Shown here: piece after piece, positions 1 to 64,000 of the stretch
How positions within the stretch are numbered: the stretch's first letter is position 1
Layout of the letters: each line of letters begins with the position of its first letter
Assembly: GCA_007571305.1 (NCBI GenBank)
Contig: RKRR01000140.1
Coordinates: 25,476 to 89,475, forward strand
Reading direction: 5' to 3'
Source: Candidatus Poribacteria bacterium
GTDB lineage: Bacteria > Poribacteria > WGA-4E > WGA-3G
DNA length: 64,000 bases
The notes under the pieces: generated by a model
What the model was told of the DNA's origin: nothing
Seen by the model: the letters and a program-made list of their open reading frames with translations, nothing else
Databases searched by the model: none
Made by a program: the position numbers and the translations under genes

Positions 1-1139
1 GAAACACCGTGGCGAACAAGTTGGATGCGAAAAGCGATCTCTACGTCTACTTCTATCTTCACGGCTTATCGCTCCTTAACCCGAAAGGCACGTTCTGTAG
101 CATTACGTCTAACTCGTGGTTAGATGTTGGGTATGGTAAGAACCTTCAAGCATTTCTCCTCAAAAAGTGCCATCTGAAACTCGTTTTGGACAATGCTGCA
201 AAACGTTCCTTCAAGGGCGTAAATATAAATACTATTATCACCCTTACCTCTGCTCCGAATGAAACTGGCGAAGCGAACGAACAACACATCGTACGTTTTG
301 TCAACTTTACCGTGCCGTTTGAGGCGATTCTGGATCCGATTATCTTCTATGAAGTTGAAACTGCGACAGTTCGAACGCGCACCCCAGAACACCGCATTCA
401 TCCGAGCGTGCAGGAAGACTTGTTAACCTCCGGCATAGGTGAAAAAGGGAAGTATGCTGGTGACAAGTGGGGCGCGAAATACCTCCGTGCCCCGGATATC
501 TATTGGTATCTGTTGGAAAATTATCACGATAAGTTAATCCGCGTGGGAGATGTCGCTGATACACCCAGAGGGTTTACAACTGGTGCCAACTCGTTCTTTG
601 TCCTTGATTCCCAAACAATTTCAACGTGGGGTATTGAAGCGGATTTCTTGTCCCCTGTTATCAATAGTCCGAGGGATGTAAAAAGTCTTTTAATTGCCCC
701 CAACCAATTGCCTTATTCACTCTTTATGTGCTCAAAGCGAAAAAGTGCTTTACGGGGAACGGCTGCTTTAGAGTACATTAAATGGGGGGAGTCACAGTCA
801 TTTCACCAGCGTTCAAGTATCCGAAGCAGAAGACTGTGGTACGGTATAAGGAAACGTCCACTCCCACCGCTTACTTTCCCTCAGTTGGTCGGTTCGACAG
901 CGAAAACAACGTATGCCCCTAAGGGGTGCTTAGCAATTGACAATTTTACGGAAATTCATCCCTCTTCTGCTTTGAGTGTGCCGCTTTGTTTATCTTTAAA
1001 TTCTACTGTTTTCCAACTCATGCTAAATCTCAGTGGTTGTGCGAATAGAGGATACGGCTTTTTGAAGATGCAAACCTCTGACCTATCAAACCTACTATGC
1101 GTCAATCCAGAAATACTTAACATAAGTGGGGGGGGGTAA
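1..1139 (+). CDS. Eco57I/type IIG-like N6-adenine DNA methyltransferase, C-terminal part (5' end outside window; frame ends at a poly-G tract)
   Basis: Frame is open to the left edge; 'KSDLYVYFYLHGLSLLNPKGTFCSITSNSWLDVGYGK' resembles the NPPY-downstream region of Eco57I-like MTases, followed by a TaqI-like specificity region. Confidence 0.75.
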   Translation, partial: NTVANKLDAKSDLYVYFYLHGLSLLNPKGTFCSITSNSWLDVGYGKNLQAFLLKKCHLKLVLDNAAKRSFKGVNINTIITLTSAPNETGEANEQHIVRFVNFTVPFEAILDPIIFYEVETATVRTRTPEHRIHPSVQEDLLTSGIGEKGKYAGDKWGAKYLRAPDIYWYLLENYHDKLIRVGDVADTPRGFTTGANSFFVLDSQTISTWGIEADFLSPVINSPRDVKSLLIAPNQLPYSLFMCSKRKSALRGTAALEYIKWGESQSFHQRSSIRSRRLWYGIRKRPLPPLTFPQLVGSTAKTTYAPKGCLAIDNFTEIHPSSALSVPLCLSLNSTVFQLMLNLSGCANRGYGFLKMQTSDLSNLLCVNPEILNISGGG

Positions 1140-1311
1140 TCATGACCTCCTCGCCGCAGAAGACTGGGATGTACTCAACCCTTCACCCGAACGCAGGACC
1201 CTTGACAACATCATCTTTGATGTGCTACAATTAACCCAAGGTGAACGTGATGGAGTCTGTGAAGCTGTCATGGAGTTAGTAACAACCCGCCTCAGTAGGG
1301 CAAAAACCTGA
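1126..1311 (+). pseudogene. C-terminal tail of the same methyltransferase in another frame, separated by the (G)9 tract
   Basis: 'DWDVLNPSPERRTLDNIIFDVLQLTQGERDGVCEAVMELVTTRLSRAK' reads like the usual C-terminus of Eco57I-like MTases; with 8 G instead of 9 the two frames join. Confidence 0.65.
1128..1136 (+). repeat. Homopolymeric (G)9 tract at the methyltransferase frame break
   Basis: Direct reading: ...cataagt GGGGGGGGG taatcatgacc. Confidence 0.9.
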
Positions 1312-1337
1312 AAATTTCATGGCACTGCAAAAGGAAA

Positions 1338-2378
1338 ATGATGAATACTGCCGATACTGAACGTGAATACTCAGACAATCAATTGGACAAAATTGAGACA
1401 TTGCTCTTACAGAGTGCCGAACTCCAACTACGAGGCGAGCAAAGATTCGGAAGGTTAGCAGAGACGGTCACAGAACTCGCTGAGAGCCAAGTGAAAAGCT
1501 CGCAATGGCAGGCAGAAAACCAAACACGATTCCAACAAATTGAGACAGCACAGACACGGACATCCGAACTCCAAGCAGAAATGGTAACCCAGATGGCAGA
1601 GATGGTCGCTCTTAATGCCGCGCGGGACACGCGGTTGACTCGGATTGAGGAGCGGCTTGAAGAGAGTGCCGTGCTTGATGCCAAACGTGATGTCCGTTTG
1701 GATAGAATTGAGGAATTACTTGTACAAACAGGGACTGCTGTTTCCCAACACGGGCAAATCCTCTCTAAACTCTCCGAAACTGTTTCGCAACAAGAACAAA
1801 TCTTATCTCAACATGGGCAAATCCTTGCCAAACTTTCCGAAACCGTTTCCCAACACGGGCAAATCCTTTCTAAACAAGAGCAAACCTTATCGCAACACGG
1901 ACAAATCCTCTCTAAACTCTCTGAAACAGTTGCCAAACAAGAGCAAACCTTATCGCAACACGAGCAAACGCTTTCCAAATACGGGCAAATCCTTTCTAAA
2001 CAAGAGCAAACCTTATCGCAACACGGACAAATCCTCTCTAAACTCTCTGAAACAGTTGCCAAACAAGAGCAAATCCTTTCTAAACATGAGCAAACGCTTT
2101 CCCAATACGGACAAATCCTTACCAAACAAGAGCAAACCTTATCGCAACACGGACAAACGCTTTCCCAACACGGGCAAATCCTCTCCAAACTCTCCGAAAC
2201 AGTTACCGAACTCGTCCAAACCGTTTCAGACTTGTCCCATAGCGTTTCTGAAGTGAAGGGCGCGCTCACCCCGTGGAAAATTATCATTGGCGGTATCGTC
2301 AGTGTTTGCCTCGCTATCATCTTGTCTGTACTCGGGACGAAAGGGTTAGAAGTGCTGGTAAAATTATTCACAGGGTAA
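1338..2378 (+). CDS. Heptad-repeat coiled-coil protein with C-terminal transmembrane helix
   Basis: 25 consecutive 7-aa repeats (LSQHGQI/LSKLSET/LSKQEQT types) followed by 'KIIIGGIVSVCLAIILSVLG'; stop is 2 nt before the helicase ATG. Confidence 0.85.
   Translation: MMNTADTEREYSDNQLDKIETLLLQSAELQLRGEQRFGRLAETVTELAESQVKSSQWQAENQTRFQQIETAQTRTSELQAEMVTQMAEMVALNAARDTRLTRIEERLEESAVLDAKRDVRLDRIEELLVQTGTAVSQHGQILSKLSETVSQQEQILSQHGQILAKLSETVSQHGQILSKQEQTLSQHGQILSKLSETVAKQEQTLSQHEQTLSKYGQILSKQEQTLSQHGQILSKLSETVAKQEQILSKHEQTLSQYGQILTKQEQTLSQHGQTLSQHGQILSKLSETVTELVQTVSDLSHSVSEVKGALTPWKIIIGGIVSVCLAIILSVLGTKGLEVLVKLFTG
1740..2264 (+). repeat. 21-bp (7-codon) tandem repeat array, 25 units
   Basis: Uninterrupted heptads from VSQHGQI (1740) to VSEVKGA (ends 2264). 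Confidence 0.9.
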
Positions 2379-2380
2379 TC

Positions 2381-5300
2381 ATGCCACACGACATCATTGA
2401 CAACCGAAACGAAAAACTGATTGACCACGTCAACCTTATCTTAGACTCCACCGAGCGGGCCCGGTTCGCTGTCGGCTACTTCTTTCTTACCGGTTTCACA
2501 AGCATCGCAAAAGAACTTCGAAATCTGACCGAACTTCGACTCCTCATCGGTAACACCAGCACCCGCGAAACCATAGAGCAACTCGCCGAAGGATATAGAG
2601 AATTATCCGCTATTGAAAACGTTACTGAAAATATCAGTTATTCCAATCGCGTAACACGCAAAACACGTACCGCCGAAACCGCTGAAAACCTCAGGGCATG
2701 CATCCAATCTATGCCACAGACAGATGAATCCGAGCAGATCATCCGAACCTTAGCCGATATGGTTGCCACCGGGAAGTTGAAAGTCAGGATATACACGAAG
2801 GGTAGGCTTCACGCCAAGGCCTACATTTTTGACTACAAGCAAGGCACCTATGAAACCGGCACCTCCATTGTCGGCTCATCTAACCTTACCCTCGCCGGTT
2901 TGACCAGCAATACCGAATTGAACGTCGTTGTCTCTGGCAATGCCAATCAGAAACAACTCCGAAAATGGTTCGATGAATTGTGGGATGAAGCCGATGACTT
3001 TGACAAGACCTTGATGGAGGAGATGCAAACCTCTTGGGCACTCGCCCCTGTTCGCCCGTATGACATCTACATGAAAACACTCTATGAATTGGTTAAGGAA
3101 CGACTTGAGCGGGATGAGGACAGCCTTCCTCCTGCCGCCGATCTGATGGATCAATTGGCTGACTTCCAACAGGTCGCCGTGTGGCAAGCCATTAAAATTA
3201 TTAATCAATATGGCGGCGCGTTTGTCTCGGATGTCGTCGGATTGGGAAAAAGTTACATCGGCTCCGCAATCGTCAAATACTTTGAGCACGTCGAAAACGC
3301 CCGTCCCTTAATCTTCTGTCCCCCCGCCCTCATCCCGATGTGGGAACGGTACAACGAATTTCACCATCTTAACGCCCAAGTAATTTCCAGCGGGATCCTC
3401 AGCGGTGATGCAGAAAATGCCCGACAACTCCTCTTTGAACACTACGAAAACCGGGATTTTGTCCTTGTTGACGAAAGCCATAATTTCCGCAACCCGGGGA
3501 CTCAACGTTATGGAATCTTGCAAGAATTCCTAACAACGGGGGATAAAAAGAGTTGTTTCCTTACCGCAACACCACGGAACAAAAGTGCCTGGGATATCTA
3601 TCACCAATTTAAACTCTTCCATCCAGACGACGATACTGCCTTACCGCTTGAGCCTGCACACTTGCGGGAATATTTTCGCCACATCGAAAACGGCACCCGG
3701 GACCCACGCGTCCTTTTGCAGCACATCCTCATCCGTCGCACCCGAAACCATATCCTACGATGGTATGGATATGATGCAGAGACGCATGAGCCCGTCGACC
3801 CTACCGAATTTAGCGATTACTTAAACCGTCAACGGCACGCTTATGTCAGAATAGGTGACACACAACAATTTTTTCCACAACGCACCCTCAAGACAGTGGA
3901 ATATAGTATTGAGGAGACCTACCAAGGGCTTTATCAACAAATTCGGGAGCACCTCGGCACCGCAAAAACCACCACTGCTTCACAACTGACCTACGCACGG
4001 TATGGACTCTGGCACTACGTGAAAAAAGAAAAGCAAGGAATCGCGCCTTATCGAGATTTACAAAGTGCAGGCAAAAATCTGCGCGGTTTAATCCGCGTTC
4101 TCCTTTTCAAACGTTTTGAATCCAGTGTGTATGCCTTCAAACAGACGATCTCTCGGTTTTTGAACGTTCACACCCTGTTTCTCAACGCATTAGACAACGG
4201 CATCGTTGCCGCAGGTGAGGATGCCCAACAGATTCTCTACGATGCAAGGAGTACTGACGAAACCGATATCGATGCCGATGAACGCGACGTTCTTGACGAG
4301 CTGCAGAAACTCTCTGAGTCTTATGACATCCAAGATTTCAACCTTGAAGCGTTACGCGAAGACGTTCAGCACGATATCCAAGTCTTTACACATATTTTAG
4401 AATCCATCCAAAAAATTACCCCAGCAGCCGATGCGAAACTCCAAACACTCAAAAAATTGCTCAACACGAAACCCCTCTGCGACGGAAAACGCCTAATTTT
4501 CACTCGATACATTGATACAGCCGACTACCTCTACAGAAACCTAAAGACGGAAAACACGGATGTTATCTACAGCAGTAATAAAGATAAACAGAGAATCGTT
4601 GCACGCTTTGCGCCTAATGCAAATCCTGAACAGAGACGGAACTCTGATGAAAACGAACTCAACACACTCATCGCCACTGATGTTCTCGCGGAGGGATTGA
4701 ACCTGCAAGATTGTGGGATATTGGTCAACTACGACCTCCACTGGAATCCCGTCCGCCTCATTCAACGCTTCGGACGTATTGATCGAATAGGCAGCGAGTT
4801 TGAAAAAATTCACGGCTTTAACTTTCTACCCGAACTCGGTATTGAACGTAACCTCGGCTTGCAAGAAACACTCCGAAATCGAATTCAAGAAATCCACGAC
4901 ACGATTGGGGAAGATGCCGCAATTCTCGACAACACTGAAGAACTCAACGAAGAGGCGATGTACGCAATCTATGAGCAGGATAACGCACAACTCAATCTTT
5001 TTGAAGAGATCCAGGAAACCGGTATGAGTTTTATCGAAGCGGAAGAGATATTGCGACAAATCAAACGGCAAGATTCAGCGGAATATGAACGCATTGCAAA
5101 TCTGAGGGACGGTATCCGTACGGGTATTCAGGCGGACACAAAGGGCACTTACGTTTTCTGTCGTTTGGGCTCGTTCCAGCAGCCATGTCTGTTGAATGAA
5201 AAAGGATACATGGTTACTACAGATTCAGCGGAGATTCTCCAACGTCTTCAATGTGATCCTGAATTAGAAGGGAAACCGGTTCCACCTGAACATAATACAC

Positions 5301-5437
5301 GCATTACGAAACAGCAAAAAGACTTCGCAGCACGGAATAGAAATCGAACCGTTTTTTCAGTACGTCAGTTAACGTCCGCGCAGAGATACATCCGAAAAGA
5401 GTTGAGACTCCTTAGCAGCACATCGAAGGATACATAG
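2381..5437 (+). CDS. PLD-like nuclease domain + SNF2/DEAD-like helicase (restriction/defence-type)
   Basis: PLD motif 'LHAKAYIF...GSSNLT'; Walker A-like 'DVVGLGKS', 'LVDESHNFRN' box, 'LIATDVLAEGLNLQ', 'QRFGRIDRIGS' motif VI; ATG at 2381. Confidence 0.85.
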   Translation: MPHDIIDNRNEKLIDHVNLILDSTERARFAVGYFFLTGFTSIAKELRNLTELRLLIGNTSTRETIEQLAEGYRELSAIENVTENISYSNRVTRKTRTAETAENLRACIQSMPQTDESEQIIRTLADMVATGKLKVRIYTKGRLHAKAYIFDYKQGTYETGTSIVGSSNLTLAGLTSNTELNVVVSGNANQKQLRKWFDELWDEADDFDKTLMEEMQTSWALAPVRPYDIYMKTLYELVKERLERDEDSLPPAADLMDQLADFQQVAVWQAIKIINQYGGAFVSDVVGLGKSYIGSAIVKYFEHVENARPLIFCPPALIPMWERYNEFHHLNAQVISSGILSGDAENARQLLFEHYENRDFVLVDESHNFRNPGTQRYGILQEFLTTGDKKSCFLTATPRNKSAWDIYHQFKLFHPDDDTALPLEPAHLREYFRHIENGTRDPRVLLQHILIRRTRNHILRWYGYDAETHEPVDPTEFSDYLNRQRHAYVRIGDTQQFFPQRTLKTVEYSIEETYQGLYQQIREHLGTAKTTTASQLTYARYGLWHYVKKEKQGIAPYRDLQSAGKNLRGLIRVLLFKRFESSVYAFKQTISRFLNVHTLFLNALDNGIVAAGEDAQQILYDARSTDETDIDADERDVLDELQKLSESYDIQDFNLEALREDVQHDIQVFTHILESIQKITPAADAKLQTLKKLLNTKPLCDGKRLIFTRYIDTADYLYRNLKTENTDVIYSSNKDKQRIVARFAPNANPEQRRNSDENELNTLIATDVLAEGLNLQDCGILVNYDLHWNPVRLIQRFGRIDRIGSEFEKIHGFNFLPELGIERNLGLQETLRNRIQEIHDTIGEDAAILDNTEELNEEAMYAIYEQDNAQLNLFEEIQETGMSFIEAEEILRQIKRQDSAEYERIANLRDGIRTGIQADTKGTYVFCRLGSFQQPCLLNEKGYMVTTDSAEILQRLQCDPELEGKPVPPEHNTRITKQQKDFAARNRNRTVFSVRQLTSAQRYIRKELRLLSSTSKDT

Positions 5438-5662
5438 GCAATAAGCAAACTCGATCAAGCCTTTCGCTTGTCCCTCACGGAGGCGATCAAGCGGGAAATC
5501 AATCGCTTGCATCGTCTGAAAATCACAGGAGAGGCATTGCTAACTGAACTCACAATTCTCTACCATCGACATAACATGGCAAATTTAGAAAAACGCCAGC
5601 ATAAACCCGATGAGCAATCCCAATCGTATGCCAAAGTAATTTGTAGTGCGTCGTTCGTTTAA
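5438..5662 (+). pseudogene. Possible C-terminal extension of the helicase, in the same frame after TAG 5435-5437
   Basis: Same reading frame; '(TAG)AISKLDQAFRLSLTEAIKREINRLHRLKITGEALLTELTILYHRHN' is coding-like. Confidence 0.45.
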
Positions 5663-5768
5663 CCTTTCACCTATCCCCTCCAAAACCACAAAAAACTTTG
5701 CAATTTTTTCTCATCCGTTATATACTTTTACGGCAAAGAGAATACTCCAAGTAAAAGGGAACGCTCGC

Positions 5769-6221
5769 ATGAACATTCTCGTCCTCCACGGACCGAACCT
5801 ACACCTCTTAGGAAAACGCCAACCCGAGATCTATGGCCACCAGACATTATCAGACATTAATGACACACTTGACCGGCACGCAGCGGCATCGCCTCACGCG
5901 ATTACACTCAAAATCTTTCAATCTAATCACGAAGGCGAACTCGTCTCCATCATCGGAGATAACATTGACTGGGCAGACGGCATCCTGATTAATCCTGCAG
6001 CTTACACACATACCAGTGTCGCCATTCGAGACGCGCTTTCTACTGTTGCATTACCTGTCATAGAGATTCACCTCTCTAACATCTATGCCCGTGAAGAATT
6101 TCGGCATCATTCCTACATATCGGCGATCGCTGTTGGTATCATTGGTGGCTTTGGAACGCATAGTTACACGCTTGCTCTTGAAGCAATGATCCAAATTTTG
6201 CAACAAAATCTGGAAAATTAA
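5769..6221 (+). CDS. aroQ: 3-dehydroquinate dehydratase, type II
   Basis: 'MNILVLHGPNLHLLGKRQPEIYG', 'NPAAYTHTSVAIRDAL', 'EIHLSNIYAREEFRHHSYIS' are diagnostic; ORF extends upstream but ATG 5769 fits the family N-terminus. Confidence 0.95.
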   Translation: MNILVLHGPNLHLLGKRQPEIYGHQTLSDINDTLDRHAAASPHAITLKIFQSNHEGELVSIIGDNIDWADGILINPAAYTHTSVAIRDALSTVALPVIEIHLSNIYAREEFRHHSYISAIAVGIIGGFGTHSYTLALEAMIQILQQNLEN

Positions 6222-6225
6222 AAAA

Positions 6226-7371
6226 ATGGCAAAAAATCCTTTTATACCCTTCAGTCGCCCGTGGATTGATGATACCGAAATCGAAGCCGTTAGCCAAGTC
6301 CTCGCTTCCAAATGGATTAGCACAGGTAACAGAGTGCGCGAATTTGAACGTGCTTTCGCCGAATACCTCGGTGTCAAGCACGCCATTGCTGTCAGTTCCT
6401 GCACCCACGCGTTGCACCTCAGTCTTGTTGTAGGGGGGATCGGTAGCGGAGATGAAGTCATCACAACCCCATATACCTTCACAGCGACTGCGGAAGCGAT
6501 CCGATATGTCGGTGCTAACCCTGTCTTCGTAGACATTGACCCGAATACATTGAACATCAACATAACCAAAATCGAGAAGGCGATAACGCCACGTACGAAG
6601 GCGATACTGCCTGTACATTTCGCTGGTCTCCCTTGCGATATGGATGCGTTACGGGACATCTGTCGAAACCACAATCTCGTCCTCATCGATGACGCTGCCC
6701 ACGCCATCCCGACTGAATACAAAGGGCAACATATCGGTAGTATCGGTGACCTATCAGCCTTTAGTTTTTACGCCAACAAAAACCTGACGACTGCGGAAGG
6801 CGGTATGATCACTACCAATAACGATACCTTCGCTGAACCGCTCCGCACGATGCGGCTCCACGGCATCGACAAAGATGCTTGGGCGCGTCAATCACAACGC
6901 GCTATCTGGCAATACGATATTGCTACTGAAGGTTATAAATACAATATGACCGATATTCAAGCAGCGATAGGATTGTGCCAGCTCATGAAACTCAACAAAC
7001 AGCATGAACGCCGCCGAAATTTCGCGCAGATTTATCAAACGGAACTCGCGAATTTTCCGAAAATAAGTACGCCGGTCGCACCGGATAATTCCAAAGGGCA
7101 TTCGTGGCATCTCTATATTATCCAACTCCACACCGGCAACCGAGATGAATTCGTAGAATCGTTACGCGATGCAAACATTGAATGCAGTGTTCACTATATT
7201 CCGTTACATCTCTTTGAGTTTTATCAGGAGCAATACGGTTACCGTGTCGGCGATTTCCCGTGTGCTGAGGCAGCATTTGAACGTGTCGTGAGTCTACCTC
7301 TCCACCCGGGCTTGACGGAAGAAGAAATTCACATCGTAATTGATGAAATAGGAAAGATTTTGGGTTTATAA
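6226..7371 (+). CDS. DegT/DnrJ/EryC1/StrS family aminotransferase
   Basis: 'FIPFSRPWIDDTEIEAVSQVLASKWISTG', 'DDAAHAIPTEYKGQHIGSIGDLSAFSFYANKNLTTAEGG' PLP-Lys motif. Confidence 0.93.
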   Translation: MAKNPFIPFSRPWIDDTEIEAVSQVLASKWISTGNRVREFERAFAEYLGVKHAIAVSSCTHALHLSLVVGGIGSGDEVITTPYTFTATAEAIRYVGANPVFVDIDPNTLNINITKIEKAITPRTKAILPVHFAGLPCDMDALRDICRNHNLVLIDDAAHAIPTEYKGQHIGSIGDLSAFSFYANKNLTTAEGGMITTNNDTFAEPLRTMRLHGIDKDAWARQSQRAIWQYDIATEGYKYNMTDIQAAIGLCQLMKLNKQHERRRNFAQIYQTELANFPKISTPVAPDNSKGHSWHLYIIQLHTGNRDEFVESLRDANIECSVHYIPLHLFEFYQEQYGYRVGDFPCAEAAFERVVSLPLHPGLTEEEIHIVIDEIGKILGL

Positions 7372-7439
7372 TTCGACTACAGAAAACCCAAAAATCCCTG
7401 ATTTAGACGATATCGACATAACACCACTTCAACAAGAAG

Positions 7440-8006
7440 ATGGACACATCTAACCCAACGAACACTCCCCTCTACCAAATCATTCCCAGCGATGTCTGTT
7501 TTTCGTGTGATGTCTGTTGCCGGTTTTTAGAAGTAGACAGTCCGCTCGCGCCCATTTTCACTGAGATTGAGACAGAGAACGCCGTCGCACAGGGTGCCGA
7601 TCCTGCTCTGTTCTATCCACAGGTAGATGCAAAAAGTGCACAGATCCAACTCAAATCGTATAACGACTTCTATATTTGTCCGTTTTTTGAACCGGAGACG
7701 AGCCACTGCACCATCTATCCGATCCGCCCGCTTGACTGTCAACTCTATCCGTTCGCGTTCATGCACAGTGAGGATGGAAGCGAGGTCGTGCTCGGTGTTG
7801 ATAACCTCTGCCCGTTTGGCGAAGCACATATCGAAACGGAAGCCTTTCAGAAGCACATCCGCCATGTCATCAATTACGTCGAATCCGAATCAGTTACTGC
7901 GCAGATAATCGCCAATTGGAGTTTGATCGGCGATTACCAAGAGACAGTGGAAATTGTTCATACATTAGGACAATTGACAGATGCGACTCCAACCGCTAAC
8001 TCTTAA
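7440..8006 (+). CDS. YkgJ-family cysteine cluster protein
   Basis: 'CFSCDVCCRF', 'CTIYPIRPLDCQLYPF' cysteine pattern. Confidence 0.8.
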   Translation: MDTSNPTNTPLYQIIPSDVCFSCDVCCRFLEVDSPLAPIFTEIETENAVAQGADPALFYPQVDAKSAQIQLKSYNDFYICPFFEPETSHCTIYPIRPLDCQLYPFAFMHSEDGSEVVLGVDNLCPFGEAHIETEAFQKHIRHVINYVESESVTAQIIANWSLIGDYQETVEIVHTLGQLTDATPTANS

Positions 8007-8916
8007 TGACAAGCCAATTTTTGACGAATACGCACATCGGACATGCCCCCGGCTTTCCAACTACGCCTTCGCACCGCTTTACGTATGGAAGGAACATTTT
8101 CAGTTTTATTGGGCACGACTCGCGGAATATCTATGCATTTTCGCAAAACAGGGTAACGATTATTTCATGCCGATTCTACCGATGCCGTGCGAGCCTGAAA
8201 ATCCCACCTACCGAAATGTTATTCGCACAGCATATCAATTTATATTGGAATCAAATCAGAATCCAGACATCGCCCGAATCGAAAATGTCCCACAGGAGTT
8301 ACGCACTTTTTTTCAAGAGATCGGATTCCGTGCTACCTTGAAGGAGACCGAATATCTCTATGAAACAGCAGCACTCAGCAAACTAAGCGGTAATCGTTTC
8401 AAGCGTAAGCGGAACACTTATAACGTCTTTATTAAACATTATCCGTCGGCAGAATTTAGACCCTACCGCATCGCTGACCGCGGCGGATGTTTAGCACTCT
8501 ATGAGACGTGGCACATTGCACGCGCAGCGAAATGTGAAGACGCAGTCTATTGCGCGATGCTTGAAGATTCTCGATCGGCCCACCGAATCGCGATCGGGCA
8601 TGCGGAAGCACTCGGACTTGTCGGCAGGATTATCCGTATTGATGAGGAGATCAGAGGCTATACCTTCGGCTATCCACTGAATGCGGATACATTCTGTGTA
8701 CTATTTGAGATTACGGACCTTGGGATAAAAGGGCTTGCCCAGTTCATCTACCGCGAGTTTTGCAAGGAATTGGTGGACACCTATAGATGGGTTAACGCAA
8801 TGGACGATTCAGGATTAGAGAACCTAAAACGTGTCAAACGCTCCTACCATCCGCTCCAACTGCTTCCGTCATACAATGTGGTGAGTTCTACCACGTTGGA
8901 GGCTACCGAAATATGA
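7981..8916 (+). CDS. DUF2156 / phosphatidylglycerol lysyltransferase C-terminal-like (GNAT-fold) protein
   Basis: 'FAPLYVWKEHFQFYWARLAEYLCIF', 'WVNAMDDSGLENLKRVKRSYHP' typical of the DUF2156 family; overlaps the upstream gene by 26 nt. Confidence 0.75.
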   Translation: MRLQPLTLNDKPIFDEYAHRTCPRLSNYAFAPLYVWKEHFQFYWARLAEYLCIFAKQGNDYFMPILPMPCEPENPTYRNVIRTAYQFILESNQNPDIARIENVPQELRTFFQEIGFRATLKETEYLYETAALSKLSGNRFKRKRNTYNVFIKHYPSAEFRPYRIADRGGCLALYETWHIARAAKCEDAVYCAMLEDSRSAHRIAIGHAEALGLVGRIIRIDEEIRGYTFGYPLNADTFCVLFEITDLGIKGLAQFIYREFCKELVDTYRWVNAMDDSGLENLKRVKRSYHPLQLLPSYNVVSSTTLEATEI

Positions 8917-9626
8917 CACAAGCCCTTATCTTTCTCAACGGCTACTACGACACACGGTATCTCGATTTTTACCGTCAAGAGATTGAGAGCGCAGTGAAAA
9001 AGAGTTCCCTACTTATCTGTGCAGATGGAGGTATCCGCATATTTGACGAACTCCATCGACACTTGGACATTTCTCTCATACCGGATGTCCTCATCGGCGA
9101 TATGGATTCGGTAGATGAAAGGACAACCAACGCGAAACAGGTCGTTCAGGAATGGGTAGGAAAAACGGACAAAGATTATACGGATGGGCAACTCGCCGTA
9201 GATTACGCGATGAAACAGTCCGACTGCCGACACATCATCCTCTACGGTGGTTTATCGCGACCAGAAGAATATGAAACCGACCAGTTTCTTGGCAATCTCA
9301 AATTGATGCGCTTTGGACATTACCTGATGTCTACAGACGAACCTTATACTGTCGAAATGCGGGATCCGAGACAAACAATCCACTACGTGCTATCAGCAGT
9401 GCGTTTAACTCGAAAAAGTAACGGACTGCAACGTGTCTCTCTCATCTCGGAATCATCCAACGTCATCGTCGAAAAAAGTGAGAATCTACGTTGGGACTTG
9501 GCATCGCTACACATCCACCCCGATTTAACAAACGCACTCCGCAACGAATTCGTGGAAGATGCGGAGTCGGCAATCATCCAATTGACTGGCGGTTCGGCCC
9601 CGGTCTACGTGATTCATAACTGGTAA
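8913..9626 (+). CDS. thiN: Thiamine pyrophosphokinase-like protein
   Basis: 'LLICADGGIRIFDELHRHLDISLIPDVLIGDMDSVD', 'KTDKDYTDGQLAVDYA', 'LYGGLSRPEEYETDQFLGNL'. Confidence 0.85.
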   Translation: MTQALIFLNGYYDTRYLDFYRQEIESAVKKSSLLICADGGIRIFDELHRHLDISLIPDVLIGDMDSVDERTTNAKQVVQEWVGKTDKDYTDGQLAVDYAMKQSDCRHIILYGGLSRPEEYETDQFLGNLKLMRFGHYLMSTDEPYTVEMRDPRQTIHYVLSAVRLTRKSNGLQRVSLISESSNVIVEKSENLRWDLASLHIHPDLTNALRNEFVEDAESAIIQLTGGSAPVYVIHNW

Positions 9627-10579
9627 GTCAACACTTTCTCAAGCGTTTTCGTATCCAGATTCGCACCGCTCATCACCATTACCACGCGCTTCCCCGCCAG
9701 TGCATCCGTGAGTTTATGTGCTGCCGCTATCGGAGATGCCCCTGCCCCTTCCGCCAGGTTGTGTGTCCATCGCAATGCCAAACGGATGCCTTCTTCAAGT
9801 TCCGTTTCACTGAGTAATACAATGTCGTGAATGCCTTTGTTGATGATGGATAAGGGCAACGGAAACGGTGCACGGGTCGCAAGTCCATCAGCAATGGTAT
9901 CGCAAGAATTGGTTTCTACACGCTGCCCGGACTTCCACGAATGATAGATAGCCGGTGCATTTTCCGCTTGCACTCCGATGACCTTGACATCGGGGTTGAT
10001 CGCTTTGGAAACTGTGATAGCACCACAGCTACCGCTCCCACCGCCGATAGGCACAATGATTGCATCCACATCTGGGAGACTTTCGAAAATCTCAAGTGAA
10101 TAGGTACCCACACCGTGGAAGAGTGCAGGCTCCATGCACGGATGAACATAGTAAAGTCCGCGCTCCGCTTGGAGTGTTTCACACAGCTCAAGTGCTTCGT
10201 CAAAATCGGAACCGTGTTCGATCAGTTCGGCACCATACGCCCGCATAGCACAATTCTTTTCGGGATTATTCCCGTGTGGCACAACGACCGTAGCCCTAAC
10301 ACCGAATTGCCGAGCCGCGTAAGCGATTGATTGTCCATGGTTTCCGCGTGTCGCTGTAAGAACACCTTTTTCACGTTGTGCTTGCGGAAGGTGGTGCATG
10401 AAGTTTATACCGCCACGCACTTTAAAACTCCCTGTCGGATGATGATTTTCGTGCTTGATGTATGCCTGAAATCCGAGTCGCTCGGACAATTCTGGATAAT
10501 GAATCAGGGGTGTAGGTTTTAAATATTGTGTTACGACGCGTCGCGCCGCAATAATTTTCTGAAGGGTAATAGTTTCCAT
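9614..10579 (-). CDS. PLP-dependent threonine/serine dehydratase family protein
   Basis: 'PTGSFKVRGGINFMHHL' PLP-Lys, 'PIGGGSGSCGAITVSKAINPDVKVIGVQAENAPA'; convergent 13-nt overlap with thiN. Confidence 0.9.
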   Translation of the reverse strand: METITLQKIIAARRVVTQYLKPTPLIHYPELSERLGFQAYIKHENHHPTGSFKVRGGINFMHHLPQAQREKGVLTATRGNHGQSIAYAARQFGVRATVVVPHGNNPEKNCAMRAYGAELIEHGSDFDEALELCETLQAERGLYYVHPCMEPALFHGVGTYSLEIFESLPDVDAIIVPIGGGSGSCGAITVSKAINPDVKVIGVQAENAPAIYHSWKSGQRVETNSCDTIADGLATRAPFPLPLSIINKGIHDIVLLSETELEEGIRLALRWTHNLAEGAGASPIAAAHKLTDALAGKRVVMVMSGANLDTKTLEKVLTYQL

Positions 10580-10822
10580 TTTTTAACGCAATACGTAGTT
10601 TCGGGATTAAGAAAAAGTTATAAAAAGTGCCATGAACCCTTGATTTTATTGACTTTTTCGCTTGTTTAGTTCTTTGAAATATGCGATAATATTAGCAGTT
10701 AAAACGGGAGGTTGTACCCTCCCTTTCATTCCAAAGCGGAGTTGCTTCGGAGATACTGCTGCCATTATACGCAAAATCGCAGAATTTTAGCAACCCCTTT
10801 TGAAAGACAAAGGCGTTTTTTG

Positions 10823-10945
10823 ATGGATCTTATAGAAGTCATGGAACATTTCCCTGACCAAGAGTCTTGCATAGCACATCTCGAATGTGTCAAATAGGCA
10901 GGAAAGCCCGTTTGTTCTCACTGTTGATAGTGTGTGGAAAACTGA
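10823..10945 (+). pseudogene. Remnant of an IS1595-like transposase N-terminus
   Basis: 'MDLIEVMEHFPDQESCIAHLECVK*AGKPVCSHC**' resembles the IS1595 Zn-ribbon N-terminus but has internal stops. Confidence 0.55.
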
Positions 10946-11082
10946 CACCCCAAAGTTTATCTTCATTTGCTTTTGCGCCGATGATGTGTTATAATTGTAT
11001 ATAAATTTTTTGCGGATAGAAGCAACCTGTTTTCTGTCCTTGATGGAACTTATCCGTGCTGAACCTCAATTTGAACGCAAAG

Positions 11083-11127
11083 AGGGGCATTCAGTTCTTC
11101 TGTAAGAGGAAATTCCGATTCCCGACA
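11083..11127 (+). repeat. Dispersed repeat shared with 42148-42192
   Basis: GGGGCATTCAGTTCTTCTGTAAGAGGAAATTCCGATTCCCGAC vs AGGGCATTCAGTTCTCTTGTAGGCGAGATCTCCGAGTCCCGAC. Confidence 0.6.
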
Positions 11128-11206
11128 CATCCTTGTAGGAGCGATTTCTACAAAAAATGTGTAGAAAACCGAGAACTAAATAGCCTCAGAACCTAAAAAG
11201 GAGCAG

Positions 11207-11980
11207 TTGACAATGAGAGTAAAGGTCTATTATATCTGTGCTGTACTGCTGATGTTGAGTCTGTCAACACCCGCAGTCTTCGCACAAGACGCGCAAGCAG
11301 ACAAATTGCTTGGGTGGTGGCTATTTGATAGCGAAAAAGACGAAATTGGAAACTGGGATGACATAGATCTCCACGGTGCCGAGCTCAAAGGCGGTCAGCT
11401 GATTGTTGAGACTGGGAAATGGGCACACGCGCTTGAATACAGCGGACCCGATATCGAAGAGAAAACTTTGATGACATGGGTTGCTCTGGACAGCCTCGCC
11501 GCAACCAAAGGGTCAGCACTCACGTTAGATAAAGCGACAGAGGACCAGTTCAACGCTATTGTTTATGCGGAACGTCAACCGAGTCAATGGATGTCTGGAA
11601 GCAGTTGGTTCCACCGCACTGAGGACTTTCCGAAAGCTCACAATGAAAAGAAAGAAGGCGAAATGGTTTACTTAGCCTTCACTTACGAAGATAAGGGTGG
11701 AACTTACAAAATAACTGGTTACCGAAACGGCGAAAGCCTTGGTAGTTATGAGAAAGGCGAGATCAAAACTTGGCCCACAGGTGATGCCGAAGCAATTTGG
11801 GGGAAACGGCATACAAACGGGCTTGGTGGCCCTGGTGAGCTCAACGCACACATTGAAGAATCCCGGATTTACTCCGTTCCGTTGACTGAAGATGAAGTTA
11901 ACGAAATGGAAATCGGGACGCTCGACGTTGGACCACAAGGGAAGCTCGCGACGCAGTGGGCACAGCTTAAACGGAAATAG
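11207..11980 (+). CDS. Secreted LamG/concanavalin-like domain protein with C-terminal 'KLATQWAQLKRK'
   Basis: Signal peptide 'VYYICAVLLMLSLSTPAVFAQ'; LamG-like body; C-terminal motif shared with three other ORFs here. Confidence 0.75.
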   Translation: MTMRVKVYYICAVLLMLSLSTPAVFAQDAQADKLLGWWLFDSEKDEIGNWDDIDLHGAELKGGQLIVETGKWAHALEYSGPDIEEKTLMTWVALDSLAATKGSALTLDKATEDQFNAIVYAERQPSQWMSGSSWFHRTEDFPKAHNEKKEGEMVYLAFTYEDKGGTYKITGYRNGESLGSYEKGEIKTWPTGDAEAIWGKRHTNGLGGPGELNAHIEESRIYSVPLTEDEVNEMEIGTLDVGPQGKLATQWAQLKRK

Positions 11981-11990
11981 GTTCTTGATT

Positions 11991-12025
11991 ATAGGGCGAA
12001 ACTTAAATGAATTCGCCCTATTTTA
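11991..12025 (+). terminator. Rho-independent terminator
   Basis: ATAGGGCGAA (11991-12000) / TTCGCCCTAT (12012-12021), 10-bp stem, 11-nt loop, then TTTT. Confidence 0.8.
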
Positions 12026-12063
12026 CGTTGATTTAACGAAAATTGCTGACCGAGACAGACGTT

Positions 12064-12735
12064 ATGGAAAGTCGACTCGCACTTTTTTTGCTGTGCTTCG
12101 GTGTCTATATCGTTCCCTTTGTGGCGGCTGAAGAACAGGTTTGGACCTTTGACAACGATGCCTCCGATTGGACCCCCGCGAACGGTAGTTGGGAAGTCGA
12201 AGAAGGTATCTATAAACAAACAATGCGCTGGGGTGAAGCACAGAAAGCATTGGTTGACGGCGCAGAATGGGCAGATCACACACTGGAAGCAAAGGTCCGG
12301 GTTGATGACGGGCATTGGGGTGGTATCGTTTTTCGAGCACAAAATGAATTTGAGTACTATGTGTACCTCATCTGCCCAAAAGAAAACAAATCTGAGTTGT
12401 GGCGGCACAAGCGTAGCACCGCTTTTAAGGACGGGTTTGAAGCACGCGACGAAATCGAACACGACATTGAACCTATCGGTCTTACGATTACGCGCAACGA
12501 GTGGTTCACACTCCGCGTCGTCGTTGAAGGGAGTCGCATCGCAGTTGCTATTAACGATATAGAGCAGGGTGTCTTTATTGATGATACCTACACCGTTGGG
12601 AAAGTCGGTGTCTGGACGTGGGATACCCAAGCCAGTTTTGATGATGTCAGTGTGAACGGCTCCACGACAGCCTCTCTTACTGCAATTGAACCCAAGGGAA
12701 AACTTGCAGTATCGTGGGCAGCGTTAAAAAAATAA
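12064..12735 (+). CDS. Secreted DUF1080/LamG-like protein with C-terminal 'KLAVSWAALKK'
   Basis: ATG 12064 'MESRLALFLLCFGVYIVPFVAAEEQ' signal peptide; 'WTFDNDASDWTPANGSWEVEEGIYKQ', 'FDDVSVNG'. Confidence 0.75.
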   Translation: MESRLALFLLCFGVYIVPFVAAEEQVWTFDNDASDWTPANGSWEVEEGIYKQTMRWGEAQKALVDGAEWADHTLEAKVRVDDGHWGGIVFRAQNEFEYYVYLICPKENKSELWRHKRSTAFKDGFEARDEIEHDIEPIGLTITRNEWFTLRVVVEGSRIAVAINDIEQGVFIDDTYTVGKVGVWTWDTQASFDDVSVNGSTTASLTAIEPKGKLAVSWAALKK

Positions 12736-12840
12736 AGTATCCCAAATTGCCAGTTATGTAGCATAGGAGACCGTTGGCCTCCTGTGCCATCAGAACATAT
12801 AACTTCGGAGTTCATACGGCCCTATAACGGAATCTACTAC
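12736..12840 (+). mobile_element. MITE-1 copy A (degenerate left end)
   Basis: Shares GTAGCATAGGAGACCGTTGG.CTCCTGTGCCATCAGAACATATAACTTCGGAGTTCA...GGAATCTACTA with other copies. Confidence 0.75.
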
Positions 12841-13067
12841 AAAATACGTATCTCTAAAATCAAATCAACGTTTCTAACACCAGTACATCATAATTATTTC
12901 TGCATTCGCAAAATATTACGTTTCTTAGCGAAATTATTTTTCGAGCGGGAAACCGCACAAGAAATACCGATAATTTATCTAACCCAATGTTCACACGGGT
13001 ATAACATTTTTTCCGAAAACTCTCATTATCTAAACGCGTTTTTCAGGCGCACATAGGAGGAATTTTC

Positions 13068-13535
13068 ATGGCAGATGTAGGGAGTGCTGCACCGAATTTC
13101 ACACTTACAGGTGCAGTTAACCAAGAAGATGTTGAAGTTTCATTGAGCGACTACACAGGCAAAAATTTGGTGGTTCTTTTCTATCCGCTCGCTTTTTCCC
13201 CAGTCTGTGCTGAACAGGTGCCAGATTTCAATGAAAGTTTGTCAGCGATTCAAGCGAAAGATGCTGAAGTCATCGCAATCAATCGCGATTCAACGTTTGC
13301 CCATAAGGCGTGGAGCGAGGTGCTCGGTGGAATTGATTTCCCACTCCTCGCAGATATGAATCTTGATGTCTCTAAGCAGTTCGGTATGGCAATCGAAGAT
13401 GTCGGCATTACCACGCGTGGGGTCTTCATCATTGATAAATCTGGGAGTATCGCCTTTAAACACGTCGAAGCGGCTCCACCCGACAATACACTGTCAGCTG
13501 AGCAGGTTCTGGGCGAACTGGACAAGTTGCAATAA
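13068..13535 (+). CDS. Peroxiredoxin (AhpC/TSA family)
   Basis: 'GSAAPNFTLTGAVNQEDVEVSLSDYTGKNLVVLFYPLAFSPVCAEQ' redox motif. Confidence 0.92.
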   Translation: MADVGSAAPNFTLTGAVNQEDVEVSLSDYTGKNLVVLFYPLAFSPVCAEQVPDFNESLSAIQAKDAEVIAINRDSTFAHKAWSEVLGGIDFPLLADMNLDVSKQFGMAIEDVGITTRGVFIIDKSGSIAFKHVEAAPPDNTLSAEQVLGELDKLQ

Positions 13536-13586
13536 GTATTTCGGCGTACCCCGGACTGTCCGAATGGTCCGCGTGCCTCGACTACA

Positions 13587-13660
13587 GAAAAGCGGGTATC
13601 TGGCGAAACTTGCAAACCGTGATTCTCTACCGTGCCAACGCCCGCTTTTCGTTTTAATTT
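13587..13660 (+). terminator. Rho-independent terminator
   Basis: GAAAAGCGGG (13587-13596) / CCCGCTTTTC (13641-13650), followed by GTTTTAATTTT. Confidence 0.65.
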
Positions 13661-13701
13661 TCACAGCATTGACAACACTAAACGGATATGATACAATACG
13701 A

Positions 13702-13768
13702 TTATAGTAAAAACCGAAAATAAGTTCACACCTGTAGCATAGGAAACTGTCAGTCTCCTGTGCCCTTT
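13702..13768 (+). mobile_element. MITE-1 copy B (5' half)
   Basis: TTATAGTAAAAACCGAAAATAAGTTCACACCTGTAGCATAGGAAACTGTCAGTCTCCTGTGCC. Confidence 0.7.
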
Positions 13769-13893
13769 GCCCGAAAACGACAAGGAATACGCCAAATCTT
13801 TCGCAAAAATGAAGGAGTCTCGCCGAAAAGCGGTGTTCGTGTATCTGAAATCATAGAGGTGGCAAGTTGGGTTATACTTAAGAAGAAGTATCA

Positions 13894-14765
13894 ATGCGAA
13901 AATATTCAGGAAGGGTTATTATGCTGCTCCTTAGCTGCGTGGTCTCTTTTACCAGCTGCAGGCGAATGGAGCGAATGATGGATCCGGTTACGCTACCAAC
14001 AGAAGAGATCGTGAAGATTTATTACGGGGATATTGGCACATCTACAATCTATCGTGCCAATCCTGATGGATCATCCATCGAAACACTCATTCCAAATGCT
14101 CAGGCATGGGAAATGGCCTTAGACGTTGCCCAGGGTAAAATCTATTGGATAACATTGTGGGCGGCAGTATCAGCCGGGCAAATTTAGACGGTTCCAACGT
14201 CGAGGTCCTTGTTGAAAGCAGTGGCGAGGGAATAGGTTTGGACTTAAGCGCGCGCAAAATGTACTGGACTGGTGAAGGTCAAATCCGGCGCGCTAATTTA
14301 GATGGATCTGACGTTGAGACGCTCGTCCCAGGATTAAGCAAACCTGACAGTTTTGATCTTGATTTGGTAGGTAGCAAGATGTACTGGACAGATTCTATCG
14401 ACGGAACAATTCTACGGGCGAATTTGGACGGTTCCAACGTCGAGGTCCTTGTTACCGGATTGTCTCATCCCCAAGGGCTCAACGTAGACCGAACATCGGG
14501 CAAGATGTATTGGTGCACTTGGCCCCCTGATAATAAAATCCAACGGGCAAACCTCGATGGATCTGATATTGAAGACCTTATATTCGGGTCAGGTGGATTA
14601 GAGGGAGTTGCACTATCTTTTCCTATAGATGAGATGTACTGGACAGACTTTGAAGACGGGACAATCCGACGGGCAAGCTTAGACGGTTCAGATCCTGAAG
14701 AGATTGTCACTGGGTTATCCAACCCAATATCTATAACTTTGGATATTAGACCTATTATAAGGTGA
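13894..14765 (+). pseudogene. YWTD (LDL-receptor-like) beta-propeller lipoprotein gene with an internal frameshift near 14147
   Basis: ORFs 13894-14187 and 14145-14765 overlap at 'GKIYW|(T)DNIVGGSISRANLDGS'; repeated 'MYWTD...RRANLDGSDVETL' units; lipobox-like 'SFTSC'. Confidence 0.75.
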
Positions 14766-14929
14766 GTTTGATAAATATTCAGGGTAGACACATTTTCCCT
14801 TAAAGTCTCTCTGATAACGGGAATTTAGGAATTATATCCCTAATAATTGCCCCTTTTTGAGTGAATCTATTGCTTTTTTGCTCAATTTGCGTCCGTTTTA
14901 GACCTCTAATATTTTTTTCAAATTGGCGT
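14760..14929 (+). mobile_element. MITE-2 copy 1 (170 bp) with 7-bp TSD TATTATA
   Basis: AGGTGAGTTTGATAAATATT...AATATTTTTTTCAAATTGGCGT; TATTATA at 14753-14759 and 14930-14936; homologous to 44825-44995. Confidence 0.85.
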
Positions 14930-14931
14930 TA

Positions 14932-15057
14932 TTATAGTGAAATCTGAAATAAGTTCACACTTGTAGCATAGGATACCGTTGGTCTCCTGTGCTATCAGAT
15001 AACTTCACGGTTCACACGACGGTACGAGTGTATAAGTAATTACGAAATCTACTATAA
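14932..15057 (+). mobile_element. MITE-1 copy C (126 bp, both ends present)
   Basis: TTATAGTGAAATCTG...CGAAATCTACTATAA terminal inverted repeats with central GTAGCATAGG hairpin. Confidence 0.85.
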
Positions 15058-15058
15058 T

Positions 15059-15130
15059 GCGGGTGTAGCTCAGCGGTAGAGCGTCAGCTTCCCAAGCTGA
15101 GGGTCGCGGGTTCAATTCCCGTCACCCGCT
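15059..15130 (+). tRNA. tRNA-Gly (anticodon CCC)
   Basis: Cloverleaf: GCGGGTG/CACCCGC acceptor, GCTC/GAGC D stem, TCAGC-TTCCCAA-GCTGA, GCGGG-TTCAATT-CCCGT; discriminator T. Confidence 0.95.
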
Positions 15131-15186
15131 TGTATATTTGCCCACTTAAGTATTTGACTTAAAATCGCCTAAAATTGAGGGAATCC

Positions 15187-16290
15187 ATGGCACGAAACCA
15201 ACGATTGACGAAAGAAGAAATCCAAGAAGATAAATTTATTGAAGGGCTTCTGAAAACCTACCAGTTCCTTAAAGAGAATCTGCGAACTATCGTCATTGTG
15301 GGGGGGATAGTGGTTATTGCTGTCGCAGGCTATGCGGCATATTATCAGAATCAGGAGAACCGTCGCGCCGAAGCAACTGTCGCGTTGCGCGAAGCCACCG
15401 AAGCCTACCGAACCGCCGAAGCGAGTCTTTTTGATGCGGAGAAATTAGCAGAAAGTGAAGAATCTCTTGCAACCGCACAGACGCAGCTTCAACAGGTCTT
15501 TGAGAAATATCCGAATACCGCTTTTGCTGACAAGGCACGGTATCAATACGCAAGTTCACTCTATTATCAGGGCAACTACGCAGAAGCCCGATCGCAATTC
15601 CAACAGATCATTGAAAACCATCAACCCGAAAATCAGATGTACAGTCTATACGCACAAAAGGCGATAGGCAACACTTACGAGCAGGAAGATAACTACGCGG
15701 AAGCCGTCACTGCCTATCAGGCGAACAGATTCCCACCCACGCCAGCACTCTCACCGGAGATTCGGAAGTTCGTTCTTGCCGAAGCCAAATTTAATCAGGC
15801 AATTGTTTATGAAAAGTTAGGGGACGTTGAAGCAGCTCGCGCCGCATATAAAGAAATCATGGATGAGTTCCGAACATCACTTGAAACAGGTATTGCCCAA
15901 AAAAGCCTTGAAGCGATTGACGAAGCAAAAGTAGTTATCACTGCCATCGGTGAAATATTGGATCTCTCAAATGCGGAGAAACTGGAAAACGAAAAGCACT
16001 ATTATGACGCTTATGTCGCGTATACCGACGCGATTCGTACCTATAAAGTCAGCAAAGACATTCACGGTGGGTTGTCCTCGGAACTCCGAAAGCAGATTGG
16101 AAGCTTTGAAAAAGAAGCGATGACCATCATAAATAACATTCAAAATGCCCGTCGTGCCGACCACGAAGGTAGAGAGAATTCAGCACTCTACAGTTACGAT
16201 CTGGTTGTTGATTTTGAAAAGCTGGGTTTAAGTCGCCGCCTCTATGAGAATGCACTGCTCCACTACAAACGTCTTGAATCTGCCCAATAA
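15187..16290 (+). CDS. Membrane-anchored TPR protein (YfgM-like N-terminal region)
   Basis: ATG 15187; 'ENLRTIVIVGGIVVIAVAGYAAYY' TM then repeated 'A.YQYASSLYYQGNYAEARSQFQQI' TPRs. Confidence 0.75.
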   Translation: MARNQRLTKEEIQEDKFIEGLLKTYQFLKENLRTIVIVGGIVVIAVAGYAAYYQNQENRRAEATVALREATEAYRTAEASLFDAEKLAESEESLATAQTQLQQVFEKYPNTAFADKARYQYASSLYYQGNYAEARSQFQQIIENHQPENQMYSLYAQKAIGNTYEQEDNYAEAVTAYQANRFPPTPALSPEIRKFVLAEAKFNQAIVYEKLGDVEAARAAYKEIMDEFRTSLETGIAQKSLEAIDEAKVVITAIGEILDLSNAEKLENEKHYYDAYVAYTDAIRTYKVSKDIHGGLSSELRKQIGSFEKEAMTIINNIQNARRADHEGRENSALYSYDLVVDFEKLGLSRRLYENALLHYKRLESAQ

Positions 16291-16336
16291 TTTGTAGGCT
16301 TACCAACATTTTTACTGTTATTAAGGAGCCGCAATA

Positions 16337-17362
16337 ATGTTTTATAAATATGGTCGTCCGCCTTTTTTCGCTTCCAAAACCGTCGGATTTGCTTTTTTGG
16401 GAGTGCTTTTTTTTATCCTTATTCCGTTTGTATCATTAAGTGAAGCGGCCCCGACAGGAAACCTCGCGTATGCAGTCAACGGGTTCGATGAAAACCTGGG
16501 ACGCTTCGATTGGAATCTCTATACAACAGCAATCAAAGGGACTAAAGATTTTAGAGCCATCCCTTTAAACATCAAAGGGATGTATCCCTCGTGGGGTCCG
16601 AATGGGGATATCCTCTATTTTATCCAACGCGATGCTGGGCACTCTAATGTTTATTCCGTTAATCCCGAAAATCCAAAGAACAAGAAGTTGATTACGCCAT
16701 CGGCTGGCACATATCGGTTTCTTTCGGTTTCTCCGAATGGTAAGAAACTCGCGTTCAACGGTTGGACAATAGATCAATTTCCTCAAGACAATCAGATTTG
16801 GGTGCTGGATATTGACAGCGGTGAGATGGAAGTTATGACAGCAGTGGTACACATGGGATGGCCCTTTTCATTTTGGGGGATGTCCTGGTCACCAAATAGT
16901 AAGCAAATTGCCTTCTCGCTCCAAAGACCGGGCTGGTTGGATCATCTCTACATCTTAGACGTTGAAACGAAAGAGATAGAACTCTTGACCGAACTCCATA
17001 AAGATTTTTATCCTGTATGGGCACCCGATGGGCAACGTATCCTTTTCCTCAGATGGAACAGAGAGTTTGATACGTTCTGCACAATTGATGTTGAAACCAA
17101 AACAATTGAGACCCTGTTTGATGTAGATAAAGCCACCGGTTATTGGGCAGATTGGTCCCCTGGAGGAGACTATATGGTCTATTCCCGATGGGGTTCCATC
17201 TATCTCTATGAATTCGCCACCGATGAAACCGAAGCAATAGTTGAGGTCGGTGGTACTAGTAGCGTATTTGTCATTACGTGGTTGCGGGATGCGGAGATAT
17301 TGCCGGTCGAACCGCAAGAGAAGTTGGTCACGACTTGGGGTAACCTCAAGCAAGGAAATTAA
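16337..17362 (+). CDS. Secreted TolB/PD40-like beta-propeller protein with C-terminal 'KLVTTWGNLK'
   Basis: Signal peptide; 'FLSVSPNGKKLAFNG', 'GMSWSPNSKQIAFSLQRPG', 'YPVWAPDGQRILFLRW' blades. Confidence 0.8.
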   Translation: MFYKYGRPPFFASKTVGFAFLGVLFFILIPFVSLSEAAPTGNLAYAVNGFDENLGRFDWNLYTTAIKGTKDFRAIPLNIKGMYPSWGPNGDILYFIQRDAGHSNVYSVNPENPKNKKLITPSAGTYRFLSVSPNGKKLAFNGWTIDQFPQDNQIWVLDIDSGEMEVMTAVVHMGWPFSFWGMSWSPNSKQIAFSLQRPGWLDHLYILDVETKEIELLTELHKDFYPVWAPDGQRILFLRWNREFDTFCTIDVETKTIETLFDVDKATGYWADWSPGGDYMVYSRWGSIYLYEFATDETEAIVEVGGTSSVFVITWLRDAEILPVEPQEKLVTTWGNLKQGN

Positions 17363-17421
17363 AAGTAGTATGCACACTCCGCGTGCTGTAACTTCACGCA
17401 CACCCGAAAAAGGAAAAATCG

Positions 17422-19839
17422 GTGTTATCTAGTGTTGAACAAGCGTTAGAATACGACAAAATCCGTGCACTTCTAAAAAAGTACACCGCTTCTCAACTCG
17501 GGACGGCGCGTGTTGACACCCTCGAGCCTTCTACTGATGTCGATAAAGTTCGCTATCTACTCACGTTGTGTAGTGAGACGAAAATCTTTCATCAATTACA
17601 TGGTGGAATACCGCTGAACGGTTTAAAGGATATCCGAAAATCGCTAACCCACGCTGCGAAGGTGGGCGCGCTTTTAAATGCTGAGGAACTTCTTGATGTC
17701 CGAAAAGTCGCACAGATTCCCGTAGACATCTATCGTGCATTTGAGAAACGCGACCGGGAAGATTTTCCTAACCTTTTTGCTATTGTCGATGTATTACCTG
17801 TGTTTCCAGATTTAGTTGAGGCGATTAGTTACTGCATTGATGCTGAAGGGGTTTTGCTGGATCGCGCAAGCCCTGAATTACGTGCCATCCGTCGCAAATT
17901 GTCGCGTCTTCGTGAAAATATACACCAAAAACTGGAAGCGACGCTGCGTTCACCAGAACACCAAAAAGCAATTCAAGAGCAGGTCATCACATCTCGGAAT
18001 AACCGATATGTCATCCCAATCAAACAGGAAGCACGTTCGTCTTTCCGAGGTGTAGTTCAGGGGCAATCTACAAGCGGGGCAACCTTTTTTGTAGAGCCTT
18101 TGGACATCGTTCAGATGAACAATGAACTCCATGAAGCCGCTGAAGCTGAACAACGTGAGATTCGACGCATCCTCCTTGAACTCACAGATCGCGTGCGCGA
18201 CAACCTGCACCAATTAGAACTGTCTTTGGATCTATTGGCAGAGTTCGATTTCTTAAACGCAAAGGCACGTTTTAGCTTCGCGATAGACGCTGTTGAACCG
18301 AAACTGAATACTCGTGGTGTTGTCAAATTGATTGAGGCGCGGCATCCGTTATTGGAGTTCCATCTTCAGAACCAACGAAAGTCCGATGCCAATTCTGGTG
18401 GAGATGAAAGTCTACCGACGCATGTTGTTCCGACAAACATTCATATCGGTAAAGGTTTCAATACGCTGATTATCACCGGTCCGAATACCGGTGGCAAAAC
18501 CGTTGTTCTCAAAACGGTTGGGCTTTTAGCACTCATGGCACAATCGGGTTTGCATATTCCAGCGGAACATGGGAGTCAGGTTGCTATCTTCGACCATATC
18601 TTTGCTGACATTGGCGATGACCAAGGGATAGAACAGAGTCTGAGTACTTTTTCCTCACATATCACGAAAATTGCGGAGATGCTTCGAAAAATAGAGGATG
18701 CCGAATATACGCTTGTGTTATTGGACGAGATCGGTGCTGGAACAGATCCCAGCGAAGGAACTGCCCTCGGTATGGCACTTCTTGATTGGCTCGGAGACAG
18801 ACAGGTTAATACTATCGTCACGACGCACTATGGCGCGCTCAAGGCGTATGCCCATACACAAGAAAGTATGGAGAACGCTTCAATGGAGTTTGACTGGGCG
18901 ACCCTACGTCCGACTTACCGACTGCAGATAGGTATACCGGGAAGTAGCAATGCCATAAAAATTGCGTCACAACTCGGGATCCCCTCTGATATTCTTGATG
19001 AAGCACAAACGCATTTGGGGAATAACAACGTGGCTGTTGAAGATCTCCTCGTGCGTTTGCAGCAGACACAAGATGAATTGGAAACAGAACGAGCACTTTT
19101 GCAGGAAAAAATTCAAGAGGCTGAAGTCGCATCCGAGAAACATACACACCTCCTTCAAACCCTTGAAACCGAGCGGAGTGCCTTGAAACAGCAGTCTGAA
19201 AATGAAGCACGCGATATCGTTGCCAATGCTCGGAGAACCATAGAGAAACTGGTCGCTGATATTCGCAGGCAACAAGCCTCTAAAGCCAGTATCCGAAACG
19301 CTTTCTCAGAGATAGAGGCTGCCAAAAAATCACTCAAGAAAGAACCTCGGAAAAAACAGACCAAACAACCGAAGTTCAAAGTTAACGTCGGTGATAAGGT
19401 CAGAGTCAAGAAACTCAACCGATTTGGAGAAGTCATGGCTATTAAACCGCGCGGTAAAACGCCACTTCAGATTTTGGTTGGGAATATGCAAATGCAAGCC
19501 GCCTACCACGAAATCGATTCTGTGCATCCAAAACAAAAAACATCAAACCTCTCAACGTCTGTACTTGATATCCAATATAATAAATCCAATACAATCAGTA
19601 GTGAAATTAATATCCGAGGGATGTTTGTGAAAGAGGCATTGGACTTAACCGATAAGTATCTTGATGATGCGTATCTCGCGGGTATCCCGACAGTTCGTAT
19701 CCTTCATGGCAAAGGGACCGGCGCATTGCGAAAAGCGGTTCATGACGAATTACGTGAGAATTCACGTGTAACCAAATATCAGCTTGCCCCACTCAGTCAA
19801 GGTGGTGAGGGTGTAACCGTCGTCACATTCAAAGAGTGA
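17422..19839 (+). CDS. mutS2: MutS2-family ATPase/endonuclease
   Basis: Walker A 'ITGPNTGGKTVVLKTVGL', 'TLVLLDEIGAGTDPSEGTAL', C-terminal Smr domain 'LHGKGTGALRKAVHDELR'; GTG start. Confidence 0.96.
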   Translation: MLSSVEQALEYDKIRALLKKYTASQLGTARVDTLEPSTDVDKVRYLLTLCSETKIFHQLHGGIPLNGLKDIRKSLTHAAKVGALLNAEELLDVRKVAQIPVDIYRAFEKRDREDFPNLFAIVDVLPVFPDLVEAISYCIDAEGVLLDRASPELRAIRRKLSRLRENIHQKLEATLRSPEHQKAIQEQVITSRNNRYVIPIKQEARSSFRGVVQGQSTSGATFFVEPLDIVQMNNELHEAAEAEQREIRRILLELTDRVRDNLHQLELSLDLLAEFDFLNAKARFSFAIDAVEPKLNTRGVVKLIEARHPLLEFHLQNQRKSDANSGGDESLPTHVVPTNIHIGKGFNTLIITGPNTGGKTVVLKTVGLLALMAQSGLHIPAEHGSQVAIFDHIFADIGDDQGIEQSLSTFSSHITKIAEMLRKIEDAEYTLVLLDEIGAGTDPSEGTALGMALLDWLGDRQVNTIVTTHYGALKAYAHTQESMENASMEFDWATLRPTYRLQIGIPGSSNAIKIASQLGIPSDILDEAQTHLGNNNVAVEDLLVRLQQTQDELETERALLQEKIQEAEVASEKHTHLLQTLETERSALKQQSENEARDIVANARRTIEKLVADIRRQQASKASIRNAFSEIEAAKKSLKKEPRKKQTKQPKFKVNVGDKVRVKKLNRFGEVMAIKPRGKTPLQILVGNMQMQAAYHEIDSVHPKQKTSNLSTSVLDIQYNKSNTISSEINIRGMFVKEALDLTDKYLDDAYLAGIPTVRILHGKGTGALRKAVHDELRENSRVTKYQLAPLSQGGEGVTVVTFKE

Positions 19840-19942
19840 GATAAAAATAAAATTATAGGTTGGATTGAACAGAGTGAACCCAACACGTTACGAAAAGCAT
19901 TGTAGACGCAGAAAACCCAAAAATTCGCGATTCAGAAACATA

Positions 19943-20077
19943 TTATAGTAGATTCCATAATTACTTGGACACTCGTAGTGTCGTGTGAACTCGGAAGTTA
20001 TATGTTCTAATGGGGCACAGGAGACTAACGGTCTCCTATGCTACAAGTGTGAATTTATTTTCAGATTTTACTAATAA
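19943..20077 (-). mobile_element. MITE-1 copy D (inverted), upstream of dnaG
   Basis: TTATAGTAGATTCCATAATTACTTGGACACTCGTAGTG...GGAGACTAACGGTCTCC...CAGATTTTACTAATAA, reverse complement of the family. Confidence 0.85.
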
Positions 20078-20090
20078 AGGCAAATTCACC

Positions 20091-21926
20091 GTGAACAGTC
20101 CACAAACAAGAGGCTCTGTGCCACGCGAAACGGTTGATGAGATTCGGAGCCGAAGCGATATCGTTGAAGTCATCTCCGAGTGTGGTATCACTCTGCGTCC
20201 TGCGGGTCGAGATTACAAGGGGCTTTGTCCGTTTCACGATGAAAAGACTCCTTCCTTCACGGTCTCACCGCAAAAGCAGATGTTCTACTGTTTTGGATGT
20301 CAAACGGGTGGCAATGTCATCTCTTTTGTGCAAAAACATGAAGGTAAGAACTTCATGGAGACGCTGGAGTGGTTAGCCGGTAGGCTGAATATCGACTTAC
20401 CGAATCAAGACGTTCGCGAGAGTGCTCATCGAAAACGGTTCACATCTTTAGAAGACCTCAATCGGTTTGCTGTGGAATATTACCATAAGCAACTGCTGAT
20501 TGATGGAGCTAGCGCGTCGGCGATGCAGTACCTCAAGCATCGCGGTGTCCAACCGAAAACACTCCGTTCCTTCCAGTTGGGCTACGCAAAGTCTGGGCAT
20601 CGCGAGCTTATTAAAGTCGCAACAGATGAAGGTTTTACTATCCAGCAACTTGTTGATGCGGGGCTAATTAAAGATGAAGAGCGAGGGCCGCAGGATCGAT
20701 TTTGGAACAGGGTTCTTTTCCCGATTTCCAATGAACGCGGTGTTCCCGTAGGCTTTGGCGGACGCTCGATTTCTGAAGAACATCAGCCAAAGTATTTGAA
20801 TTCTCCCGCGACAGTTCTGTATGATAAAAGTAATATCCTTTACAACCTTGACAAAGCGCGTCAGTCTATCTACAAAAAGCAACATGTACTTCTCGTAGAG
20901 GGGTATATGGACGTTTTGATGCTTTTTCAGTCTGGGATTGAAAATGTAGTAGCGTCTTCTGGCACCTCACTGAGTGAAAATCATGTGAACTTGTTGAAGC
21001 GATTTGCTCCCGAAGTTATCATTGTGTATGATGGGGATGCCTCCGGTTTCCAGGCCGCACAACGCGGATTGCACCGACTGCTTGCAAAGGGCTTGCGGGT
21101 GCGCATTGCCCTGTTACCCACAGGAGAAGATCCAGATTCATTCACGCGACAACACGGGGCTGCCGCGTTCACAGAACTCACAGACAAAGCGATAAATCTC
21201 ATCGAATTTCAGATTCAAGCCGCCATCCAACGGCAGGATATTCATCGGATTGATATGAAGACACAGGTCGTTAAAGACGTAGTGGAGACACTCCTGAATC
21301 TCGAAAATCGCGTAGAACGGAGCGAATACGTCAAATACGCGTCAAGGGAACTCCATGTGGGGGAATCGATGCTTTGGCAGGAATTGCGGGATGCAGGATT
21401 CAAAGAGGCTCCGATTTCCAATCAGCGGAGGCGAGCCAAGGCGAATAACCAGAGATTGACACCCCGCGCACAGATTGAACGTCAATTGATCGAAGCATTA
21501 ATCCAAAGTCCTGCGTTAATTTCAGATGTCAAATCTCAATTTGACTATCAAAGTTTCACGGAACCTCATTTTGTTAGAATCGCGCAGCTGCTGTGGGGGG
21601 CTTGTACGGACGAGGAGCATGTAGATATCCAAACCCTAATGAATGAATGCCCTGACGAAAAACTGAGCGCGTTCATTTCAAGCGCGGTTCTACAGAAAAC
21701 ACCTCCACCGAATCTACGGGCGCGCGTGGAGGGATGTCTTAAAAAACTACAGCATTTCCTCTTGCGAGATCTTGAACAACGTGTTCGCTCGCACGCACTC
21801 GCTGAAGGAGCAGATGAACGGGAAATCCTTGAGGAGTTAGTGAAACTCTCAAACCAAAGACGTGCCTGGCACAATCGTGATACTGTGAACACTCGTGATG
21901 AAAACCCGAATGAAGGAGGAAGTTGA
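20091..21926 (+). CDS. dnaG: DNA primase
   Basis: '[71 protein letters not shown]' Zn-binding domain; '[11 protein letters not shown]' Toprim. Longer ORF runs into MITE-1, so GTG 20091 is the likely start. Confidence 0.95.
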
Positions 21927-23467
21927 TGATAGATTTAAAGAATCATCCTGCTCTTGATTATCTGGATACCGATGGCAATGGTGAACTTGGATACGAAGAT
22001 GAACTAGCAGAAATAGTCGCCTCAAGCACAGGTTACACAGACGATTCTGTGAAGGTCTACATGCGCGAGATGGGGAAATTTCAACTCCTTGATAAGAAAC
22101 AAGAGGTTGAACTTGCCAAACAGATTGAAGCAGGACATCGTACGGTTCATGAAGCCACCTTCGGCACAGCACTTGCTATTACAGAAGTTCGAAAGCTTCT
22201 CTATAAAATTGTCACGGCTAAAAAACGTGCTTCTGATATTATCGATATGTCTGTTTCCAGTACCTCGACCCAGAATAAGGAGCGGAAGTTACGCGCGCAA
22301 GTCAAAAAGGCGTTAGGTGTACTTGAGAAATTGGAGATAGAACGTCTGACTGATACCCCACCTCCGTCTACTGAAAACGAGGGGAAAACCGCTGCGACAT
22401 CGAAAACTAGGGCCAACCTCATTAAGACGCTTGATGAACTTAAGATTGACCGAGAGGAGATTAGTAAAATCTCTGATCTCGTCAAACAAGCCGAGCATCA
22501 GATTAGCACCTGGGAAGGTGAAATCCAGTACCTTCAGCAGACACATAATATCCCCGATGAATGGCTTAACGGGAGTAACGGAACTGGTCACCAGTTTGAA
22601 ACCGAGGCTGCAAAGTCCGCCTATGTAGACATTGTTCGTCTGCAACGCAATATCCGCCAGCACATGAACGAAATTGGTGTGCCACGGGAACAGCTCAAGA
22701 CCCTCACAGGGCAGATTGACAAGGGTGAATCCGAGGCGCAAGACGCAAAGATGGCGATTGTTGAATCGAACCTCCGACTTGTTGTCAGCATCGCCAAGAA
22801 ACATAGGCACCGCGCATCTGGGCTTGACTTTCTCGACTTAATCCAAGAGGGAAATATCGGGTTGATGCGAGCAGTGGACAAATTTGATTATCAGCGCGGA
22901 TATAAATTTAGCACTTATGCTACATGGTGGATTCGACAAGGTATCACACGTGCTATTGCTGACCAAGGCCGTACTATTCGTATCCCTGTCCACATGCATG
23001 AGCGAATTAACAAAATCAGACGTGTCCAGCGTTCACTCTTACAGGAGTTAGGCACCGAACCATCGGCTGAACAGATTGCCTCCGATCTCAAGATGTCCAC
23101 CAATAAGGTCAGTGAAGCTTTAGCAGTCACACCTGAAATAGCCTCTTTAGATACCCCGATCGGTGAAGAGGATGAGAACCCCCTTGGTGCTTTCGTTATG
23201 GATGTTGACTCTCCTTCCCCTGTCCAAGAAGCAGAATTAAATATACTCAAAGAGCAGATTCAAGAAGTCCTTGCTGAGTTAAATGAGCGGGAAAGAGAAG
23301 TGATTTCGCTCCGTTTTGGGATCGAGGACGGCCATCCAAAGACACTTGAAGAAGTCGGCAGTATTTTCGAGGTAACACGCGAGCGAATCCGGCAAATTGA
23401 GTCGAAAGCACTTCGGAAGTTACGACACCCAAGACGCAGCCGCAAACTCCGAGATTTTGTCAACTGA
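21923..23467 (+). CDS. rpoD: RNA polymerase sigma-70 factor RpoD
   Basis: '[29 protein letters not shown]', '[56 protein letters not shown]', '[30 protein letters not shown]'. Confidence 0.97.
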
Positions 23468-23673
23468 TACCCCTAAAACTGTTCAATGACGGCTCTACCA
23501 TGTAAGACTGATCTCCGAATCTCGTTCCTAACTATGTGCCTACTGCCTTTGTCTCCCTGATAAGATGGATTTAGAGGTTACTGATTGGTGCCGGTTTCCG
23601 ACAGTTATTAATAAAATTTGAAATTTAATGCGGAGTATGCTATAATTTTTTTCACGCTTGAATTGCTTTAAAG

Positions 23674-23746
23674 GGGCCCATAGCTCAGTGGTCAGAGCCG
23701 CCGGCTCATAACCGGCTGGTCCTAGGTTCGAGTCCTAGTGGGCCCA
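23674..23746 (+). tRNA. tRNA with CAT anticodon (Ile2-like or elongator Met)
   Basis: GGGCCCA/TGGGCCC acceptor; GCCGG-CTCATAA-CCGGC; CCTAG-GTTCGAG-TCCTAG T arm. Confidence 0.92.
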
Positions 23747-23757
23747 TATCCCTACAC

Positions 23758-23830
23758 GGGGCGTTAGCTCAGGGGTACGAGCGCTACCTTCACACGGTAG
23801 AAGTCACTGGTTCAAATCCAGTACGCCCCA
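23758..23830 (+). tRNA. tRNA-Val (anticodon CAC)
   Basis: GGGGCGT/ACGCCCC acceptor; CTACC-TTCACAC-GGTAG; ACTGG-TTCAAAT-CCAGT. Confidence 0.93.
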
Positions 23831-23858
23831 TTGTTTGTGTCGAATCGAGGAGAGGTAG

Positions 23859-24929
23859 ATGGAAAGTAAGGATACCCCAAATTTCGTCCAAGCAGGCATC
23901 AAGGCTATCGACTGCGACATCCATAACGAAGTCCCAACCTTACAGACGCTTTTTCCTTACATGTCTGATTTCTGGTGCGACTATTGTAGCACCTCAGGCT
24001 TTAGGGGGCCCGATGCAAATGATTATCCGCGTCAGGCACCGCTCACAACGCATCCCGATGCCCCGTCCCCGTGGGATGTGGATATCGAACATGTCCGTGC
24101 AGACCTACTTGATGCTTGGAATCTCGAATACGGTATTCTCAATTGCGCCTATCGCGTGCAAAGCGTTCACAACCCGGACCTCGCTGAAGCCATCGCACAG
24201 GCGACAAACGATTGGCAGATAGAGCATTGGCTCGATCCCGAACCTCGACTTCGTGCTTCCCTTGTTCTTCCAAGCCAACTTCCAGATCTCGCTGCTAAGG
24301 AAATTGAGAGAGTTGGTGGTCATCCGGGGTTTGTCCAAGCAATATTCCCTGTCCGTTCACGTATCCCGTACGGTAACCGCATTTATCATCCGATTTACGA
24401 AGCAGCGGTACGTCACAATCTTGCCATTGGTATTCAGTACGGTGGTGCACCGGGCACTCAGCCTTCACCGACGGGTTGGCCCTCTACATTTTTAGAGGAG
24501 TATAGTGGGATGACACAGGTCTTCCAAGCACAGGTGATCAGCCTCGTTGCGGAAGGCGTTTTCGACCAGTTCCCAGAACTGCGTGTCGTTCTGGTTGAAA
24601 GTGGTTTTACGTGGCTTCCTGCTGTTATGTGGCGCATCGATAAAGAGTGGCGGGGCCTCCGAAACAACACACCGTGGGTGAAACGGCCCCCCTCTGAATA
24701 CATGCGTGAGCACATTCGGTTTACCTTACAACCTATTGATTCACCACCGACACCCAAACAACTTCTTCAGATTATGGGGCAATTGGAATCCGATGAGATG
24801 TTAATGTTTTCAACAGATTATCCGCACTGGCAATTCAATACGCCTAACGATGCTTTCCCCGCGGAATTACCGGGTGCACTCTCTCGTAAAATTTTACACG
24901 AGAACGCCCGCGTTTTCTATCAACTTTAG
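23859..24929 (+). CDS. Amidohydrolase family protein (paralog 1)
   Basis: 'AIDCDIHNEVP', 'LRVVLVESGFTWLPAVMWRIDKEWR', 'MFSTDYPHW' amidohydrolase-2 motifs. Confidence 0.88.
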   Translation: MESKDTPNFVQAGIKAIDCDIHNEVPTLQTLFPYMSDFWCDYCSTSGFRGPDANDYPRQAPLTTHPDAPSPWDVDIEHVRADLLDAWNLEYGILNCAYRVQSVHNPDLAEAIAQATNDWQIEHWLDPEPRLRASLVLPSQLPDLAAKEIERVGGHPGFVQAIFPVRSRIPYGNRIYHPIYEAAVRHNLAIGIQYGGAPGTQPSPTGWPSTFLEEYSGMTQVFQAQVISLVAEGVFDQFPELRVVLVESGFTWLPAVMWRIDKEWRGLRNNTPWVKRPPSEYMREHIRFTLQPIDSPPTPKQLLQIMGQLESDEMLMFSTDYPHWQFNTPNDAFPAELPGALSRKILHENARVFYQL

Positions 24930-24966
24930 GTAAATTCCATTTTTTACTCTTTTGGAGATAAGCTCA

Positions 24967-26043
24967 ATGGAAAATACAACGACGAAACGTTCAAAATTTC
25001 CAGTTATTGACACCGACATCCACAACTCTATTCCACCGGGAGGCCTGTCTCCTTATCTATCCGAAAGATGGCAGGAGTACTATAAGACGTTTGGGCTTCG
25101 AGGCCGTATTGGTGGCTATTACCCGCGTGCACTCCTGAATGCCGCACGGCGGGATGCCTGGCCCCCCTCAGGACTCTCTCCCGGGGCAGATTTAGCGTTC
25201 ATGCAGGAGCAACTCCTGGACGCATTTGACATTGAGTACGGCGTGCTAAACCCACTCATGCCTGTCGGTGAGCAGCTCAATATTGAATTTGGTGCCGCAC
25301 TTGCCCGGGCAGTCAACGATTGGCAGGTCGCCGATTGGGTGGAACCTGATCCACGTCTACGCGCCTCCATTGTTCTTACTTATGAGGATGGCGATCTCGC
25401 GGCTGAGGAGATTCATCGCTGCGGTCCCAACCCAGCGTTTGTTCAGATTTTGATCCTCGCACGGACGAGGGATCCGCTTGGTAACCGAAAATATTGGAAA
25501 ATGTACGAAGCCGCCTGTGAATATGACTTGCCTATCGGTATTCACTTCGGAGGCAATCAGGGTCCCATTACAGGTGCCGGGTGGCCCTCATATTACATAG
25601 AAGATCACGGGGGTATGCCGCAAGCCTTCCACACCCACGTCATCAGTTACGTTTGCGAAGGTGTGTTTGATCGTTTCCCAAACCTCAAAATCGTTATGAT
25701 TGAGGGTGGATTCGCATGGCTCCCACCGCTTATTTGGCGACTTGATGCCACCTGGGAAAAACTCCGAGCCGAAATCTCTGATCTTAAACGGAAACCCTCG
25801 GAATACATCCGAGATCATTTCTGGCTCAGCACGCAACCGATGGAAGAGCCTCCGAAACGCGAGTATTTCGAGCAAATGCTTGAGCAGATGGACATGGATG
25901 ATAAGCTTATGTTCGCTACAGATTACCCGCATTGGGATTTTGATGCACCTGACCGGGCTCTGCCCAGTTTCCTGAAATCCGAACTGCGTCGCAAGATCTT
26001 AGCGGACAACGCCCGTGAACTTTACGCATTTGGTAAGCTATAG
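24967..26043 (+). CDS. Amidohydrolase family protein (paralog 2)
   Basis: 'VIDTDIHNSIPPGG', 'LKIVMIEGGFAWLPPLIWRLDATWE', 'MFATDYPHWDFDAPD'. Confidence 0.88.
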   Translation: MENTTTKRSKFPVIDTDIHNSIPPGGLSPYLSERWQEYYKTFGLRGRIGGYYPRALLNAARRDAWPPSGLSPGADLAFMQEQLLDAFDIEYGVLNPLMPVGEQLNIEFGAALARAVNDWQVADWVEPDPRLRASIVLTYEDGDLAAEEIHRCGPNPAFVQILILARTRDPLGNRKYWKMYEAACEYDLPIGIHFGGNQGPITGAGWPSYYIEDHGGMPQAFHTHVISYVCEGVFDRFPNLKIVMIEGGFAWLPPLIWRLDATWEKLRAEISDLKRKPSEYIRDHFWLSTQPMEEPPKREYFEQMLEQMDMDDKLMFATDYPHWDFDAPDRALPSFLKSELRRKILADNARELYAFGKL

Positions 26044-26066
26044 CGGCGATTCCCTTTAAAATTGAT

Positions 26067-26090
26067 AGGCGAGGTTTCCGAGCCTCGCCT
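26067..26090 (+). terminator. Perfect hairpin after amidohydrolase 2 (no clear U-tract)
   Basis: AGGCGAGG-TTTCCGAG-CCTCGCCT. Confidence 0.45.
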
Positions 26091-26120
26091 CATTACTGAC
26101 AATCGACAACGAAAACCTCA

Positions 26121-26558
26121 ATGCCTAAATACGTAGTAGCAACCCCAGATGAAATCCCTCCCGGTGAACGTAAAATCGTCGAGATTGGCGGGCGTTCTAT
26201 CGGTATCTTTAATATTGATGGTGAGTTTTTCGCGATCCGTAATAGTTGCCCACACCAAGGCGGTCCCTTATGCAGTGGGCTGGTCACTGGATTTTTAGAA
26301 TCCCCCGTGCCGGGCGACTATAATTACACCCGCCACGGTGAAATTCTCCGATGCCCATGGCACAGTTGGGAATTCGACATCAAAACAGGACAATCTTGGT
26401 GGAGTCCTGCCCAACGACGCGTCAGAAAATACGAAGTCCAGGTCGAGAGTGGTGAGAACATCGAGGCATCCAATGCTGAACGCGAAAAAGGTCCCTATGT
26501 TGCCGATACCTTCCTAGTCACCGTTGAACAACAGTACGTTGTCATCGACATCGACTAA
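26121..26558 (+). CDS. Rieske [2Fe-2S] domain protein
   Basis: 'NSCPHQGGPLC' and 'LRCPWHSWEFD' cluster motifs. Confidence 0.92.
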   Translation: MPKYVVATPDEIPPGERKIVEIGGRSIGIFNIDGEFFAIRNSCPHQGGPLCSGLVTGFLESPVPGDYNYTRHGEILRCPWHSWEFDIKTGQSWWSPAQRRVRKYEVQVESGENIEASNAEREKGPYVADTFLVTVEQQYVVIDID

Positions 26559-26626
26559 CCTAATCGCTATTCAACAGATTCCATGCACACGCCTTAATGG
26601 ATTATGTCTATAGAGTAGGTTTGTGC

Positions 26627-27436
26627 CTACTCTACCTCCTCTTCCGCTAACCCACTGATTAACTTTTCCTGATCACCTGGCGAATAGAAATACGAGCCCG
26701 GCCTCCAATCACCGATGTCTCCGACTAACCGACGCTGACGCGGTGTGCATCGCTCCATGAGTTCAGGCGATGCCTTTTCGTAATCGAACGGGCGGAAACA
26801 GTGATGGCTGTAACAGTAAATGAGCGTTTTCCGGGCTTGTTTCGATCTATTCGCGACAACACCGTGCCATAACGCGTGCGGAAAAACGGCGGCATCGCCT
26901 GCCTTCAGACACAACTGCACCGCTTCAGGGATATAAGGACCATCCTTGATGCCCGTTTCTGGAAAAGTCCGATTATGACTCCCTGGCACAACGGTGAAAT
27001 TTCCACTGTCCGGATTCTCGATGTCTGTCAAGAAATAATGGATTTTGACTTGTAGAGGAGAACTCGATTTGCTAACCCGAATTGTTCGCATCGCCTGCCC
27101 ACCGTCCGTATGCAGGTATCCTGGGTCTTTCGGATTCGGGGGGCGAACGATAACCTCGGACATACTCAGCTGGATGTAGTCCCCTAACAACTCACGCACG
27201 ATCGGAAACGTCACTGCGTGATCCATCAGGTCGACGAAAATGTCGTTGTCTTCCATCACATTTCGCTTGTCGAAAACCGAATCGGCCGTGACGTTTTCGC
27301 CTTTCCGAAACGCCGCATCCATTTCATCTACTGTTGCCAACAACGTCTGTACCTCATCAGAAGCGAGGACCCCTTTGAGCACGAGGTACCCATCTTCCTT
27401 CCATTGCTTCCGCTGCTCTTGTGTGAGTTTTTCCAT
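26627..27436 (-). CDS. Phytanoyl-CoA dioxygenase (PhyH) family protein
   Basis: 'MEKLTQEQRKQWKEDGYLVLKGVL', 'LHTDGGQAMRT', 'NFTVVPGSHNRTFPE', 'GDAAVFPHALWHGVVANRS'. Confidence 0.9.
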   Translation of the reverse strand: MEKLTQEQRKQWKEDGYLVLKGVLASDEVQTLLATVDEMDAAFRKGENVTADSVFDKRNVMEDNDIFVDLMDHAVTFPIVRELLGDYIQLSMSEVIVRPPNPKDPGYLHTDGGQAMRTIRVSKSSSPLQVKIHYFLTDIENPDSGNFTVVPGSHNRTFPETGIKDGPYIPEAVQLCLKAGDAAVFPHALWHGVVANRSKQARKTLIYCYSHHCFRPFDYEKASPELMERCTPRQRRLVGDIGDWRPGSYFYSPGDQEKLISGLAEEEVE

Positions 27437-27818
27437 CGTTGCATACCCTCTGTAAACGTGAATATTTCGACCCTCATGGGAGGGTTTAGATCTTTGATCG
27501 CTAACCACTGACTGGTAATAAAATAGGTGAGAAGTAGATTCGTGTCAAGGGAAATAACCGAACATCGTCCTATTTTCACAACCTTCGGAAACATATTGAA
27601 ATAGAATTGCACTTCAGAAACGGTTTCTAACGATTGTATTGATATTGGATGCGATTTAGACTTGCACTGAGAAACAGCTTGGTATATGATGGGACGCAGG
27701 AATTCCGGCACTTTCCATTTATTTTTTACGCTCTGGTGCTCTATCTTACATCGCTCAGTGGTGTGAAAATCCGTGGTGCTTACCGACAACTGATAACCTT
27801 TAAAAGGGAGACTCGACC

Positions 27819-29327
27819 ATGCAAACGAATTCATATTTAAAGGAAAGCCACAAACTGACCGACGCGCAGATGCGGGATTTTATCGTGAATGGACATATCA
27901 CGGTGAAAACGGACCTGCCGCGCAGTTTCCATGAAACAATTTACCGCAAGACACAGGAACTCACGGAGAAAGAAGGAAACTTAGGGAACAACATCTTACC
28001 GCGTGTCCCCGAATTGCAAGCCGTTTTCGAGGAACCCGCTGTCCGTGGCGCGTTTACGAGCATTCTGGGCGAGAATTACGCCATGCATTCCCATCGGCAT
28101 CCGCATCAAAATCGTCCTCACAGCGATGGACAGGGATTCCATAAGGATAGTTACTGGGGCTATCAGAAGGTGCGTCATCACTGTCCTCGCTGGGCGATGG
28201 CGTTCTACTACCCGCAAGACTCGCCACTCGAAATTGGACCCTCGGCTGTCTTACCGGGGACGCAGTATTACAACACCCGAATCACTGAAAATAACGACGG
28301 TGAATTGGCACTCAGTGGCGAGGCAGGCACCCTTACGATTATCCATTTTGACCTCTGGCATCGTGCCATGGCAAACCAGACTGGCAAAACACGTTACATG
28401 ATGAAATTCCAGTTCATTCGAATGGAAACACCACAAGCACCGGAGTGGAATGTGACGGATCCGCACTGGAAACTGGAGGATGTTGACCCAGCAACGCCTG
28501 GGCATCAAAGCACATGGCGGCATGTCTGGAATTGGGTAGCAGGTGAGTCTAACGGGCATTCGACGCAGTCAGCCAATGGGGATTTGGCAAAGCACATCGC
28601 AGCTTTGAGTGATGACAATGCCGATGTCCGTTCCCGTGCTGCCGATGATTTGGGAACGTTGGGTGAATCCGCAGCAGAGGCGACTCCGCTCCTCATCCAG
28701 GCACTCCGTGATGCGTATGAGCCTGTGAGTTTAAACGCGGCATACACACTTGGAGCGATCGGTGCACCTGCCGTTCCACACTTAATTGAGGCACTCAGTG
28801 ATAACAACAATGCGGCACGGCGGATGGCGGCATACGCACTGGCTGCAGTCGGCGAACCTGCTGTGGCTGCTTTGAGTGAAGCATTACAACATAGCGAAGA
28901 GGCCGTTCGCTTGGAAGCCGCCTATGCTTTGGCACAAATAGGGAGTTCAGCGGAATCTGCTCTCCCTGCCTTGATGGAACGGACGAAAGACGAATGTGTT
29001 GAGGTCCGTCGCTATCTTGCAGAAGCCTTCGGAGGCTTAGGCCCCATTGCCGCTCCCGCTGTGCCTGTCCTGACTGATATGTTGGTAAGCGACGACGATG
29101 GACAAGCCCGGTTTGAAGCCGCGTTGGCATTAGCACAAATTGGACCTGCCTCAAGCGATGCCATCCCAGTGTTGGTAAAGGCATTCAATGATGAAAATCG
29201 GTATGTCCGGGACAACGCTGTCTTAGCACTGAAACGAATCGACACTCCAGAGGCGGAGTCTGCACTGTTTGACTACCTACTGATGGCGCGCTGGTGTCCG
29301 ATTACAAATCGTGAAAGTACATTCTAA
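27819..29327 (+). CDS. Phytanoyl-CoA dioxygenase-like domain fused to HEAT/PBS-lyase repeats
   Basis: N-terminal 'MRDFIVNGHITVKTDLP', 'HFDLWHRAMANQTGKTRYMMKFQF'; C-terminal 'AAYTLGAIGAPAVPHLIEALSDNNNAARRMAAYALAAVGEPAVAAL' repeats. Confidence 0.88.
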   Translation: MQTNSYLKESHKLTDAQMRDFIVNGHITVKTDLPRSFHETIYRKTQELTEKEGNLGNNILPRVPELQAVFEEPAVRGAFTSILGENYAMHSHRHPHQNRPHSDGQGFHKDSYWGYQKVRHHCPRWAMAFYYPQDSPLEIGPSAVLPGTQYYNTRITENNDGELALSGEAGTLTIIHFDLWHRAMANQTGKTRYMMKFQFIRMETPQAPEWNVTDPHWKLEDVDPATPGHQSTWRHVWNWVAGESNGHSTQSANGDLAKHIAALSDDNADVRSRAADDLGTLGESAAEATPLLIQALRDAYEPVSLNAAYTLGAIGAPAVPHLIEALSDNNNAARRMAAYALAAVGEPAVAALSEALQHSEEAVRLEAAYALAQIGSSAESALPALMERTKDECVEVRRYLAEAFGGLGPIAAPAVPVLTDMLVSDDDGQARFEAALALAQIGPASSDAIPVLVKAFNDENRYVRDNAVLALKRIDTPEAESALFDYLLMARWCPITNRESTF

Positions 29328-29480
29328 TCTTGCCAGGTCCAACCATCGGGTCAGTGAGATATAAGAAGATAAAGCAGGAACACTATGGGAAACGGATGAC
29401 AACCTGGGGAGACCTGTAAGCCTGCCCATCCTACAACCCTATAAATCCTGATTCAGATAATTAAGACAGAGGCTTCGCAC

Positions 29481-30632
29481 ATGAACTATGAACTGGTCAT
29501 TAAAAACGGAACCGTAGTGGATCCGGCACAGGGGATCCATGCTCGCAAAGATGTGGCATTCGCGAATGGACGCGTCTCAGCAATCAGTGATAATATACCG
29601 ACATCTGAAGCACGAGAGGTATTAGATGCAGAAAGATGTTTTGTTGCGCCCGGCTTGATCGACTTGCACGTGCATGTCTTCTACGGCGTAAGCCATTTCG
29701 GAATTGAACCGGATTCTACCTGTTTGGCACGCGGCGCAACAACAGTCGTTGATGCGGGTTCAGCGGGAGCGGACACATTTCCTGGTTTTCGTAAATACGT
29801 CATTGATGTGAGCGACACGCGCATCCTTGCGCAGTTGAACATATCTTCACAAGGTATGCTCACGCAAGAAATTGGGGAATTGGAAAATCCTGACTATGCA
29901 GATGTTGGAAAAGCATGTCGGATGATAGAGCAGCACCGCGACATCATCTTGGGTGTCAAGGTGCGTTTGACGCGGGAGACCATTGTCGGTGAAAGAGCAA
30001 AAATGCAGCCGTTGTATAGGGCTCGCGAGGCCGCTGATGCTGCAGGGTTACCCCTGATGGTTCATCCCCAAGACGCTTGGTGTGAGTCTATAGACGATAT
30101 ATTGGCACTGATGGGTAAGGGGGACATTCTAACACACTGCTTCCACGATATGGAATGTGGTATTTTGGACGAAGATGGCAATATCCGGGATTCAGTCCAT
30201 GCCGCGATTGAACGCGGGGTTATCTTCGACGTTGGACACGGCGCAGGCTCTTTCAGTTGGGATGTCGTTCAGAAAGCGATGGCACAAGGCGTTGAACCGA
30301 CGACGATCTCGTCCGACTTGCACATCTATAACGTCCAGGGTCCCGTCTACGATCTCGTGAATGTCGTCAACAAATTCCTGTACCTCGGCATGTCACTTGA
30401 CCATGCCTTAGCGAAAGTCACGAGCATTCCCGCAGAAACCATCCTGATGCCGGGGCAGGTTGGAACATTGGCTGTCGATGCGTGGGGGGATGCAGTAATT
30501 TTTGAAATTCGCGAGGGTGAATTCCAACTCATAGATGCCCACGATCAAGTGAGAGTCGGCAAACAAATATTGGAACCGGTTGTTGTTATCAAAGGTGGGC
30601 AGGTGTATCGCCAACGCCGAACCCACCACTAA
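29481..30632 (+). CDS. Amidohydrolase/deacetylase-type metallohydrolase (dihydroorotase-like)
   Basis: 'IKNGTVVDPAQGIHARKDVAFANGRVSAIS', 'CFVAPGLIDLHVHVF', 'TISSDLHIYNVQGPVYDL'. Confidence 0.88.
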   Translation: MNYELVIKNGTVVDPAQGIHARKDVAFANGRVSAISDNIPTSEAREVLDAERCFVAPGLIDLHVHVFYGVSHFGIEPDSTCLARGATTVVDAGSAGADTFPGFRKYVIDVSDTRILAQLNISSQGMLTQEIGELENPDYADVGKACRMIEQHRDIILGVKVRLTRETIVGERAKMQPLYRAREAADAAGLPLMVHPQDAWCESIDDILALMGKGDILTHCFHDMECGILDEDGNIRDSVHAAIERGVIFDVGHGAGSFSWDVVQKAMAQGVEPTTISSDLHIYNVQGPVYDLVNVVNKFLYLGMSLDHALAKVTSIPAETILMPGQVGTLAVDAWGDAVIFEIREGEFQLIDAHDQVRVGKQILEPVVVIKGGQVYRQRRTHH

Positions 30633-30755
30633 AATTTCCAATCACGGTAGATGCGGTTTGCAACCGCATCTAGTCCCTTCTAACACTTACAGACGCACCG
30701 CTGGCGAGATTTACAACCTCGCCCTCTGACTGCTGGCCAATTGACAAAAAATCTG

Positions 30756-32372
30756 CTACGGATGCTGTTCTCCCGCCTTCGGTTTCTCCTTCGGTGCATT
30801 GGAATCCGGTCCGAAACGGATATGGAGGGACGCACCGGGGGCGTGTGCCTTTCCGAAAAGTAGGTGCTTCACCCCCGAAAAAACAACCGTTGATCCCACC
30901 AGCACGATGATACCCCAGATCAATGTCTGCAAAACCCACTCGGTGAACGAAAAGAGACTTCCTGTTTGTTTCGGAACTGCCAATGGGCCGAGTGCCATCA
31001 GGATGGTGCAGAGAATAGCGTTGAGTGTAATTACACCTTCCGTCACCAAACGGTGTGGACTGAAACCGACCAAAGCGCGTTCAAAGTTGAAGATAACCAT
31101 CCACCAGAGGAATATGAAATAGAGCAGTTGCCCCTTCCCCAACCAACTTGTCGGAATGAAGGCGAGCGGTTCACGGAGATGGACCGACAAAATCCATACA
31201 CACGCTATACCGATGCCGATATAGAAGAATTCAAACCAGCCTACCCATCCTCTTGAATGTCGAAACCAACCGACGACGGGCAGCCGAAAAAATCGCTCCG
31301 GTAAGCCTTCAACCAAATCAACCCAGGTCCCTGCCGCTTTCCGATAGTTGACGTATGTCAATAGAATCAGCACAGTGAACACAGCAAATATCTCCATCCA
31401 CTGCGGAAAATTAGGGTTAGTTTCCAAAAGCGGGGCTCGGTTCAGAAGGAGACCGAAGGGTATTGCAATCCCAAGTCCGAACAGAAAACCTTGGTTCTGC
31501 TCCATGACGCTATGCCAATTCGTGTGGCAATTCGTTTTGTTACCCACCCAAATGTAGATGAGTTTCAGTAATTGTCCAAATGAGAACGCAATACCTCCTC
31601 CGAAACCTGTCATCAACGTAGCGAAAGCCACACCGCTGAGTTCATAACGCGAACAGTATCCCAAGATCCCGATAACCATGCCGACACAACCTGCCCAGTT
31701 GTCCCCACGCGGTGGTGTCATACGGAGACGACACACGTTTACTAACAACAAAAACCCTCCGAACCAGCAGATCCCCATATAAAGGACGAGATTCGTGCCC
31801 ATATCCAAACCGCCACGGAAGAGAGCGACGATAAGTGCAGCGACGATTGCCACCAGCGCAGACACCCAATCCGTATCGTACCAATAGAGTGGACTTTCGT
31901 GGCGTTGCATCCGTTTCGGTGCGAGAACAAGATCGATAATAACTGCCTGAAGCGACCAACCGATGAAGACTGCCGCGATTGGGGTAAAGAGCAAGGACAA
32001 TTGGGTATGCGTCAGGAACGCAGGTAAGGCAGTTCCAGCACCCCCAAGGGCTGCCCACAAGAAACCAATAACGAACAGATTCGCAAACCCATAAAACACA
32101 GTTGGTGAATGCGATGAATGGCTATATCCAACGACCATCATATAGGACATACTGCCGCCAAAGGACCAACCGATTGCCCCAAACAACGCGAAGTAGTGGA
32201 CATGCCGCCACCAATCCTCTCGTCCAGAGAGCAGAGCAATTGCTATTGCGCCGAGCGCACCAGCGAGTGCCGCTCCGTACTCATGCCCGAAGTTGCCGCG
32301 TATTCCCCAGCCGACACAAACCGACAAACCACACAAAATGACCATCTGCCAAGGGATAATTGCCAAGTCCAT
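30756..32372 (-). CDS. Polytopic integral membrane protein of unknown function
   Basis: ~539 aa with many hydrophobic segments; 'CVGWGIRGNFGHEYGAALAGALGAIAIALL'; probable ATG at 32372. Confidence 0.75.
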   Translation of the reverse strand: MDLAIIPWQMVILCGLSVCVGWGIRGNFGHEYGAALAGALGAIAIALLSGREDWWRHVHYFALFGAIGWSFGGSMSYMMVVGYSHSSHSPTVFYGFANLFVIGFLWAALGGAGTALPAFLTHTQLSLLFTPIAAVFIGWSLQAVIIDLVLAPKRMQRHESPLYWYDTDWVSALVAIVAALIVALFRGGLDMGTNLVLYMGICWFGGFLLLVNVCRLRMTPPRGDNWAGCVGMVIGILGYCSRYELSGVAFATLMTGFGGGIAFSFGQLLKLIYIWVGNKTNCHTNWHSVMEQNQGFLFGLGIAIPFGLLLNRAPLLETNPNFPQWMEIFAVFTVLILLTYVNYRKAAGTWVDLVEGLPERFFRLPVVGWFRHSRGWVGWFEFFYIGIGIACVWILSVHLREPLAFIPTSWLGKGQLLYFIFLWWMVIFNFERALVGFSPHRLVTEGVITLNAILCTILMALGPLAVPKQTGSLFSFTEWVLQTLIWGIIVLVGSTVVFSGVKHLLFGKAHAPGASLHIRFGPDSNAPKEKPKAGEQHP

Positions 32373-32618
32373 ATCTATAACCCCCGTTCTTACACGCAAT
32401 TTGTTGCATCTATTATGAGCGTTTTACCTTTTATTGTCAACCCCCAATTATACCAATCTTTCTGTCGGAACGAGTGTTTTGGATCGGGTATTTCTGCGTA
32501 TTTTTGCATACTCGCGATATTTCCCAACTGATAGCTGAAAACTATAAATTGCATCTATTTCATGTATGTGATACGATAAGCGCATATACAAAGCGTTATC
32601 TGCTGGAGGCTAAATGTT

Positions 32619-33740
32619 ATGAGTCGTCTACGGATAGGTGTTATCGGATGTGGCGCGATTGCTCAAGTGCATCACCTTCCGAATCTTACCGCACTTCATA
32701 GGGAATTTGAGGTGCCGATCGTCTGTGATCTCTCTCGTGGTGCTGCGCAAGCCGTCGCAAAGCGGTTCCATGTGCCGCAATTCGTGACAGATTACAATGA
32801 ATTGCTAAGCACAGATGTGGATGCTGTTCTGCTCTGTCACGGTGATCCAAAGACAGAAGTTGCACTTGCTGCGTTTAAGGCAGGAAAGCATGTTTTTATC
32901 GAAAAACCTGTCTGTTTTTCGCTTCAAGAAATGAATGCGATGCTCGTGGCACAGCGTGAGGCAGGCACTGTCGCACAGGCGGGATATATGAAGGTCCATG
33001 ACCCTGCTTTCCAACTCGCCAAGCTTGAAGTGGATGCAATGGAAAGTTACCGCTTCGTGCAGATTAACCATCTCCATCCAAATAATAGCTTACATCTGAG
33101 CCAATTTGATGTCGAACGATTTGACGATGTTCCAGCGGACGCATTTAAGCCAGCAGGTATAGCACGCGAGAAAGCACAGGCAGAAGCCATAGGTGATATC
33201 TTATCACAGGTGGAACCCGATAGCGATATACAAAACAAGGCAGCACGAGTGTTCTACTTGCTTGCTGGCAGCATGATTCACGATATCTACAGCCTACGGG
33301 TAATGCTGGGTTCACCAAGTGAAGTGGTGAGCGCGGAGGTATGGGCTGATGGCCGCGGTGTGACGATCGTGTTTGGCTATCCGAATGGCGCACGTTGTGT
33401 CGCGACATGGGTAGACTTACCAGATCTCTGGGACTTTAAAGAGACTCTGGAAATCTACGGTGATACCAAACGCGTGATTGTATCCTATCCGACAGGTTTT
33501 TCACGAGGTATTCTGTCAGAGGTAACGATACACGGGATAGATCCCGATGGCACCACCTATAGTAAGACCCCAGCTGTCGAATGGGAGAGCGCATTTGTAC
33601 GCGAGTTACGTCATTTCCATGCGTGTATCACAGAGGGTGAGCCGTGTTATACTGCGCTGGAATCCGCGCGGAACGATATTGCACTCATTATTGACATTGT
33701 ACGGTGCTATGTCCAACGAAAACCTGTTGCTTGTGTGTGA
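32619..33740 (+). CDS. Gfo/Idh/MocA family oxidoreductase
   Basis: 'LRIGVIGCGAIAQVHHLPNL' Rossmann; 'AGKHVFIEKPVCFSLQEMNAML' EKP motif. Confidence 0.93.
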   Translation: MSRLRIGVIGCGAIAQVHHLPNLTALHREFEVPIVCDLSRGAAQAVAKRFHVPQFVTDYNELLSTDVDAVLLCHGDPKTEVALAAFKAGKHVFIEKPVCFSLQEMNAMLVAQREAGTVAQAGYMKVHDPAFQLAKLEVDAMESYRFVQINHLHPNNSLHLSQFDVERFDDVPADAFKPAGIAREKAQAEAIGDILSQVEPDSDIQNKAARVFYLLAGSMIHDIYSLRVMLGSPSEVVSAEVWADGRGVTIVFGYPNGARCVATWVDLPDLWDFKETLEIYGDTKRVIVSYPTGFSRGILSEVTIHGIDPDGTTYSKTPAVEWESAFVRELRHFHACITEGEPCYTALESARNDIALIIDIVRCYVQRKPVACV

Positions 33741-33758
33741 AGGCACTGCCGAGAGATA

Positions 33759-33801
33759 GGCGAGGTTTCCTGGGGAAACACCCAGGCAAAAACGCCTCGC
33801 C
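33759..33801 (+). terminator. Two-tier hairpin downstream of the Gfo/Idh gene
   Basis: GGCGAGG...CCTCGCC enclosing CCTGGG...CCCAGG; no strong U-tract. Confidence 0.45.
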
Positions 33802-33929
33802 CATTTATTGAGTTCTGTCCGTAATTCCCCTTTTACAAGTTCAACGGGTGGTTCCACTTCTGTTGGTATTGTGCCATCACCTATATCTTCCCTTTTATCG
33901 TGACTGTTGTATCTCTAGAACCTGTTACA

Positions 33930-34045
33930 ATAACCTAAGTTGCCACCTTGTAGCATAGGCTGTTAGCCTGTGCCATCAGAAACATATAACTTCCGAGTTC
34001 ACGCGACGATACGAGTGTCCAAGTAATTACGGAAACTACTGTAAA
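33930..34045 (+). mobile_element. MITE-1 copy E (diverged left end)
   Basis: CTTGTAGCATAGGCTGTTAGCCTGTGCCATCAGAAACATATAACTTCCGAGTTCACGCGACGATACGAGTGTCCAAGTAATTACGGAAACTACTGTAA. Confidence 0.8.
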
Positions 34046-34103
34046 GTCCTACACGTAACCCCTAAGACAATGTAACACTACCTAGTGTGTCTTCGGATGT
34101 TGC

Positions 34104-34133
34104 AAAAAAATAGGCGCGAGTAATACCGCGCCC
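34104..34133 (-). terminator. Rho-independent terminator for the SDR gene
   Basis: On - strand: GGGCGCGGTATTACTCGCGCC hairpin followed by TATTTTTTT. Confidence 0.75.
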
Positions 34134-34156
34134 ATGGTTTAAAAAGACTGTGAGAA

Positions 34157-34921
34157 CTACCAAGCCACCCAACCACCATCGACGGCAATCGTTTGTCCGG
34201 TCACCCAGTTTGCCGCATCTGATGCTAAGAACAGCACGGCACCGACAACTTCGTCCACCTCACCGACACGCCCCATTGGGATACGACGGACAACGTCTTC
34301 ATAAAACTCCTTGCGTTGTAAAAGGACATCAGCGAGCGGAGTCCGTGTAAATGCCGGTGCCACAGCGTTCACTGTAACGTTGTGGGGTGCCCATTCAACA
34401 GCGAGTCCTTTCGTTAGCAGGACAACACCACCTTTACTCCCTGAATAGGCAGTTCGCAAGGGTCCGCCTACCAAGCCCATCGTCGAAGAGATATTGATAA
34501 TCTTTCCACTCTCCCGCTCTATCATCGGTTTCACGAGTGTCTGCGTTAGGAAGAACAAGCCTTTAAGATTGAGATCATAGATCGCGTCCCAATCCTCTTC
34601 GGTTAACTCAAGTGCGGGTTTTGGGCGGTTAGTGCCAGCATTATTAACGAGGACATCGACTCTACCCCAGGTATCGAGTGCCGCTTGTGCACCTGTTGCA
34701 ACCTGCTCCATATCGCTGACATCGAACACGACCGATTCTGCTTCGCCCCCGTTCTCACGAATCTCGCTCGCGACCTCCTCAAGATCAGATGGGGTACGGC
34801 TGTTTAAGATAATTTTCGCTCCCATCTGAGCTCCGGCAAGTGCAATACCCCGGCCAATGCCCTTGCCGGAGCCTGTGATTAACATTACCTTATCTTTCAA
34901 CTCGAATCCTGGAAACGCCAT
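34157..34921 (-). CDS. SDR family oxidoreductase
   Basis: 'KVMLITGSGKGIGRGIALAGAQMGAKI', 'VLVNNAGTNRP', 'AYSGSKGGV', 'GQTIAVDGGWVAW'. Confidence 0.94.
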   Translation of the reverse strand: MAFPGFELKDKVMLITGSGKGIGRGIALAGAQMGAKIILNSRTPSDLEEVASEIRENGGEAESVVFDVSDMEQVATGAQAALDTWGRVDVLVNNAGTNRPKPALELTEEDWDAIYDLNLKGLFFLTQTLVKPMIERESGKIINISSTMGLVGGPLRTAYSGSKGGVVLLTKGLAVEWAPHNVTVNAVAPAFTRTPLADVLLQRKEFYEDVVRRIPMGRVGEVDEVVGAVLFLASDAANWVTGQTIAVDGGWVAW

Positions 34922-34924
34922 ATT

Positions 34925-35788
34925 TTAGCCTCCAATCGCTAATTTCAAAGTATTTTCTAACAACATTGCGCGTGTCATGGGCCCGACACCGCCTGGGACC
35001 GGGGTAATAAATCCCGCCACTTCTTTAACTTCTTCAAATTTAACATCCCCGATAGCCCGTCCATTGACATGGTTAATACCAACATCAATGACGATAGCAC
35101 CAGGCTTCACCATGTCCGCAATTACAAACTCCGGTTTACCGACAGCGGCAACCAGGATATCTGCTTTCTGAACTTCCCTCGTCAAGTCTACCGTCCGGGA
35201 ATGACAATAAGTAACGGTAGCATTTCGATTCAACAGCATCAATCCAACAGATTTGCCGACGAGTGGGCTCCTACCGATACAGACGGCATGTTTGCCTTCA
35301 ATCTGTTCACCTGTCAGCTCAATCAGACGAATAATCCCTGTCGGCGTACAAGGTGTCACCCGCTCGCGATTGATGAGGAGGTTCCCTAAATTGACGGGAT
35401 TCAGTCCATCTGCGTCTTTATGTGGGGTAATCTTATCAATGACTACCTCTTTATTTATGTCCTCTGGAAGTGGCATTTGCACCAGTATTCCATGGATATC
35501 CGTTCGCTCATTTAGGGTTTCAACGTGCTCAATCAGGGTATCTTGATGAATGTCTGCCGGTAAGCGATGGACTTCGGAGTGGAAATGCACTTTTTCACAA
35601 TCACGTTGTTTGTGTTTGATGTAGAGCGTTGATGCAGGATCATTACCCACTTGAACAACAGCGAGGCCTGGTGTGAATCTGAGTTTTTTTAATTTTCGCC
35701 GGATCTGGCTACGGACGCGCTTCGCAAGTTGATTACCATTAAGGAGCTCTGCTGACAAATTTGTTTCCCTCCAGTTTAAGCGGTTCAA
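34925..35788 (-). CDS. folD: Bifunctional methylenetetrahydrofolate dehydrogenase/cyclohydrolase
   Basis: 'VQVGNDPASTLYIKHKQRDCEKV', 'GILVQMPLPEDINKEVVIDKITPHKDADGLNPVNLG', 'TPVPGGVGPMTRAMLLENT'. Confidence 0.96.
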   Translation of the reverse strand: MNRLNWRETNLSAELLNGNQLAKRVRSQIRRKLKKLRFTPGLAVVQVGNDPASTLYIKHKQRDCEKVHFHSEVHRLPADIHQDTLIEHVETLNERTDIHGILVQMPLPEDINKEVVIDKITPHKDADGLNPVNLGNLLINRERVTPCTPTGIIRLIELTGEQIEGKHAVCIGRSPLVGKSVGLMLLNRNATVTYCHSRTVDLTREVQKADILVAAVGKPEFVIADMVKPGAIVIDVGINHVNGRAIGDVKFEEVKEVAGFITPVPGGVGPMTRAMLLENTLKLAIGG

Positions 35789-35808
35789 GAAAGCAAGTTG
35801 ATTCGGTA

Positions 35809-36534
35809 TTAGCGACGTGCTTGTAAGCGGGCTAGTTCTTCTCGAAGTTGGGCAACTTCTGCCTCAGACTGCTGTCTTGCAACGATCTCTTGTGCTGCGC
35901 GTGCTTCAGCAGTTTCTGCGCGTGCTTCAGCAGTTTCTGCAGGTGTCTGAAGCCATTCATCTGCAACTGGATCGTAAATCCTTAACTCCGCTTCAGGAAT
36001 GTGGAAATCTAAACCCAGAGTAGACGCATGAAAACCATCCCGCTTCCCACGCAAAATCGGCGCATATACCCCCTCTACTAACGCAAACCCCATGAGGGGC
36101 GATGGTAAATACAGACCCTCTGCATCATACAGAAAGTAATTCTGTATTCCCAGCGAAGCGTAGATCTCCATCTTACCCGTAAGATCGTTTTCATACGTGC
36201 TTTTGCTGCTGAACTCCATCACGAAATCAGGTGCCTTTCCTTCTTCCCAGACCTTATAGGTCAGACGGTTTTTCTGTCCTATCCCGAAGGTGACGAGAAC
36301 ATCCGGGGCGACTACCTTGCGGGGTGCCCCCTCTACATAGTACATCATTATATCACCAGAAATATAGACTTCAGGTTGTCGCGCGAAATGTGTCTCAAGG
36401 ACTTGTAAAACCCATATTAACTGCCGTCTGTGTTCATCGCTTGCTGCCATAGGATTTCCATCCGTCTCCGGGTAAAATATGGTTGTTTCTGTGGGGGCAT
36501 AAGGGATCTGGAGCCCTTTCGGGTAGGTTTTCAT
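35809..36534 (-). CDS. Uma2 family putative endonuclease
   Basis: 'VYISGDIMMYYVEGAPRKVVAPDVLVTFGI', 'PDFVMEFSSKSTYENDLTGKMEIYASLGIQNYFLYD'; C-terminal AETAEAR repeats and coiled coil. Confidence 0.88.
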   Translation of the reverse strand: MKTYPKGLQIPYAPTETTIFYPETDGNPMAASDEHRRQLIWVLQVLETHFARQPEVYISGDIMMYYVEGAPRKVVAPDVLVTFGIGQKNRLTYKVWEEGKAPDFVMEFSSKSTYENDLTGKMEIYASLGIQNYFLYDAEGLYLPSPLMGFALVEGVYAPILRGKRDGFHASTLGLDFHIPEAELRIYDPVADEWLQTPAETAEARAETAEARAAQEIVARQQSEAEVAQLREELARLQARR

Positions 36535-36779
36535 CCGTATGTCTCCTTTGCTGTGAGCCACTGAAAAACGGGCTTCAAATTTTCAATTTTGATCTACATC
36601 GTGCGTTAATTATAACCCAAAGTAGAGAAGCAGTCAAACACTTTTATTTTTCATAAAAATTCGGGCAACTGAAAACCGAATCCTCCTGTCCGTAAATCAT
36701 TTTTTTCACAACCACAATCGAATTGTTGACCTTTTCTCATAGATACTGTATGATTATCGCAAAAAGGCAGGTAAGAAAA

Positions 36780-37952
36780 ATGATTCACGTAGGTGTGGGA
36801 CATTCGCAAAGTATCTCAACTGTGGAAGCCGCGGAGCGCGCAACACTGATGGCAATGGGAAACGCGGGTATCGCCAAAGCTGACCTTGCCATCGTATTCG
36901 CAACGATCAATTACCAAACCGAATATGTGGACTTGTACAAAGCCGTTCAATCCAACTCCAATTGTGATGAACTTATCGGATGTAGCGGGATGAGTGTCCT
37001 GACTTCAGCAGGAGAGTTTGAGGAAGAATCTGCTCTCGCGGTAATGGTTATCCGTAGCGAGCAACTTTCAATGGTGTCGTTTAGCGCACAAGGCTCGGCA
37101 TCTGAAGTAGTCGAGCAGATACAGAAAGACATTCAGGCTGGACTGGGTGATGACTCTCTTCTCGTAATTTTCCCGGATGTTCGGACAGTGAATCCAGCAG
37201 AACTCGTGGAGTATATTGGTGATGATGGGACGGGATTACCTGTCGTGGGTGCCGCTGTTTCTGGCGATGCAACAGGGGCACAGATGTATCATTGGAAGGG
37301 CGAAGAGGCAACAGAGGGAGGGTTGACGGGTGTCCTCTTAACGGGTAATTTCAGTACGGAGATCGGCGTGGCACAAGGCTGTCAACCCATCGGTAGACCC
37401 CGTGAGGTAACGAGAGCAGAGGGGCGCGTTATTTTCGAATTGGATGGTGGACCCGCATTGGAAAACTTTAAAGGAGCACTACAGCTGCTAACTCAAGAAG
37501 ATATTCGTCGGTCAGGCGGCACAGTTTTCGTCGGGATCGCAATGGATCCTGAGAACAAAAATCCGATCCGCGGTGATTTTCTGATCCGTAATCTTGTCGG
37601 TATTAATGAGGAGCATAACGCTCTAGCTGTATCCGAGGAGGTAACGGAAGGACAATTGGTACAGTTCCACCTGCGAAATCCAAACGCTGCCGCGGAGGAA
37701 ATACAGGCGATCATCACGCAATTAGCCGAGAAAACACGGCAACATCCACCTGCATTTGGCCTCTATTTCAACTGTTTAGGTCGTGGTAAAGGGTTATATG
37801 GATCGGCAAATCACGACATCAATATTATCCAGGAGAAGTTCCCAGGATTACCCGTTATCGGATTTTTCGGGAATTCGGAGTTCGCACCGATCGGTGGACG
37901 GAACTTCGCACATGCCTATACCGGTGTATTTGTGCTTTGCACCACAAACTGA
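36780..37952 (+). CDS. FIST domain (FIST_N/FIST_C) sensory protein
   Basis: 'IGCSGMSVLTSAGEFEEESALAVMVI', 'FNCLGRGKGLYGSANHDINIIQEKFPGLPVIGFFGNSEFAPIGGRNFAHAYTGVFVL'. Confidence 0.88.
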   Translation: MIHVGVGHSQSISTVEAAERATLMAMGNAGIAKADLAIVFATINYQTEYVDLYKAVQSNSNCDELIGCSGMSVLTSAGEFEEESALAVMVIRSEQLSMVSFSAQGSASEVVEQIQKDIQAGLGDDSLLVIFPDVRTVNPAELVEYIGDDGTGLPVVGAAVSGDATGAQMYHWKGEEATEGGLTGVLLTGNFSTEIGVAQGCQPIGRPREVTRAEGRVIFELDGGPALENFKGALQLLTQEDIRRSGGTVFVGIAMDPENKNPIRGDFLIRNLVGINEEHNALAVSEEVTEGQLVQFHLRNPNAAAEEIQAIITQLAEKTRQHPPAFGLYFNCLGRGKGLYGSANHDINIIQEKFPGLPVIGFFGNSEFAPIGGRNFAHAYTGVFVLCTTN

Positions 37953-37968
37953 ATTCAAGGAATTAAAA

Positions 37969-38805
37969 ATGAACGAAGAACTTTTTGTCAGTCGAGAATT
38001 TACACCCGTTAACGGATTTACATCGGGAATCGAGGGACCCGCCTGTGATGCAGCAGGGAATCTATACGCTGTTAACTATGAGCGACAGCACACTATCGGT
38101 AAAGTGACACCTGATGGTACTTCGAGCGTTTTTGTTGAACTCCCAACCGGTAGCATCGGCAACGGCATCCGTTTCAACAGTGAAGGCTTCATGTTCATCG
38201 CTGACTACACGAATCACAATGTCCTCAAGGTGGATATGGTCACACGGAACATCACTGTTCATGCCCATGAATCGACAATGAATCAACCGAACGATCTTGC
38301 TATCGGATCGAACGATATACTCTATGCGAGCGATCCGAATTGGGGAGCATCAACCGGGCAAATCTGGCGAGTGGATATGGATGGAGCGGTGACCCTACTG
38401 GAAACAGATATGGGGACCACAAACGGTATTGAGGTAAGTCCCGATGAAAAAGTGCTATATGTCAATGAATCCGTACAACGTAACATCTGGGCTTACGACT
38501 TATCCTCTGAAGGAGAGGTGAGCAATAAACGCCTCCTGATTCAGTTCCCTGATTTTAACATGGACGGAATGCGGTGCGATATTGAAGGCAATCTCTACGT
38601 CACACGGCACGGCAAAGGCACAGTCGCGAAACTTTCACCCGCAGGTGAGGTATTGTTGGAAGTACAGTTAACGGGTAAGCTCTGTTCTAATATCGCTTTT
38701 GGCGGTCCAGACGGACGCACCTGCTACGTCACGATGGCGGACAGGGGGAATGTAGAAGTGTTCCGCACCGACCTACCCGGCAGAAGTTGGCAGTTATTCC
38801 AGTAA
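37969..38805 (+). CDS. SMP-30/gluconolactonase/LRE family protein
   Basis: 'GIEGPACDAAGNLYAVNY', 'NGIRFNSEGFMFIADYTNHNVLKVD', 'GMRCDIEGNLYVTRHGKGTVAKLSPAGEVL'. Confidence 0.88.
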   Translation: MNEELFVSREFTPVNGFTSGIEGPACDAAGNLYAVNYERQHTIGKVTPDGTSSVFVELPTGSIGNGIRFNSEGFMFIADYTNHNVLKVDMVTRNITVHAHESTMNQPNDLAIGSNDILYASDPNWGASTGQIWRVDMDGAVTLLETDMGTTNGIEVSPDEKVLYVNESVQRNIWAYDLSSEGEVSNKRLLIQFPDFNMDGMRCDIEGNLYVTRHGKGTVAKLSPAGEVLLEVQLTGKLCSNIAFGGPDGRTCYVTMADRGNVEVFRTDLPGRSWQLFQ

Positions 38806-39050
38806 ACGTGTTCACCTCATAGCGGCGAGAGTGGACGAATGGCCTTCAACTCGAAGGGACTTGGGCGAGCAAAAGGGACAATGCTCTGAGATCAGTCAAC
38901 GCTCGGTTCCCTTGCTTCGCTTGGCTTTGGCGGACTTCCATCAACATTAGCAACACGTAAATCCTTCTGATTCATACTCGAAACATCCTTGACAGGTGCT
39001 TCGATTTGTGGTATCATTGTTACGTATAACTATCTATATGGAGGTAACTG

Positions 39051-39833
39051 ATGAAACAACTGTGTATTGTCTTAACTCTCGCCTTGATTTGCAGCACGTA
39101 TGCCGCTGCTGATTTGATGGAAGGACTTGTTCTGTACATGCCGCTTGATGAAGGTAAGGGTAACAAGGTTGATGACTTCTCAGAAAACGGCTTTGAAGGT
39201 GAACTCAATGGCGGTGCCAAGTGGGTTGACGGTAAGTTTGGAAAGGCTCTCCAATTCAGCGCGTCCAGCGATTTTGTCGCTGTTGAGGATGAGGAGGCTT
39301 TCCACATCGAAGACGAAATCACACAAGCCGCATGGGTTAATCTTGACCGACTGCCGAGTGCACACGCTATCGTTTTTGGCACCCGCATGGGTGGCGGCGG
39401 AAGACACATCGGATTTGGCTACGGGATGAATCCCGGAAACGGAATCAAAGTTTGGACGAACGGTGCCGGCGGCGGCTTCTTGGACATCAATGATAACAAG
39501 ACCGGTCTTGATACCGGTAAATGGTATTATCTGTCCTATACGCATACGAGCGATAACAAAGGCAAAGTCAAGATTTACGTGGACGGCAAAGTCACGCACG
39601 ATCAGGATTCTAATAACCCTGTCGCACCAGCAGGCGCTACGAGCCGAGTTCAGATCGGGACATGGTCTGGTGAAGCGTGGCCCGGTATAGTTGATGAGGT
39701 GCGGCTCTGGAATCGCGCCCTCTCTGATGACGAAATGGAACAGAGTATGGAGATGGGGGCTGATGAATTTTTGGCTGTGAATCCAAAAGATAAACTCGCC
39801 ACATCTTGGGGCAAAATTAAGAAACTTCGCTAA
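39051..39833 (+). CDS. Secreted LamG-domain protein with C-terminal 'KLATSWGKIKKLR'
   Basis: Signal peptide 'LCIVLTLALICSTYAAA'; 'GLVLYMPLDEGKGNKVDDFSENGFEGELNGGAKWVDGKFGKALQF' LamG. Confidence 0.88.
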   Translation: MKQLCIVLTLALICSTYAAADLMEGLVLYMPLDEGKGNKVDDFSENGFEGELNGGAKWVDGKFGKALQFSASSDFVAVEDEEAFHIEDEITQAAWVNLDRLPSAHAIVFGTRMGGGGRHIGFGYGMNPGNGIKVWTNGAGGGFLDINDNKTGLDTGKWYYLSYTHTSDNKGKVKIYVDGKVTHDQDSNNPVAPAGATSRVQIGTWSGEAWPGIVDEVRLWNRALSDDEMEQSMEMGADEFLAVNPKDKLATSWGKIKKLR

Positions 39834-39841
39834 CCGAAACG

Positions 39842-39872
39842 AGGCGGCAATCTTTGTCGCCTTTCTCTTTTT
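39842..39872 (+). terminator. Rho-independent terminator
   Basis: AGGCG...CGCCT hairpin followed by TTTCTCTTTTT after the stop at 39833. Confidence 0.7.
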
Positions 39873-40072
39873 CCTAAAGTCTGGATAATTCCTGTCGCGT
39901 GCGGATTGAATTTTTAAAGAACTTTGTATTTTTCACGAGTGCTACGTAGTTTTTTGGAGTTCTGAGCAAAATACTGCACTCCAGCAGAGTGTTACGCGGC
40001 ATCTGTGGAACAAATACCGAAAATTGTCCAAAACCCAGTCTTTTTAGGAAATCCTATAGCGCGTTGTACACT

Positions 40073-40624
40073 ATGGAAAATTACAAATCCCTCTTAAAAC
40101 ACCTCGAAAAAACAGCAAAACAGTATACCAATATCGCTCCAGAAAATGGACAATTACTCTCTATCCTCATCCGTTCGATTCACGCACAAAACGTGCTCGA
40201 AGTCGGGACAAGCAACGGCTATTCTACAATTTGGCTCGCTGCTGCGTTGAAGGAAACAGGCGGCAGACTTATCACCCTTGAGTTTGATCGGAGGCGCGCA
40301 GAAGAAGCACAGGTTCATCTTCAGGAAGTCGGGTTAGATAGTATCGTCGATGTCCGCATCGGAAATGCACTTGATGAAATACCGAAATGCGATGCTACCT
40401 TCGATCTTGTGTTCCTTGACGCAGAAAAAAATGAGTATCGACGCTATCTCGAATTGGTGTTACCCAGCATCCGTCCCGGTGGGTTGATTGTCGCTGATGA
40501 CACCGTAACAATGCGCGATGAAATGCCCGACTATGTCGAATTCGTCTTTAGCACACCAATACTAAGATCTGTTGATATCCCTTTAGATGACGGCATCATT
40601 TTGAGTTGTAAAACCAATGCTTAG
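40073..40624 (+). CDS. O-methyltransferase (class I SAM-dependent)
   Basis: 'NVLEVGTSNGYSTIWLAAALKETGGRLITLEFD', 'FDLVFLDAEKNEYRRYLELVLPSIRPGGLIVADDTV'. Confidence 0.9.
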   Translation: MENYKSLLKHLEKTAKQYTNIAPENGQLLSILIRSIHAQNVLEVGTSNGYSTIWLAAALKETGGRLITLEFDRRRAEEAQVHLQEVGLDSIVDVRIGNALDEIPKCDATFDLVFLDAEKNEYRRYLELVLPSIRPGGLIVADDTVTMRDEMPDYVEFVFSTPILRSVDIPLDDGIILSCKTNA

Positions 40625-40701
40625 TCTGTTGATAGCACATTCATATTGATGAAGGTGAGACGTGTGCTGTTGCTGATGAAAAAATTAAATTCGTTCCACC
40701 C

Positions 40702-40750
40702 AAAAACTTAGCCCGTAACGTAGTGGAGGGCGGCTCTTGAACGGAGAACG
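40702..40750 (+). repeat. Dispersed leader repeat (family L), copy 1
   Basis: AAAAACTTAGCCCGTAACGTAGTGGAGGGCGGCTCTTGAACGGA; GCCC/GGGC stem. Confidence 0.6.
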
Positions 40751-40772
40751 ATCGATCCCCAAGCCGTGTCGT

Positions 40773-40897
40773 TTATAGTAAAATCCGCAAATAAGTTGAC
40801 ACTTGTAGCATAGGAGACCGTTGGTCTCCTGTGGACATATAACTTTAGAGTTCACAAGGTGCTACGAGTGTATCAGTAATTACGGAATCTACTATAA
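40773..40897 (+). mobile_element. MITE-1 copy F (125 bp, both ends)
   Basis: TTATAGTAAAATCCG...CGGAATCTACTATAA; GGAGACCGTTGGTCTCC central hairpin. Confidence 0.87.
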
Positions 40898-40928
40898 CCG
40901 CAAATTACAAGTAAAAAGAGGTAGACCA

Positions 40929-42122
40929 ATTTCCGTTCAATCTAAACTTTCAAACAAATCCACCCATTTCACTGAATCCGTCATCCGCGGTATGACGCAA
41001 CTCTGCCTGCGTTATGATGCAATCAACCTGTCCCAAGGCACACCCGCGTATCAACCCCCTCCGGAAGTCAAAGCCGCCGCAATTGAGGCAATCCAAGAAG
41101 GTTATAACCAGTATAGCATCACTTGGGGGGCACCCGCGTTTCGAGAAGCGATTGCACATAAAATGACGACCTTTAACCGCATCCCTACCGATCCCGACAG
41201 AAACGTGACCGTCACGTGCGGTTCAACCGAGGGCATGCTCTCCTCGCTTCTCGCAATTATCAACCCCGACGACGAGATTATCATCTTTGAACCCTTTTAT
41301 GAAAACTATGGACCGGATACTATTATTTCCGGCGCAACACCCGTCTATGTAGCGTTGCAAGAGACACCAGCATCTGATGGGACTATCCGTTTTACCTACG
41401 ATGCGACCGAACTCCGGGATGCCTTCTCTACGAACACAAAGGCGATTATCATAAATACGCCGAATAATCCACTCGGCAAGGTTTTCACCCAAAGTGAGCT
41501 TCAGGAGATCGCAGACCTTTGCTGTGAATACGATTGCCTTGCGATCACCGATGAGATATATGAGCACATGATTTATGATGAGAAACCCCATCTCAGTATC
41601 GGTTCACTCCCACAAATGCGGGATCGGACAATTACCGTGTCTGGGTTGAGCAAGGCGTATTCTATGACGGGATGGCGATTAGGGTACGTCGTTGCACCGG
41701 AGACATTGACCGATGCCATCCGCAAAATGCATGACTTCCTGACAGTCGGAGCACCGCATCCGCTTCAGCGCGCCGGTGTTGTTGCCCTCAATTTGCCGAT
41801 GAGTTACCATATCGCCTTGGTCGAGAAATACGACAAGAATCGTAAATATCTCGTTGATAACCTCAAGAAAGCGGGATTTCTGTGTCATGAACCGGAGGGC
41901 GCGTATTACATCATGACCGATATCACCGATTTTGGATTTCCTGATGATACAGCCTTTGCACACTGGTTAGTAAAGGAAATAGGCGTAGGCGGTGTGCCGG
42001 GCTCGAGCTTCTACAGTCGTTCACACCTCGGTAGGACGAAATTTCGGTTCATGTTTAGTATGGCGGATGACATCCTCGCCGAAGCCGCCGAACGTTTGAT
42101 GCAGATAAAAGCGAAAATCTGA
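40929..42122 (+). CDS. Class I/II pyridoxal-phosphate aminotransferase
   Basis: 'INLSQGTPAYQPPPEVKAAAIEAI', 'NTPNNPLGKVFTQSELQEIADLC', 'SGLSKAYSMTGWRLGYVVAPE'. Start uncertain: no ATG upstream of conserved 'HFTESVIRGMTQLC'; ATT 40929 behind AGAGGT, or TTG 40821 inside MITE-1. Confidence 0.88.
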   Translation: MSVQSKLSNKSTHFTESVIRGMTQLCLRYDAINLSQGTPAYQPPPEVKAAAIEAIQEGYNQYSITWGAPAFREAIAHKMTTFNRIPTDPDRNVTVTCGSTEGMLSSLLAIINPDDEIIIFEPFYENYGPDTIISGATPVYVALQETPASDGTIRFTYDATELRDAFSTNTKAIIINTPNNPLGKVFTQSELQEIADLCCEYDCLAITDEIYEHMIYDEKPHLSIGSLPQMRDRTITVSGLSKAYSMTGWRLGYVVAPETLTDAIRKMHDFLTVGAPHPLQRAGVVALNLPMSYHIALVEKYDKNRKYLVDNLKKAGFLCHEPEGAYYIMTDITDFGFPDDTAFAHWLVKEIGVGGVPGSSFYSRSHLGRTKFRFMFSMADDILAEAAERLMQIKAKI

Positions 42123-42147
42123 AAGTCCACTGTAGCACGAACTCTGT

Positions 42148-42192
42148 TAGGGCATTCAGTTCTCTTGTAGGCGAGATCTCCGAGTCCCGACT
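42148..42192 (+). repeat. Dispersed repeat shared with 11083-11127
   Basis: See 11083-11127. Confidence 0.6.
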
Positions 42193-42247
42193 CCTAACTA
42201 TAATCTCGAAAACCCTCTAATCCTGATTCAGAAAATGGATACCAAAA

Positions 42248-42454
42248 ATGGACATTTCCCTTGAAAGCGAAACGCAACATATCTACAAAAAAGAAATCGA
42301 GGCATTGATTCAGCGAGAAGAGAAGTATATACCTCTCGGTCCCGCTGAACTTGAAGCGATTGTGCGAGCATTTGAACTGACTTTAACGAATGGGCGTGAG
42401 AAAATCCGAGCCCAAATGCTTTACGACCTTATTCACCAAAAGAGAGACGACTGA
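42248..42454 (+). CDS. Small conserved-looking protein (68 aa) coupled to a Rad50-like gene
   Basis: ORF ends 1 nt before ATG 42456 of the ATPase; acidic/helical composition. Confidence 0.6.
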   Translation: MDISLESETQHIYKKEIEALIQREEKYIPLGPAELEAIVRAFELTLTNGREKIRAQMLYDLIHQKRDD

Positions 42455-42455
42455 T

Positions 42456-44309
42456 ATGCAGTTAGAACGGATCCGTCTTAAGACCTTCGGCTGTTTCCAA
42501 CAGCGCGATTTTGAGCTTCACGACGGTATCAATCTCATTTTTGGTCCCAACTTCAGTGGGAAAAGTACGCTCGTCAATGCGATCTTTTTTACATTAACCG
42601 GAAAACCGATTGTCCCACGCGTGGATACCTCCGCTATAAAGAACGCCAAAGCCTATAGCGGCACAGCGGGGCTCCAATTCATCGTGGATGATGAACGTTA
42701 TCAACTCTACCGTGCAACTGGGAAACGCATCCAACTCCGTTCAGAAAAGAACGGCGCGTGGCAGATCCTCTTTGATGAGAACCGTGTGAGGGTGACCGAA
42801 ACGCTGTTACAAGAACGGTTTGGCATTATGCACGAGCAGCTTGCTCTCACCACGTTCCTTCGTGAAGGCGAGATTTTTGAGTTCCTTGCCCGGCAATCCG
42901 CGAGCCGGCGCGATATTCTCCATACGCTCCTCGGTATTGACAGGCTCATAGAAGTACGCGAGCGATTCATTGACACACGCCGCATCGCGAAACGTGAACA
43001 GGGAAGAATTCGGGCGCATCAAAACAGTTTACGGTTCAGTGCACAGAACGTGGATCAAGCCGAAATTGAAAGAATCGAGAAAAAGTTGAAAGGCTTAGAA
43101 ACTGCTTACGGTGCCGAAACGGGAGATACAGCGTTGATCGCAGAATGGCTACAGCATCGCGAGCGTCTACAAAAGCGTTTGGATACACTCACACGCGAAC
43201 AAAACGAGGCATTGAGTGGTTTCAATGGTATTGCGCATCTACGTGAAATGATAACTAAAATCGAAACTGGTATTCAGGAAGCCGCTGGGTTAGAAAAAAA
43301 ACGAGAGGAACTGATACAACAGATTGGTAGCTTTGAGTCCCAGATTGCGGCATTGACACATGTCTGTAATACCCTCCGAACCCTAATTGAGAACGATGAA
43401 CAGCACTGCCCGACCTGTTATCAGCAGGTTGAACGAGAAGTCGTGCAACAGATTATTGACGAGAAAGAGAGTGAGAAATCACAACTCTGCACCGAATTGG
43501 ATACCTACAAGCAATCACTGGATACGGAAACCGAGAATCTAAAGAGTCGGCGTGAGCTTGAACAACGGCTCCAGACTTTTCGAGGACTTCTAACACGGTT
43601 TGAACAGTGCTCCGGCGAGATTGCGGAGATTCAGAGCGAACTTAGAGATCTAACGACACGATTGACAGAAAGAGGAATCCAAAAAGGCAAAGAATTGCCT
43701 TCTGAAACACCTGTGGGTTTAGATAAAGGGAAATTGAAAGCCCAAATTGCTCAGGAACGGAAACGCCTGGACCAACTCAAGCAGCAAGAGGCAGTCCGTT
43801 TAGATAGACTTGGCGCGCTCCAGCGAGTGAACAGAGATGCCACTAAAGTTGAAAAGACGCTCTTGAGTTTAGAACTCGCCTGCGCTGGGGTTGACAAAAC
43901 CATCGAGACCCTTCAGCGTCAGATACTCAAACCCGCTGAAGAGGAATTGCATCACTGGCTTGAAAAGATGGAACTCTTCGGACAAACGCGTATTGACTTA
44001 CAACGCCAGCACTTACTCCCTTCGCTCACGATAGATGGTGTCGATCGGAGTTTGATGTTGCTGAGCGGTAGTGAGAAGATGTTCCTCTATCTCTGTTTCA
44101 AAATTGCCCTCGCCAAGGTATTAGGTAACCCCGGCTTCTTTGTATTCGATGACCCGACGCTCCATTTAGATGAAGAACGAAAGGCGTTGATGGTTGATTT
44201 TATCTGTCAACTTGCTGAAGAACATCAAGTCGTCGTGACGAGTTATGATGAAGATGTACGGAAAGGATTAGAGGGCGCGCACCTCATTGAGATGAAACAT
44301 AATGTATAG
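42456..44309 (+). CDS. Rad50/SbcC-like AAA ATPase with zinc-hook-like CPTC
   Basis: 'MQLERIRLKTFGCFQQRDFELHDGINLIFGPNFSGKSTLVNAIFF', 'HCPTCYQQVE' hook, 'LSGSEKMFLYLCFKIALAKVLGNPGFFVFDDPTLHLD' signature/Walker B. Confidence 0.9.
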   Translation: MQLERIRLKTFGCFQQRDFELHDGINLIFGPNFSGKSTLVNAIFFTLTGKPIVPRVDTSAIKNAKAYSGTAGLQFIVDDERYQLYRATGKRIQLRSEKNGAWQILFDENRVRVTETLLQERFGIMHEQLALTTFLREGEIFEFLARQSASRRDILHTLLGIDRLIEVRERFIDTRRIAKREQGRIRAHQNSLRFSAQNVDQAEIERIEKKLKGLETAYGAETGDTALIAEWLQHRERLQKRLDTLTREQNEALSGFNGIAHLREMITKIETGIQEAAGLEKKREELIQQIGSFESQIAALTHVCNTLRTLIENDEQHCPTCYQQVEREVVQQIIDEKESEKSQLCTELDTYKQSLDTETENLKSRRELEQRLQTFRGLLTRFEQCSGEIAEIQSELRDLTTRLTERGIQKGKELPSETPVGLDKGKLKAQIAQERKRLDQLKQQEAVRLDRLGALQRVNRDATKVEKTLLSLELACAGVDKTIETLQRQILKPAEEELHHWLEKMELFGQTRIDLQRQHLLPSLTIDGVDRSLMLLSGSEKMFLYLCFKIALAKVLGNPGFFVFDDPTLHLDEERKALMVDFICQLAEEHQVVVTSYDEDVRKGLEGAHLIEMKHNV

Positions 44310-44449
44310 CCGTGTTGAGATAGAGATAGGCAGTGTCGCGTAAACTGTGAGTTTGCGTAGGGATGGCACAAACTAGGCAGTTGTGACACGGTTACCAACA
44401 GCCTCTAACAACCATTTGCACGACAACGAATAAAAAAGGACACAAACGC

Positions 44450-46859
44450 ATGAGAAAAACGACATTTTCTGTGATCGTAGTCATCATTGTGGCACTTATG
44501 TTTTTACCGAACAGTTTTGCCCAAAAAACTGTCCAAATCCCTGATGCGAATTTAGCAGCAGCAATCCGCGCTGAGCTTGGGTTGAGTCAAAGACACCATA
44601 TCACACAACAGGATATGCACAACTTGACTAAACTCTATGCTTATAACAAACATATAACCGATCTCACTGGACTTGGATATGCCAAAAACCTGAAATACGT
44701 GTATCTTGGAAGTAATGAGGTCACAGACATTTCCCCTTTAGCACAGTTGACAAATTTGGAGACGCTGTTCCTCTCATTCAATCGAATTCGAGATTTTACC
44801 CCTTTGGTAGGGTTAACTAAGTTAACGTGAGTTTGATAAATATTCAGAGTGGACGCATTGCCAATTAAAGTTCTCTTGATAAGGGAATTTAGAGGGTTAT
44901 ATCCCTAAAAATCGCCTCTTTTTGAGTGAATGTCCTGTTTTTTTGCTCGATTTGCGTCCGCTTTGGACCTTTAATATTTTTTCTCAAACTGGCGTTAAGT
45001 TAGTCCATCTGCATATCGCATATAATGAGGCAGACGATCTGACACCACTCAAAGCACTAACCCAGTTGCGAAGTTTATCGGTGCGCGGGTATAAACTTCG
45101 ACACATCCCCGTAGACGTTAACCTTTTCGCGTGTCTTCCTAATTTAACCTATTTGGCAATTGGGAGCAACAGCGTTACGGATATTATGCCGCTGACACAG
45201 CTGAAACAACTGAGGTATTTGTCACTATCAAACAATAAGATTGAAGACATCACCGGGCTTGCGCAAATGCGGAGTTTGGAGTCGTTGGATCTTTGGTACA
45301 ATCGGGTAAGTGACCTTACCCCTCTCGCGAAATTGACAAACCTACAGACTTTATATCTTCGAGGTAATCCGATTACTGACCTTACACCGATCAGCGGATT
45401 AAAGAATCTAAAATATCTGGACATCTCCGGCGATGCGAATGGTGGTGAAATTACCGATCTTACACCTATCGCCGACCTCACAAATTTAGAGGTTTTGTGC
45501 GCCGAGCGCAATAAGATTCGTAATGTGAGGTCCCTCCGAAAATTGACGCAATTGAAAAGGTTATGGATCGAGGACAATCAGATTACGGACGTGCGTCCTC
45601 TTAGAAACCTGGTGAAACTCACCGAGTTACGCGTCTCCGGGAATCCCATTACTGATATAACACCACTTCGGACACTCCTCAGTAGAAATCCTGGATTAGA
45701 CATTGATGGCGATCTTGCACAACTGTCACCTGTTGTGGCATCCACTGGCTTGCAACTCTCATCTATCTATTGGATAGATACTGATACGGGCGGATTCTAC
45801 CGTTTTCTTCGATCCAAAACATCTATAGAGCAGCTCAGCTTGGGGATTCCGAACATAACGGCACTTGCCATAGACAAAGACGAAGGTAGAATCTATTGGA
45901 TAGAACAGAAAAGTGCCTCACGCAGCGAAATAGGGGTCGCGAACCTTGACGGCTCACAGGTTCAACGAGTCAAACATCTCTATAGTTTGTTTCACGACAT
46001 TGCAATTGACCCAGTCAACCGAAAAATATACGCTACGAACTCGAACAACAGAATCCAAACATTTAGTTCAAAAAGAAATTCAACTTTCAAGGCAGTCAGT
46101 CTACTCACAAACTTAGATGCCCCAAAGCATATTGCCTTAGATGTCCTTGGAGGCAAGATCTATTGGACAGAGGCGGGTGAACGGATCCGGAGGGCAAATC
46201 TTGACGGAACCAGTGTAGAAACGCTCCTCACAGGGACAGGAACGATTGGCGATATCTCCATCGGAGCACAAAAACTCTATTGGACAGAACAGACGAATGA
46301 AAATATCGGTAAAATCCGCCGCTCCAACCTCGATGGTACGAAACCGCAAACGCTTACTACATTGAAAAGCGTCCCCCTCGGAATCGCAGTTGATCCAACA
46401 CAACGCAAACTTTATTGGAGCAACTCCGCAGGGAAAATCCAACGAGCGAACCTCAATGGGAAGAATATCCGGAGCATTATCGTAGATTTGGGTAATCCTA
46501 CAGATATTGTTTTGGATACAGAAGGAACTACATCGGTTGCCGCTGCTCCGAATCTCTACCTACCTGACAGCCCCGCTTTGCTTCCGAACTATCCCAATCC
46601 TTTCAACCCGGAAACGTGGATCCCCTATCAACTCGCTGAACCTGCGGATGTGACCTTGCGCATTTCTGCTGCCAACGGCGTATTGGTGCGAACGTTAACT
46701 TTGGGACATCGACCTGCCGGTATCTATCAGAGCCGTAGCCGCGCCGCATATTGGGACGGTAAGAATGAATCTGGAGAGTCTGTTGCTAGTGGTATCTATT
46801 TCTACACAATATCCACCAATGATTTCACTGCAACACGGAAAATGCTCATCATGAAGTAG
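44450..46859 (+). pseudogene. Secreted LRR + YWTD-propeller protein with FlgD/T9SS-like C-terminal domain; interrupted by MITE-2 at 44825-44995
   Basis: ORFs 44450-44830 and 44922-46859; removing MITE plus one TSD restores 'LVGLTKLVHLHIAYNEADDLTPL'. Confidence 0.92.
44825..44995 (+). mobile_element. MITE-2 copy 2 (171 bp) with 7-bp TSD TAAGTTA
   Basis: TAAGTTA at 44818-44824 and 44996-45002; ends ACGTGAGTTTGATAAATATT / AATATTTTTTCTCAAACTGGCGT are imperfect inverted repeats. Confidence 0.92.
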
Positions 46860-46900
46860 CCTTTTCTGTAGTCCTACGCGACAAAGTTTTCGGGGCTTGT

Positions 46901-48295
46901 CTAAAACTGCTTAAGATAAATATCGCCCTTGTCTTCCTGCATGTTGCTCCAGACGACAACCCACTTCCCGTTTCCAATAGATACCACAAACGGAGGATAA
47001 TGTTTCCCCATACTTGTAGAAATGACAACACCATTTCTATCCCACAAGGGTTCACCTTCTAAATCGATCTGCTGATAGTAGATAGCATCAGTGCTCTCCT
47101 CACCGAAATCCTCTCGGTAATCTAACCACACTATGGAGAAACGGTTTTCCGCGGTTCGCACGATGGAAGGTCTGTCCTGATGTCCACCGGCTGTGCAAAG
47201 CGGGATGCCATCCTTTTTCCAGACAAGCGTTCCATCGGCGCGGATACGCTGCATATATAAATCGGAATAGATATCGCGCTCGTCTCTCCAGACGACGATG
47301 AAGCCGCCTTGTCCGTCGCCTACAACCGAGGCGTGTTTTTGGATACCCGGTGCAGTGCAAATAGGAACCCCTGTATCCTCCCACAATTTGCTACCATCAG
47401 GCGCAACCCGTTGAGCATAAAGTTGATCGTTAATAAAATTTTCGTACATCTGCCACAAGACGATAAATCCGCCTTCACCATCAGCAATCACCCGAGGTTC
47501 ACCTTGCATCCCTTCCGCTGGCGAAATGAGACGCGGGGCATCCCACAAAGGTTCCGCATCTAAGCTCAGTCGGTATGCCATGATGTGCCAAGCGTCATAT
47601 CCAATGACATCCCACCACACAATATAGAAACCTCCCATCCGATCGGCAAGCAGAATCGGATCGCTCTGGAGGGATTCTGATGGAAAAACAGGGATCCCAT
47701 TAGGTTCCCACATCGTTTCGCCTTTCGCATTAATCCGTTGGATGTACAAATCTTGAAATTCAGAACTTCGACGTTCATCTTCCCAAACACAGATAGCACC
47801 GCCTTCACCGTCGCTCAAAATCGCTTGGGTCGATTGATCCGCACTGTTTATGCAGATAGGCATACCATCTGTTTGCCAAAGTACATTGCCTTCAAGATTC
47901 ACGGCTTGGGCATAGATATCCCAATTACTTCTGGCACGCCTGTCGTTCCAAACGACGATCGCATGCTGTTCGTGCCGGATCATCCGTAGACGGCGTTGAT
48001 TCCTACCTACCTTACAGATTGCGATCCCATTTTCTTCCCAACGCGTTGTGCCGCTACTATCAACACGCTGCGCATAGACATCCCAATCCTTACCCGTGCG
48101 GTAATCCTCCCACATGACAATAACACCACCCTCACCGTCGTCCACGACCCATGGGAGGAATTGTCCATCTTGAGCTGTCGAGACAGGAATTTCAGCAAGA
48201 GAAGATTTGCAGAGTGTGCAGAACCCCGTAATCAGGAGAAGCGTCCCTACTGATAGTAATTGGCTCAATCGGTGAAAAGTGTTTTGGGGGTCCAT
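46901..48295 (-). CDS. Secreted repeat protein (beta-propeller-like 'DGEGGFIVxWxDxRxxxDIYxQRI' repeats)
   Basis: Signal-peptide-like N-terminus; at least seven 'DGxGGxIVxW...YAQRV...G...W...GxPIC' units. Confidence 0.8.
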   Translation of the reverse strand: MDPQNTFHRLSQLLSVGTLLLITGFCTLCKSSLAEIPVSTAQDGQFLPWVVDDGEGGVIVMWEDYRTGKDWDVYAQRVDSSGTTRWEENGIAICKVGRNQRRLRMIRHEQHAIVVWNDRRARSNWDIYAQAVNLEGNVLWQTDGMPICINSADQSTQAILSDGEGGAICVWEDERRSSEFQDLYIQRINAKGETMWEPNGIPVFPSESLQSDPILLADRMGGFYIVWWDVIGYDAWHIMAYRLSLDAEPLWDAPRLISPAEGMQGEPRVIADGEGGFIVLWQMYENFINDQLYAQRVAPDGSKLWEDTGVPICTAPGIQKHASVVGDGQGGFIVVWRDERDIYSDLYMQRIRADGTLVWKKDGIPLCTAGGHQDRPSIVRTAENRFSIVWLDYREDFGEESTDAIYYQQIDLEGEPLWDRNGVVISTSMGKHYPPFVVSIGNGKWVVVWSNMQEDKGDIYLKQF

Positions 48296-48762
48296 AAGTT
48301 GACTAATGTTCCTATTGTATTCAAGTCCAGTGCTGCCCAGTCTTGGATGGACAGTTCGATATGGGCAAGTGCCGCGGTTGGCATCCGTCGAGCCTGTCCA
48401 GTTAAGTAGTCTACAAGTTGTTCCACCGTCGGATTATGCCCCACGACCATAACGCGCTCATACTTATCTGGTAATGTTTTTAATTTTTCAAAGTAGACTC
48501 CTACGACGGTATTATAAAACACATCTAATTTTTTGATTTTCCCTGTATAACCGCATGCTTTTGCCACGCTGCTCGCTGTTTTTCTTGCCCGTTTTGCTGA
48601 TGAAGTGAGTATCCTGTCGGGAATTAACCTTTGTTCACGTAGATGTTTTCCCATACGTGGTGCGTCGCGTTTACCCCGGGCATTGAGAGGTCGGTCGTAA
48701 TCAGAAAGTTCTGAATAATTCCAACTGGATTTTGCGTGCCGTAGAATCAAGAGTGTTTTCAT
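48265..48762 (-). CDS. SixA-like phosphohistidine phosphatase (histidine phosphatase superfamily)
   Basis: 'LLILRHAKSSWNYSELSDYDRPLNARGKRDAPRMGKHL', 'VMVVGHNPTVEQLVDYL'. Confidence 0.92.
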   Translation of the reverse strand: MKTLLILRHAKSSWNYSELSDYDRPLNARGKRDAPRMGKHLREQRLIPDRILTSSAKRARKTASSVAKACGYTGKIKKLDVFYNTVVGVYFEKLKTLPDKYERVMVVGHNPTVEQLVDYLTGQARRMPTAALAHIELSIQDWAALDLNTIGTLVNLWTPKTLFTD

Positions 48763-49043
48763 TGGGTCTCTCCTTCAGGGCGATGTTAAATTTCTCTTTG
48801 TATCATATCACAATCAAGCCTCCCTGTCAATTGGGTAAGAGTTGTAGGAGGGACTCGGATTCCCAACCACTGGCTCTTCCCAATCCTGAAAATTTTTGTT
48901 CAGACTTCAAGACATTTTGACTTGCATTTCCAAGTTTTTCGTTATATTATTTTCTCGAAACTTCCGAGACGAAACCTCGCCCTTTAGGGGGAATGCAGTC
49001 TTGCCTAAGTGAAAAGGGCCAAACACTAATATTCTAAAAATCT

Positions 49044-49073
49044 TTGACATGTCCGAAACAAATGTGGTATAAT
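49044..49073 (+). promoter_or_regulatory. Consensus sigma-70 promoter
   Basis: -35 TTGACA (49044-49049), 18-nt spacer, -10 TATAAT (49068-49073). Confidence 0.8.
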
Positions 49074-49078
49074 TGGAG

Positions 49079-49157
49079 TAGCATTGTTGGTAGGGAGTTT
49101 CACCCGCGTCGCAAAGTGTAGTCTCTACCGAACCACGTGAAACAGTAAACAATGCTA
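49079..49157 (+). ncRNA. Candidate structured 5' RNA: closing stem enclosing an H-type pseudoknot
   Basis: P1 TAGCATTGTT (49079-49088)/AACAATGCTA (49148-49157); P2 GGTAGGGA (49089-49096)/TCTCTACC (49122-49129); P3 GTTTCAC (49097-49103)/GTGAAAC (49137-49143), crossing P2. Confidence 0.55.
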
Positions 49158-49334
49158 AGGATAAATAACGCGAAATACTCCCCATAAACTCTTTTACGAT
49201 AAATCGTTGAAGCGACTCCAGACTGACTTGAATATCATAGGGATTGTGAGGAATCATTTTCAATTACTCGGATATTGTAAAATACACCAACCAGACGTAC
49301 CGGGCATATTTTAACAGACGAGGAGCAGGTTTTT

Positions 49335-49730
49335 ATGAAAAAAACAAGTTTTTTCTTATTGATAACGGTTTTTTTCACCATTCTCCCAAAAGCACCTGCC
49401 CAAGACACCTCACAGGTTCAAGCACTAGAAATAGAAGAAGCACGATTAGACGCGTTGGAGGACGTAGAGAGAAACGTCTCTAGAGATGCCTGGGGAGCGA
49501 TAGGCTTCTTTTGTGGTTGTTTTGGTGTTGCCTACGCATTCGTAGCCACACCGAGCGTTCCCGTAGGTGCACTCTTGGGCAAAAGTCCGACGTATGTCCA
49601 GATATACACACTCGTGTATCAAGAGCACGCGAAACGTAAAAGATGGCAGTCATCTGCGGTCGGATGCGGTATAGGTGCTGCGGCCGGTCTGGCATTAAAT
49701 GCACTCCTGACACTATCTGCGTCGAGATAA
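49335..49730 (+). CDS. Small secreted/membrane protein of unknown function
   Basis: Signal peptide 'FFLLITVFFTILPKAPAQ'; two Gly/Ala-rich hydrophobic segments. Confidence 0.7.
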   Translation: MKKTSFFLLITVFFTILPKAPAQDTSQVQALEIEEARLDALEDVERNVSRDAWGAIGFFCGCFGVAYAFVATPSVPVGALLGKSPTYVQIYTLVYQEHAKRKRWQSSAVGCGIGAAAGLALNALLTLSASR

Positions 49731-49908
49731 GAAATTTGTTATGTTTATTTTTCCAGTGCTGATCGTTATCTGTTTTTTGGCATATATTTCTGACTGGTGT
49801 TAAATCGCTAAAAACGGAAAACAATAGCCTATAAAGTGCCTGTCAACGCGTTTAGGAGAATATCCGTTACAGAGTTCAACGCAATTCAAACTCTGGAGGA
49901 AATAAAAC

Positions 49909-50712
49909 ATGTTAGTCAAAATGAACGGAATTCTCACAACACTACTCTTTGTTATATTACTTGGCAATATTGGTGGATGTTACGTCGATACCAGTGATAG
50001 GGATGATGAACCACCCGCCGTGCCTCGCGGTGTCAGAACCATCACAGGCGATGATCAGGTTATCGTCGAGTGGTATCCAAATGGCGAATTTGACTTGGCG
50101 GGCTATACAGTGTGGCGTGGACGTAATGGGACAGAATTTGATGCATTAGCAGAACTCTCGGAAAATGCCACGCGTTATACGGATACGACAGTGCGAAACG
50201 GGGAGACTTACTACTATGCTGTTTCTGCTTATGACAGTGAGGGAAACGAGAGTCAGTTGAGTCCCGAAGATGCTTGGGATACGCCGCGACCAGAAGGGCG
50301 GAATATCATACTTGACGACTACACCCTTTCTTCTGAAAGAAGTGGATTTGATTTCTCACAGCCACAAAAGGGAAGTATCCCATGGAACACACCCGCAACC
50401 GATGTCTATTTTGGTTTCGATACTGAAGTAAACGTCACCTACCTCTACTCTGATAATGATACACTCATGCAAGATTTGGGATATCATGAATACTTTGATG
50501 ACGTTGATGTTGTTCCGGGATCGGAATTCGGATATACGACTCTGTTTGTTGAACTTATTGAAGGGCATGTCTATGCCCTCTATACACCTGATGGAAACTT
50601 CGCTAAGATTCAGGTGCGCAAACTTTCTGATGACGCTGTCGTTTTCGATTGGGCATACCAAACCGAGCCAGATAACGTCCAATTGGCACCCTCTCTCAAG
50701 ATCCTTCAATAA
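49909..50712 (+). CDS. Lipoprotein with fibronectin type III domain
   Basis: Lipobox 'LGNIGGC'; 'DDQVIVEWYPNGEFDLAGYTVWRG...YYYAVSAYDSEGNESQLS'. Confidence 0.85.
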   Translation: MLVKMNGILTTLLFVILLGNIGGCYVDTSDRDDEPPAVPRGVRTITGDDQVIVEWYPNGEFDLAGYTVWRGRNGTEFDALAELSENATRYTDTTVRNGETYYYAVSAYDSEGNESQLSPEDAWDTPRPEGRNIILDDYTLSSERSGFDFSQPQKGSIPWNTPATDVYFGFDTEVNVTYLYSDNDTLMQDLGYHEYFDDVDVVPGSEFGYTTLFVELIEGHVYALYTPDGNFAKIQVRKLSDDAVVFDWAYQTEPDNVQLAPSLKILQ

Positions 50713-50724
50713 GGGGTACATTTC

Positions 50725-51369
50725 ATGCTAAGAAAAATTGAGGCGGTGTGGATGCCGCCTCTATACATACTTCTTGCGATTTTGATACTTTCCATCACCG
50801 GATCTATTTCGATAATCGCCGAAACTACATCCACTCAGGAGAAATCTGACACTAAAAATACCAGCACACAACCGCTTCTGCGTAACTATCTGAATACGCC
50901 TGAAGTTGAATCCGAATATCCACTGTTTCGGTCCCACGCGGAACGCTACTACCCAGCACTTGATCTCAAAAAAGCATCGCGGCTGTCAACTTTTATGCCC
51001 GGATTGGGACAAGCTTATGCCGGCAATTATACAAAAGCGACGCTTTTCCTTACTGCCGAGCTAGGGACCTTCGCACTTGCTGGCTATAACATCGCACGCG
51101 CCCTGCACTACAATGATCAAGGTGTTTTCGAAACCGGATTTCAAGACATCCGGACGGGTGAATTCTTGACATACGAGCAAGGACGTACTCGGATGAAGAA
51201 CCACGCATTTCTCAGTGGAGTTCTTCTCGCAACAGGCATTGGAATCCACGTTTGGAATATTTTTGATGCCCCGAAGACAGCTGAAACGTATAATAATCGA
51301 AGATTTTCCGTACAAGTGCAACAAAGGAATCATGGTATCAGTTCGCTAATCTTTACACATAGGTTCTAA
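50725..51369 (+). CDS. DUF5683-like membrane/envelope protein
   Basis: 'LSTFMPGLGQAYAGNYTKATLFLTAELGTFALAGY'. Confidence 0.7.
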   Translation: MLRKIEAVWMPPLYILLAILILSITGSISIIAETTSTQEKSDTKNTSTQPLLRNYLNTPEVESEYPLFRSHAERYYPALDLKKASRLSTFMPGLGQAYAGNYTKATLFLTAELGTFALAGYNIARALHYNDQGVFETGFQDIRTGEFLTYEQGRTRMKNHAFLSGVLLATGIGIHVWNIFDAPKTAETYNNRRFSVQVQQRNHGISSLIFTHRF

Positions 51370-51440
51370 CACCTGCGGAGTGGCTGTCAGCAGTCAGAAA
51401 AAGCAGCAAGTACAGTTCGCGCCTATTTGATGGTTTCTAT

Positions 51441-51525
51441 TCTAACCCAAGTTGCCAATTCTGTAGCATAACCTGTGAGGTTGTGCCTCTTCGGGAGCAG
51501 GAAACCGACAGTCTCCTACACTACG
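51441..51525 (+). mobile_element. MITE-1-related degenerate fragment (copy G)
   Basis: TAACCCAAGTTGCCAATTCTGTAGCATAA...CCGACAGTCTCCTACACTAC. Confidence 0.45.
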
Positions 51526-51611
51526 AAAGACTGCGGATCCTGAGCGTTTTCAATGAAAAATAGCAGATGAACCTCTAAAATTGTGTAAGCAGAAACTTGG
51601 GTTATTCTATC

Positions 51612-51660
51612 AAAAACTTAGCCCGTAATGTAATAGAGAGCGGATATACGGAACGGAACA
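51612..51660 (+). repeat. Leader repeat family L, copy 2
   Basis: AAAAACTTAGCCCGTAATGTAATAGAGAGCGGATATACGGAACGGAAC, ending at the ATG of the next CDS. Confidence 0.6.
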
Positions 51661-52469
51661 TGAAATCAAAAACTTGCTTCACCGAACCGCAAGGCAGAAT
51701 TAAAAAGTATGCAAAGCATCTAATTTTTATCTTTTTTCTCATAGGGACTCTTGCCTTAAACAGTGCTTCCCGTTCACTTGTTGAAAGTCCAGACATTTCT
51801 CCCACTCCGCTAAAGGTCGGAGAAAAATTAACCTATAATATTAGTTGGAAAAAGATACCTGCCGCCAAGCGAACAGACTGGATCGCCAAGGAGGCGTTAC
51901 GAAATGGAGAGCCTGTTTATCACATCCAATCTGAGATGAAAACCCGTTCGCTTTTCAGAGTCTATAGTTTCCAGAGGCAAGAGGAGACTTATTTTAATCC
52001 GATCACCCTCTCACCTGTACGCTTCCAAAATCGCTTGCAGGATCAGAAATATCGTGCCACCGTCACAGTTGATTTTCGAGAGGACACGGCAGCATACGAA
52101 AAAATCTCACGATCGAAGCCGAAATCGCCTGAAAAACGCGAGGTAAAGGTCATAGAAGTACCCACTGGCACACAAGATGAACTGTCAACGCTCTACTTTC
52201 TACGTTCTAAAGAATTCGATTTCGGCGAAACTTATGTCTTTCCGATTATCGCGAAGGGAAAGGTCCAGAAGGTTACACTCACTGTTGAACGTAGAGAGAT
52301 AGTAAAAAGTAAGGCATTGGGTATTGTCAAAACGCTCGTCTTGCAAACTTCCGCTGGGGACCGCTTCTGGCTCACGGATGACGAACGTAGGTTACCTGTC
52401 AAAGCTGAGAGCAAAATAGGGCAATTGACAGTGAAAGTCACTTTAACCGATGTCGAATTTACCAACTGA
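51660..52469 (+). CDS. DUF3108-like secreted protein
   Basis: 'PLKVGEKLTYNISWKKIPAA', 'YHIQSEMKTRSLFRVYSFQRQEETYFNPITLSPVRFQ'. Confidence 0.75.
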   Translation: MKSKTCFTEPQGRIKKYAKHLIFIFFLIGTLALNSASRSLVESPDISPTPLKVGEKLTYNISWKKIPAAKRTDWIAKEALRNGEPVYHIQSEMKTRSLFRVYSFQRQEETYFNPITLSPVRFQNRLQDQKYRATVTVDFREDTAAYEKISRSKPKSPEKREVKVIEVPTGTQDELSTLYFLRSKEFDFGETYVFPIIAKGKVQKVTLTVERREIVKSKALGIVKTLVLQTSAGDRFWLTDDERRLPVKAESKIGQLTVKVTLTDVEFTN

Positions 52470-52530
52470 GATGGATAATAAACATTCAGTGTAGTTGCAA
52501 TCGCCAGCACGGTTTGTCAAGGAAACAGTA

Positions 52531-55500
52531 GTGATAGAACTTTTACGCAAAACAGAAAATTACCAGACCTTGGTAGCACTTCTCAGAGATGGTAAGAAAC
52601 TCCCGTGGCTCAGAGGATTAGCGAACACGTCAACTGCGTATCTTTTGGCGACGCTCATTGGCGATTTTCCAAATAAATCTTTCCTGATTATCCTTCCTTC
52701 ACAACGTGAAGCCGAGCAAGTTTTAGAAGAGATATGTACATACGCGGCGTATCCCGCTTTAGAAGCGGCACAGATGCTGGATGTGCAGTCCAAGATGAAT
52801 CTGTTTCCTATCTGGCACCGAAAAATTTTTGATGGCATCGCTCCTTCCAAGGAAATCGTCGCGGATCGGATACGATGTCTGGAACACTTACTCTATAAGG
52901 AACGCAGTATCATTGTAACGTCAAGTCAAGCCGTGCTTTATAGACTCCCACCACGTCAACGATTTGCTGAGGCATGCTGTGTCCTTAATCTCGGTGATGA
53001 AATAGACCCAGACGAGGTTACCGCGATGCTTATCCGCGGTGGATACCAAAACGTTGAACTTGTAGAGGTCAAAGGCGAATTTGCCCGTAGAGGCGACATC
53101 TTAGATGTCTATCCTTTGACTGCCGACACGCCAATACGTGTCGAATTTTTTGGTGATGAAATTGATACAATCCGTTCTTTCGACCCGGTTTCGCAACGTT
53201 CGACTGAACCCATAGAATCGGTTACACTCACACCCTTGCGGGAAGTCCTTTCCATGGATGTATCTGTCGACCATTGGCAAACCCAAGCGGATGCTCTCAT
53301 TCAAGAGCACGCGACACCACAACTGAGAAACACCCTTCGGGAGGTAACACAATCTTTAACAGCGGCGGCAGCTTCTCAATATCGGCTTCAGCAATGTCCT
53401 CTTGACGATGGAATAGAGGGCTTTTTGCCGATGCTCGTTCCAGAAACAGAATTACTCACCGATTATCTACCCGATGACACCATAGTTTGTGTTATTGAAC
53501 CCCAGTGGCAGAAGCGCGAAACTGCTCAAATGCACGAACGGATGCAGGAGTTGTACGAGAAGAAGTTGGAGGAATCCAATCTCATGGTCCCACCGGATAA
53601 ACTTCTCGTCACCTTTGAAACACTGAATACCGAATTAGAGAAGTATTCTGTCATATCATCGTCCTTAGCTCCACCGCGTGAAGCCATAGACAACGGGATG
53701 CCGCCCTTGCATTTTGAGATGAAACCTTTGGCACTGCCATCAGGCAATTACCAAACGGTTATCAATGAGATGAAAACGTGGACAGAGGAAGGAACCCGCG
53801 TTTATGTTTTCTGTGAAACGCCTCAACAGTCAAAACGTGTGTCTGAAATATTAGCAGAGCGCGAATTGTTCCCTCCAGATGTGGAGACCAGTGTCGGAAC
53901 AATTGGTGAGGGGTTCCTCAATGAATCGCTAAATCTCGTAGTTCTTTCCGAAGATGAACTCTTCGGCAGTCGTCATCATCGCCGCCCCGTTAGACGCCGT
54001 CCTTCTACGGATGGAACACCAATCCTCAGCCTCATAGATCTAAAAGTTGGGGATTATGTCGTACATGTCTCGCACGGCGTCGCTATCTATGATGGGATAC
54101 GTCGATTGGCAATTGACGGAAGGTCACAAGATTTCCTGATACTCAGGTACAACGGAGATGACATTCTTTATGTGCCGACGTATCAAGTCGATCTCGTCCA
54201 GAAATATATCGGTAGCAAAGACAACGCCTATAAGCCACGCGTTGATCGGCTTGGTGGAGCCGCTTGGAATCGACGTAAGGGTCGCGCCAAAGAATCAATC
54301 GAGCAGATGGCAGGTGAACTCCTCAAGTTGTACGCCCTCCGTCAAACCCGCAAAGGGTTCAGTTTTCCTACTGAGGTGCCTTGGCAAACTGAATTTGAGG
54401 CACTTTTTCCGTATCAAGAGACCGACGATCAACTCCAAGCAATTGAAGATGTTAAAGCGGATATGGAAGATGAACGTCCGATGGATAGGCTCGTCTGTGG
54501 AGATGTCGGATACGGAAAAACTGAGATCGCATTACGTGCCGCTTTCAAAGCCGTCATGTCCGAGAAACAGGTGGCGATTCTTGTCCCTACGACTATCCTC
54601 GCTCTCCAACACTACGACACTTTTGAGAAACGTTTCCAGCCTTTCCCTATTAACATTGAAATGTTAAACCGGTTTCGCACGCCGAGAGAGATAAAGCAGA
54701 TTAAAGAGGGATTGGCGAAAGGCACTATTGATGTTGTTATTGGAACACACAGCCTACTTTCCAAAACGGTTGCGTTCAACAATCTCGGACTCTTAATAGT
54801 GGATGAAGAACATCGTTTCGGTGTTAAGCATAAGGAAAAAATAAAACAATTCAAAGAAACCATTGATGTCCTTACATTGACCGCGACACCCATTCCACGG
54901 ACGCTCCACATGTCGCTTGTTGGCATCCGGGACTTTAGCACTATTAACACACCGCCAGCGGATCGATTACCCATCCAGACGTACGTCATGCCATACGACA
55001 GTGATGTGATTCGCGAAGCCATTACCACAGAATTAGGGCGCGGTGGACAAGTGTTTTTTGTCCACAATCGTGTTCAGGACATCCAGAGTATCGCTTTAGC
55101 AATTCAGCAACTTGCTCCAGACGCACGTGTCGCCGTAGCACATGGACAGATGCCTGAACGTGAATTAGAAACCATTATGCTGGAGTTTGTCCGGCATAAA
55201 CACGATATCCTCGTCTGTACAATGATTATTGAATCAGGATTGGATATTCCCAACGTTAACACGATCCTTATTAATAGAGCGGATGCACTCGGTTTAGCGC
55301 AACTTTATCAGTTAAGAGGGCGCGTCGGACGTGCTACTGTACAGGCTTACGGGTACCTCTTCTATCCACAGGACCGATCAATCACAGAAGGGGCACAGAA
55401 GAGGCTACGTGTTATCGAAGAATTTACAGATCTCGGTTCCGGTTTCAAAATCGCACTCCGAGATTTAGAAATTCGGGGTGCTGGAAATATCCTCGGTGCC

Positions 55501-56040
55501 GAACAGCATGGGCATATCGTCACTGTCGGTTATGAACTGTATTGTAGGCTTCTTGAGGAAGCGGTGAAGGCACTAAAGGGTGAAAAGGTTGAGGAAACCG
55601 TAGAGACACGTATCAGCCTACCCGTTGAAGCCTATTTGCCTGATGACTATGTCCCTGATAGCCGTCAAAAAGTCTCTATCTATAAGAAAATTGCTGGGCT
55701 AAAGGATCGAGAAGCACTTCATGAGCTTCGTGAAGAGTTGAAGGATCGATACGGTGCGATACCTGAACCTGCTGAGATGTTGCTAGAGATAGCCAACATC
55801 AAACACCTCAGCCAACATCTCGGTATCACAGCCATTGTTGCTGGAAATGAGCAGATAAAGGTTACCTTCGATGAAAGGAAATCGCGAATTAATGTGAAGA
55901 AATTCGTTGAGATAGTTCACCAAAATAAGAAACTACAGTTACAGCCGCCGGCACAACTTACGATTCGTATGCCGGGCGTGACTGGGGTGAGTATGTTGAC
56001 CGAATTGCAACAAGCACTCAGATTGTTTATTGATATGTAA
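52531..56040 (+). CDS. mfd: Transcription-repair coupling factor
   Basis: 'LKVGDYVVHVSHGVAIYDGIRRL', 'PMDRLVCGDVGYGKTEIALRAAFKAV', 'DEEHRFGVKHKEKIK', 'IESGLDIPNVNTILINRADALGLAQLYQLRGRVGR'. Confidence 0.96.
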   Translation: MIELLRKTENYQTLVALLRDGKKLPWLRGLANTSTAYLLATLIGDFPNKSFLIILPSQREAEQVLEEICTYAAYPALEAAQMLDVQSKMNLFPIWHRKIFDGIAPSKEIVADRIRCLEHLLYKERSIIVTSSQAVLYRLPPRQRFAEACCVLNLGDEIDPDEVTAMLIRGGYQNVELVEVKGEFARRGDILDVYPLTADTPIRVEFFGDEIDTIRSFDPVSQRSTEPIESVTLTPLREVLSMDVSVDHWQTQADALIQEHATPQLRNTLREVTQSLTAAAASQYRLQQCPLDDGIEGFLPMLVPETELLTDYLPDDTIVCVIEPQWQKRETAQMHERMQELYEKKLEESNLMVPPDKLLVTFETLNTELEKYSVISSSLAPPREAIDNGMPPLHFEMKPLALPSGNYQTVINEMKTWTEEGTRVYVFCETPQQSKRVSEILAERELFPPDVETSVGTIGEGFLNESLNLVVLSEDELFGSRHHRRPVRRRPSTDGTPILSLIDLKVGDYVVHVSHGVAIYDGIRRLAIDGRSQDFLILRYNGDDILYVPTYQVDLVQKYIGSKDNAYKPRVDRLGGAAWNRRKGRAKESIEQMAGELLKLYALRQTRKGFSFPTEVPWQTEFEALFPYQETDDQLQAIEDVKADMEDERPMDRLVCGDVGYGKTEIALRAAFKAVMSEKQVAILVPTTILALQHYDTFEKRFQPFPINIEMLNRFRTPREIKQIKEGLAKGTIDVVIGTHSLLSKTVAFNNLGLLIVDEEHRFGVKHKEKIKQFKETIDVLTLTATPIPRTLHMSLVGIRDFSTINTPPADRLPIQTYVMPYDSDVIREAITTELGRGGQVFFVHNRVQDIQSIALAIQQLAPDARVAVAHGQMPERELETIMLEFVRHKHDILVCTMIIESGLDIPNVNTILINRADALGLAQLYQLRGRVGRATVQAYGYLFYPQDRSITEGAQKRLRVIEEFTDLGSGFKIALRDLEIRGAGNILGAEQHGHIVTVGYELYCRLLEEAVKALKGEKVEETVETRISLPVEAYLPDDYVPDSRQKVSIYKKIAGLKDREALHELREELKDRYGAIPEPAEMLLEIANIKHLSQHLGITAIVAGNEQIKVTFDERKSRINVKKFVEIVHQNKKLQLQPPAQLTIRMPGVTGVSMLTELQQALRLFIDM

Positions 56041-56158
56041 CCAAGGGCAATCAGCAGTCAGCACAGGGGGTTTTGTGAAACGAGAACCTCCTTAACTGAA
56101 AGTCGATAACCACTAAACCGCAAGGAACGTTTGGAATATTTGGGTTTTTCTATAGTAA

Positions 56159-56205
56159 CGAAACTCAAGCCTGTAATGTAATGGAAGGCGACTCTTAGGC
56201 AAAGT
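56159..56205 (+). repeat. Leader repeat family L, copy 3
   Basis: CGAAACTCAAGCCTGTAATGTAATGGAAGGCGACTCTTAGG; GCCT/AGGC stem. Confidence 0.6.
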
Positions 56206-56252
56206 CTGTGAAGGTTGAGTCCCTCCGTTTAACCGCAAGGAACATTAAAAGT

Positions 56253-57221
56253 ATGAAAAGAACGATTGTTATTTTTGTTATGGTCACTGTGACCTGTTTA
56301 CTGACATGGAGGTATGTTCAGTCCGATGGTCATGAACAACCTGTGTCTGCTATGGACGAAAGCAAGGTAATTCTGGCAGAGTACAAATGGAATGATAAGC
56401 CTTATCAAATCTCATTGGCAGATTTGAACGCCGCCATTGCCGAATTGCCGGTTTATCGTCAGCAGAACTACGAGAATCGGGAAGACAAAGCCGAGTATCT
56501 TGAGGAGCTCATAGAGGAACGGCTCCAAATCCTCCGTGCTGCCGATGAAGGTTTTGATTCACTTGCTGAACACCTCAAAAAGCTTGAAGACTATACCCAT
56601 CAGTTGATGGTTGAAAAATTGACCGAGGCTGAAGTAGATAACAAAATCGAGGTTACCGACGAGGATCTCATGGCGCATTATCAAGCGAATTTGAGTGAGT
56701 ACATTGAAGAAGCGAAAGCTCGCGCGACCTGCATTACACTTGATGATGAAGATTTTGCCAACGAGACATTAGATGCGATTAAAGCAGGCAAAGACATCGC
56801 TGAGATGGCAAAGGAACTCGCCGAAGCAGGTAAACTCGCCAACGGACCTGGCACCAATCAGGATGACCCAGGGAATACCTACATGTTCACCAAATCCGCA
56901 TCTGCGCGTTGGACGGAATTTATTGATGCTGTGTTTAACCAAGAAATTGGTGAAATGACAGATGCCCTTTTTGAGGTAGATGTCAATGACGAAACCTTCT
57001 ACCTCATCTTCCGTAAAGAAGAGCATCAGCCGGACCGACAGCAGGAATTCGACGAGGTCAAGAGTGATGTCCAAAGAACGGTTGAGCGGGAAAAGAAACG
57101 CGCACGTATCAATGAATGGGTCACTGAGATCACTGAGAAAGGCAAGTTAAAAACCTATCCTGAAAATATTCCGGAACCGCCGAAACCAGAAGAAGCGGAG
57201 ACCGAGGAATCAGACCAATAA
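56253..57221 (+). CDS. PrsA/PpiC-like periplasmic chaperone/foldase (paralog 1)
   Basis: N-terminal TM; 'LEELIEERLQILRAADEGFD', PPIase-like region 'ARATCITLDDEDFANETLDAIKAGKDIAEMAKEL'; acidic tail. Confidence 0.8.
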   Translation: MKRTIVIFVMVTVTCLLTWRYVQSDGHEQPVSAMDESKVILAEYKWNDKPYQISLADLNAAIAELPVYRQQNYENREDKAEYLEELIEERLQILRAADEGFDSLAEHLKKLEDYTHQLMVEKLTEAEVDNKIEVTDEDLMAHYQANLSEYIEEAKARATCITLDDEDFANETLDAIKAGKDIAEMAKELAEAGKLANGPGTNQDDPGNTYMFTKSASARWTEFIDAVFNQEIGEMTDALFEVDVNDETFYLIFRKEEHQPDRQQEFDEVKSDVQRTVEREKKRARINEWVTEITEKGKLKTYPENIPEPPKPEEAETEESDQ

Positions 57222-57288
57222 TCTATTCCCATTTTGTGGAAGCAACATCCCTAGCCAAAGTGCTGGGTTGAGAAAAGGAGTTAGATAA

Positions 57289-58323
57289 ATGCTCACAGTA
57301 GTTGCCCGCTTCATGGGCAGAATCAAAAATCAGTCCGGACTTCCGGTTATCCCTTTACTTTTACTCGGGATCCTTGTCACACATCCTATCTTCTATAGTT
57401 GCGGCGACAAGGCGATCGGTGCTGATGGAACGGTCATCGCTGAATTTGATTGGAACGGAAAGCAACACATCACCCTTGAAGAGATGATGCAGGAGATTAG
57501 CGAACTTCCCGAATATAAGCAGCGTCAATATCAGGACAAGGAAGGGTTGGAAACCTATATGACTCTCATGGCGGAGAGTCGACTCATTCTCAGCCTTGCC
57601 CGTGATGAAAAACTCAACGAAGATCCGGAAATTCTTAAGAAGGTTCAGGACTATCTTCATGAGTTGATGGTCAAGAAAATTACAGCGCAAGAGGTTGATG
57701 ACAAACTTTCTTTGACTGAGAACGACTATGCCCAGTACTACGAAGCGAACAAAGGGGAGTACGTTCGTCCTGAGCAGGTCAGACTATCCTGTATCACGCT
57801 CCTCAATAAAGAGCGGGCTGATGAAGTCTACGCGCAAATTAAGGAAGGCAAAGACATCCTTGAGGTTGCGCGAGAACTCTCCGATCGTGGTGAGCTCGTC
57901 GGTCCCGGTGCGAACCCTTCCACTCCGGGTGACACGGACTATATTGGTCGGGCTTCTTTCCCTTCAGGAACTGAACCTTTCTTAGATGCAGCGTTTTCTG
58001 CGGAGATCGGTCAGTTGTATGATGGTGTCATTGGCGTTGAAGTTCAAGGTGAAAATTACTACATGATATTCCGAAAAGACGAAGCTCGCGATGAATACCA
58101 AAAACCGTTTGAGGAGGAAGATGTTCGTAAGAGTGTCATTCGAAAAGCGGAACGCGAGAAACGGCAGGAACTCATGGACAACTGGGTTGCCGAACTTCGA
58201 GGCCGGGCCGAAGTCAAAACGTACATTGATCGCATTCCAGAGGCAGAACCCGAAGAAGCAGAAGAGGCATCGGAAGAAGAACAACCCGAAGAGCCTTCTG
58301 TGGAGGAAGAACCTGAAGAATAG
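57289..58323 (+). CDS. PrsA/PpiC-like periplasmic chaperone/foldase (paralog 2)
   Basis: Co-linear with paralog 1: 'VRLSCITLLNKERADEVYAQIKEGKDILEVARELSDRGEL', 'YYMIFRKDEARDEYQKPFEE'; Glu-rich tail. Confidence 0.82.
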   Translation: MLTVVARFMGRIKNQSGLPVIPLLLLGILVTHPIFYSCGDKAIGADGTVIAEFDWNGKQHITLEEMMQEISELPEYKQRQYQDKEGLETYMTLMAESRLILSLARDEKLNEDPEILKKVQDYLHELMVKKITAQEVDDKLSLTENDYAQYYEANKGEYVRPEQVRLSCITLLNKERADEVYAQIKEGKDILEVARELSDRGELVGPGANPSTPGDTDYIGRASFPSGTEPFLDAAFSAEIGQLYDGVIGVEVQGENYYMIFRKDEARDEYQKPFEEEDVRKSVIRKAEREKRQELMDNWVAELRGRAEVKTYIDRIPEAEPEEAEEASEEEQPEEPSVEEEPEE

Positions 58324-58380
58324 CAGTCGGTCATCAGTACGCAGGCTCCCGGCTGCTGTCGGCTGTTAGACGAATAGTTA

Positions 58381-58461
58381 TCAGCACGGAAGCCCTCTTA
58401 TCTTTCAGCAATTGGGGGCTGTTAGCAGAACTGAAAGGAACCCACGGGTTTTCCGTGCTGA
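58381..58461 (+). repeat. Long imperfect hairpin upstream of the surA-like gene
   Basis: TCAGCACGGAA (58381-58391) / TTCCGTGCTGA (58451-58461), enclosing CTTTCAG (58402-58408)/CTGAAAG (58431-58437). Confidence 0.65.
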
Positions 58462-58483
58462 CGACTCATAAAAGGGTGTCCAC

Positions 58484-59791
58484 ATGGTTTGTAGAATAAC
58501 TACCTATCTTATACTCATTCTACTGCTCATCAGCGGTGGCGTGCGGAGCAGTGCCGCTCGCACCTTTGACAGAATCATCGCTTACGTTAATGACGATGTC
58601 GTGACGAAGCGAGAACTTGATGTTTTAGTCAATCAGCGCGCCATGGAGCTCCAACAAGTCTATCGTTTCAGCGAACGTGAGGCACTCAATGAGGCAGAAC
58701 GACAAAGATCCGAGTTACTTGACAGGCTCATCAGACAAATGCTCCTTTTGGAAGCTGCACTCACGTTGAAAGTTACCGTCAGCGACGTGGAAATAGAGCA
58801 GTACATTCAAGATTTTAAAAAGAGATATAACATCGAAACAGACGAAGAATTTAAAAAACAATTAAACAGAGAGGGTATGACACTCGTAGCGTTTCGAGAG
58901 CAATCTGAACGGAACCTCAAAGCAGAGAAGCTTGTTATGGGGAGAATTGTCCCCCGATTGCAAGTACGTGAGAGCGAGATCCAGAAATTTTTTGAGGAAA
59001 ATAGGGACCAACTCCCCACGAAAACAGATAATATCCATTTGCGGCATATTTTTGTCGCTTTTAAACCGAATCAAGCCGATCGGGATGCCGCATTTGAAAC
59101 TGTTAATAAAGTTCTTGATGAAATCAGAGCCGATAGCACACAGTTTCAAAAGTTCGCACAACAATACGTACCTGAGGGGAACCCAAGTTCACAGGCGGGA
59201 ATGCTCATAGAAGCTACCACAGAGGAGCTCGAAGGGGCTTCAGAGATATTCCAAGAGGTACTCGCAAACTTGGAAGCTGGTGAATTCAGTGAACCTATTG
59301 AAGGAGACGAAGGACTCTATGTCTTCACTGTCGAAACGAAAACCGATAAGATGATTGCATTTCGGTATCTCATTGTCCCTCTCACGCCGAGTGCACAGGC
59401 TATGCAGGAAATGCGAGAACGGGCTGTTGAGGTTTTCAAAAAACTCGAGAACGGAGAAGATTTTAATGTCCTTGTAGAGACATATTCTGACGATGCTGAA
59501 ACGCGAGAAAATGGTGGAGACCTTGGGGTCCGTTCCTTAAGGGAGCTCAACCCTACAACTCGGAAAATCATTGAAGCACTCGAGCCTGACACTTACAGTC
59601 AACCCCACGAAACTGAATCCGGTCTTCACATCTTTAAAGTTGACGAACGAAATAGTCCCAGTCTCAGTCAAACAGAAAAACAGCAGATCACCTCAATACT
59701 CCGTCAACAGCGGTTCCAAGAGGAATGGGATGCATATACCAATAAACTTCTGGAAAACGCTTACATTAGAATCGAACTGAAAGATTTTTAA
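58484..59791 (+). CDS. surA: SurA-like peptidyl-prolyl isomerase with two parvulin-like domains
   Basis: 'FDRIIAYVNDDVVTKRELDVLVNQ' SurA_N; 'IHLRHIFVAFKPNQADRDAAFETVNKVLDEI' and 'FRYLIVPL...SDDAETRENGGDLGVRSLRELNPTTRKIIEALEPDTYSQPHETESGLHIFKV'. Confidence 0.88.
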   Translation: MVCRITTYLILILLLISGGVRSSAARTFDRIIAYVNDDVVTKRELDVLVNQRAMELQQVYRFSEREALNEAERQRSELLDRLIRQMLLLEAALTLKVTVSDVEIEQYIQDFKKRYNIETDEEFKKQLNREGMTLVAFREQSERNLKAEKLVMGRIVPRLQVRESEIQKFFEENRDQLPTKTDNIHLRHIFVAFKPNQADRDAAFETVNKVLDEIRADSTQFQKFAQQYVPEGNPSSQAGMLIEATTEELEGASEIFQEVLANLEAGEFSEPIEGDEGLYVFTVETKTDKMIAFRYLIVPLTPSAQAMQEMRERAVEVFKKLENGEDFNVLVETYSDDAETRENGGDLGVRSLRELNPTTRKIIEALEPDTYSQPHETESGLHIFKVDERNSPSLSQTEKQQITSILRQQRFQEEWDAYTNKLLENAYIRIELKDF

Positions 59792-59880
59792 TTTATGGCC
59801 TCCTGGACGGCTCTCCATTTCATTACGATCAGGTTTCTGGTGAAATGGAAACTGAAATAAGGATATGTACGGTATAGCAT

Positions 59881-59930
59881 CAAAACCTAAGCCTGCAACA
59901 ACGGCGCAGGCGACTCTCTCACGGAAACCG
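59881..59930 (+). repeat. Leader repeat family L, copy 4
   Basis: CAAAACCTAAGCCTGCAACAACGGCGCAGGCGACTCTCTCACGGAAAC; GCCT/AGGC stem. Confidence 0.6.
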
Positions 59931-59947
59931 TTAAATACCCAGAGGCT

Positions 59948-62900
59948 ATGACTTATCCGCAAGGTGCATTAGAAAACCAGCATCACGCCATCCTTATCCC
60001 TACTTCCGGAATTGCGCGTATAGCACTGACTCTATTCGTCATTGTATGTCTCCTTTGTGTGATACAGTTCAGTGTCGCACAAGAGGTACAACCCTCTGAC
60101 CCATCCGCTGCTGAAGAATCTACAAGTGAGACTGGGGCGGACGGATCCGCTTCAAAACGATTGAATCCCGAAACAGATGTCCCTGAAGAAGGCATGGTCA
60201 TCGGCGATGGCGACGATATGGCTATGGTTGATAATTTCGTGCAAATTCACGGAAATGCTCTTATAAAATTTGAGGATGTCATTCTTCGGGCAGACCATAT
60301 CTGGGCGGACTTCGGCGAAAATTTGATGCGGGCATCTGGAAACGTCCATCTGAAACTTGGTAACGAAGATACCTACTCCGATGAACTCATCTTCAACCTC
60401 GACAACAAAAAAGGAATTGCTCGGAACGGATTTACGTTCAGCGATCCGTGGTACTTCGGCGGCAGTGAAATCTTTAAGATACAGGAGGCTCGCTCCTATA
60501 TCCGCGGGGCATCCCTGACGACCTGCTCACTGAAGTATCCTCACTACTATTTCAGCGTCTCCGAAGTCATTGTCCAAAAAGATCAGGAGATGATTGCCAA
60601 GAATCTTGTCTTGCGTATCGGTGGGTTTCCACTCTTCTATTTTCCTGTCATTCGACGGGACATACGAAAAGGGAAGATCGCAAAGATTATCGTCAAAATT
60701 GGAACGGATAGTTACCAAGGGCCCAACATCAGCATCATCTTACCTGTAGCACGGAACCGCCGTTATGATGGGGCACTGCTCTACGACAGAAGTTCAAAAC
60801 GCGGACAAGGGTTTGGGTTTGAAGGGAAGTACCGATTTAATGATACGCAATTTCAGGAAATTTATATCCCTATTCCTTCTGATGTAACCCCGAATCAACG
60901 CACGAAATTAAAAGAGAAGGCGGAGGACTTACAGGACCGACTTGACGGTGAATACGATCGCTATTGGCTGCGGCAGATTTTTATTAAATATAAAATCACT
61001 GACGATGATGTCAATCGTGCAAGAGATAAAGCTGAAACAGTCCTTGCGGAACTGCAAGAAGAAGGTGCTAACTTCACACAGATCGCACAGAGCAATTCTG
61101 ACCACTTCGACACCCGTTACGATGGTGGGGACCTCGGATTCCTCGTCCCCGGTGAGGTCGACGATGAGGGCAAACCGAAACTCGATCCAATTTTAGAGGA
61201 AACCGCGTTTGCCCTACAGGCTGGCGAAATAAGTCCTATCGTCCAAACCGAATCTGCCTTCCACATTCTTAAAGCCGATCGTGTCGTGGATATCTATGGC
61301 GAACGCGAAATTAAACTGCGCCGTATTGACATTGCTATTACCGCGAGTGAAGATACGGAAACCGTCTTACGCGAATTAGCAGATGACATGCTCGAACGTG
61401 CCCACGCAGGAGAACCTTTCGAGCAGTTGATACACATTCCAGATCAATTCGCAGACATCGCTGATCCGACCTTATCTGAACCGAATGAAGGTAAAGGCTT
61501 ACTCTTAAATGAGATGGAATCCTCATGGCGTGCCGCAGTTAGACGATTAGAGAATCCTGGAGATATTATTGAACGTCGACCTATTACCATGCCGGAAGGT
61601 CTTTATCTGTTCCAATTGATTGAAAAATCGGAGACCCCGACTTTCGAGGAGCTCGCTGAACAGTTTGAGGCGGAGTGGGATGAATTCTACGAAGAGGTGA
61701 TGAATCCTAAACCAGAAAATACTGAAGAAGGTGGTGACTCGCAAGAAGATATATCTGAAGAGAGCGGGACACAAGAGCTTGACACCGTATCCCCTGTACC
61801 AGAGACACCCCAACAGCCTGACACTACTGATACAGATGAAACCCAGAGCCCAGAACAGATGGAGAATGATACTGATGAAAATCAGAACGTGGAGCAGGAT
61901 GAGCCTGCAAACGAAACAGAAAGCGAAATGACTGTCGATCAGTCCGATGGCGAAGAAGTATCCGAAGCCTCCGCTGCTGGAGAGGATACTGAAGACGAAG
62001 AAGACGCACTCAAAGTCTACCGGAAACACGGTTTTCGAGGACGGTGGGAGGATCCGAGTGCCGTCGCCTCAGATGCCCAAAGGTTATATGCTGGTGAATA
62101 TAGTAGTCGTCCTATTCAAACGAAAAAATCCTTCCGACTCATCAAAGTTGACAAAAAGAGAACTTATCGAGGTGACATTTACTTCTACGGCGCAGACCGG
62201 TACTCCTACGAGCGGCAGAATGCCACACGCATCGGCAGACGGTGGACGATGCGATGGGGGCATACGCAGTCTTTCTATACCCCATGGGATAACCGCGATG
62301 AAGGTAGACGTCCTATCAACTTCACTGGTAGAACAGAGTTGCAAGCCCGTAATTTCAAGGAAGAACTAAAACTTCCCGGAGAATCCAGACTTAACACTTT
62401 CGGAATACTCACCTATGGATCCGGTTTTTCCACTGTTTCTGACACCGATCGTGACGAGAACGACAACCTCACATTTTCTCGGGAAACGATTGGAGATATT
62501 ACAGGTAGGCTTGAAGTCCGACACGTTCACGACTTCACAGGTGAAGGCACAACTTCCTTACAAAAGCTCCCGCAATTCACTGTAAATTTCTCACGGATGC
62601 GTGTGAGTGCACTCCCACTCCTTGGGAATCTCAATGATCGCCTGGAAAGCGTTGCTGAAAGTTACAAAACTGAGACACCCTTTCTTTCACTATTTACGAT
62701 TCCAACACTTGAAAGTACGAGTTTTGACTTGGATATTGAACTCGGCAACTTCTTTAGAGAAGTCTATAAGGGAAAAGTAGAGGAGAGAGATGTATACCTA
62801 CAGACGTTGGACCTCGGATTCGATATCCGCAAGCAGTCAACACTCCTGATTACCCCCTTGCGGGAACTCCAAATGAGCCTCGATCTCAATACAAACATGG

Positions 62901-63847
62901 TGTGGCACGACCAAGATCAAGACAAGAATAGGAATATTATAAAAAATGTTTTCAGTTTTAATGGATCTGCCACAAACACCCTCTTTCGTGTTTTCAACGT
63001 CGATTATATTCCCGGACTTCGAAAATTGAGACACGAAATCCAATCCTCACTTCGATTCAATTATCAGCCCGCCGTTGATGAAGATGAGAACCTATATCCT
63101 TTCGGTCCGAGCACATACTTCTATGAACGAAAGAGGCTTACCTACAATTTCAATACAAACTTTGAAATCAAGACCCGACGTAGCCAGTCGGCCCATCGTG
63201 TCTTCTATTTTGATACCCGACTCTCTGCTGATTTCACGGATTTCGACCCTTTGTATAGACGGCAGTATGAACCCATTGAGAGTGATTTCACATTCGTCCC
63301 GCTTCCGAGTCGGAACCTGAATATGACCGTCCGATTCACACATGATCCCAATCCACATCCTGAGGATGGACAGCAATTTAAAATGGTTGGGTTCCGTTCC
63401 AATATCCGCTACACTAGACCATCTTGGAACGTTAGTATCGGTAACTCTTTTAGCAAGCGGCACACTTCAAGACGGGCTTCTCGATCCATTACTGCCACTG
63501 GACGCTATCGCTTTAGCCAAGACCTCGAATTCGACGTTAGCCTTATCTATTATCCGATTGATGGGCAATTCTATTCACAGCGTATCAGTATGACGCGTAA
63601 TCTTCACGATTGGAACCTCCGTATCTCTTGGAACCGTGTTGGCATTAAACGCGATGATGTGGCCTCAGCATACAACAGTGTCCGACAGGACTTCACGTTC
63701 CAGGTGAATCTGATACAAGAGCCTGCGGTTTCGCTGGGTGTCGGTTATGACGCAACGACTGAAACTTGGGGACTCCGGACCTTACCAGCGGGCGCGCCAT
63801 ACAACGCGTTCGGTACCGGGAACTCCCTCGGCAGATCCTACTTCTAA
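59948..63847 (+). CDS. lptD: LptD/OstA-like outer-membrane assembly protein with two internal parvulin-like domains and an acidic linker
   Basis: OstA-like 'VQIHGNALIKFEDVILRADHIWADFGENLMRASGNVHLKLGNE', 'FPLFYFPVIRRDIRKGK'; parvulin 'LRQIFIKYKI...RYDGGDLGFLVPGEV...AFALQAGEISPIVQTESAFHILKADRV'; C-terminal barrel-like beta repeats. Confidence 0.85.
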   Translation: MTYPQGALENQHHAILIPTSGIARIALTLFVIVCLLCVIQFSVAQEVQPSDPSAAEESTSETGADGSASKRLNPETDVPEEGMVIGDGDDMAMVDNFVQIHGNALIKFEDVILRADHIWADFGENLMRASGNVHLKLGNEDTYSDELIFNLDNKKGIARNGFTFSDPWYFGGSEIFKIQEARSYIRGASLTTCSLKYPHYYFSVSEVIVQKDQEMIAKNLVLRIGGFPLFYFPVIRRDIRKGKIAKIIVKIGTDSYQGPNISIILPVARNRRYDGALLYDRSSKRGQGFGFEGKYRFNDTQFQEIYIPIPSDVTPNQRTKLKEKAEDLQDRLDGEYDRYWLRQIFIKYKITDDDVNRARDKAETVLAELQEEGANFTQIAQSNSDHFDTRYDGGDLGFLVPGEVDDEGKPKLDPILEETAFALQAGEISPIVQTESAFHILKADRVVDIYGEREIKLRRIDIAITASEDTETVLRELADDMLERAHAGEPFEQLIHIPDQFADIADPTLSEPNEGKGLLLNEMESSWRAAVRRLENPGDIIERRPITMPEGLYLFQLIEKSETPTFEELAEQFEAEWDEFYEEVMNPKPENTEEGGDSQEDISEESGTQELDTVSPVPETPQQPDTTDTDETQSPEQMENDTDENQNVEQDEPANETESEMTVDQSDGEEVSEASAAGEDTEDEEDALKVYRKHGFRGRWEDPSAVASDAQRLYAGEYSSRPIQTKKSFRLIKVDKKRTYRGDIYFYGADRYSYERQNATRIGRRWTMRWGHTQSFYTPWDNRDEGRRPINFTGRTELQARNFKEELKLPGESRLNTFGILTYGSGFSTVSDTDRDENDNLTFSRETIGDITGRLEVRHVHDFTGEGTTSLQKLPQFTVNFSRMRVSALPLLGNLNDRLESVAESYKTETPFLSLFTIPTLESTSFDLDIELGNFFREVYKGKVEERDVYLQTLDLGFDIRKQSTLLITPLRELQMSLDLNTNMVWHDQDQDKNRNIIKNVFSFNGSATNTLFRVFNVDYIPGLRKLRHEIQSSLRFNYQPAVDEDENLYPFGPSTYFYERKRLTYNFNTNFEIKTRRSQSAHRVFYFDTRLSADFTDFDPLYRRQYEPIESDFTFVPLPSRNLNMTVRFTHDPNPHPEDGQQFKMVGFRSNIRYTRPSWNVSIGNSFSKRHTSRRASRSITATGRYRFSQDLEFDVSLIYYPIDGQFYSQRISMTRNLHDWNLRISWNRVGIKRDDVASAYNSVRQDFTFQVNLIQEPAVSLGVGYDATTETWGLRTLPAGAPYNAFGTGNSLGRSYF

Positions 63848-63899
63848 GTTCTCAGTAGCGATGTCATACAGAAGAAATTGGTGGAGGGAGTGATTTAAA

Positions 63900-64000
63900 A
63901 ACGCAATAAGTAGTTTTGGGCTTACAAAGATTTATGAAAAATCGCGATAAACCCAGAGAAATAAAGGGTTTTTGACTTGTTTCAGAGTATCAAAAATGAT
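63900..64000 (+). repeat. Repeat shared with 10585-10680
   Basis: AACGCAATAaGTAGTTTtGGGcTTA...TGACTTGTTT vs AACGCAATAcGTAGTTTcGGGaTTA...CGCTTGTTTAG. Confidence 0.5.

What the first reader, a model, noticed from the sequence alone, without database searches (positions are those of the whole stretch)
1128..1136. Poly-G tract splits an Eco57I-like methyltransferase: candidate ON/OFF phase switch
The MTase frame ends in GGG GGG GGG TAA (nine G), while the conserved-looking C-terminus (LDNIIFDVLQLTQGERDGVCEAVMELV) lies in the frame reached if the tract had 8 or 11 G. Long poly-G tracts in restriction-modification genes are a known slipped-strand phase-variation mechanism. A homopolymer assembly error is the main alternative.
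Basis: partly seen in the sequence, partly recalled or inferred. Interest (0 to 1): 0.7.

Follow-up and report, generated by a model that had tools for sequence, protein, structure and literature searches.

The report
Poly-G on/off switch in methylase gene
A run of nine G's in a DNA-methylase gene of an uncultured Poribacteria bacterium is very probably a genetic on/off switch, and it belongs to a genus-wide set of such G-runs in defence and surface genes that, unusually, sit beside one shared DNA motif.

Summary
The tract is real: nine G at 1128-1136, followed at once by TAA, splits an Eco57I-type methyltransferase from its conserved last ~57 codons; 8 or 11 G would rejoin them. Comparison supports reversible switching over error or decay. 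A related species has 9 G + TAA at the same place, with a 1-nt indel after it. The segment after the tract stays under purifying selection (dN/dS 0.16; 0.025 between two copies that are both out of frame). Fifteen in-gene tracts, nearly all in identifiable R-M methyltransferases, split 5 in frame, 10 out. All nine G>=9 runs in this genome, and about 106 of 271 in the genus, lie just 3' of TACTTA (reversed control 1). They occur in both orientations inside methyltransferase genes, and upstream of surface-protein and defence genes. I found no such shared flank in the phase-variation papers searched. Caveats: this MTase carries a second frame break (1-nt deletion, non-repeat, 1.6 kb upstream of the window), so a G change alone may not restore the full protein here; population tract-length variation could not be tested. 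Known kind (cf. Campylobacter cj0031c), new lineage, with an unexplained cis motif as the new element.

The parts
3..1139 (+). C-terminal part of the Eco57I-family methyltransferase ORF (ORF begins at contig C184 about 23.84 kb, outside the window), ends in GGG GGG GGG TAA
   Evidence: PF07669 E 7.1e-13 on this piece; Type IIG and Type II MTase models in PADLOC
1114..1127 (+). flank motif TACTTAACATAAGT, shared by the G tracts of the genus
1128..1136 (+). G9 tract, proposed slippage site
1137..1139 (+). TAA stop reached with 9 G
1138..1311 (+). conserved MTase C-terminus (57 codons + stop), in frame only with 8 or 11 G; under purifying selection
1338..2378 (+). neighbouring ORF: repeat-rich coiled-coil-like protein with a hydrophobic C-terminal stretch (judged by eye)
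2381..5437 (+). neighbouring ORF: PLD + SNF2 helicase, likely effector partner of the MTase (inference)
   Evidence: PLDc_2, Helicase_C, RE_NgoFVII; HKD+Snf2 model E 1.5e-77

Best explanation
The G9 run is a slipped-strand phase-variation tract in a restriction-modification methyltransferase of a Poribacteria genome. With 9 G, translation stops at TAA right after the tract and the last 57 codons are lost (OFF); a change to 8 or 11 G puts them back in frame (ON at this site). It is one of a genus-wide set of contingency loci. Inside genes, tracts with a recognisable carrier lie in R-M methyltransferases. Between genes they lie mostly 150-430 nt upstream of surface-protein, R-M or DUF4007 genes, where length may change expression. 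Shown: tract, frames, orthologous tract, selection on the out-of-frame segment, shared flank motif. Inferred: slippage in living cells, the effect on methylation, the role of the motif. In this assembly the gene has a second lesion, so this copy may be partly decayed.
For: Orthologue in G002 has G9 + TAA at the same position, also out of frame but with an indel after it; a second G002 copy has G8. Post-tract segment dN/dS 0.16 between G000 and G002 and 0.025 between the two G002 copies, all out of frame; type III Mod post-tract segment 0.21 between two out-of-frame copies, with an in-frame orthologue in G000. In-gene tracts: 5 in frame, 10 out; carriers are R-M MTases. Tract lengths 8-17 over many genomes. 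Other ORFs of the window are intact and other homopolymers break nothing.
Against: No read-level or strain-level tract variation could be measured. A second, non-repeat 1-nt deletion upstream breaks this copy. Most other relatives of this MTase have no tract.
Confidence: 0.78

Rival explanations
1. Homopolymer assembly or sequencing error: the true tract has 8 (or 11) G and the gene is simply intact at this point.
For: The source is a 200-contig assembly whose reads are not available; a G9 run alone is within chance.
Against: An independent genome has the same G9 + TAA context out of frame; A/T runs of 7-8 elsewhere in the window break no ORF; many in-gene tracts in many assemblies show all frames.
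Confidence: 0.1
2. Pseudogene: the MTase is permanently broken and the G run is just one of its lesions.
For: A second 1-nt frame break upstream in this genome; an own Type ISP gene with a decayed tract and three stops shows that such genes do decay.
Against: dN/dS 0.16 after the tract, 0.11 before it, 0.19 before the second break; no stop inside the 929-aa frame.
Confidence: 0.2
3. TACTTA-N-G(n) is a portable DNA element with its own function: a site recognised by a protein that nicks, binds or recombines there, so that the adjacent G run is made or kept hypermutable. An addition to, not a replacement of, phase variation.
For: 9 of 9 G>=9 runs in this genome have TACTTA 4-24 nt upstream (chance about 3e-24); about 106 of 271 in the genus against 1 for the reversed pattern. 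It occurs in sense, antisense and intergenic settings. In four orthologous MTase pairs the codons CTT-AAC-ATA are unchanged although 27-56% of the neighbouring aa-identical codons differ. Two G002 MTase copies change from about 52% protein identity to about 98% at the motif.
Against: No acting protein identified; Y1 (HUH) transposases do not track with the motif. The breakpoint is a single case. Many intergenic copies are homologous leaders, so part of the sharing is common descent.
Confidence: 0.35
4. Programmed ribosomal or transcriptional slippage on the G run gives some full-length protein without any change in DNA.
For: Long G runs can slip at RNA level (general knowledge); it would also explain selection on the out-of-frame segment.
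Against: In-gene tracts of all lengths and frames occur, 8-14 G, including in-frame ones, and antisense (C-run) placement is as usual as sense placement.
Confidence: 0.06

Closest known systems
Campylobacter jejuni cj0031c, phase-variable Type IIG R-M enzyme (PMC4889913)
   Same: nine-G tract inside an R-M methyltransferase gene whose length joins or splits two frames
   Different: different phylum; here the tract is near the 3' end and has the TACTTA flank; switching not measured; nuclease fusion not established
Type III mod phasevarions and other SSR-switched methyltransferases (e.g. PMC6265453, PMC3498834)
   Same: simple-repeat length controls an R-M methyltransferase frame; the genus has type III Mod genes with tracts
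   Different: G homopolymers with a common flank, in several R-M classes within one genome
Intergenic (transcriptional) repeat-mediated phase variation, as catalogued in Campylobacter (PMC6321876)
   Same: homopolymer upstream of regulated genes
   Different: here many copies sit in a conserved leader with a terminator-like hairpin and the TACTTA motif; on the gene's sense strand the run is poly-C; no Rfam family matched
RepG/tlpB of Helicobacter pylori (PMC8295292)
   Same: a variable G repeat in a leader read as a regulatory signal
   Different: resemblance only; no trans-acting small RNA was looked for or shown here

Membership tests
Translational phase-variation (contingency) locus by homopolymer slippage | homopolymer inside the coding sequence that joins or splits two parts of one conserved protein | tested here: met
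Translational phase-variation (contingency) locus by homopolymer slippage | tract length or frame differs between orthologues | tested here: met
   this locus: 9, 9 and 8 G with different frame needs, all OFF; type III Mod: 10 ON, 9 OFF, 14 OFF
Translational phase-variation (contingency) locus by homopolymer slippage | out-of-frame part kept by selection | tested here: met
Translational phase-variation (contingency) locus by homopolymer slippage | reversible switching within a population | not testable with these tools
   needs reads
Eco57I-family DNA methyltransferase (PF07669) | family profile above cut-off with SAM-binding and NPPY motifs | tested here: met
   49.4 bits against 25.3, own locus found; DPACGSGSFL and NPPYVRQ in the translation
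Type IIG restriction enzyme (MTase with fused nuclease) | nuclease domain in the same polypeptide | tested here: inconclusive
   Type IIG models hit but no nuclease domain was identified; a PLD-SNF2 gene lies next to it
Phasevarion | methylation-dependent regulon switched with the MTase | not testable with these tools
   needs methylome and expression data
IS200/IS605-type element end | presence tracks with a Y1 (HUH) transposase | tested here: not met
   Y1_Tnp present in motif-free genomes and genus g20 as well

The most novel reading that the evidence does not exclude
Poribacteria use a portable cis element, TACTTA-N(8/13)-G(n), recognised at DNA level by an unidentified factor that keeps or makes the adjacent G run hypermutable, so that R-M, surface and other defence genes are switched by one sequence-directed system rather than by unrelated repeats.
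Probability: 0.22. Interest if true: 0.88.

Novelty: new variant of a known kind. Interest (0 to 1): 0.62.

Why it matters
Phase variation by simple repeats is known mainly from cultured host-adapted bacteria; the text search found no report for Poribacteria. A genus-wide set of G tracts in R-M and surface genes implies that these uncultured bacteria diversify phage defence and surface stochastically. The shared flank raises a directly testable question: can homopolymer instability be targeted by a neighbouring sequence? No flank motif of this kind turned up in the phase-variation papers searched.

Tried and rejected
Integron attC reading of ACTTAAC (fits RYYYAAC; no cassette array or partner site was looked for; left as a weak lead). 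IS200/605-type Y1 transposase acting at a hairpin: present in motif-free genomes as well. Long insertion carrying the motif: motif-free Type ISP orthologues have linkers of the same length or a few residues shorter, although the distant LlaGI linker is much shorter; the C184 linker is also about the same length with and without the motif. Rfam family: none. Sigma-70 promoter next to the tract: none above shuffles in two leaders. RNAalifold of 24 leaders supports only the terminator-like stem, not the alternative hairpins I had suspected. Virus origin: no motif match in IMG/VR. Plasmid homologues of the MTase all below 60% identity. Hairpin as the conserved feature: the second stem arm varies. 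No structure prediction was made; it would not bear on the switch.

Full report
Observation. Window 1128-1136 is nine G followed by TAA. The frame before it is the C-terminal part of an Eco57I-family methyltransferase that starts outside the window on the same contig. The conserved C-terminus lies one frame away and is reached with 8 or 11 G. G9 alone is not beyond chance in 64 kb.

Not just this genome. The MTase has long homologues; in those compared, apart from G002, the parts before and after the site are nearly always in one frame with an ordinary linker and no G run. A same-genus relative, G002, keeps TACTTAACATAAAT-G9-TAA at exactly this site, also out of frame, with one extra T after the tract, so its in-frame lengths are 7/10 rather than 8/11. 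A second G002 copy has 8 G, also out of frame.

Selection. The 57 codons after the tract show dN/dS 0.16 between this genome and G002. Between the two G002 copies they show dS 0.31 and dN 0.008, although none of the three assemblies has them in frame. The type III Mod genes L165 and L178, both out of frame at their tract, give 0.21 after the tract; the own orthologue L093 is in frame with 10. Segments that are out of frame in each assembly but kept by selection are what reversible switching predicts and what permanent loss does not.

The set. All nine G>=9 runs in this genome share a 5' flank TACTTA-N(8-17)-G. Given the frequency of TACTTA in the window, the chance is about 3e-24. In the genus, about 106 of 271 such runs have it, against one for the reversed pattern (these totals are my sums of the per-genome rows). 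Outside this family only one chance-like hit was seen, and within it genus g20 is almost empty. Two classes exist: a 14-nt class mainly inside genes (TACTTAACATAAAT) and a 19-nt class mainly between genes (TACTTA..TTGTAAAGT-like). Most further instances were collected with TACTTA in the search pattern, so only the nine of G000 and the G002 census are unbiased: in G002, 21 of 43 runs have TACTTA and at least 3 more a variant of it; most of the rest that were read are other inverted-repeat sequences or plain coding runs.

Carriers. In-gene tracts with an identifiable product lie in methyltransferases: Eco57I (this locus), an Eco57I+TaqI_C gene on C3 broken exactly at its poly-C, N6_N4/type III Mod genes, and a Type ISP gene; L160 is a weak Eco57I hit and L217 was not searched. 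An LRR surface protein ORF overlaps one more tract near its start (L201). Counting without L169 (unclear start), 5 are in frame and 10 are not, close to the 1:2 of random frames. In the G-strand-sense genes, one frame runs into TAA (or a like stop) directly after the tract. Intergenic copies sit mostly 150-430 nt upstream of a gene on the C strand: cadherin, fn3, LTD and autotransporter-like surface proteins, an N6_Mtase R-M gene, DUF4007-like genes in five genomes (one confirmed by Pfam). Many of these leaders share about 125 nt including a terminator-like hairpin. How tract length would act there is unknown.

The motif is not a peptide effect: it occurs with the G run on the sense strand of some MTases and on the antisense strand of others. 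In four orthologous MTase pairs the codons CTT-AAC-ATA are unchanged while only 44-73% of neighbouring aa-identical codons are identical at DNA level; two orthologues keep the motif although the G run is interrupted, and an own type III Mod-like gene keeps it with six G. In G002 the two MTase copies change from about 52% protein identity (to this genome's protein, against 71-78% for the other copy) to 98% identity to each other at the motif, and the similarity ends just past the stop codon. This may be gene conversion that starts there; it is one case. What the motif does is open; I give a dedicated slippage or maintenance element 0.22.

Caveat for this locus. Upstream of the window the MTase has a second break: relative to G002 one base is missing near L009:8830, in no repeat. 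An ATG lies at the junction. So in this assembly a change in G number alone would give at most an N-terminally shortened protein, unless that deletion is an error. Other ORFs in the window look intact and other homopolymers break nothing.

Known kind. The nearest described case is Campylobacter jejuni cj0031c, a Type IIG gene with a nine-G tract whose length separates two frames (PMC4889913). Campylobacter phasomes include intergenic tracts (PMC6321876). Only one paper in the library holds both 'Poribacteria' and 'phase variation', a single-cell methods review. R-M enrichment in sponge symbionts is reported (PMC5649159). That the genus is Candidatus Poribacteria rests on matching loci with named records: L032/L065, L033/L064, L036/L069 and L037/L066 give the same sequences at the junction.

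Verdict. An ordinary mechanism, well supported by comparison, in an unexpected lineage and with an unexplained shared motif. The window copy itself may be partly decayed.

Noticed in passing
L009:8205-8845 (contig C184 about 23.2-23.85 kb, upstream of the window): Second frame break in the same MTase: one base missing relative to G002 L084, not in a repeat; it separates about 210 N-terminal codons.
   Followed up: partly
window 1746-2190: In-frame tandem repeats (63/126-nt units, up to 94% alike) in the coiled-coil-like ORF between the MTase and the PLD-helicase; could vary in copy number.
   Followed up: no
L091, L092, L094, L123-L143, L151-L211 (intergenic copies): A conserved leader of about 125 nt with terminator-like hairpin, TAAGTA core and poly-C on the sense strand, upstream of surface and defence genes; no Rfam match.
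   Followed up: partly
L082 around 338-560 and L083 (G002): Two MTase copies in one genome are nearly identical from the motif to just past the stop codon and diverged before it: possible gene conversion or recombination boundary at the motif.
   Followed up: partly
L214, L215, L221, L222, L226, L227, L229 (G002): Other G>=9 runs belong to a dispersed inverted repeat of the type CCCCCC-TTATCA/TGATAA-GGGGGG.
   Followed up: no
L250 (G000 C167): Own Type ISP gene keeps TACTTAACATAAAT but its G run is interrupted and the gene has three in-frame stops.
   Followed up: partly
G000:C3:73795-73803 (L087): A second R-M gene (Eco57I + TaqI_C) is split exactly at a C9 tract with the same motif on the other strand.
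   Followed up: yes

Follow-up and report, generated by a model that had tools for sequence, protein, structure and literature searches.

A pseudoknotted, covarying RNA outside Rfam is the predicted 5' leader of IS200/IS605-type tnpB elements in Poribacteria

Introduction

A 64,000-nucleotide stretch of the genome of a Candidatus Poribacteria bacterium (hereafter, the window) carries a compact pseudoknotted RNA structure immediately behind a near-ideal promoter and a short distance upstream of a gene for a small secreted protein at 49335. A preliminary description, made from this DNA alone, suggested a new riboswitch or small RNA. The locus therefore raises two questions: to which gene does this RNA belong, and what might it do there?

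Results

Structure of the RNA in the window. The promoter and the three helices of the preliminary description (P1 of 10 bp, P2 of 8 bp, and P3 of 7 bp, the last crossing P2) were recovered where they had been placed, the promoter with a full consensus score, as were the abutting 5' strands of P1, P2, and P3 and the 50 paired nucleotides among 79 (Table 1). Four features had been absent from that description: a hairpin, P4; a CCC/GGG helix, P5; a duplicate of the P1 partner, named c2 here, with c1 denoting the first copy; and a remnant of a tnpB gene. In the complete architecture, P1, P2, and P4 are nested, P3 crosses P2, and P5 encloses the 3' strand of P3. When folded without its pseudoknot, the window copy reaches −23.5 kcal/mol, with a z-score of −2.5 relative to shuffled sequences, so the evidence from this single sequence is modest.

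Table 1. Features of the leader locus in the window, and of the related leader at a protease gene
Feature	Position	Strand	Sequence or remark
Left-end palindrome, probable	48968..49001	+	CCTCGCCCTTTAGGGGGAATG; position and TTTAG-loop motif as in intact left-end hairpins
Promoter	49044..49073	+	TTGACA-18-TATAAT; -35 at 49044-49049, -10 at 49068-49073; 12/12 consensus
P1 5' strand, predicted RNA 5' end	49079..49088	+	TAGCATTGTT; 7/7 counted pairs covary
P2 5' strand	49089..49096	+	GGTAGGGA; pairs counted in homologues
P3 (pseudoknot) 5' strand	49097..49103	+	GTTTCAC; 6/7 pairs changed on both sides
P4 hairpin	49104..49121	+	CCGCGTC GCAA AGTGTAG; weakened in window copy; 7/7 pairs covary in homologues
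P2 3' strand	49122..49129	+	TCTCTACC; pairs counted in homologues
P5 region, flanking P3 3' strand	49133..49146	+	broken in window copy; intact and covarying elsewhere
P3 (pseudoknot) 3' strand	49137..49143	+	GTGAAAC; pairs counted in homologues
P1 3' strand, copy 1 (c1)	49148..49157	+	AACAATGCTA; pairs counted in homologues
Shine-Dalgarno-like sequence between c1 and c2	49158..49161	+	AGGA; identical placement in intact type A copies
P1 3' strand, copy 2 (c2), decayed	49164..49172	+	aligned to intact element L251
tnpB 5' remnant	49168..49314	+	ACG replaces ATG start codon; stop TAA at 49312-49314
Protease-gene leader	L182:1441-1680 and L185 (reverse strand)		two species

Covariation and distribution. 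Sequence searches returned diverged copies of promoter and structure, at 70 to 80% identity, in most genomes of the window's genus. With a covariance model, the RNA was present in all 38 genomes searched of this genus, at up to 59 copies per genome, and in 57 of 85 Poribacteria genomes, representing 4 of 22 genera; the window's own genome holds four strong copies. An alignment of 16 diverged homologues was used to count pairs in P1, P2, P3, P4, and P5. Here, 95.8% of cells pair, compared with 33 to 41% when the partners are slid by 1 to 3 columns, and changes on both sides were seen at 25 of 32 pairs, including six of the seven pseudoknot pairs. Pairing in P2 and in the seven P3 pairs reaches 100% among 56 ungapped sequences of the commonest leader type, and P5 is intact in other copies, with covarying pairs. 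Compensatory changes across these diverged homologues support P1, P2, the pseudoknot P3, P4, and P5 as predicted helices, and we regard this comparative evidence as decisive that the structure is not a product of chance. An artefact of duplicates or short repeats was considered and is excluded by covariation in dozens of diverged copies.

The host element. The gene downstream of most copies encodes TnpB, with matches to the Pfam families OrfB_IS605 (5.8e-23) and Cas12f1-like_TNB (1.1e-22). Pairs of near-identical copies gave clean element boundaries, with left and right hairpins of the IS200/IS605 type; the right ends of intact relatives carry the motif TATCAC or TTGAC, and that of the window copy has been lost. 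The protein matches agree with the OrfB_IS605 and zinc-ribbon/RuvC C-terminal domains expected of the TnpB of such an element, and the window retains a remnant of the gene. Among the elements examined, none showed a TnpA gene. The leader sits about 100 nucleotides inside the left end, 5' of tnpB. In two near-complete genomes, it lies directly upstream of 46/58 and 36/48 TnpB genes, and TnpB is the next gene after 46/59 and 36/40 leaders; 12 of the 58 and 12 of the 48 TnpB genes have no detectable leader. From this context, we infer that tnpB elements of the IS200/IS605 type carry the RNA as their 5' leader, and it is predicted to head the tnpB messages of hundreds of elements in Poribacteria. 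A role as a small RNA, which had also been suggested, is less likely than that of a cis-acting leader.

Clustered at 45% identity, the TnpB proteins that follow leaders form four groups, whose representatives are mutually 28 to 38% identical; more than one TnpB lineage thus carries the leader. It was not found beside the nearest TnpB homologues scanned outside Poribacteria (Rhodothermus, Geoalkalibacter, and Trichormus plasmids and one IMG/VR contig; TnpB approximately 34 to 41% identical). A separate 54-kb IMG/VR "viral" contig carries a leader (L239:1407-1509) together with an 81%-identical TnpB, and carriage of the element by a phage in Poribacteria is possible.

The distance between promoter and structure is fixed, the -10 element ending 4 or 5 nucleotides before P1 in 103 of 121 distinct leaders. 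A rival view is that the structure serves transposition as single-stranded DNA, and not as RNA. IS200/IS605 transposition uses single-stranded DNA hairpins, and left- and right-end hairpins are present here; however, the fold begins at the predicted start site of the promoter, G-U pairs are common and strand specific (U-G at one P1 pair in 45 of 56 leaders), and the element ends possess hairpins of their own. We consider action as DNA highly improbable.

The window copy and its neighbour. Alignment of the window copy to an intact element (L251, encoding a TnpB of 404 amino acids) spans the promoter, the leader, and the first tnpB codons, and 30 of 43 residues of the remnant frame are identical to the N-terminus of that TnpB (E = 2e-18). 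The window frame starts with ACG and reaches its stop codon after about 48 codons; decay has also affected P5 and the second P1 partner, c2 reading AATAACGCG where homologues show AACTATGCG or AACAATGCG. These losses mark the window copy, as judged by its sequence, as a decayed fossil of a tnpB element.

Because the tnpB that follows it is a fossil, the RNA is not part of the secreted-protein gene behind. That gene occupies 49335-49730 and belongs to a large family of paralogues with members in all genomes of the genus; its small product matched no Pfam family above cut-off. The earlier idea that the RNA regulates this gene is not sustained: the tnpB remnant intervenes, and the gene family is generally leaderless. 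Homologues occur genus-wide without a recurrent leader (of 11 homologous neighbourhoods checked, 2 contain a match to the leader, which in one case is cut off). A leader for this gene was accordingly rejected, and the gene is an unrelated neighbour. Elsewhere, a leader with both P1 partners was observed right before a small secreted-protein gene (MKTILLFSILLCV...; L152:4119-4227, minus strand), which begins at the position where tnpB would. At L188 and L172, which come from different genera, a leader remnant precedes homologous MSKIEDFAFYG... genes of unknown function.

Two partners for one P1 strand. The most striking feature of the leader, and a new one, is an apparent choice of partners for P1. 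Its 5' strand is complementary to two tandem sites at the tnpB start, c1 and c2, and covaries with both. Type B leaders read GTATCAAGTT ... ACTTGATA-CTTGATATACCATG, with the copies 7 nucleotides apart, and type A leaders, the window's type, read GCATAGTT ... AACTATGC-GAGGATAA-AACTATGCG, with the copies about 15 nucleotides apart. In type A, a Shine-Dalgarno sequence separates c1 from c2, and the tnpB ATG lies within c2; in type B, c2 ends 4 nucleotides before the start codon, and no clear Shine-Dalgarno sequence was seen. Across 56 ungapped leaders, the 5' strand pairs only at offsets 82 (95.8% of cells) and 89 (97.3%), with all other offsets at 64% or below. At least two complementary sites were found in 109 of 121 leaders, compared with 20% when the 5' strand was borrowed from a leader differing at two or more bases. 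Where the 5' strand varies (AAG, AGG, ACG, GCG, GTG, ACAC, TAGC, CCAG, and others), both copies carry matching changes. Since one strand is unable to pair with c1 and c2 together, this pattern is the signature of alternative pairing.

As in a translationally masked transposase leader of the IS200 tnpA type, the structure could cover the start codon: c2 overlaps or adjoins the ATG, and its partner is the 5' strand of P1. In nested folding, with energies that ignore the pseudoknot, c1 is favoured by a mean of 2.4 kcal/mol, with widely scattered values, and the two pairings come within 2 kcal/mol of each other in only 16 of 56 leaders. This preference for c1 means that a switch may be lopsided.

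Absence of a known family and of a conserved unpaired core. Rfam 15 (4227 families) gave no match to the window at gathering thresholds; a lax scan (E up to 10) returned nothing inside the structure and only sub-threshold snoRNA noise outside it, and the homologues matched no family at E ≤ 1 save for a weak, off-target match to IsrR on the other strand. With no match for the window region or its homologues, identity with a known Rfam RNA was rejected. The proposal of a structured, promoter-linked pseudoknot RNA stands, and the RNA lies outside Rfam. Its designation as a new riboswitch in the metabolite sense is unsupported, since scarcely any unpaired base is conserved: across the leader types, invariant positions are nearly all paired, an observation that speaks against both a pocket for a metabolite and a catalytic core.

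A metabolite riboswitch, the lead of the preliminary description, would fit the 5' leader position, the pseudoknot, and the alternative pairing close to a start codon. However, conserved unpaired nucleotides that could form a ligand-binding pocket were not found in the leader, and the associated gene encodes a mobile-element nuclease, neither a metabolic gene nor a transporter; we find the idea barely credible. A self-cleaving ribozyme, of a new or an HDV-like fold, is very unlikely. The order of P2, P3, and P4 recalls the HDV core, and P2 nearly always begins with GG, but no conserved unpaired catalytic core runs through types A, B, and C (the last described below). The L3/P1.1 and active-site C core of HDV-like ribozymes was not found in the leader, P4 is a plain variable hairpin, unlike the L3 loop of HDV, and an Rfam ribozyme match is absent even at E = 1. 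Both candidates were rejected for want of a conserved unpaired core.

Leaders without tnpB. Several copies exist of elements of approximately 480 bp that lack tnpB (L223, L224, and L225, for example, are 99.6% identical); they consist of a left hairpin, the promoter, the leader, a GGGCAG...CTGCCC domain, and an omega-RNA-like right end. They carry a third sequence type of leader, type C, in which 99.6% of cells pair, P5 included, with compensatory changes in each of the four helices counted (P2, P3, P4, and P5) and both P1 partners present. These multi-copy, non-coding, IS200/IS605-like whole elements (L223, L224, L225, and L232) were observed in two genomes, G018 and G005, and the GGGCAG...CTGCCC structured domain is conserved among them. 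They are possibly guide-RNA-only elements on which TnpB acts in trans.

A leader was also found before a gene for a trypsin-like secreted protease (Trypsin_2, 2.1e-15), at the same place in two species. Between the two loci, the leader is 98.6% identical over 72 nucleotides, the promoter 88%, the upstream flank 64%, and the gene 72%. Such conservation points to purifying selection without tnpB, and thus to host use, which makes this locus a candidate for host takeover of a transposon leader; gene conversion may offer an alternative explanation.

Because both the tnpB-less elements and the protease locus keep the structure, and the former keep c1 and c2, translation is not the whole story, and control of translation may not be the sole role. 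Two possibilities arise: that the leader has functions beyond the control of tnpB translation, or that what it governs is the fate of the transcript in general. One such reading is that the RNA acts whatever lies downstream, as a blunt, knotted 5' cap that shields the tnpB/omega-RNA transcript against decay from the 5' end or determines how it is processed, with the choice between c1 and c2 tuning that process and not translation. In almost every copy, P1 begins at the predicted 5' end, the fold is kept in non-coding elements that have both the leader and an omega-RNA-like right end, and the sequence is free to vary wherever pairing persists, all of which would suit a cap. It leaves unexplained, however, why c2 contains the start codon in type A and keeps a fixed distance of 4 nucleotides from it in type B, and we give it a small but real chance.

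Discussion

The leader may act as a two-state regulator of tnpB translation, a proposal to which we give an even chance on the comparative evidence. The element carries its own promoter, positioned so that transcription would begin with the first bases of P1. With P1 paired to c1, the knot would close and leave c2 and the start codon free, together with the Shine-Dalgarno sequence in type A; with P1 paired to c2, the start region would be masked. Such alternation would keep TnpB synthesis low or conditional on a transcript from which, in other systems, the guide (omega) RNA is also cut, and our first guess at a trigger would be TnpB itself, an RNA-binding protein. The transposase gene tnpA of IS200 has a 5' stem-loop that masks its own ribosome-binding site (PMC12594629), and TnpB is reported to process its own mRNA into omega RNA (PMC10278001); taken together, these observations suggest that control at the tnpB start could decide how many transcripts go to protein and how many to guide RNA.

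In a rival proposal, TnpB or a complex of TnpB and omega RNA would bind the leader and so exert strict negative feedback on production of the nuclease. TnpB, a nuclease, binds RNA and handles the mRNA that encodes it (PMC10278001), and leader and tnpB travel together. Against strict feedback, one leader serves TnpB clusters of only 28 to 38% identity, 12/58 and 12/48 TnpB genes have no detectable leader, and the leader is conserved in front of a host protease gene; we hold this decidedly unlikely.

The two-state leader could also be part of something broader: a three-strand switch, with one 5' strand and two competing partners, that couples TnpB synthesis to guide-RNA production from the same transcript, functions without tnpB in guide-RNA-only elements, and has been adopted by the host as the leader of at least one protease gene. 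We judge this full scheme unlikely. TnpB is the ancestor of Cas12, and a covarying, switch-like leader at the tnpB start, in hundreds of natural variants, makes directly testable how these transposons balance translation of the nuclease against processing of its guide RNA on one transcript. The RNA itself adds a strongly supported family, missing in Rfam, from an uncultivated phylum of sponge symbionts. We found no open-licence paper naming TnpB and Poribacteria together, and a prior report elsewhere is possible.

Several known systems resemble this leader in part. Pseudoknot riboswitches such as preQ1 and SAM-II are small 5' leader pseudoknots that hide a start region; the leader described here has no conserved ligand pocket or metabolic gene, and its helices are free in sequence. 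HEARO, the IscB omega RNA, is likewise a structured RNA upstream of a mobile-element nuclease gene, but the protein here is TnpB (OrfB_IS605 and Cas12f1-like_TNB), the RNA has no guide position at its 5' end, and the leader has no Rfam match. The TnpB omega RNA, or reRNA, is a structured RNA of the same element and the same transcript strand. It is, however, a right-end scaffold that occupies the 3' end and adjoins the guide on its 5' side, whereas the leader lies at the 5' end and internal to the element; the right ends of the intact elements examined contained no R1 match. The 5' leader of IS200 tnpA in Salmonella (5'tnpA RNA; PMC12594629) also forms the structured 5' end of a transcript from an IS200/IS605-superfamily gene, and its stem-loop masks the ribosome-binding site, which may be compared with the start-site pairing here. 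No two-partner P1 is described for that RNA, and no Rfam model joins the two; the IS200 leader is a hairpin that precedes tnpA, whereas the Poribacteria leader is a pseudoknot that precedes tnpB.
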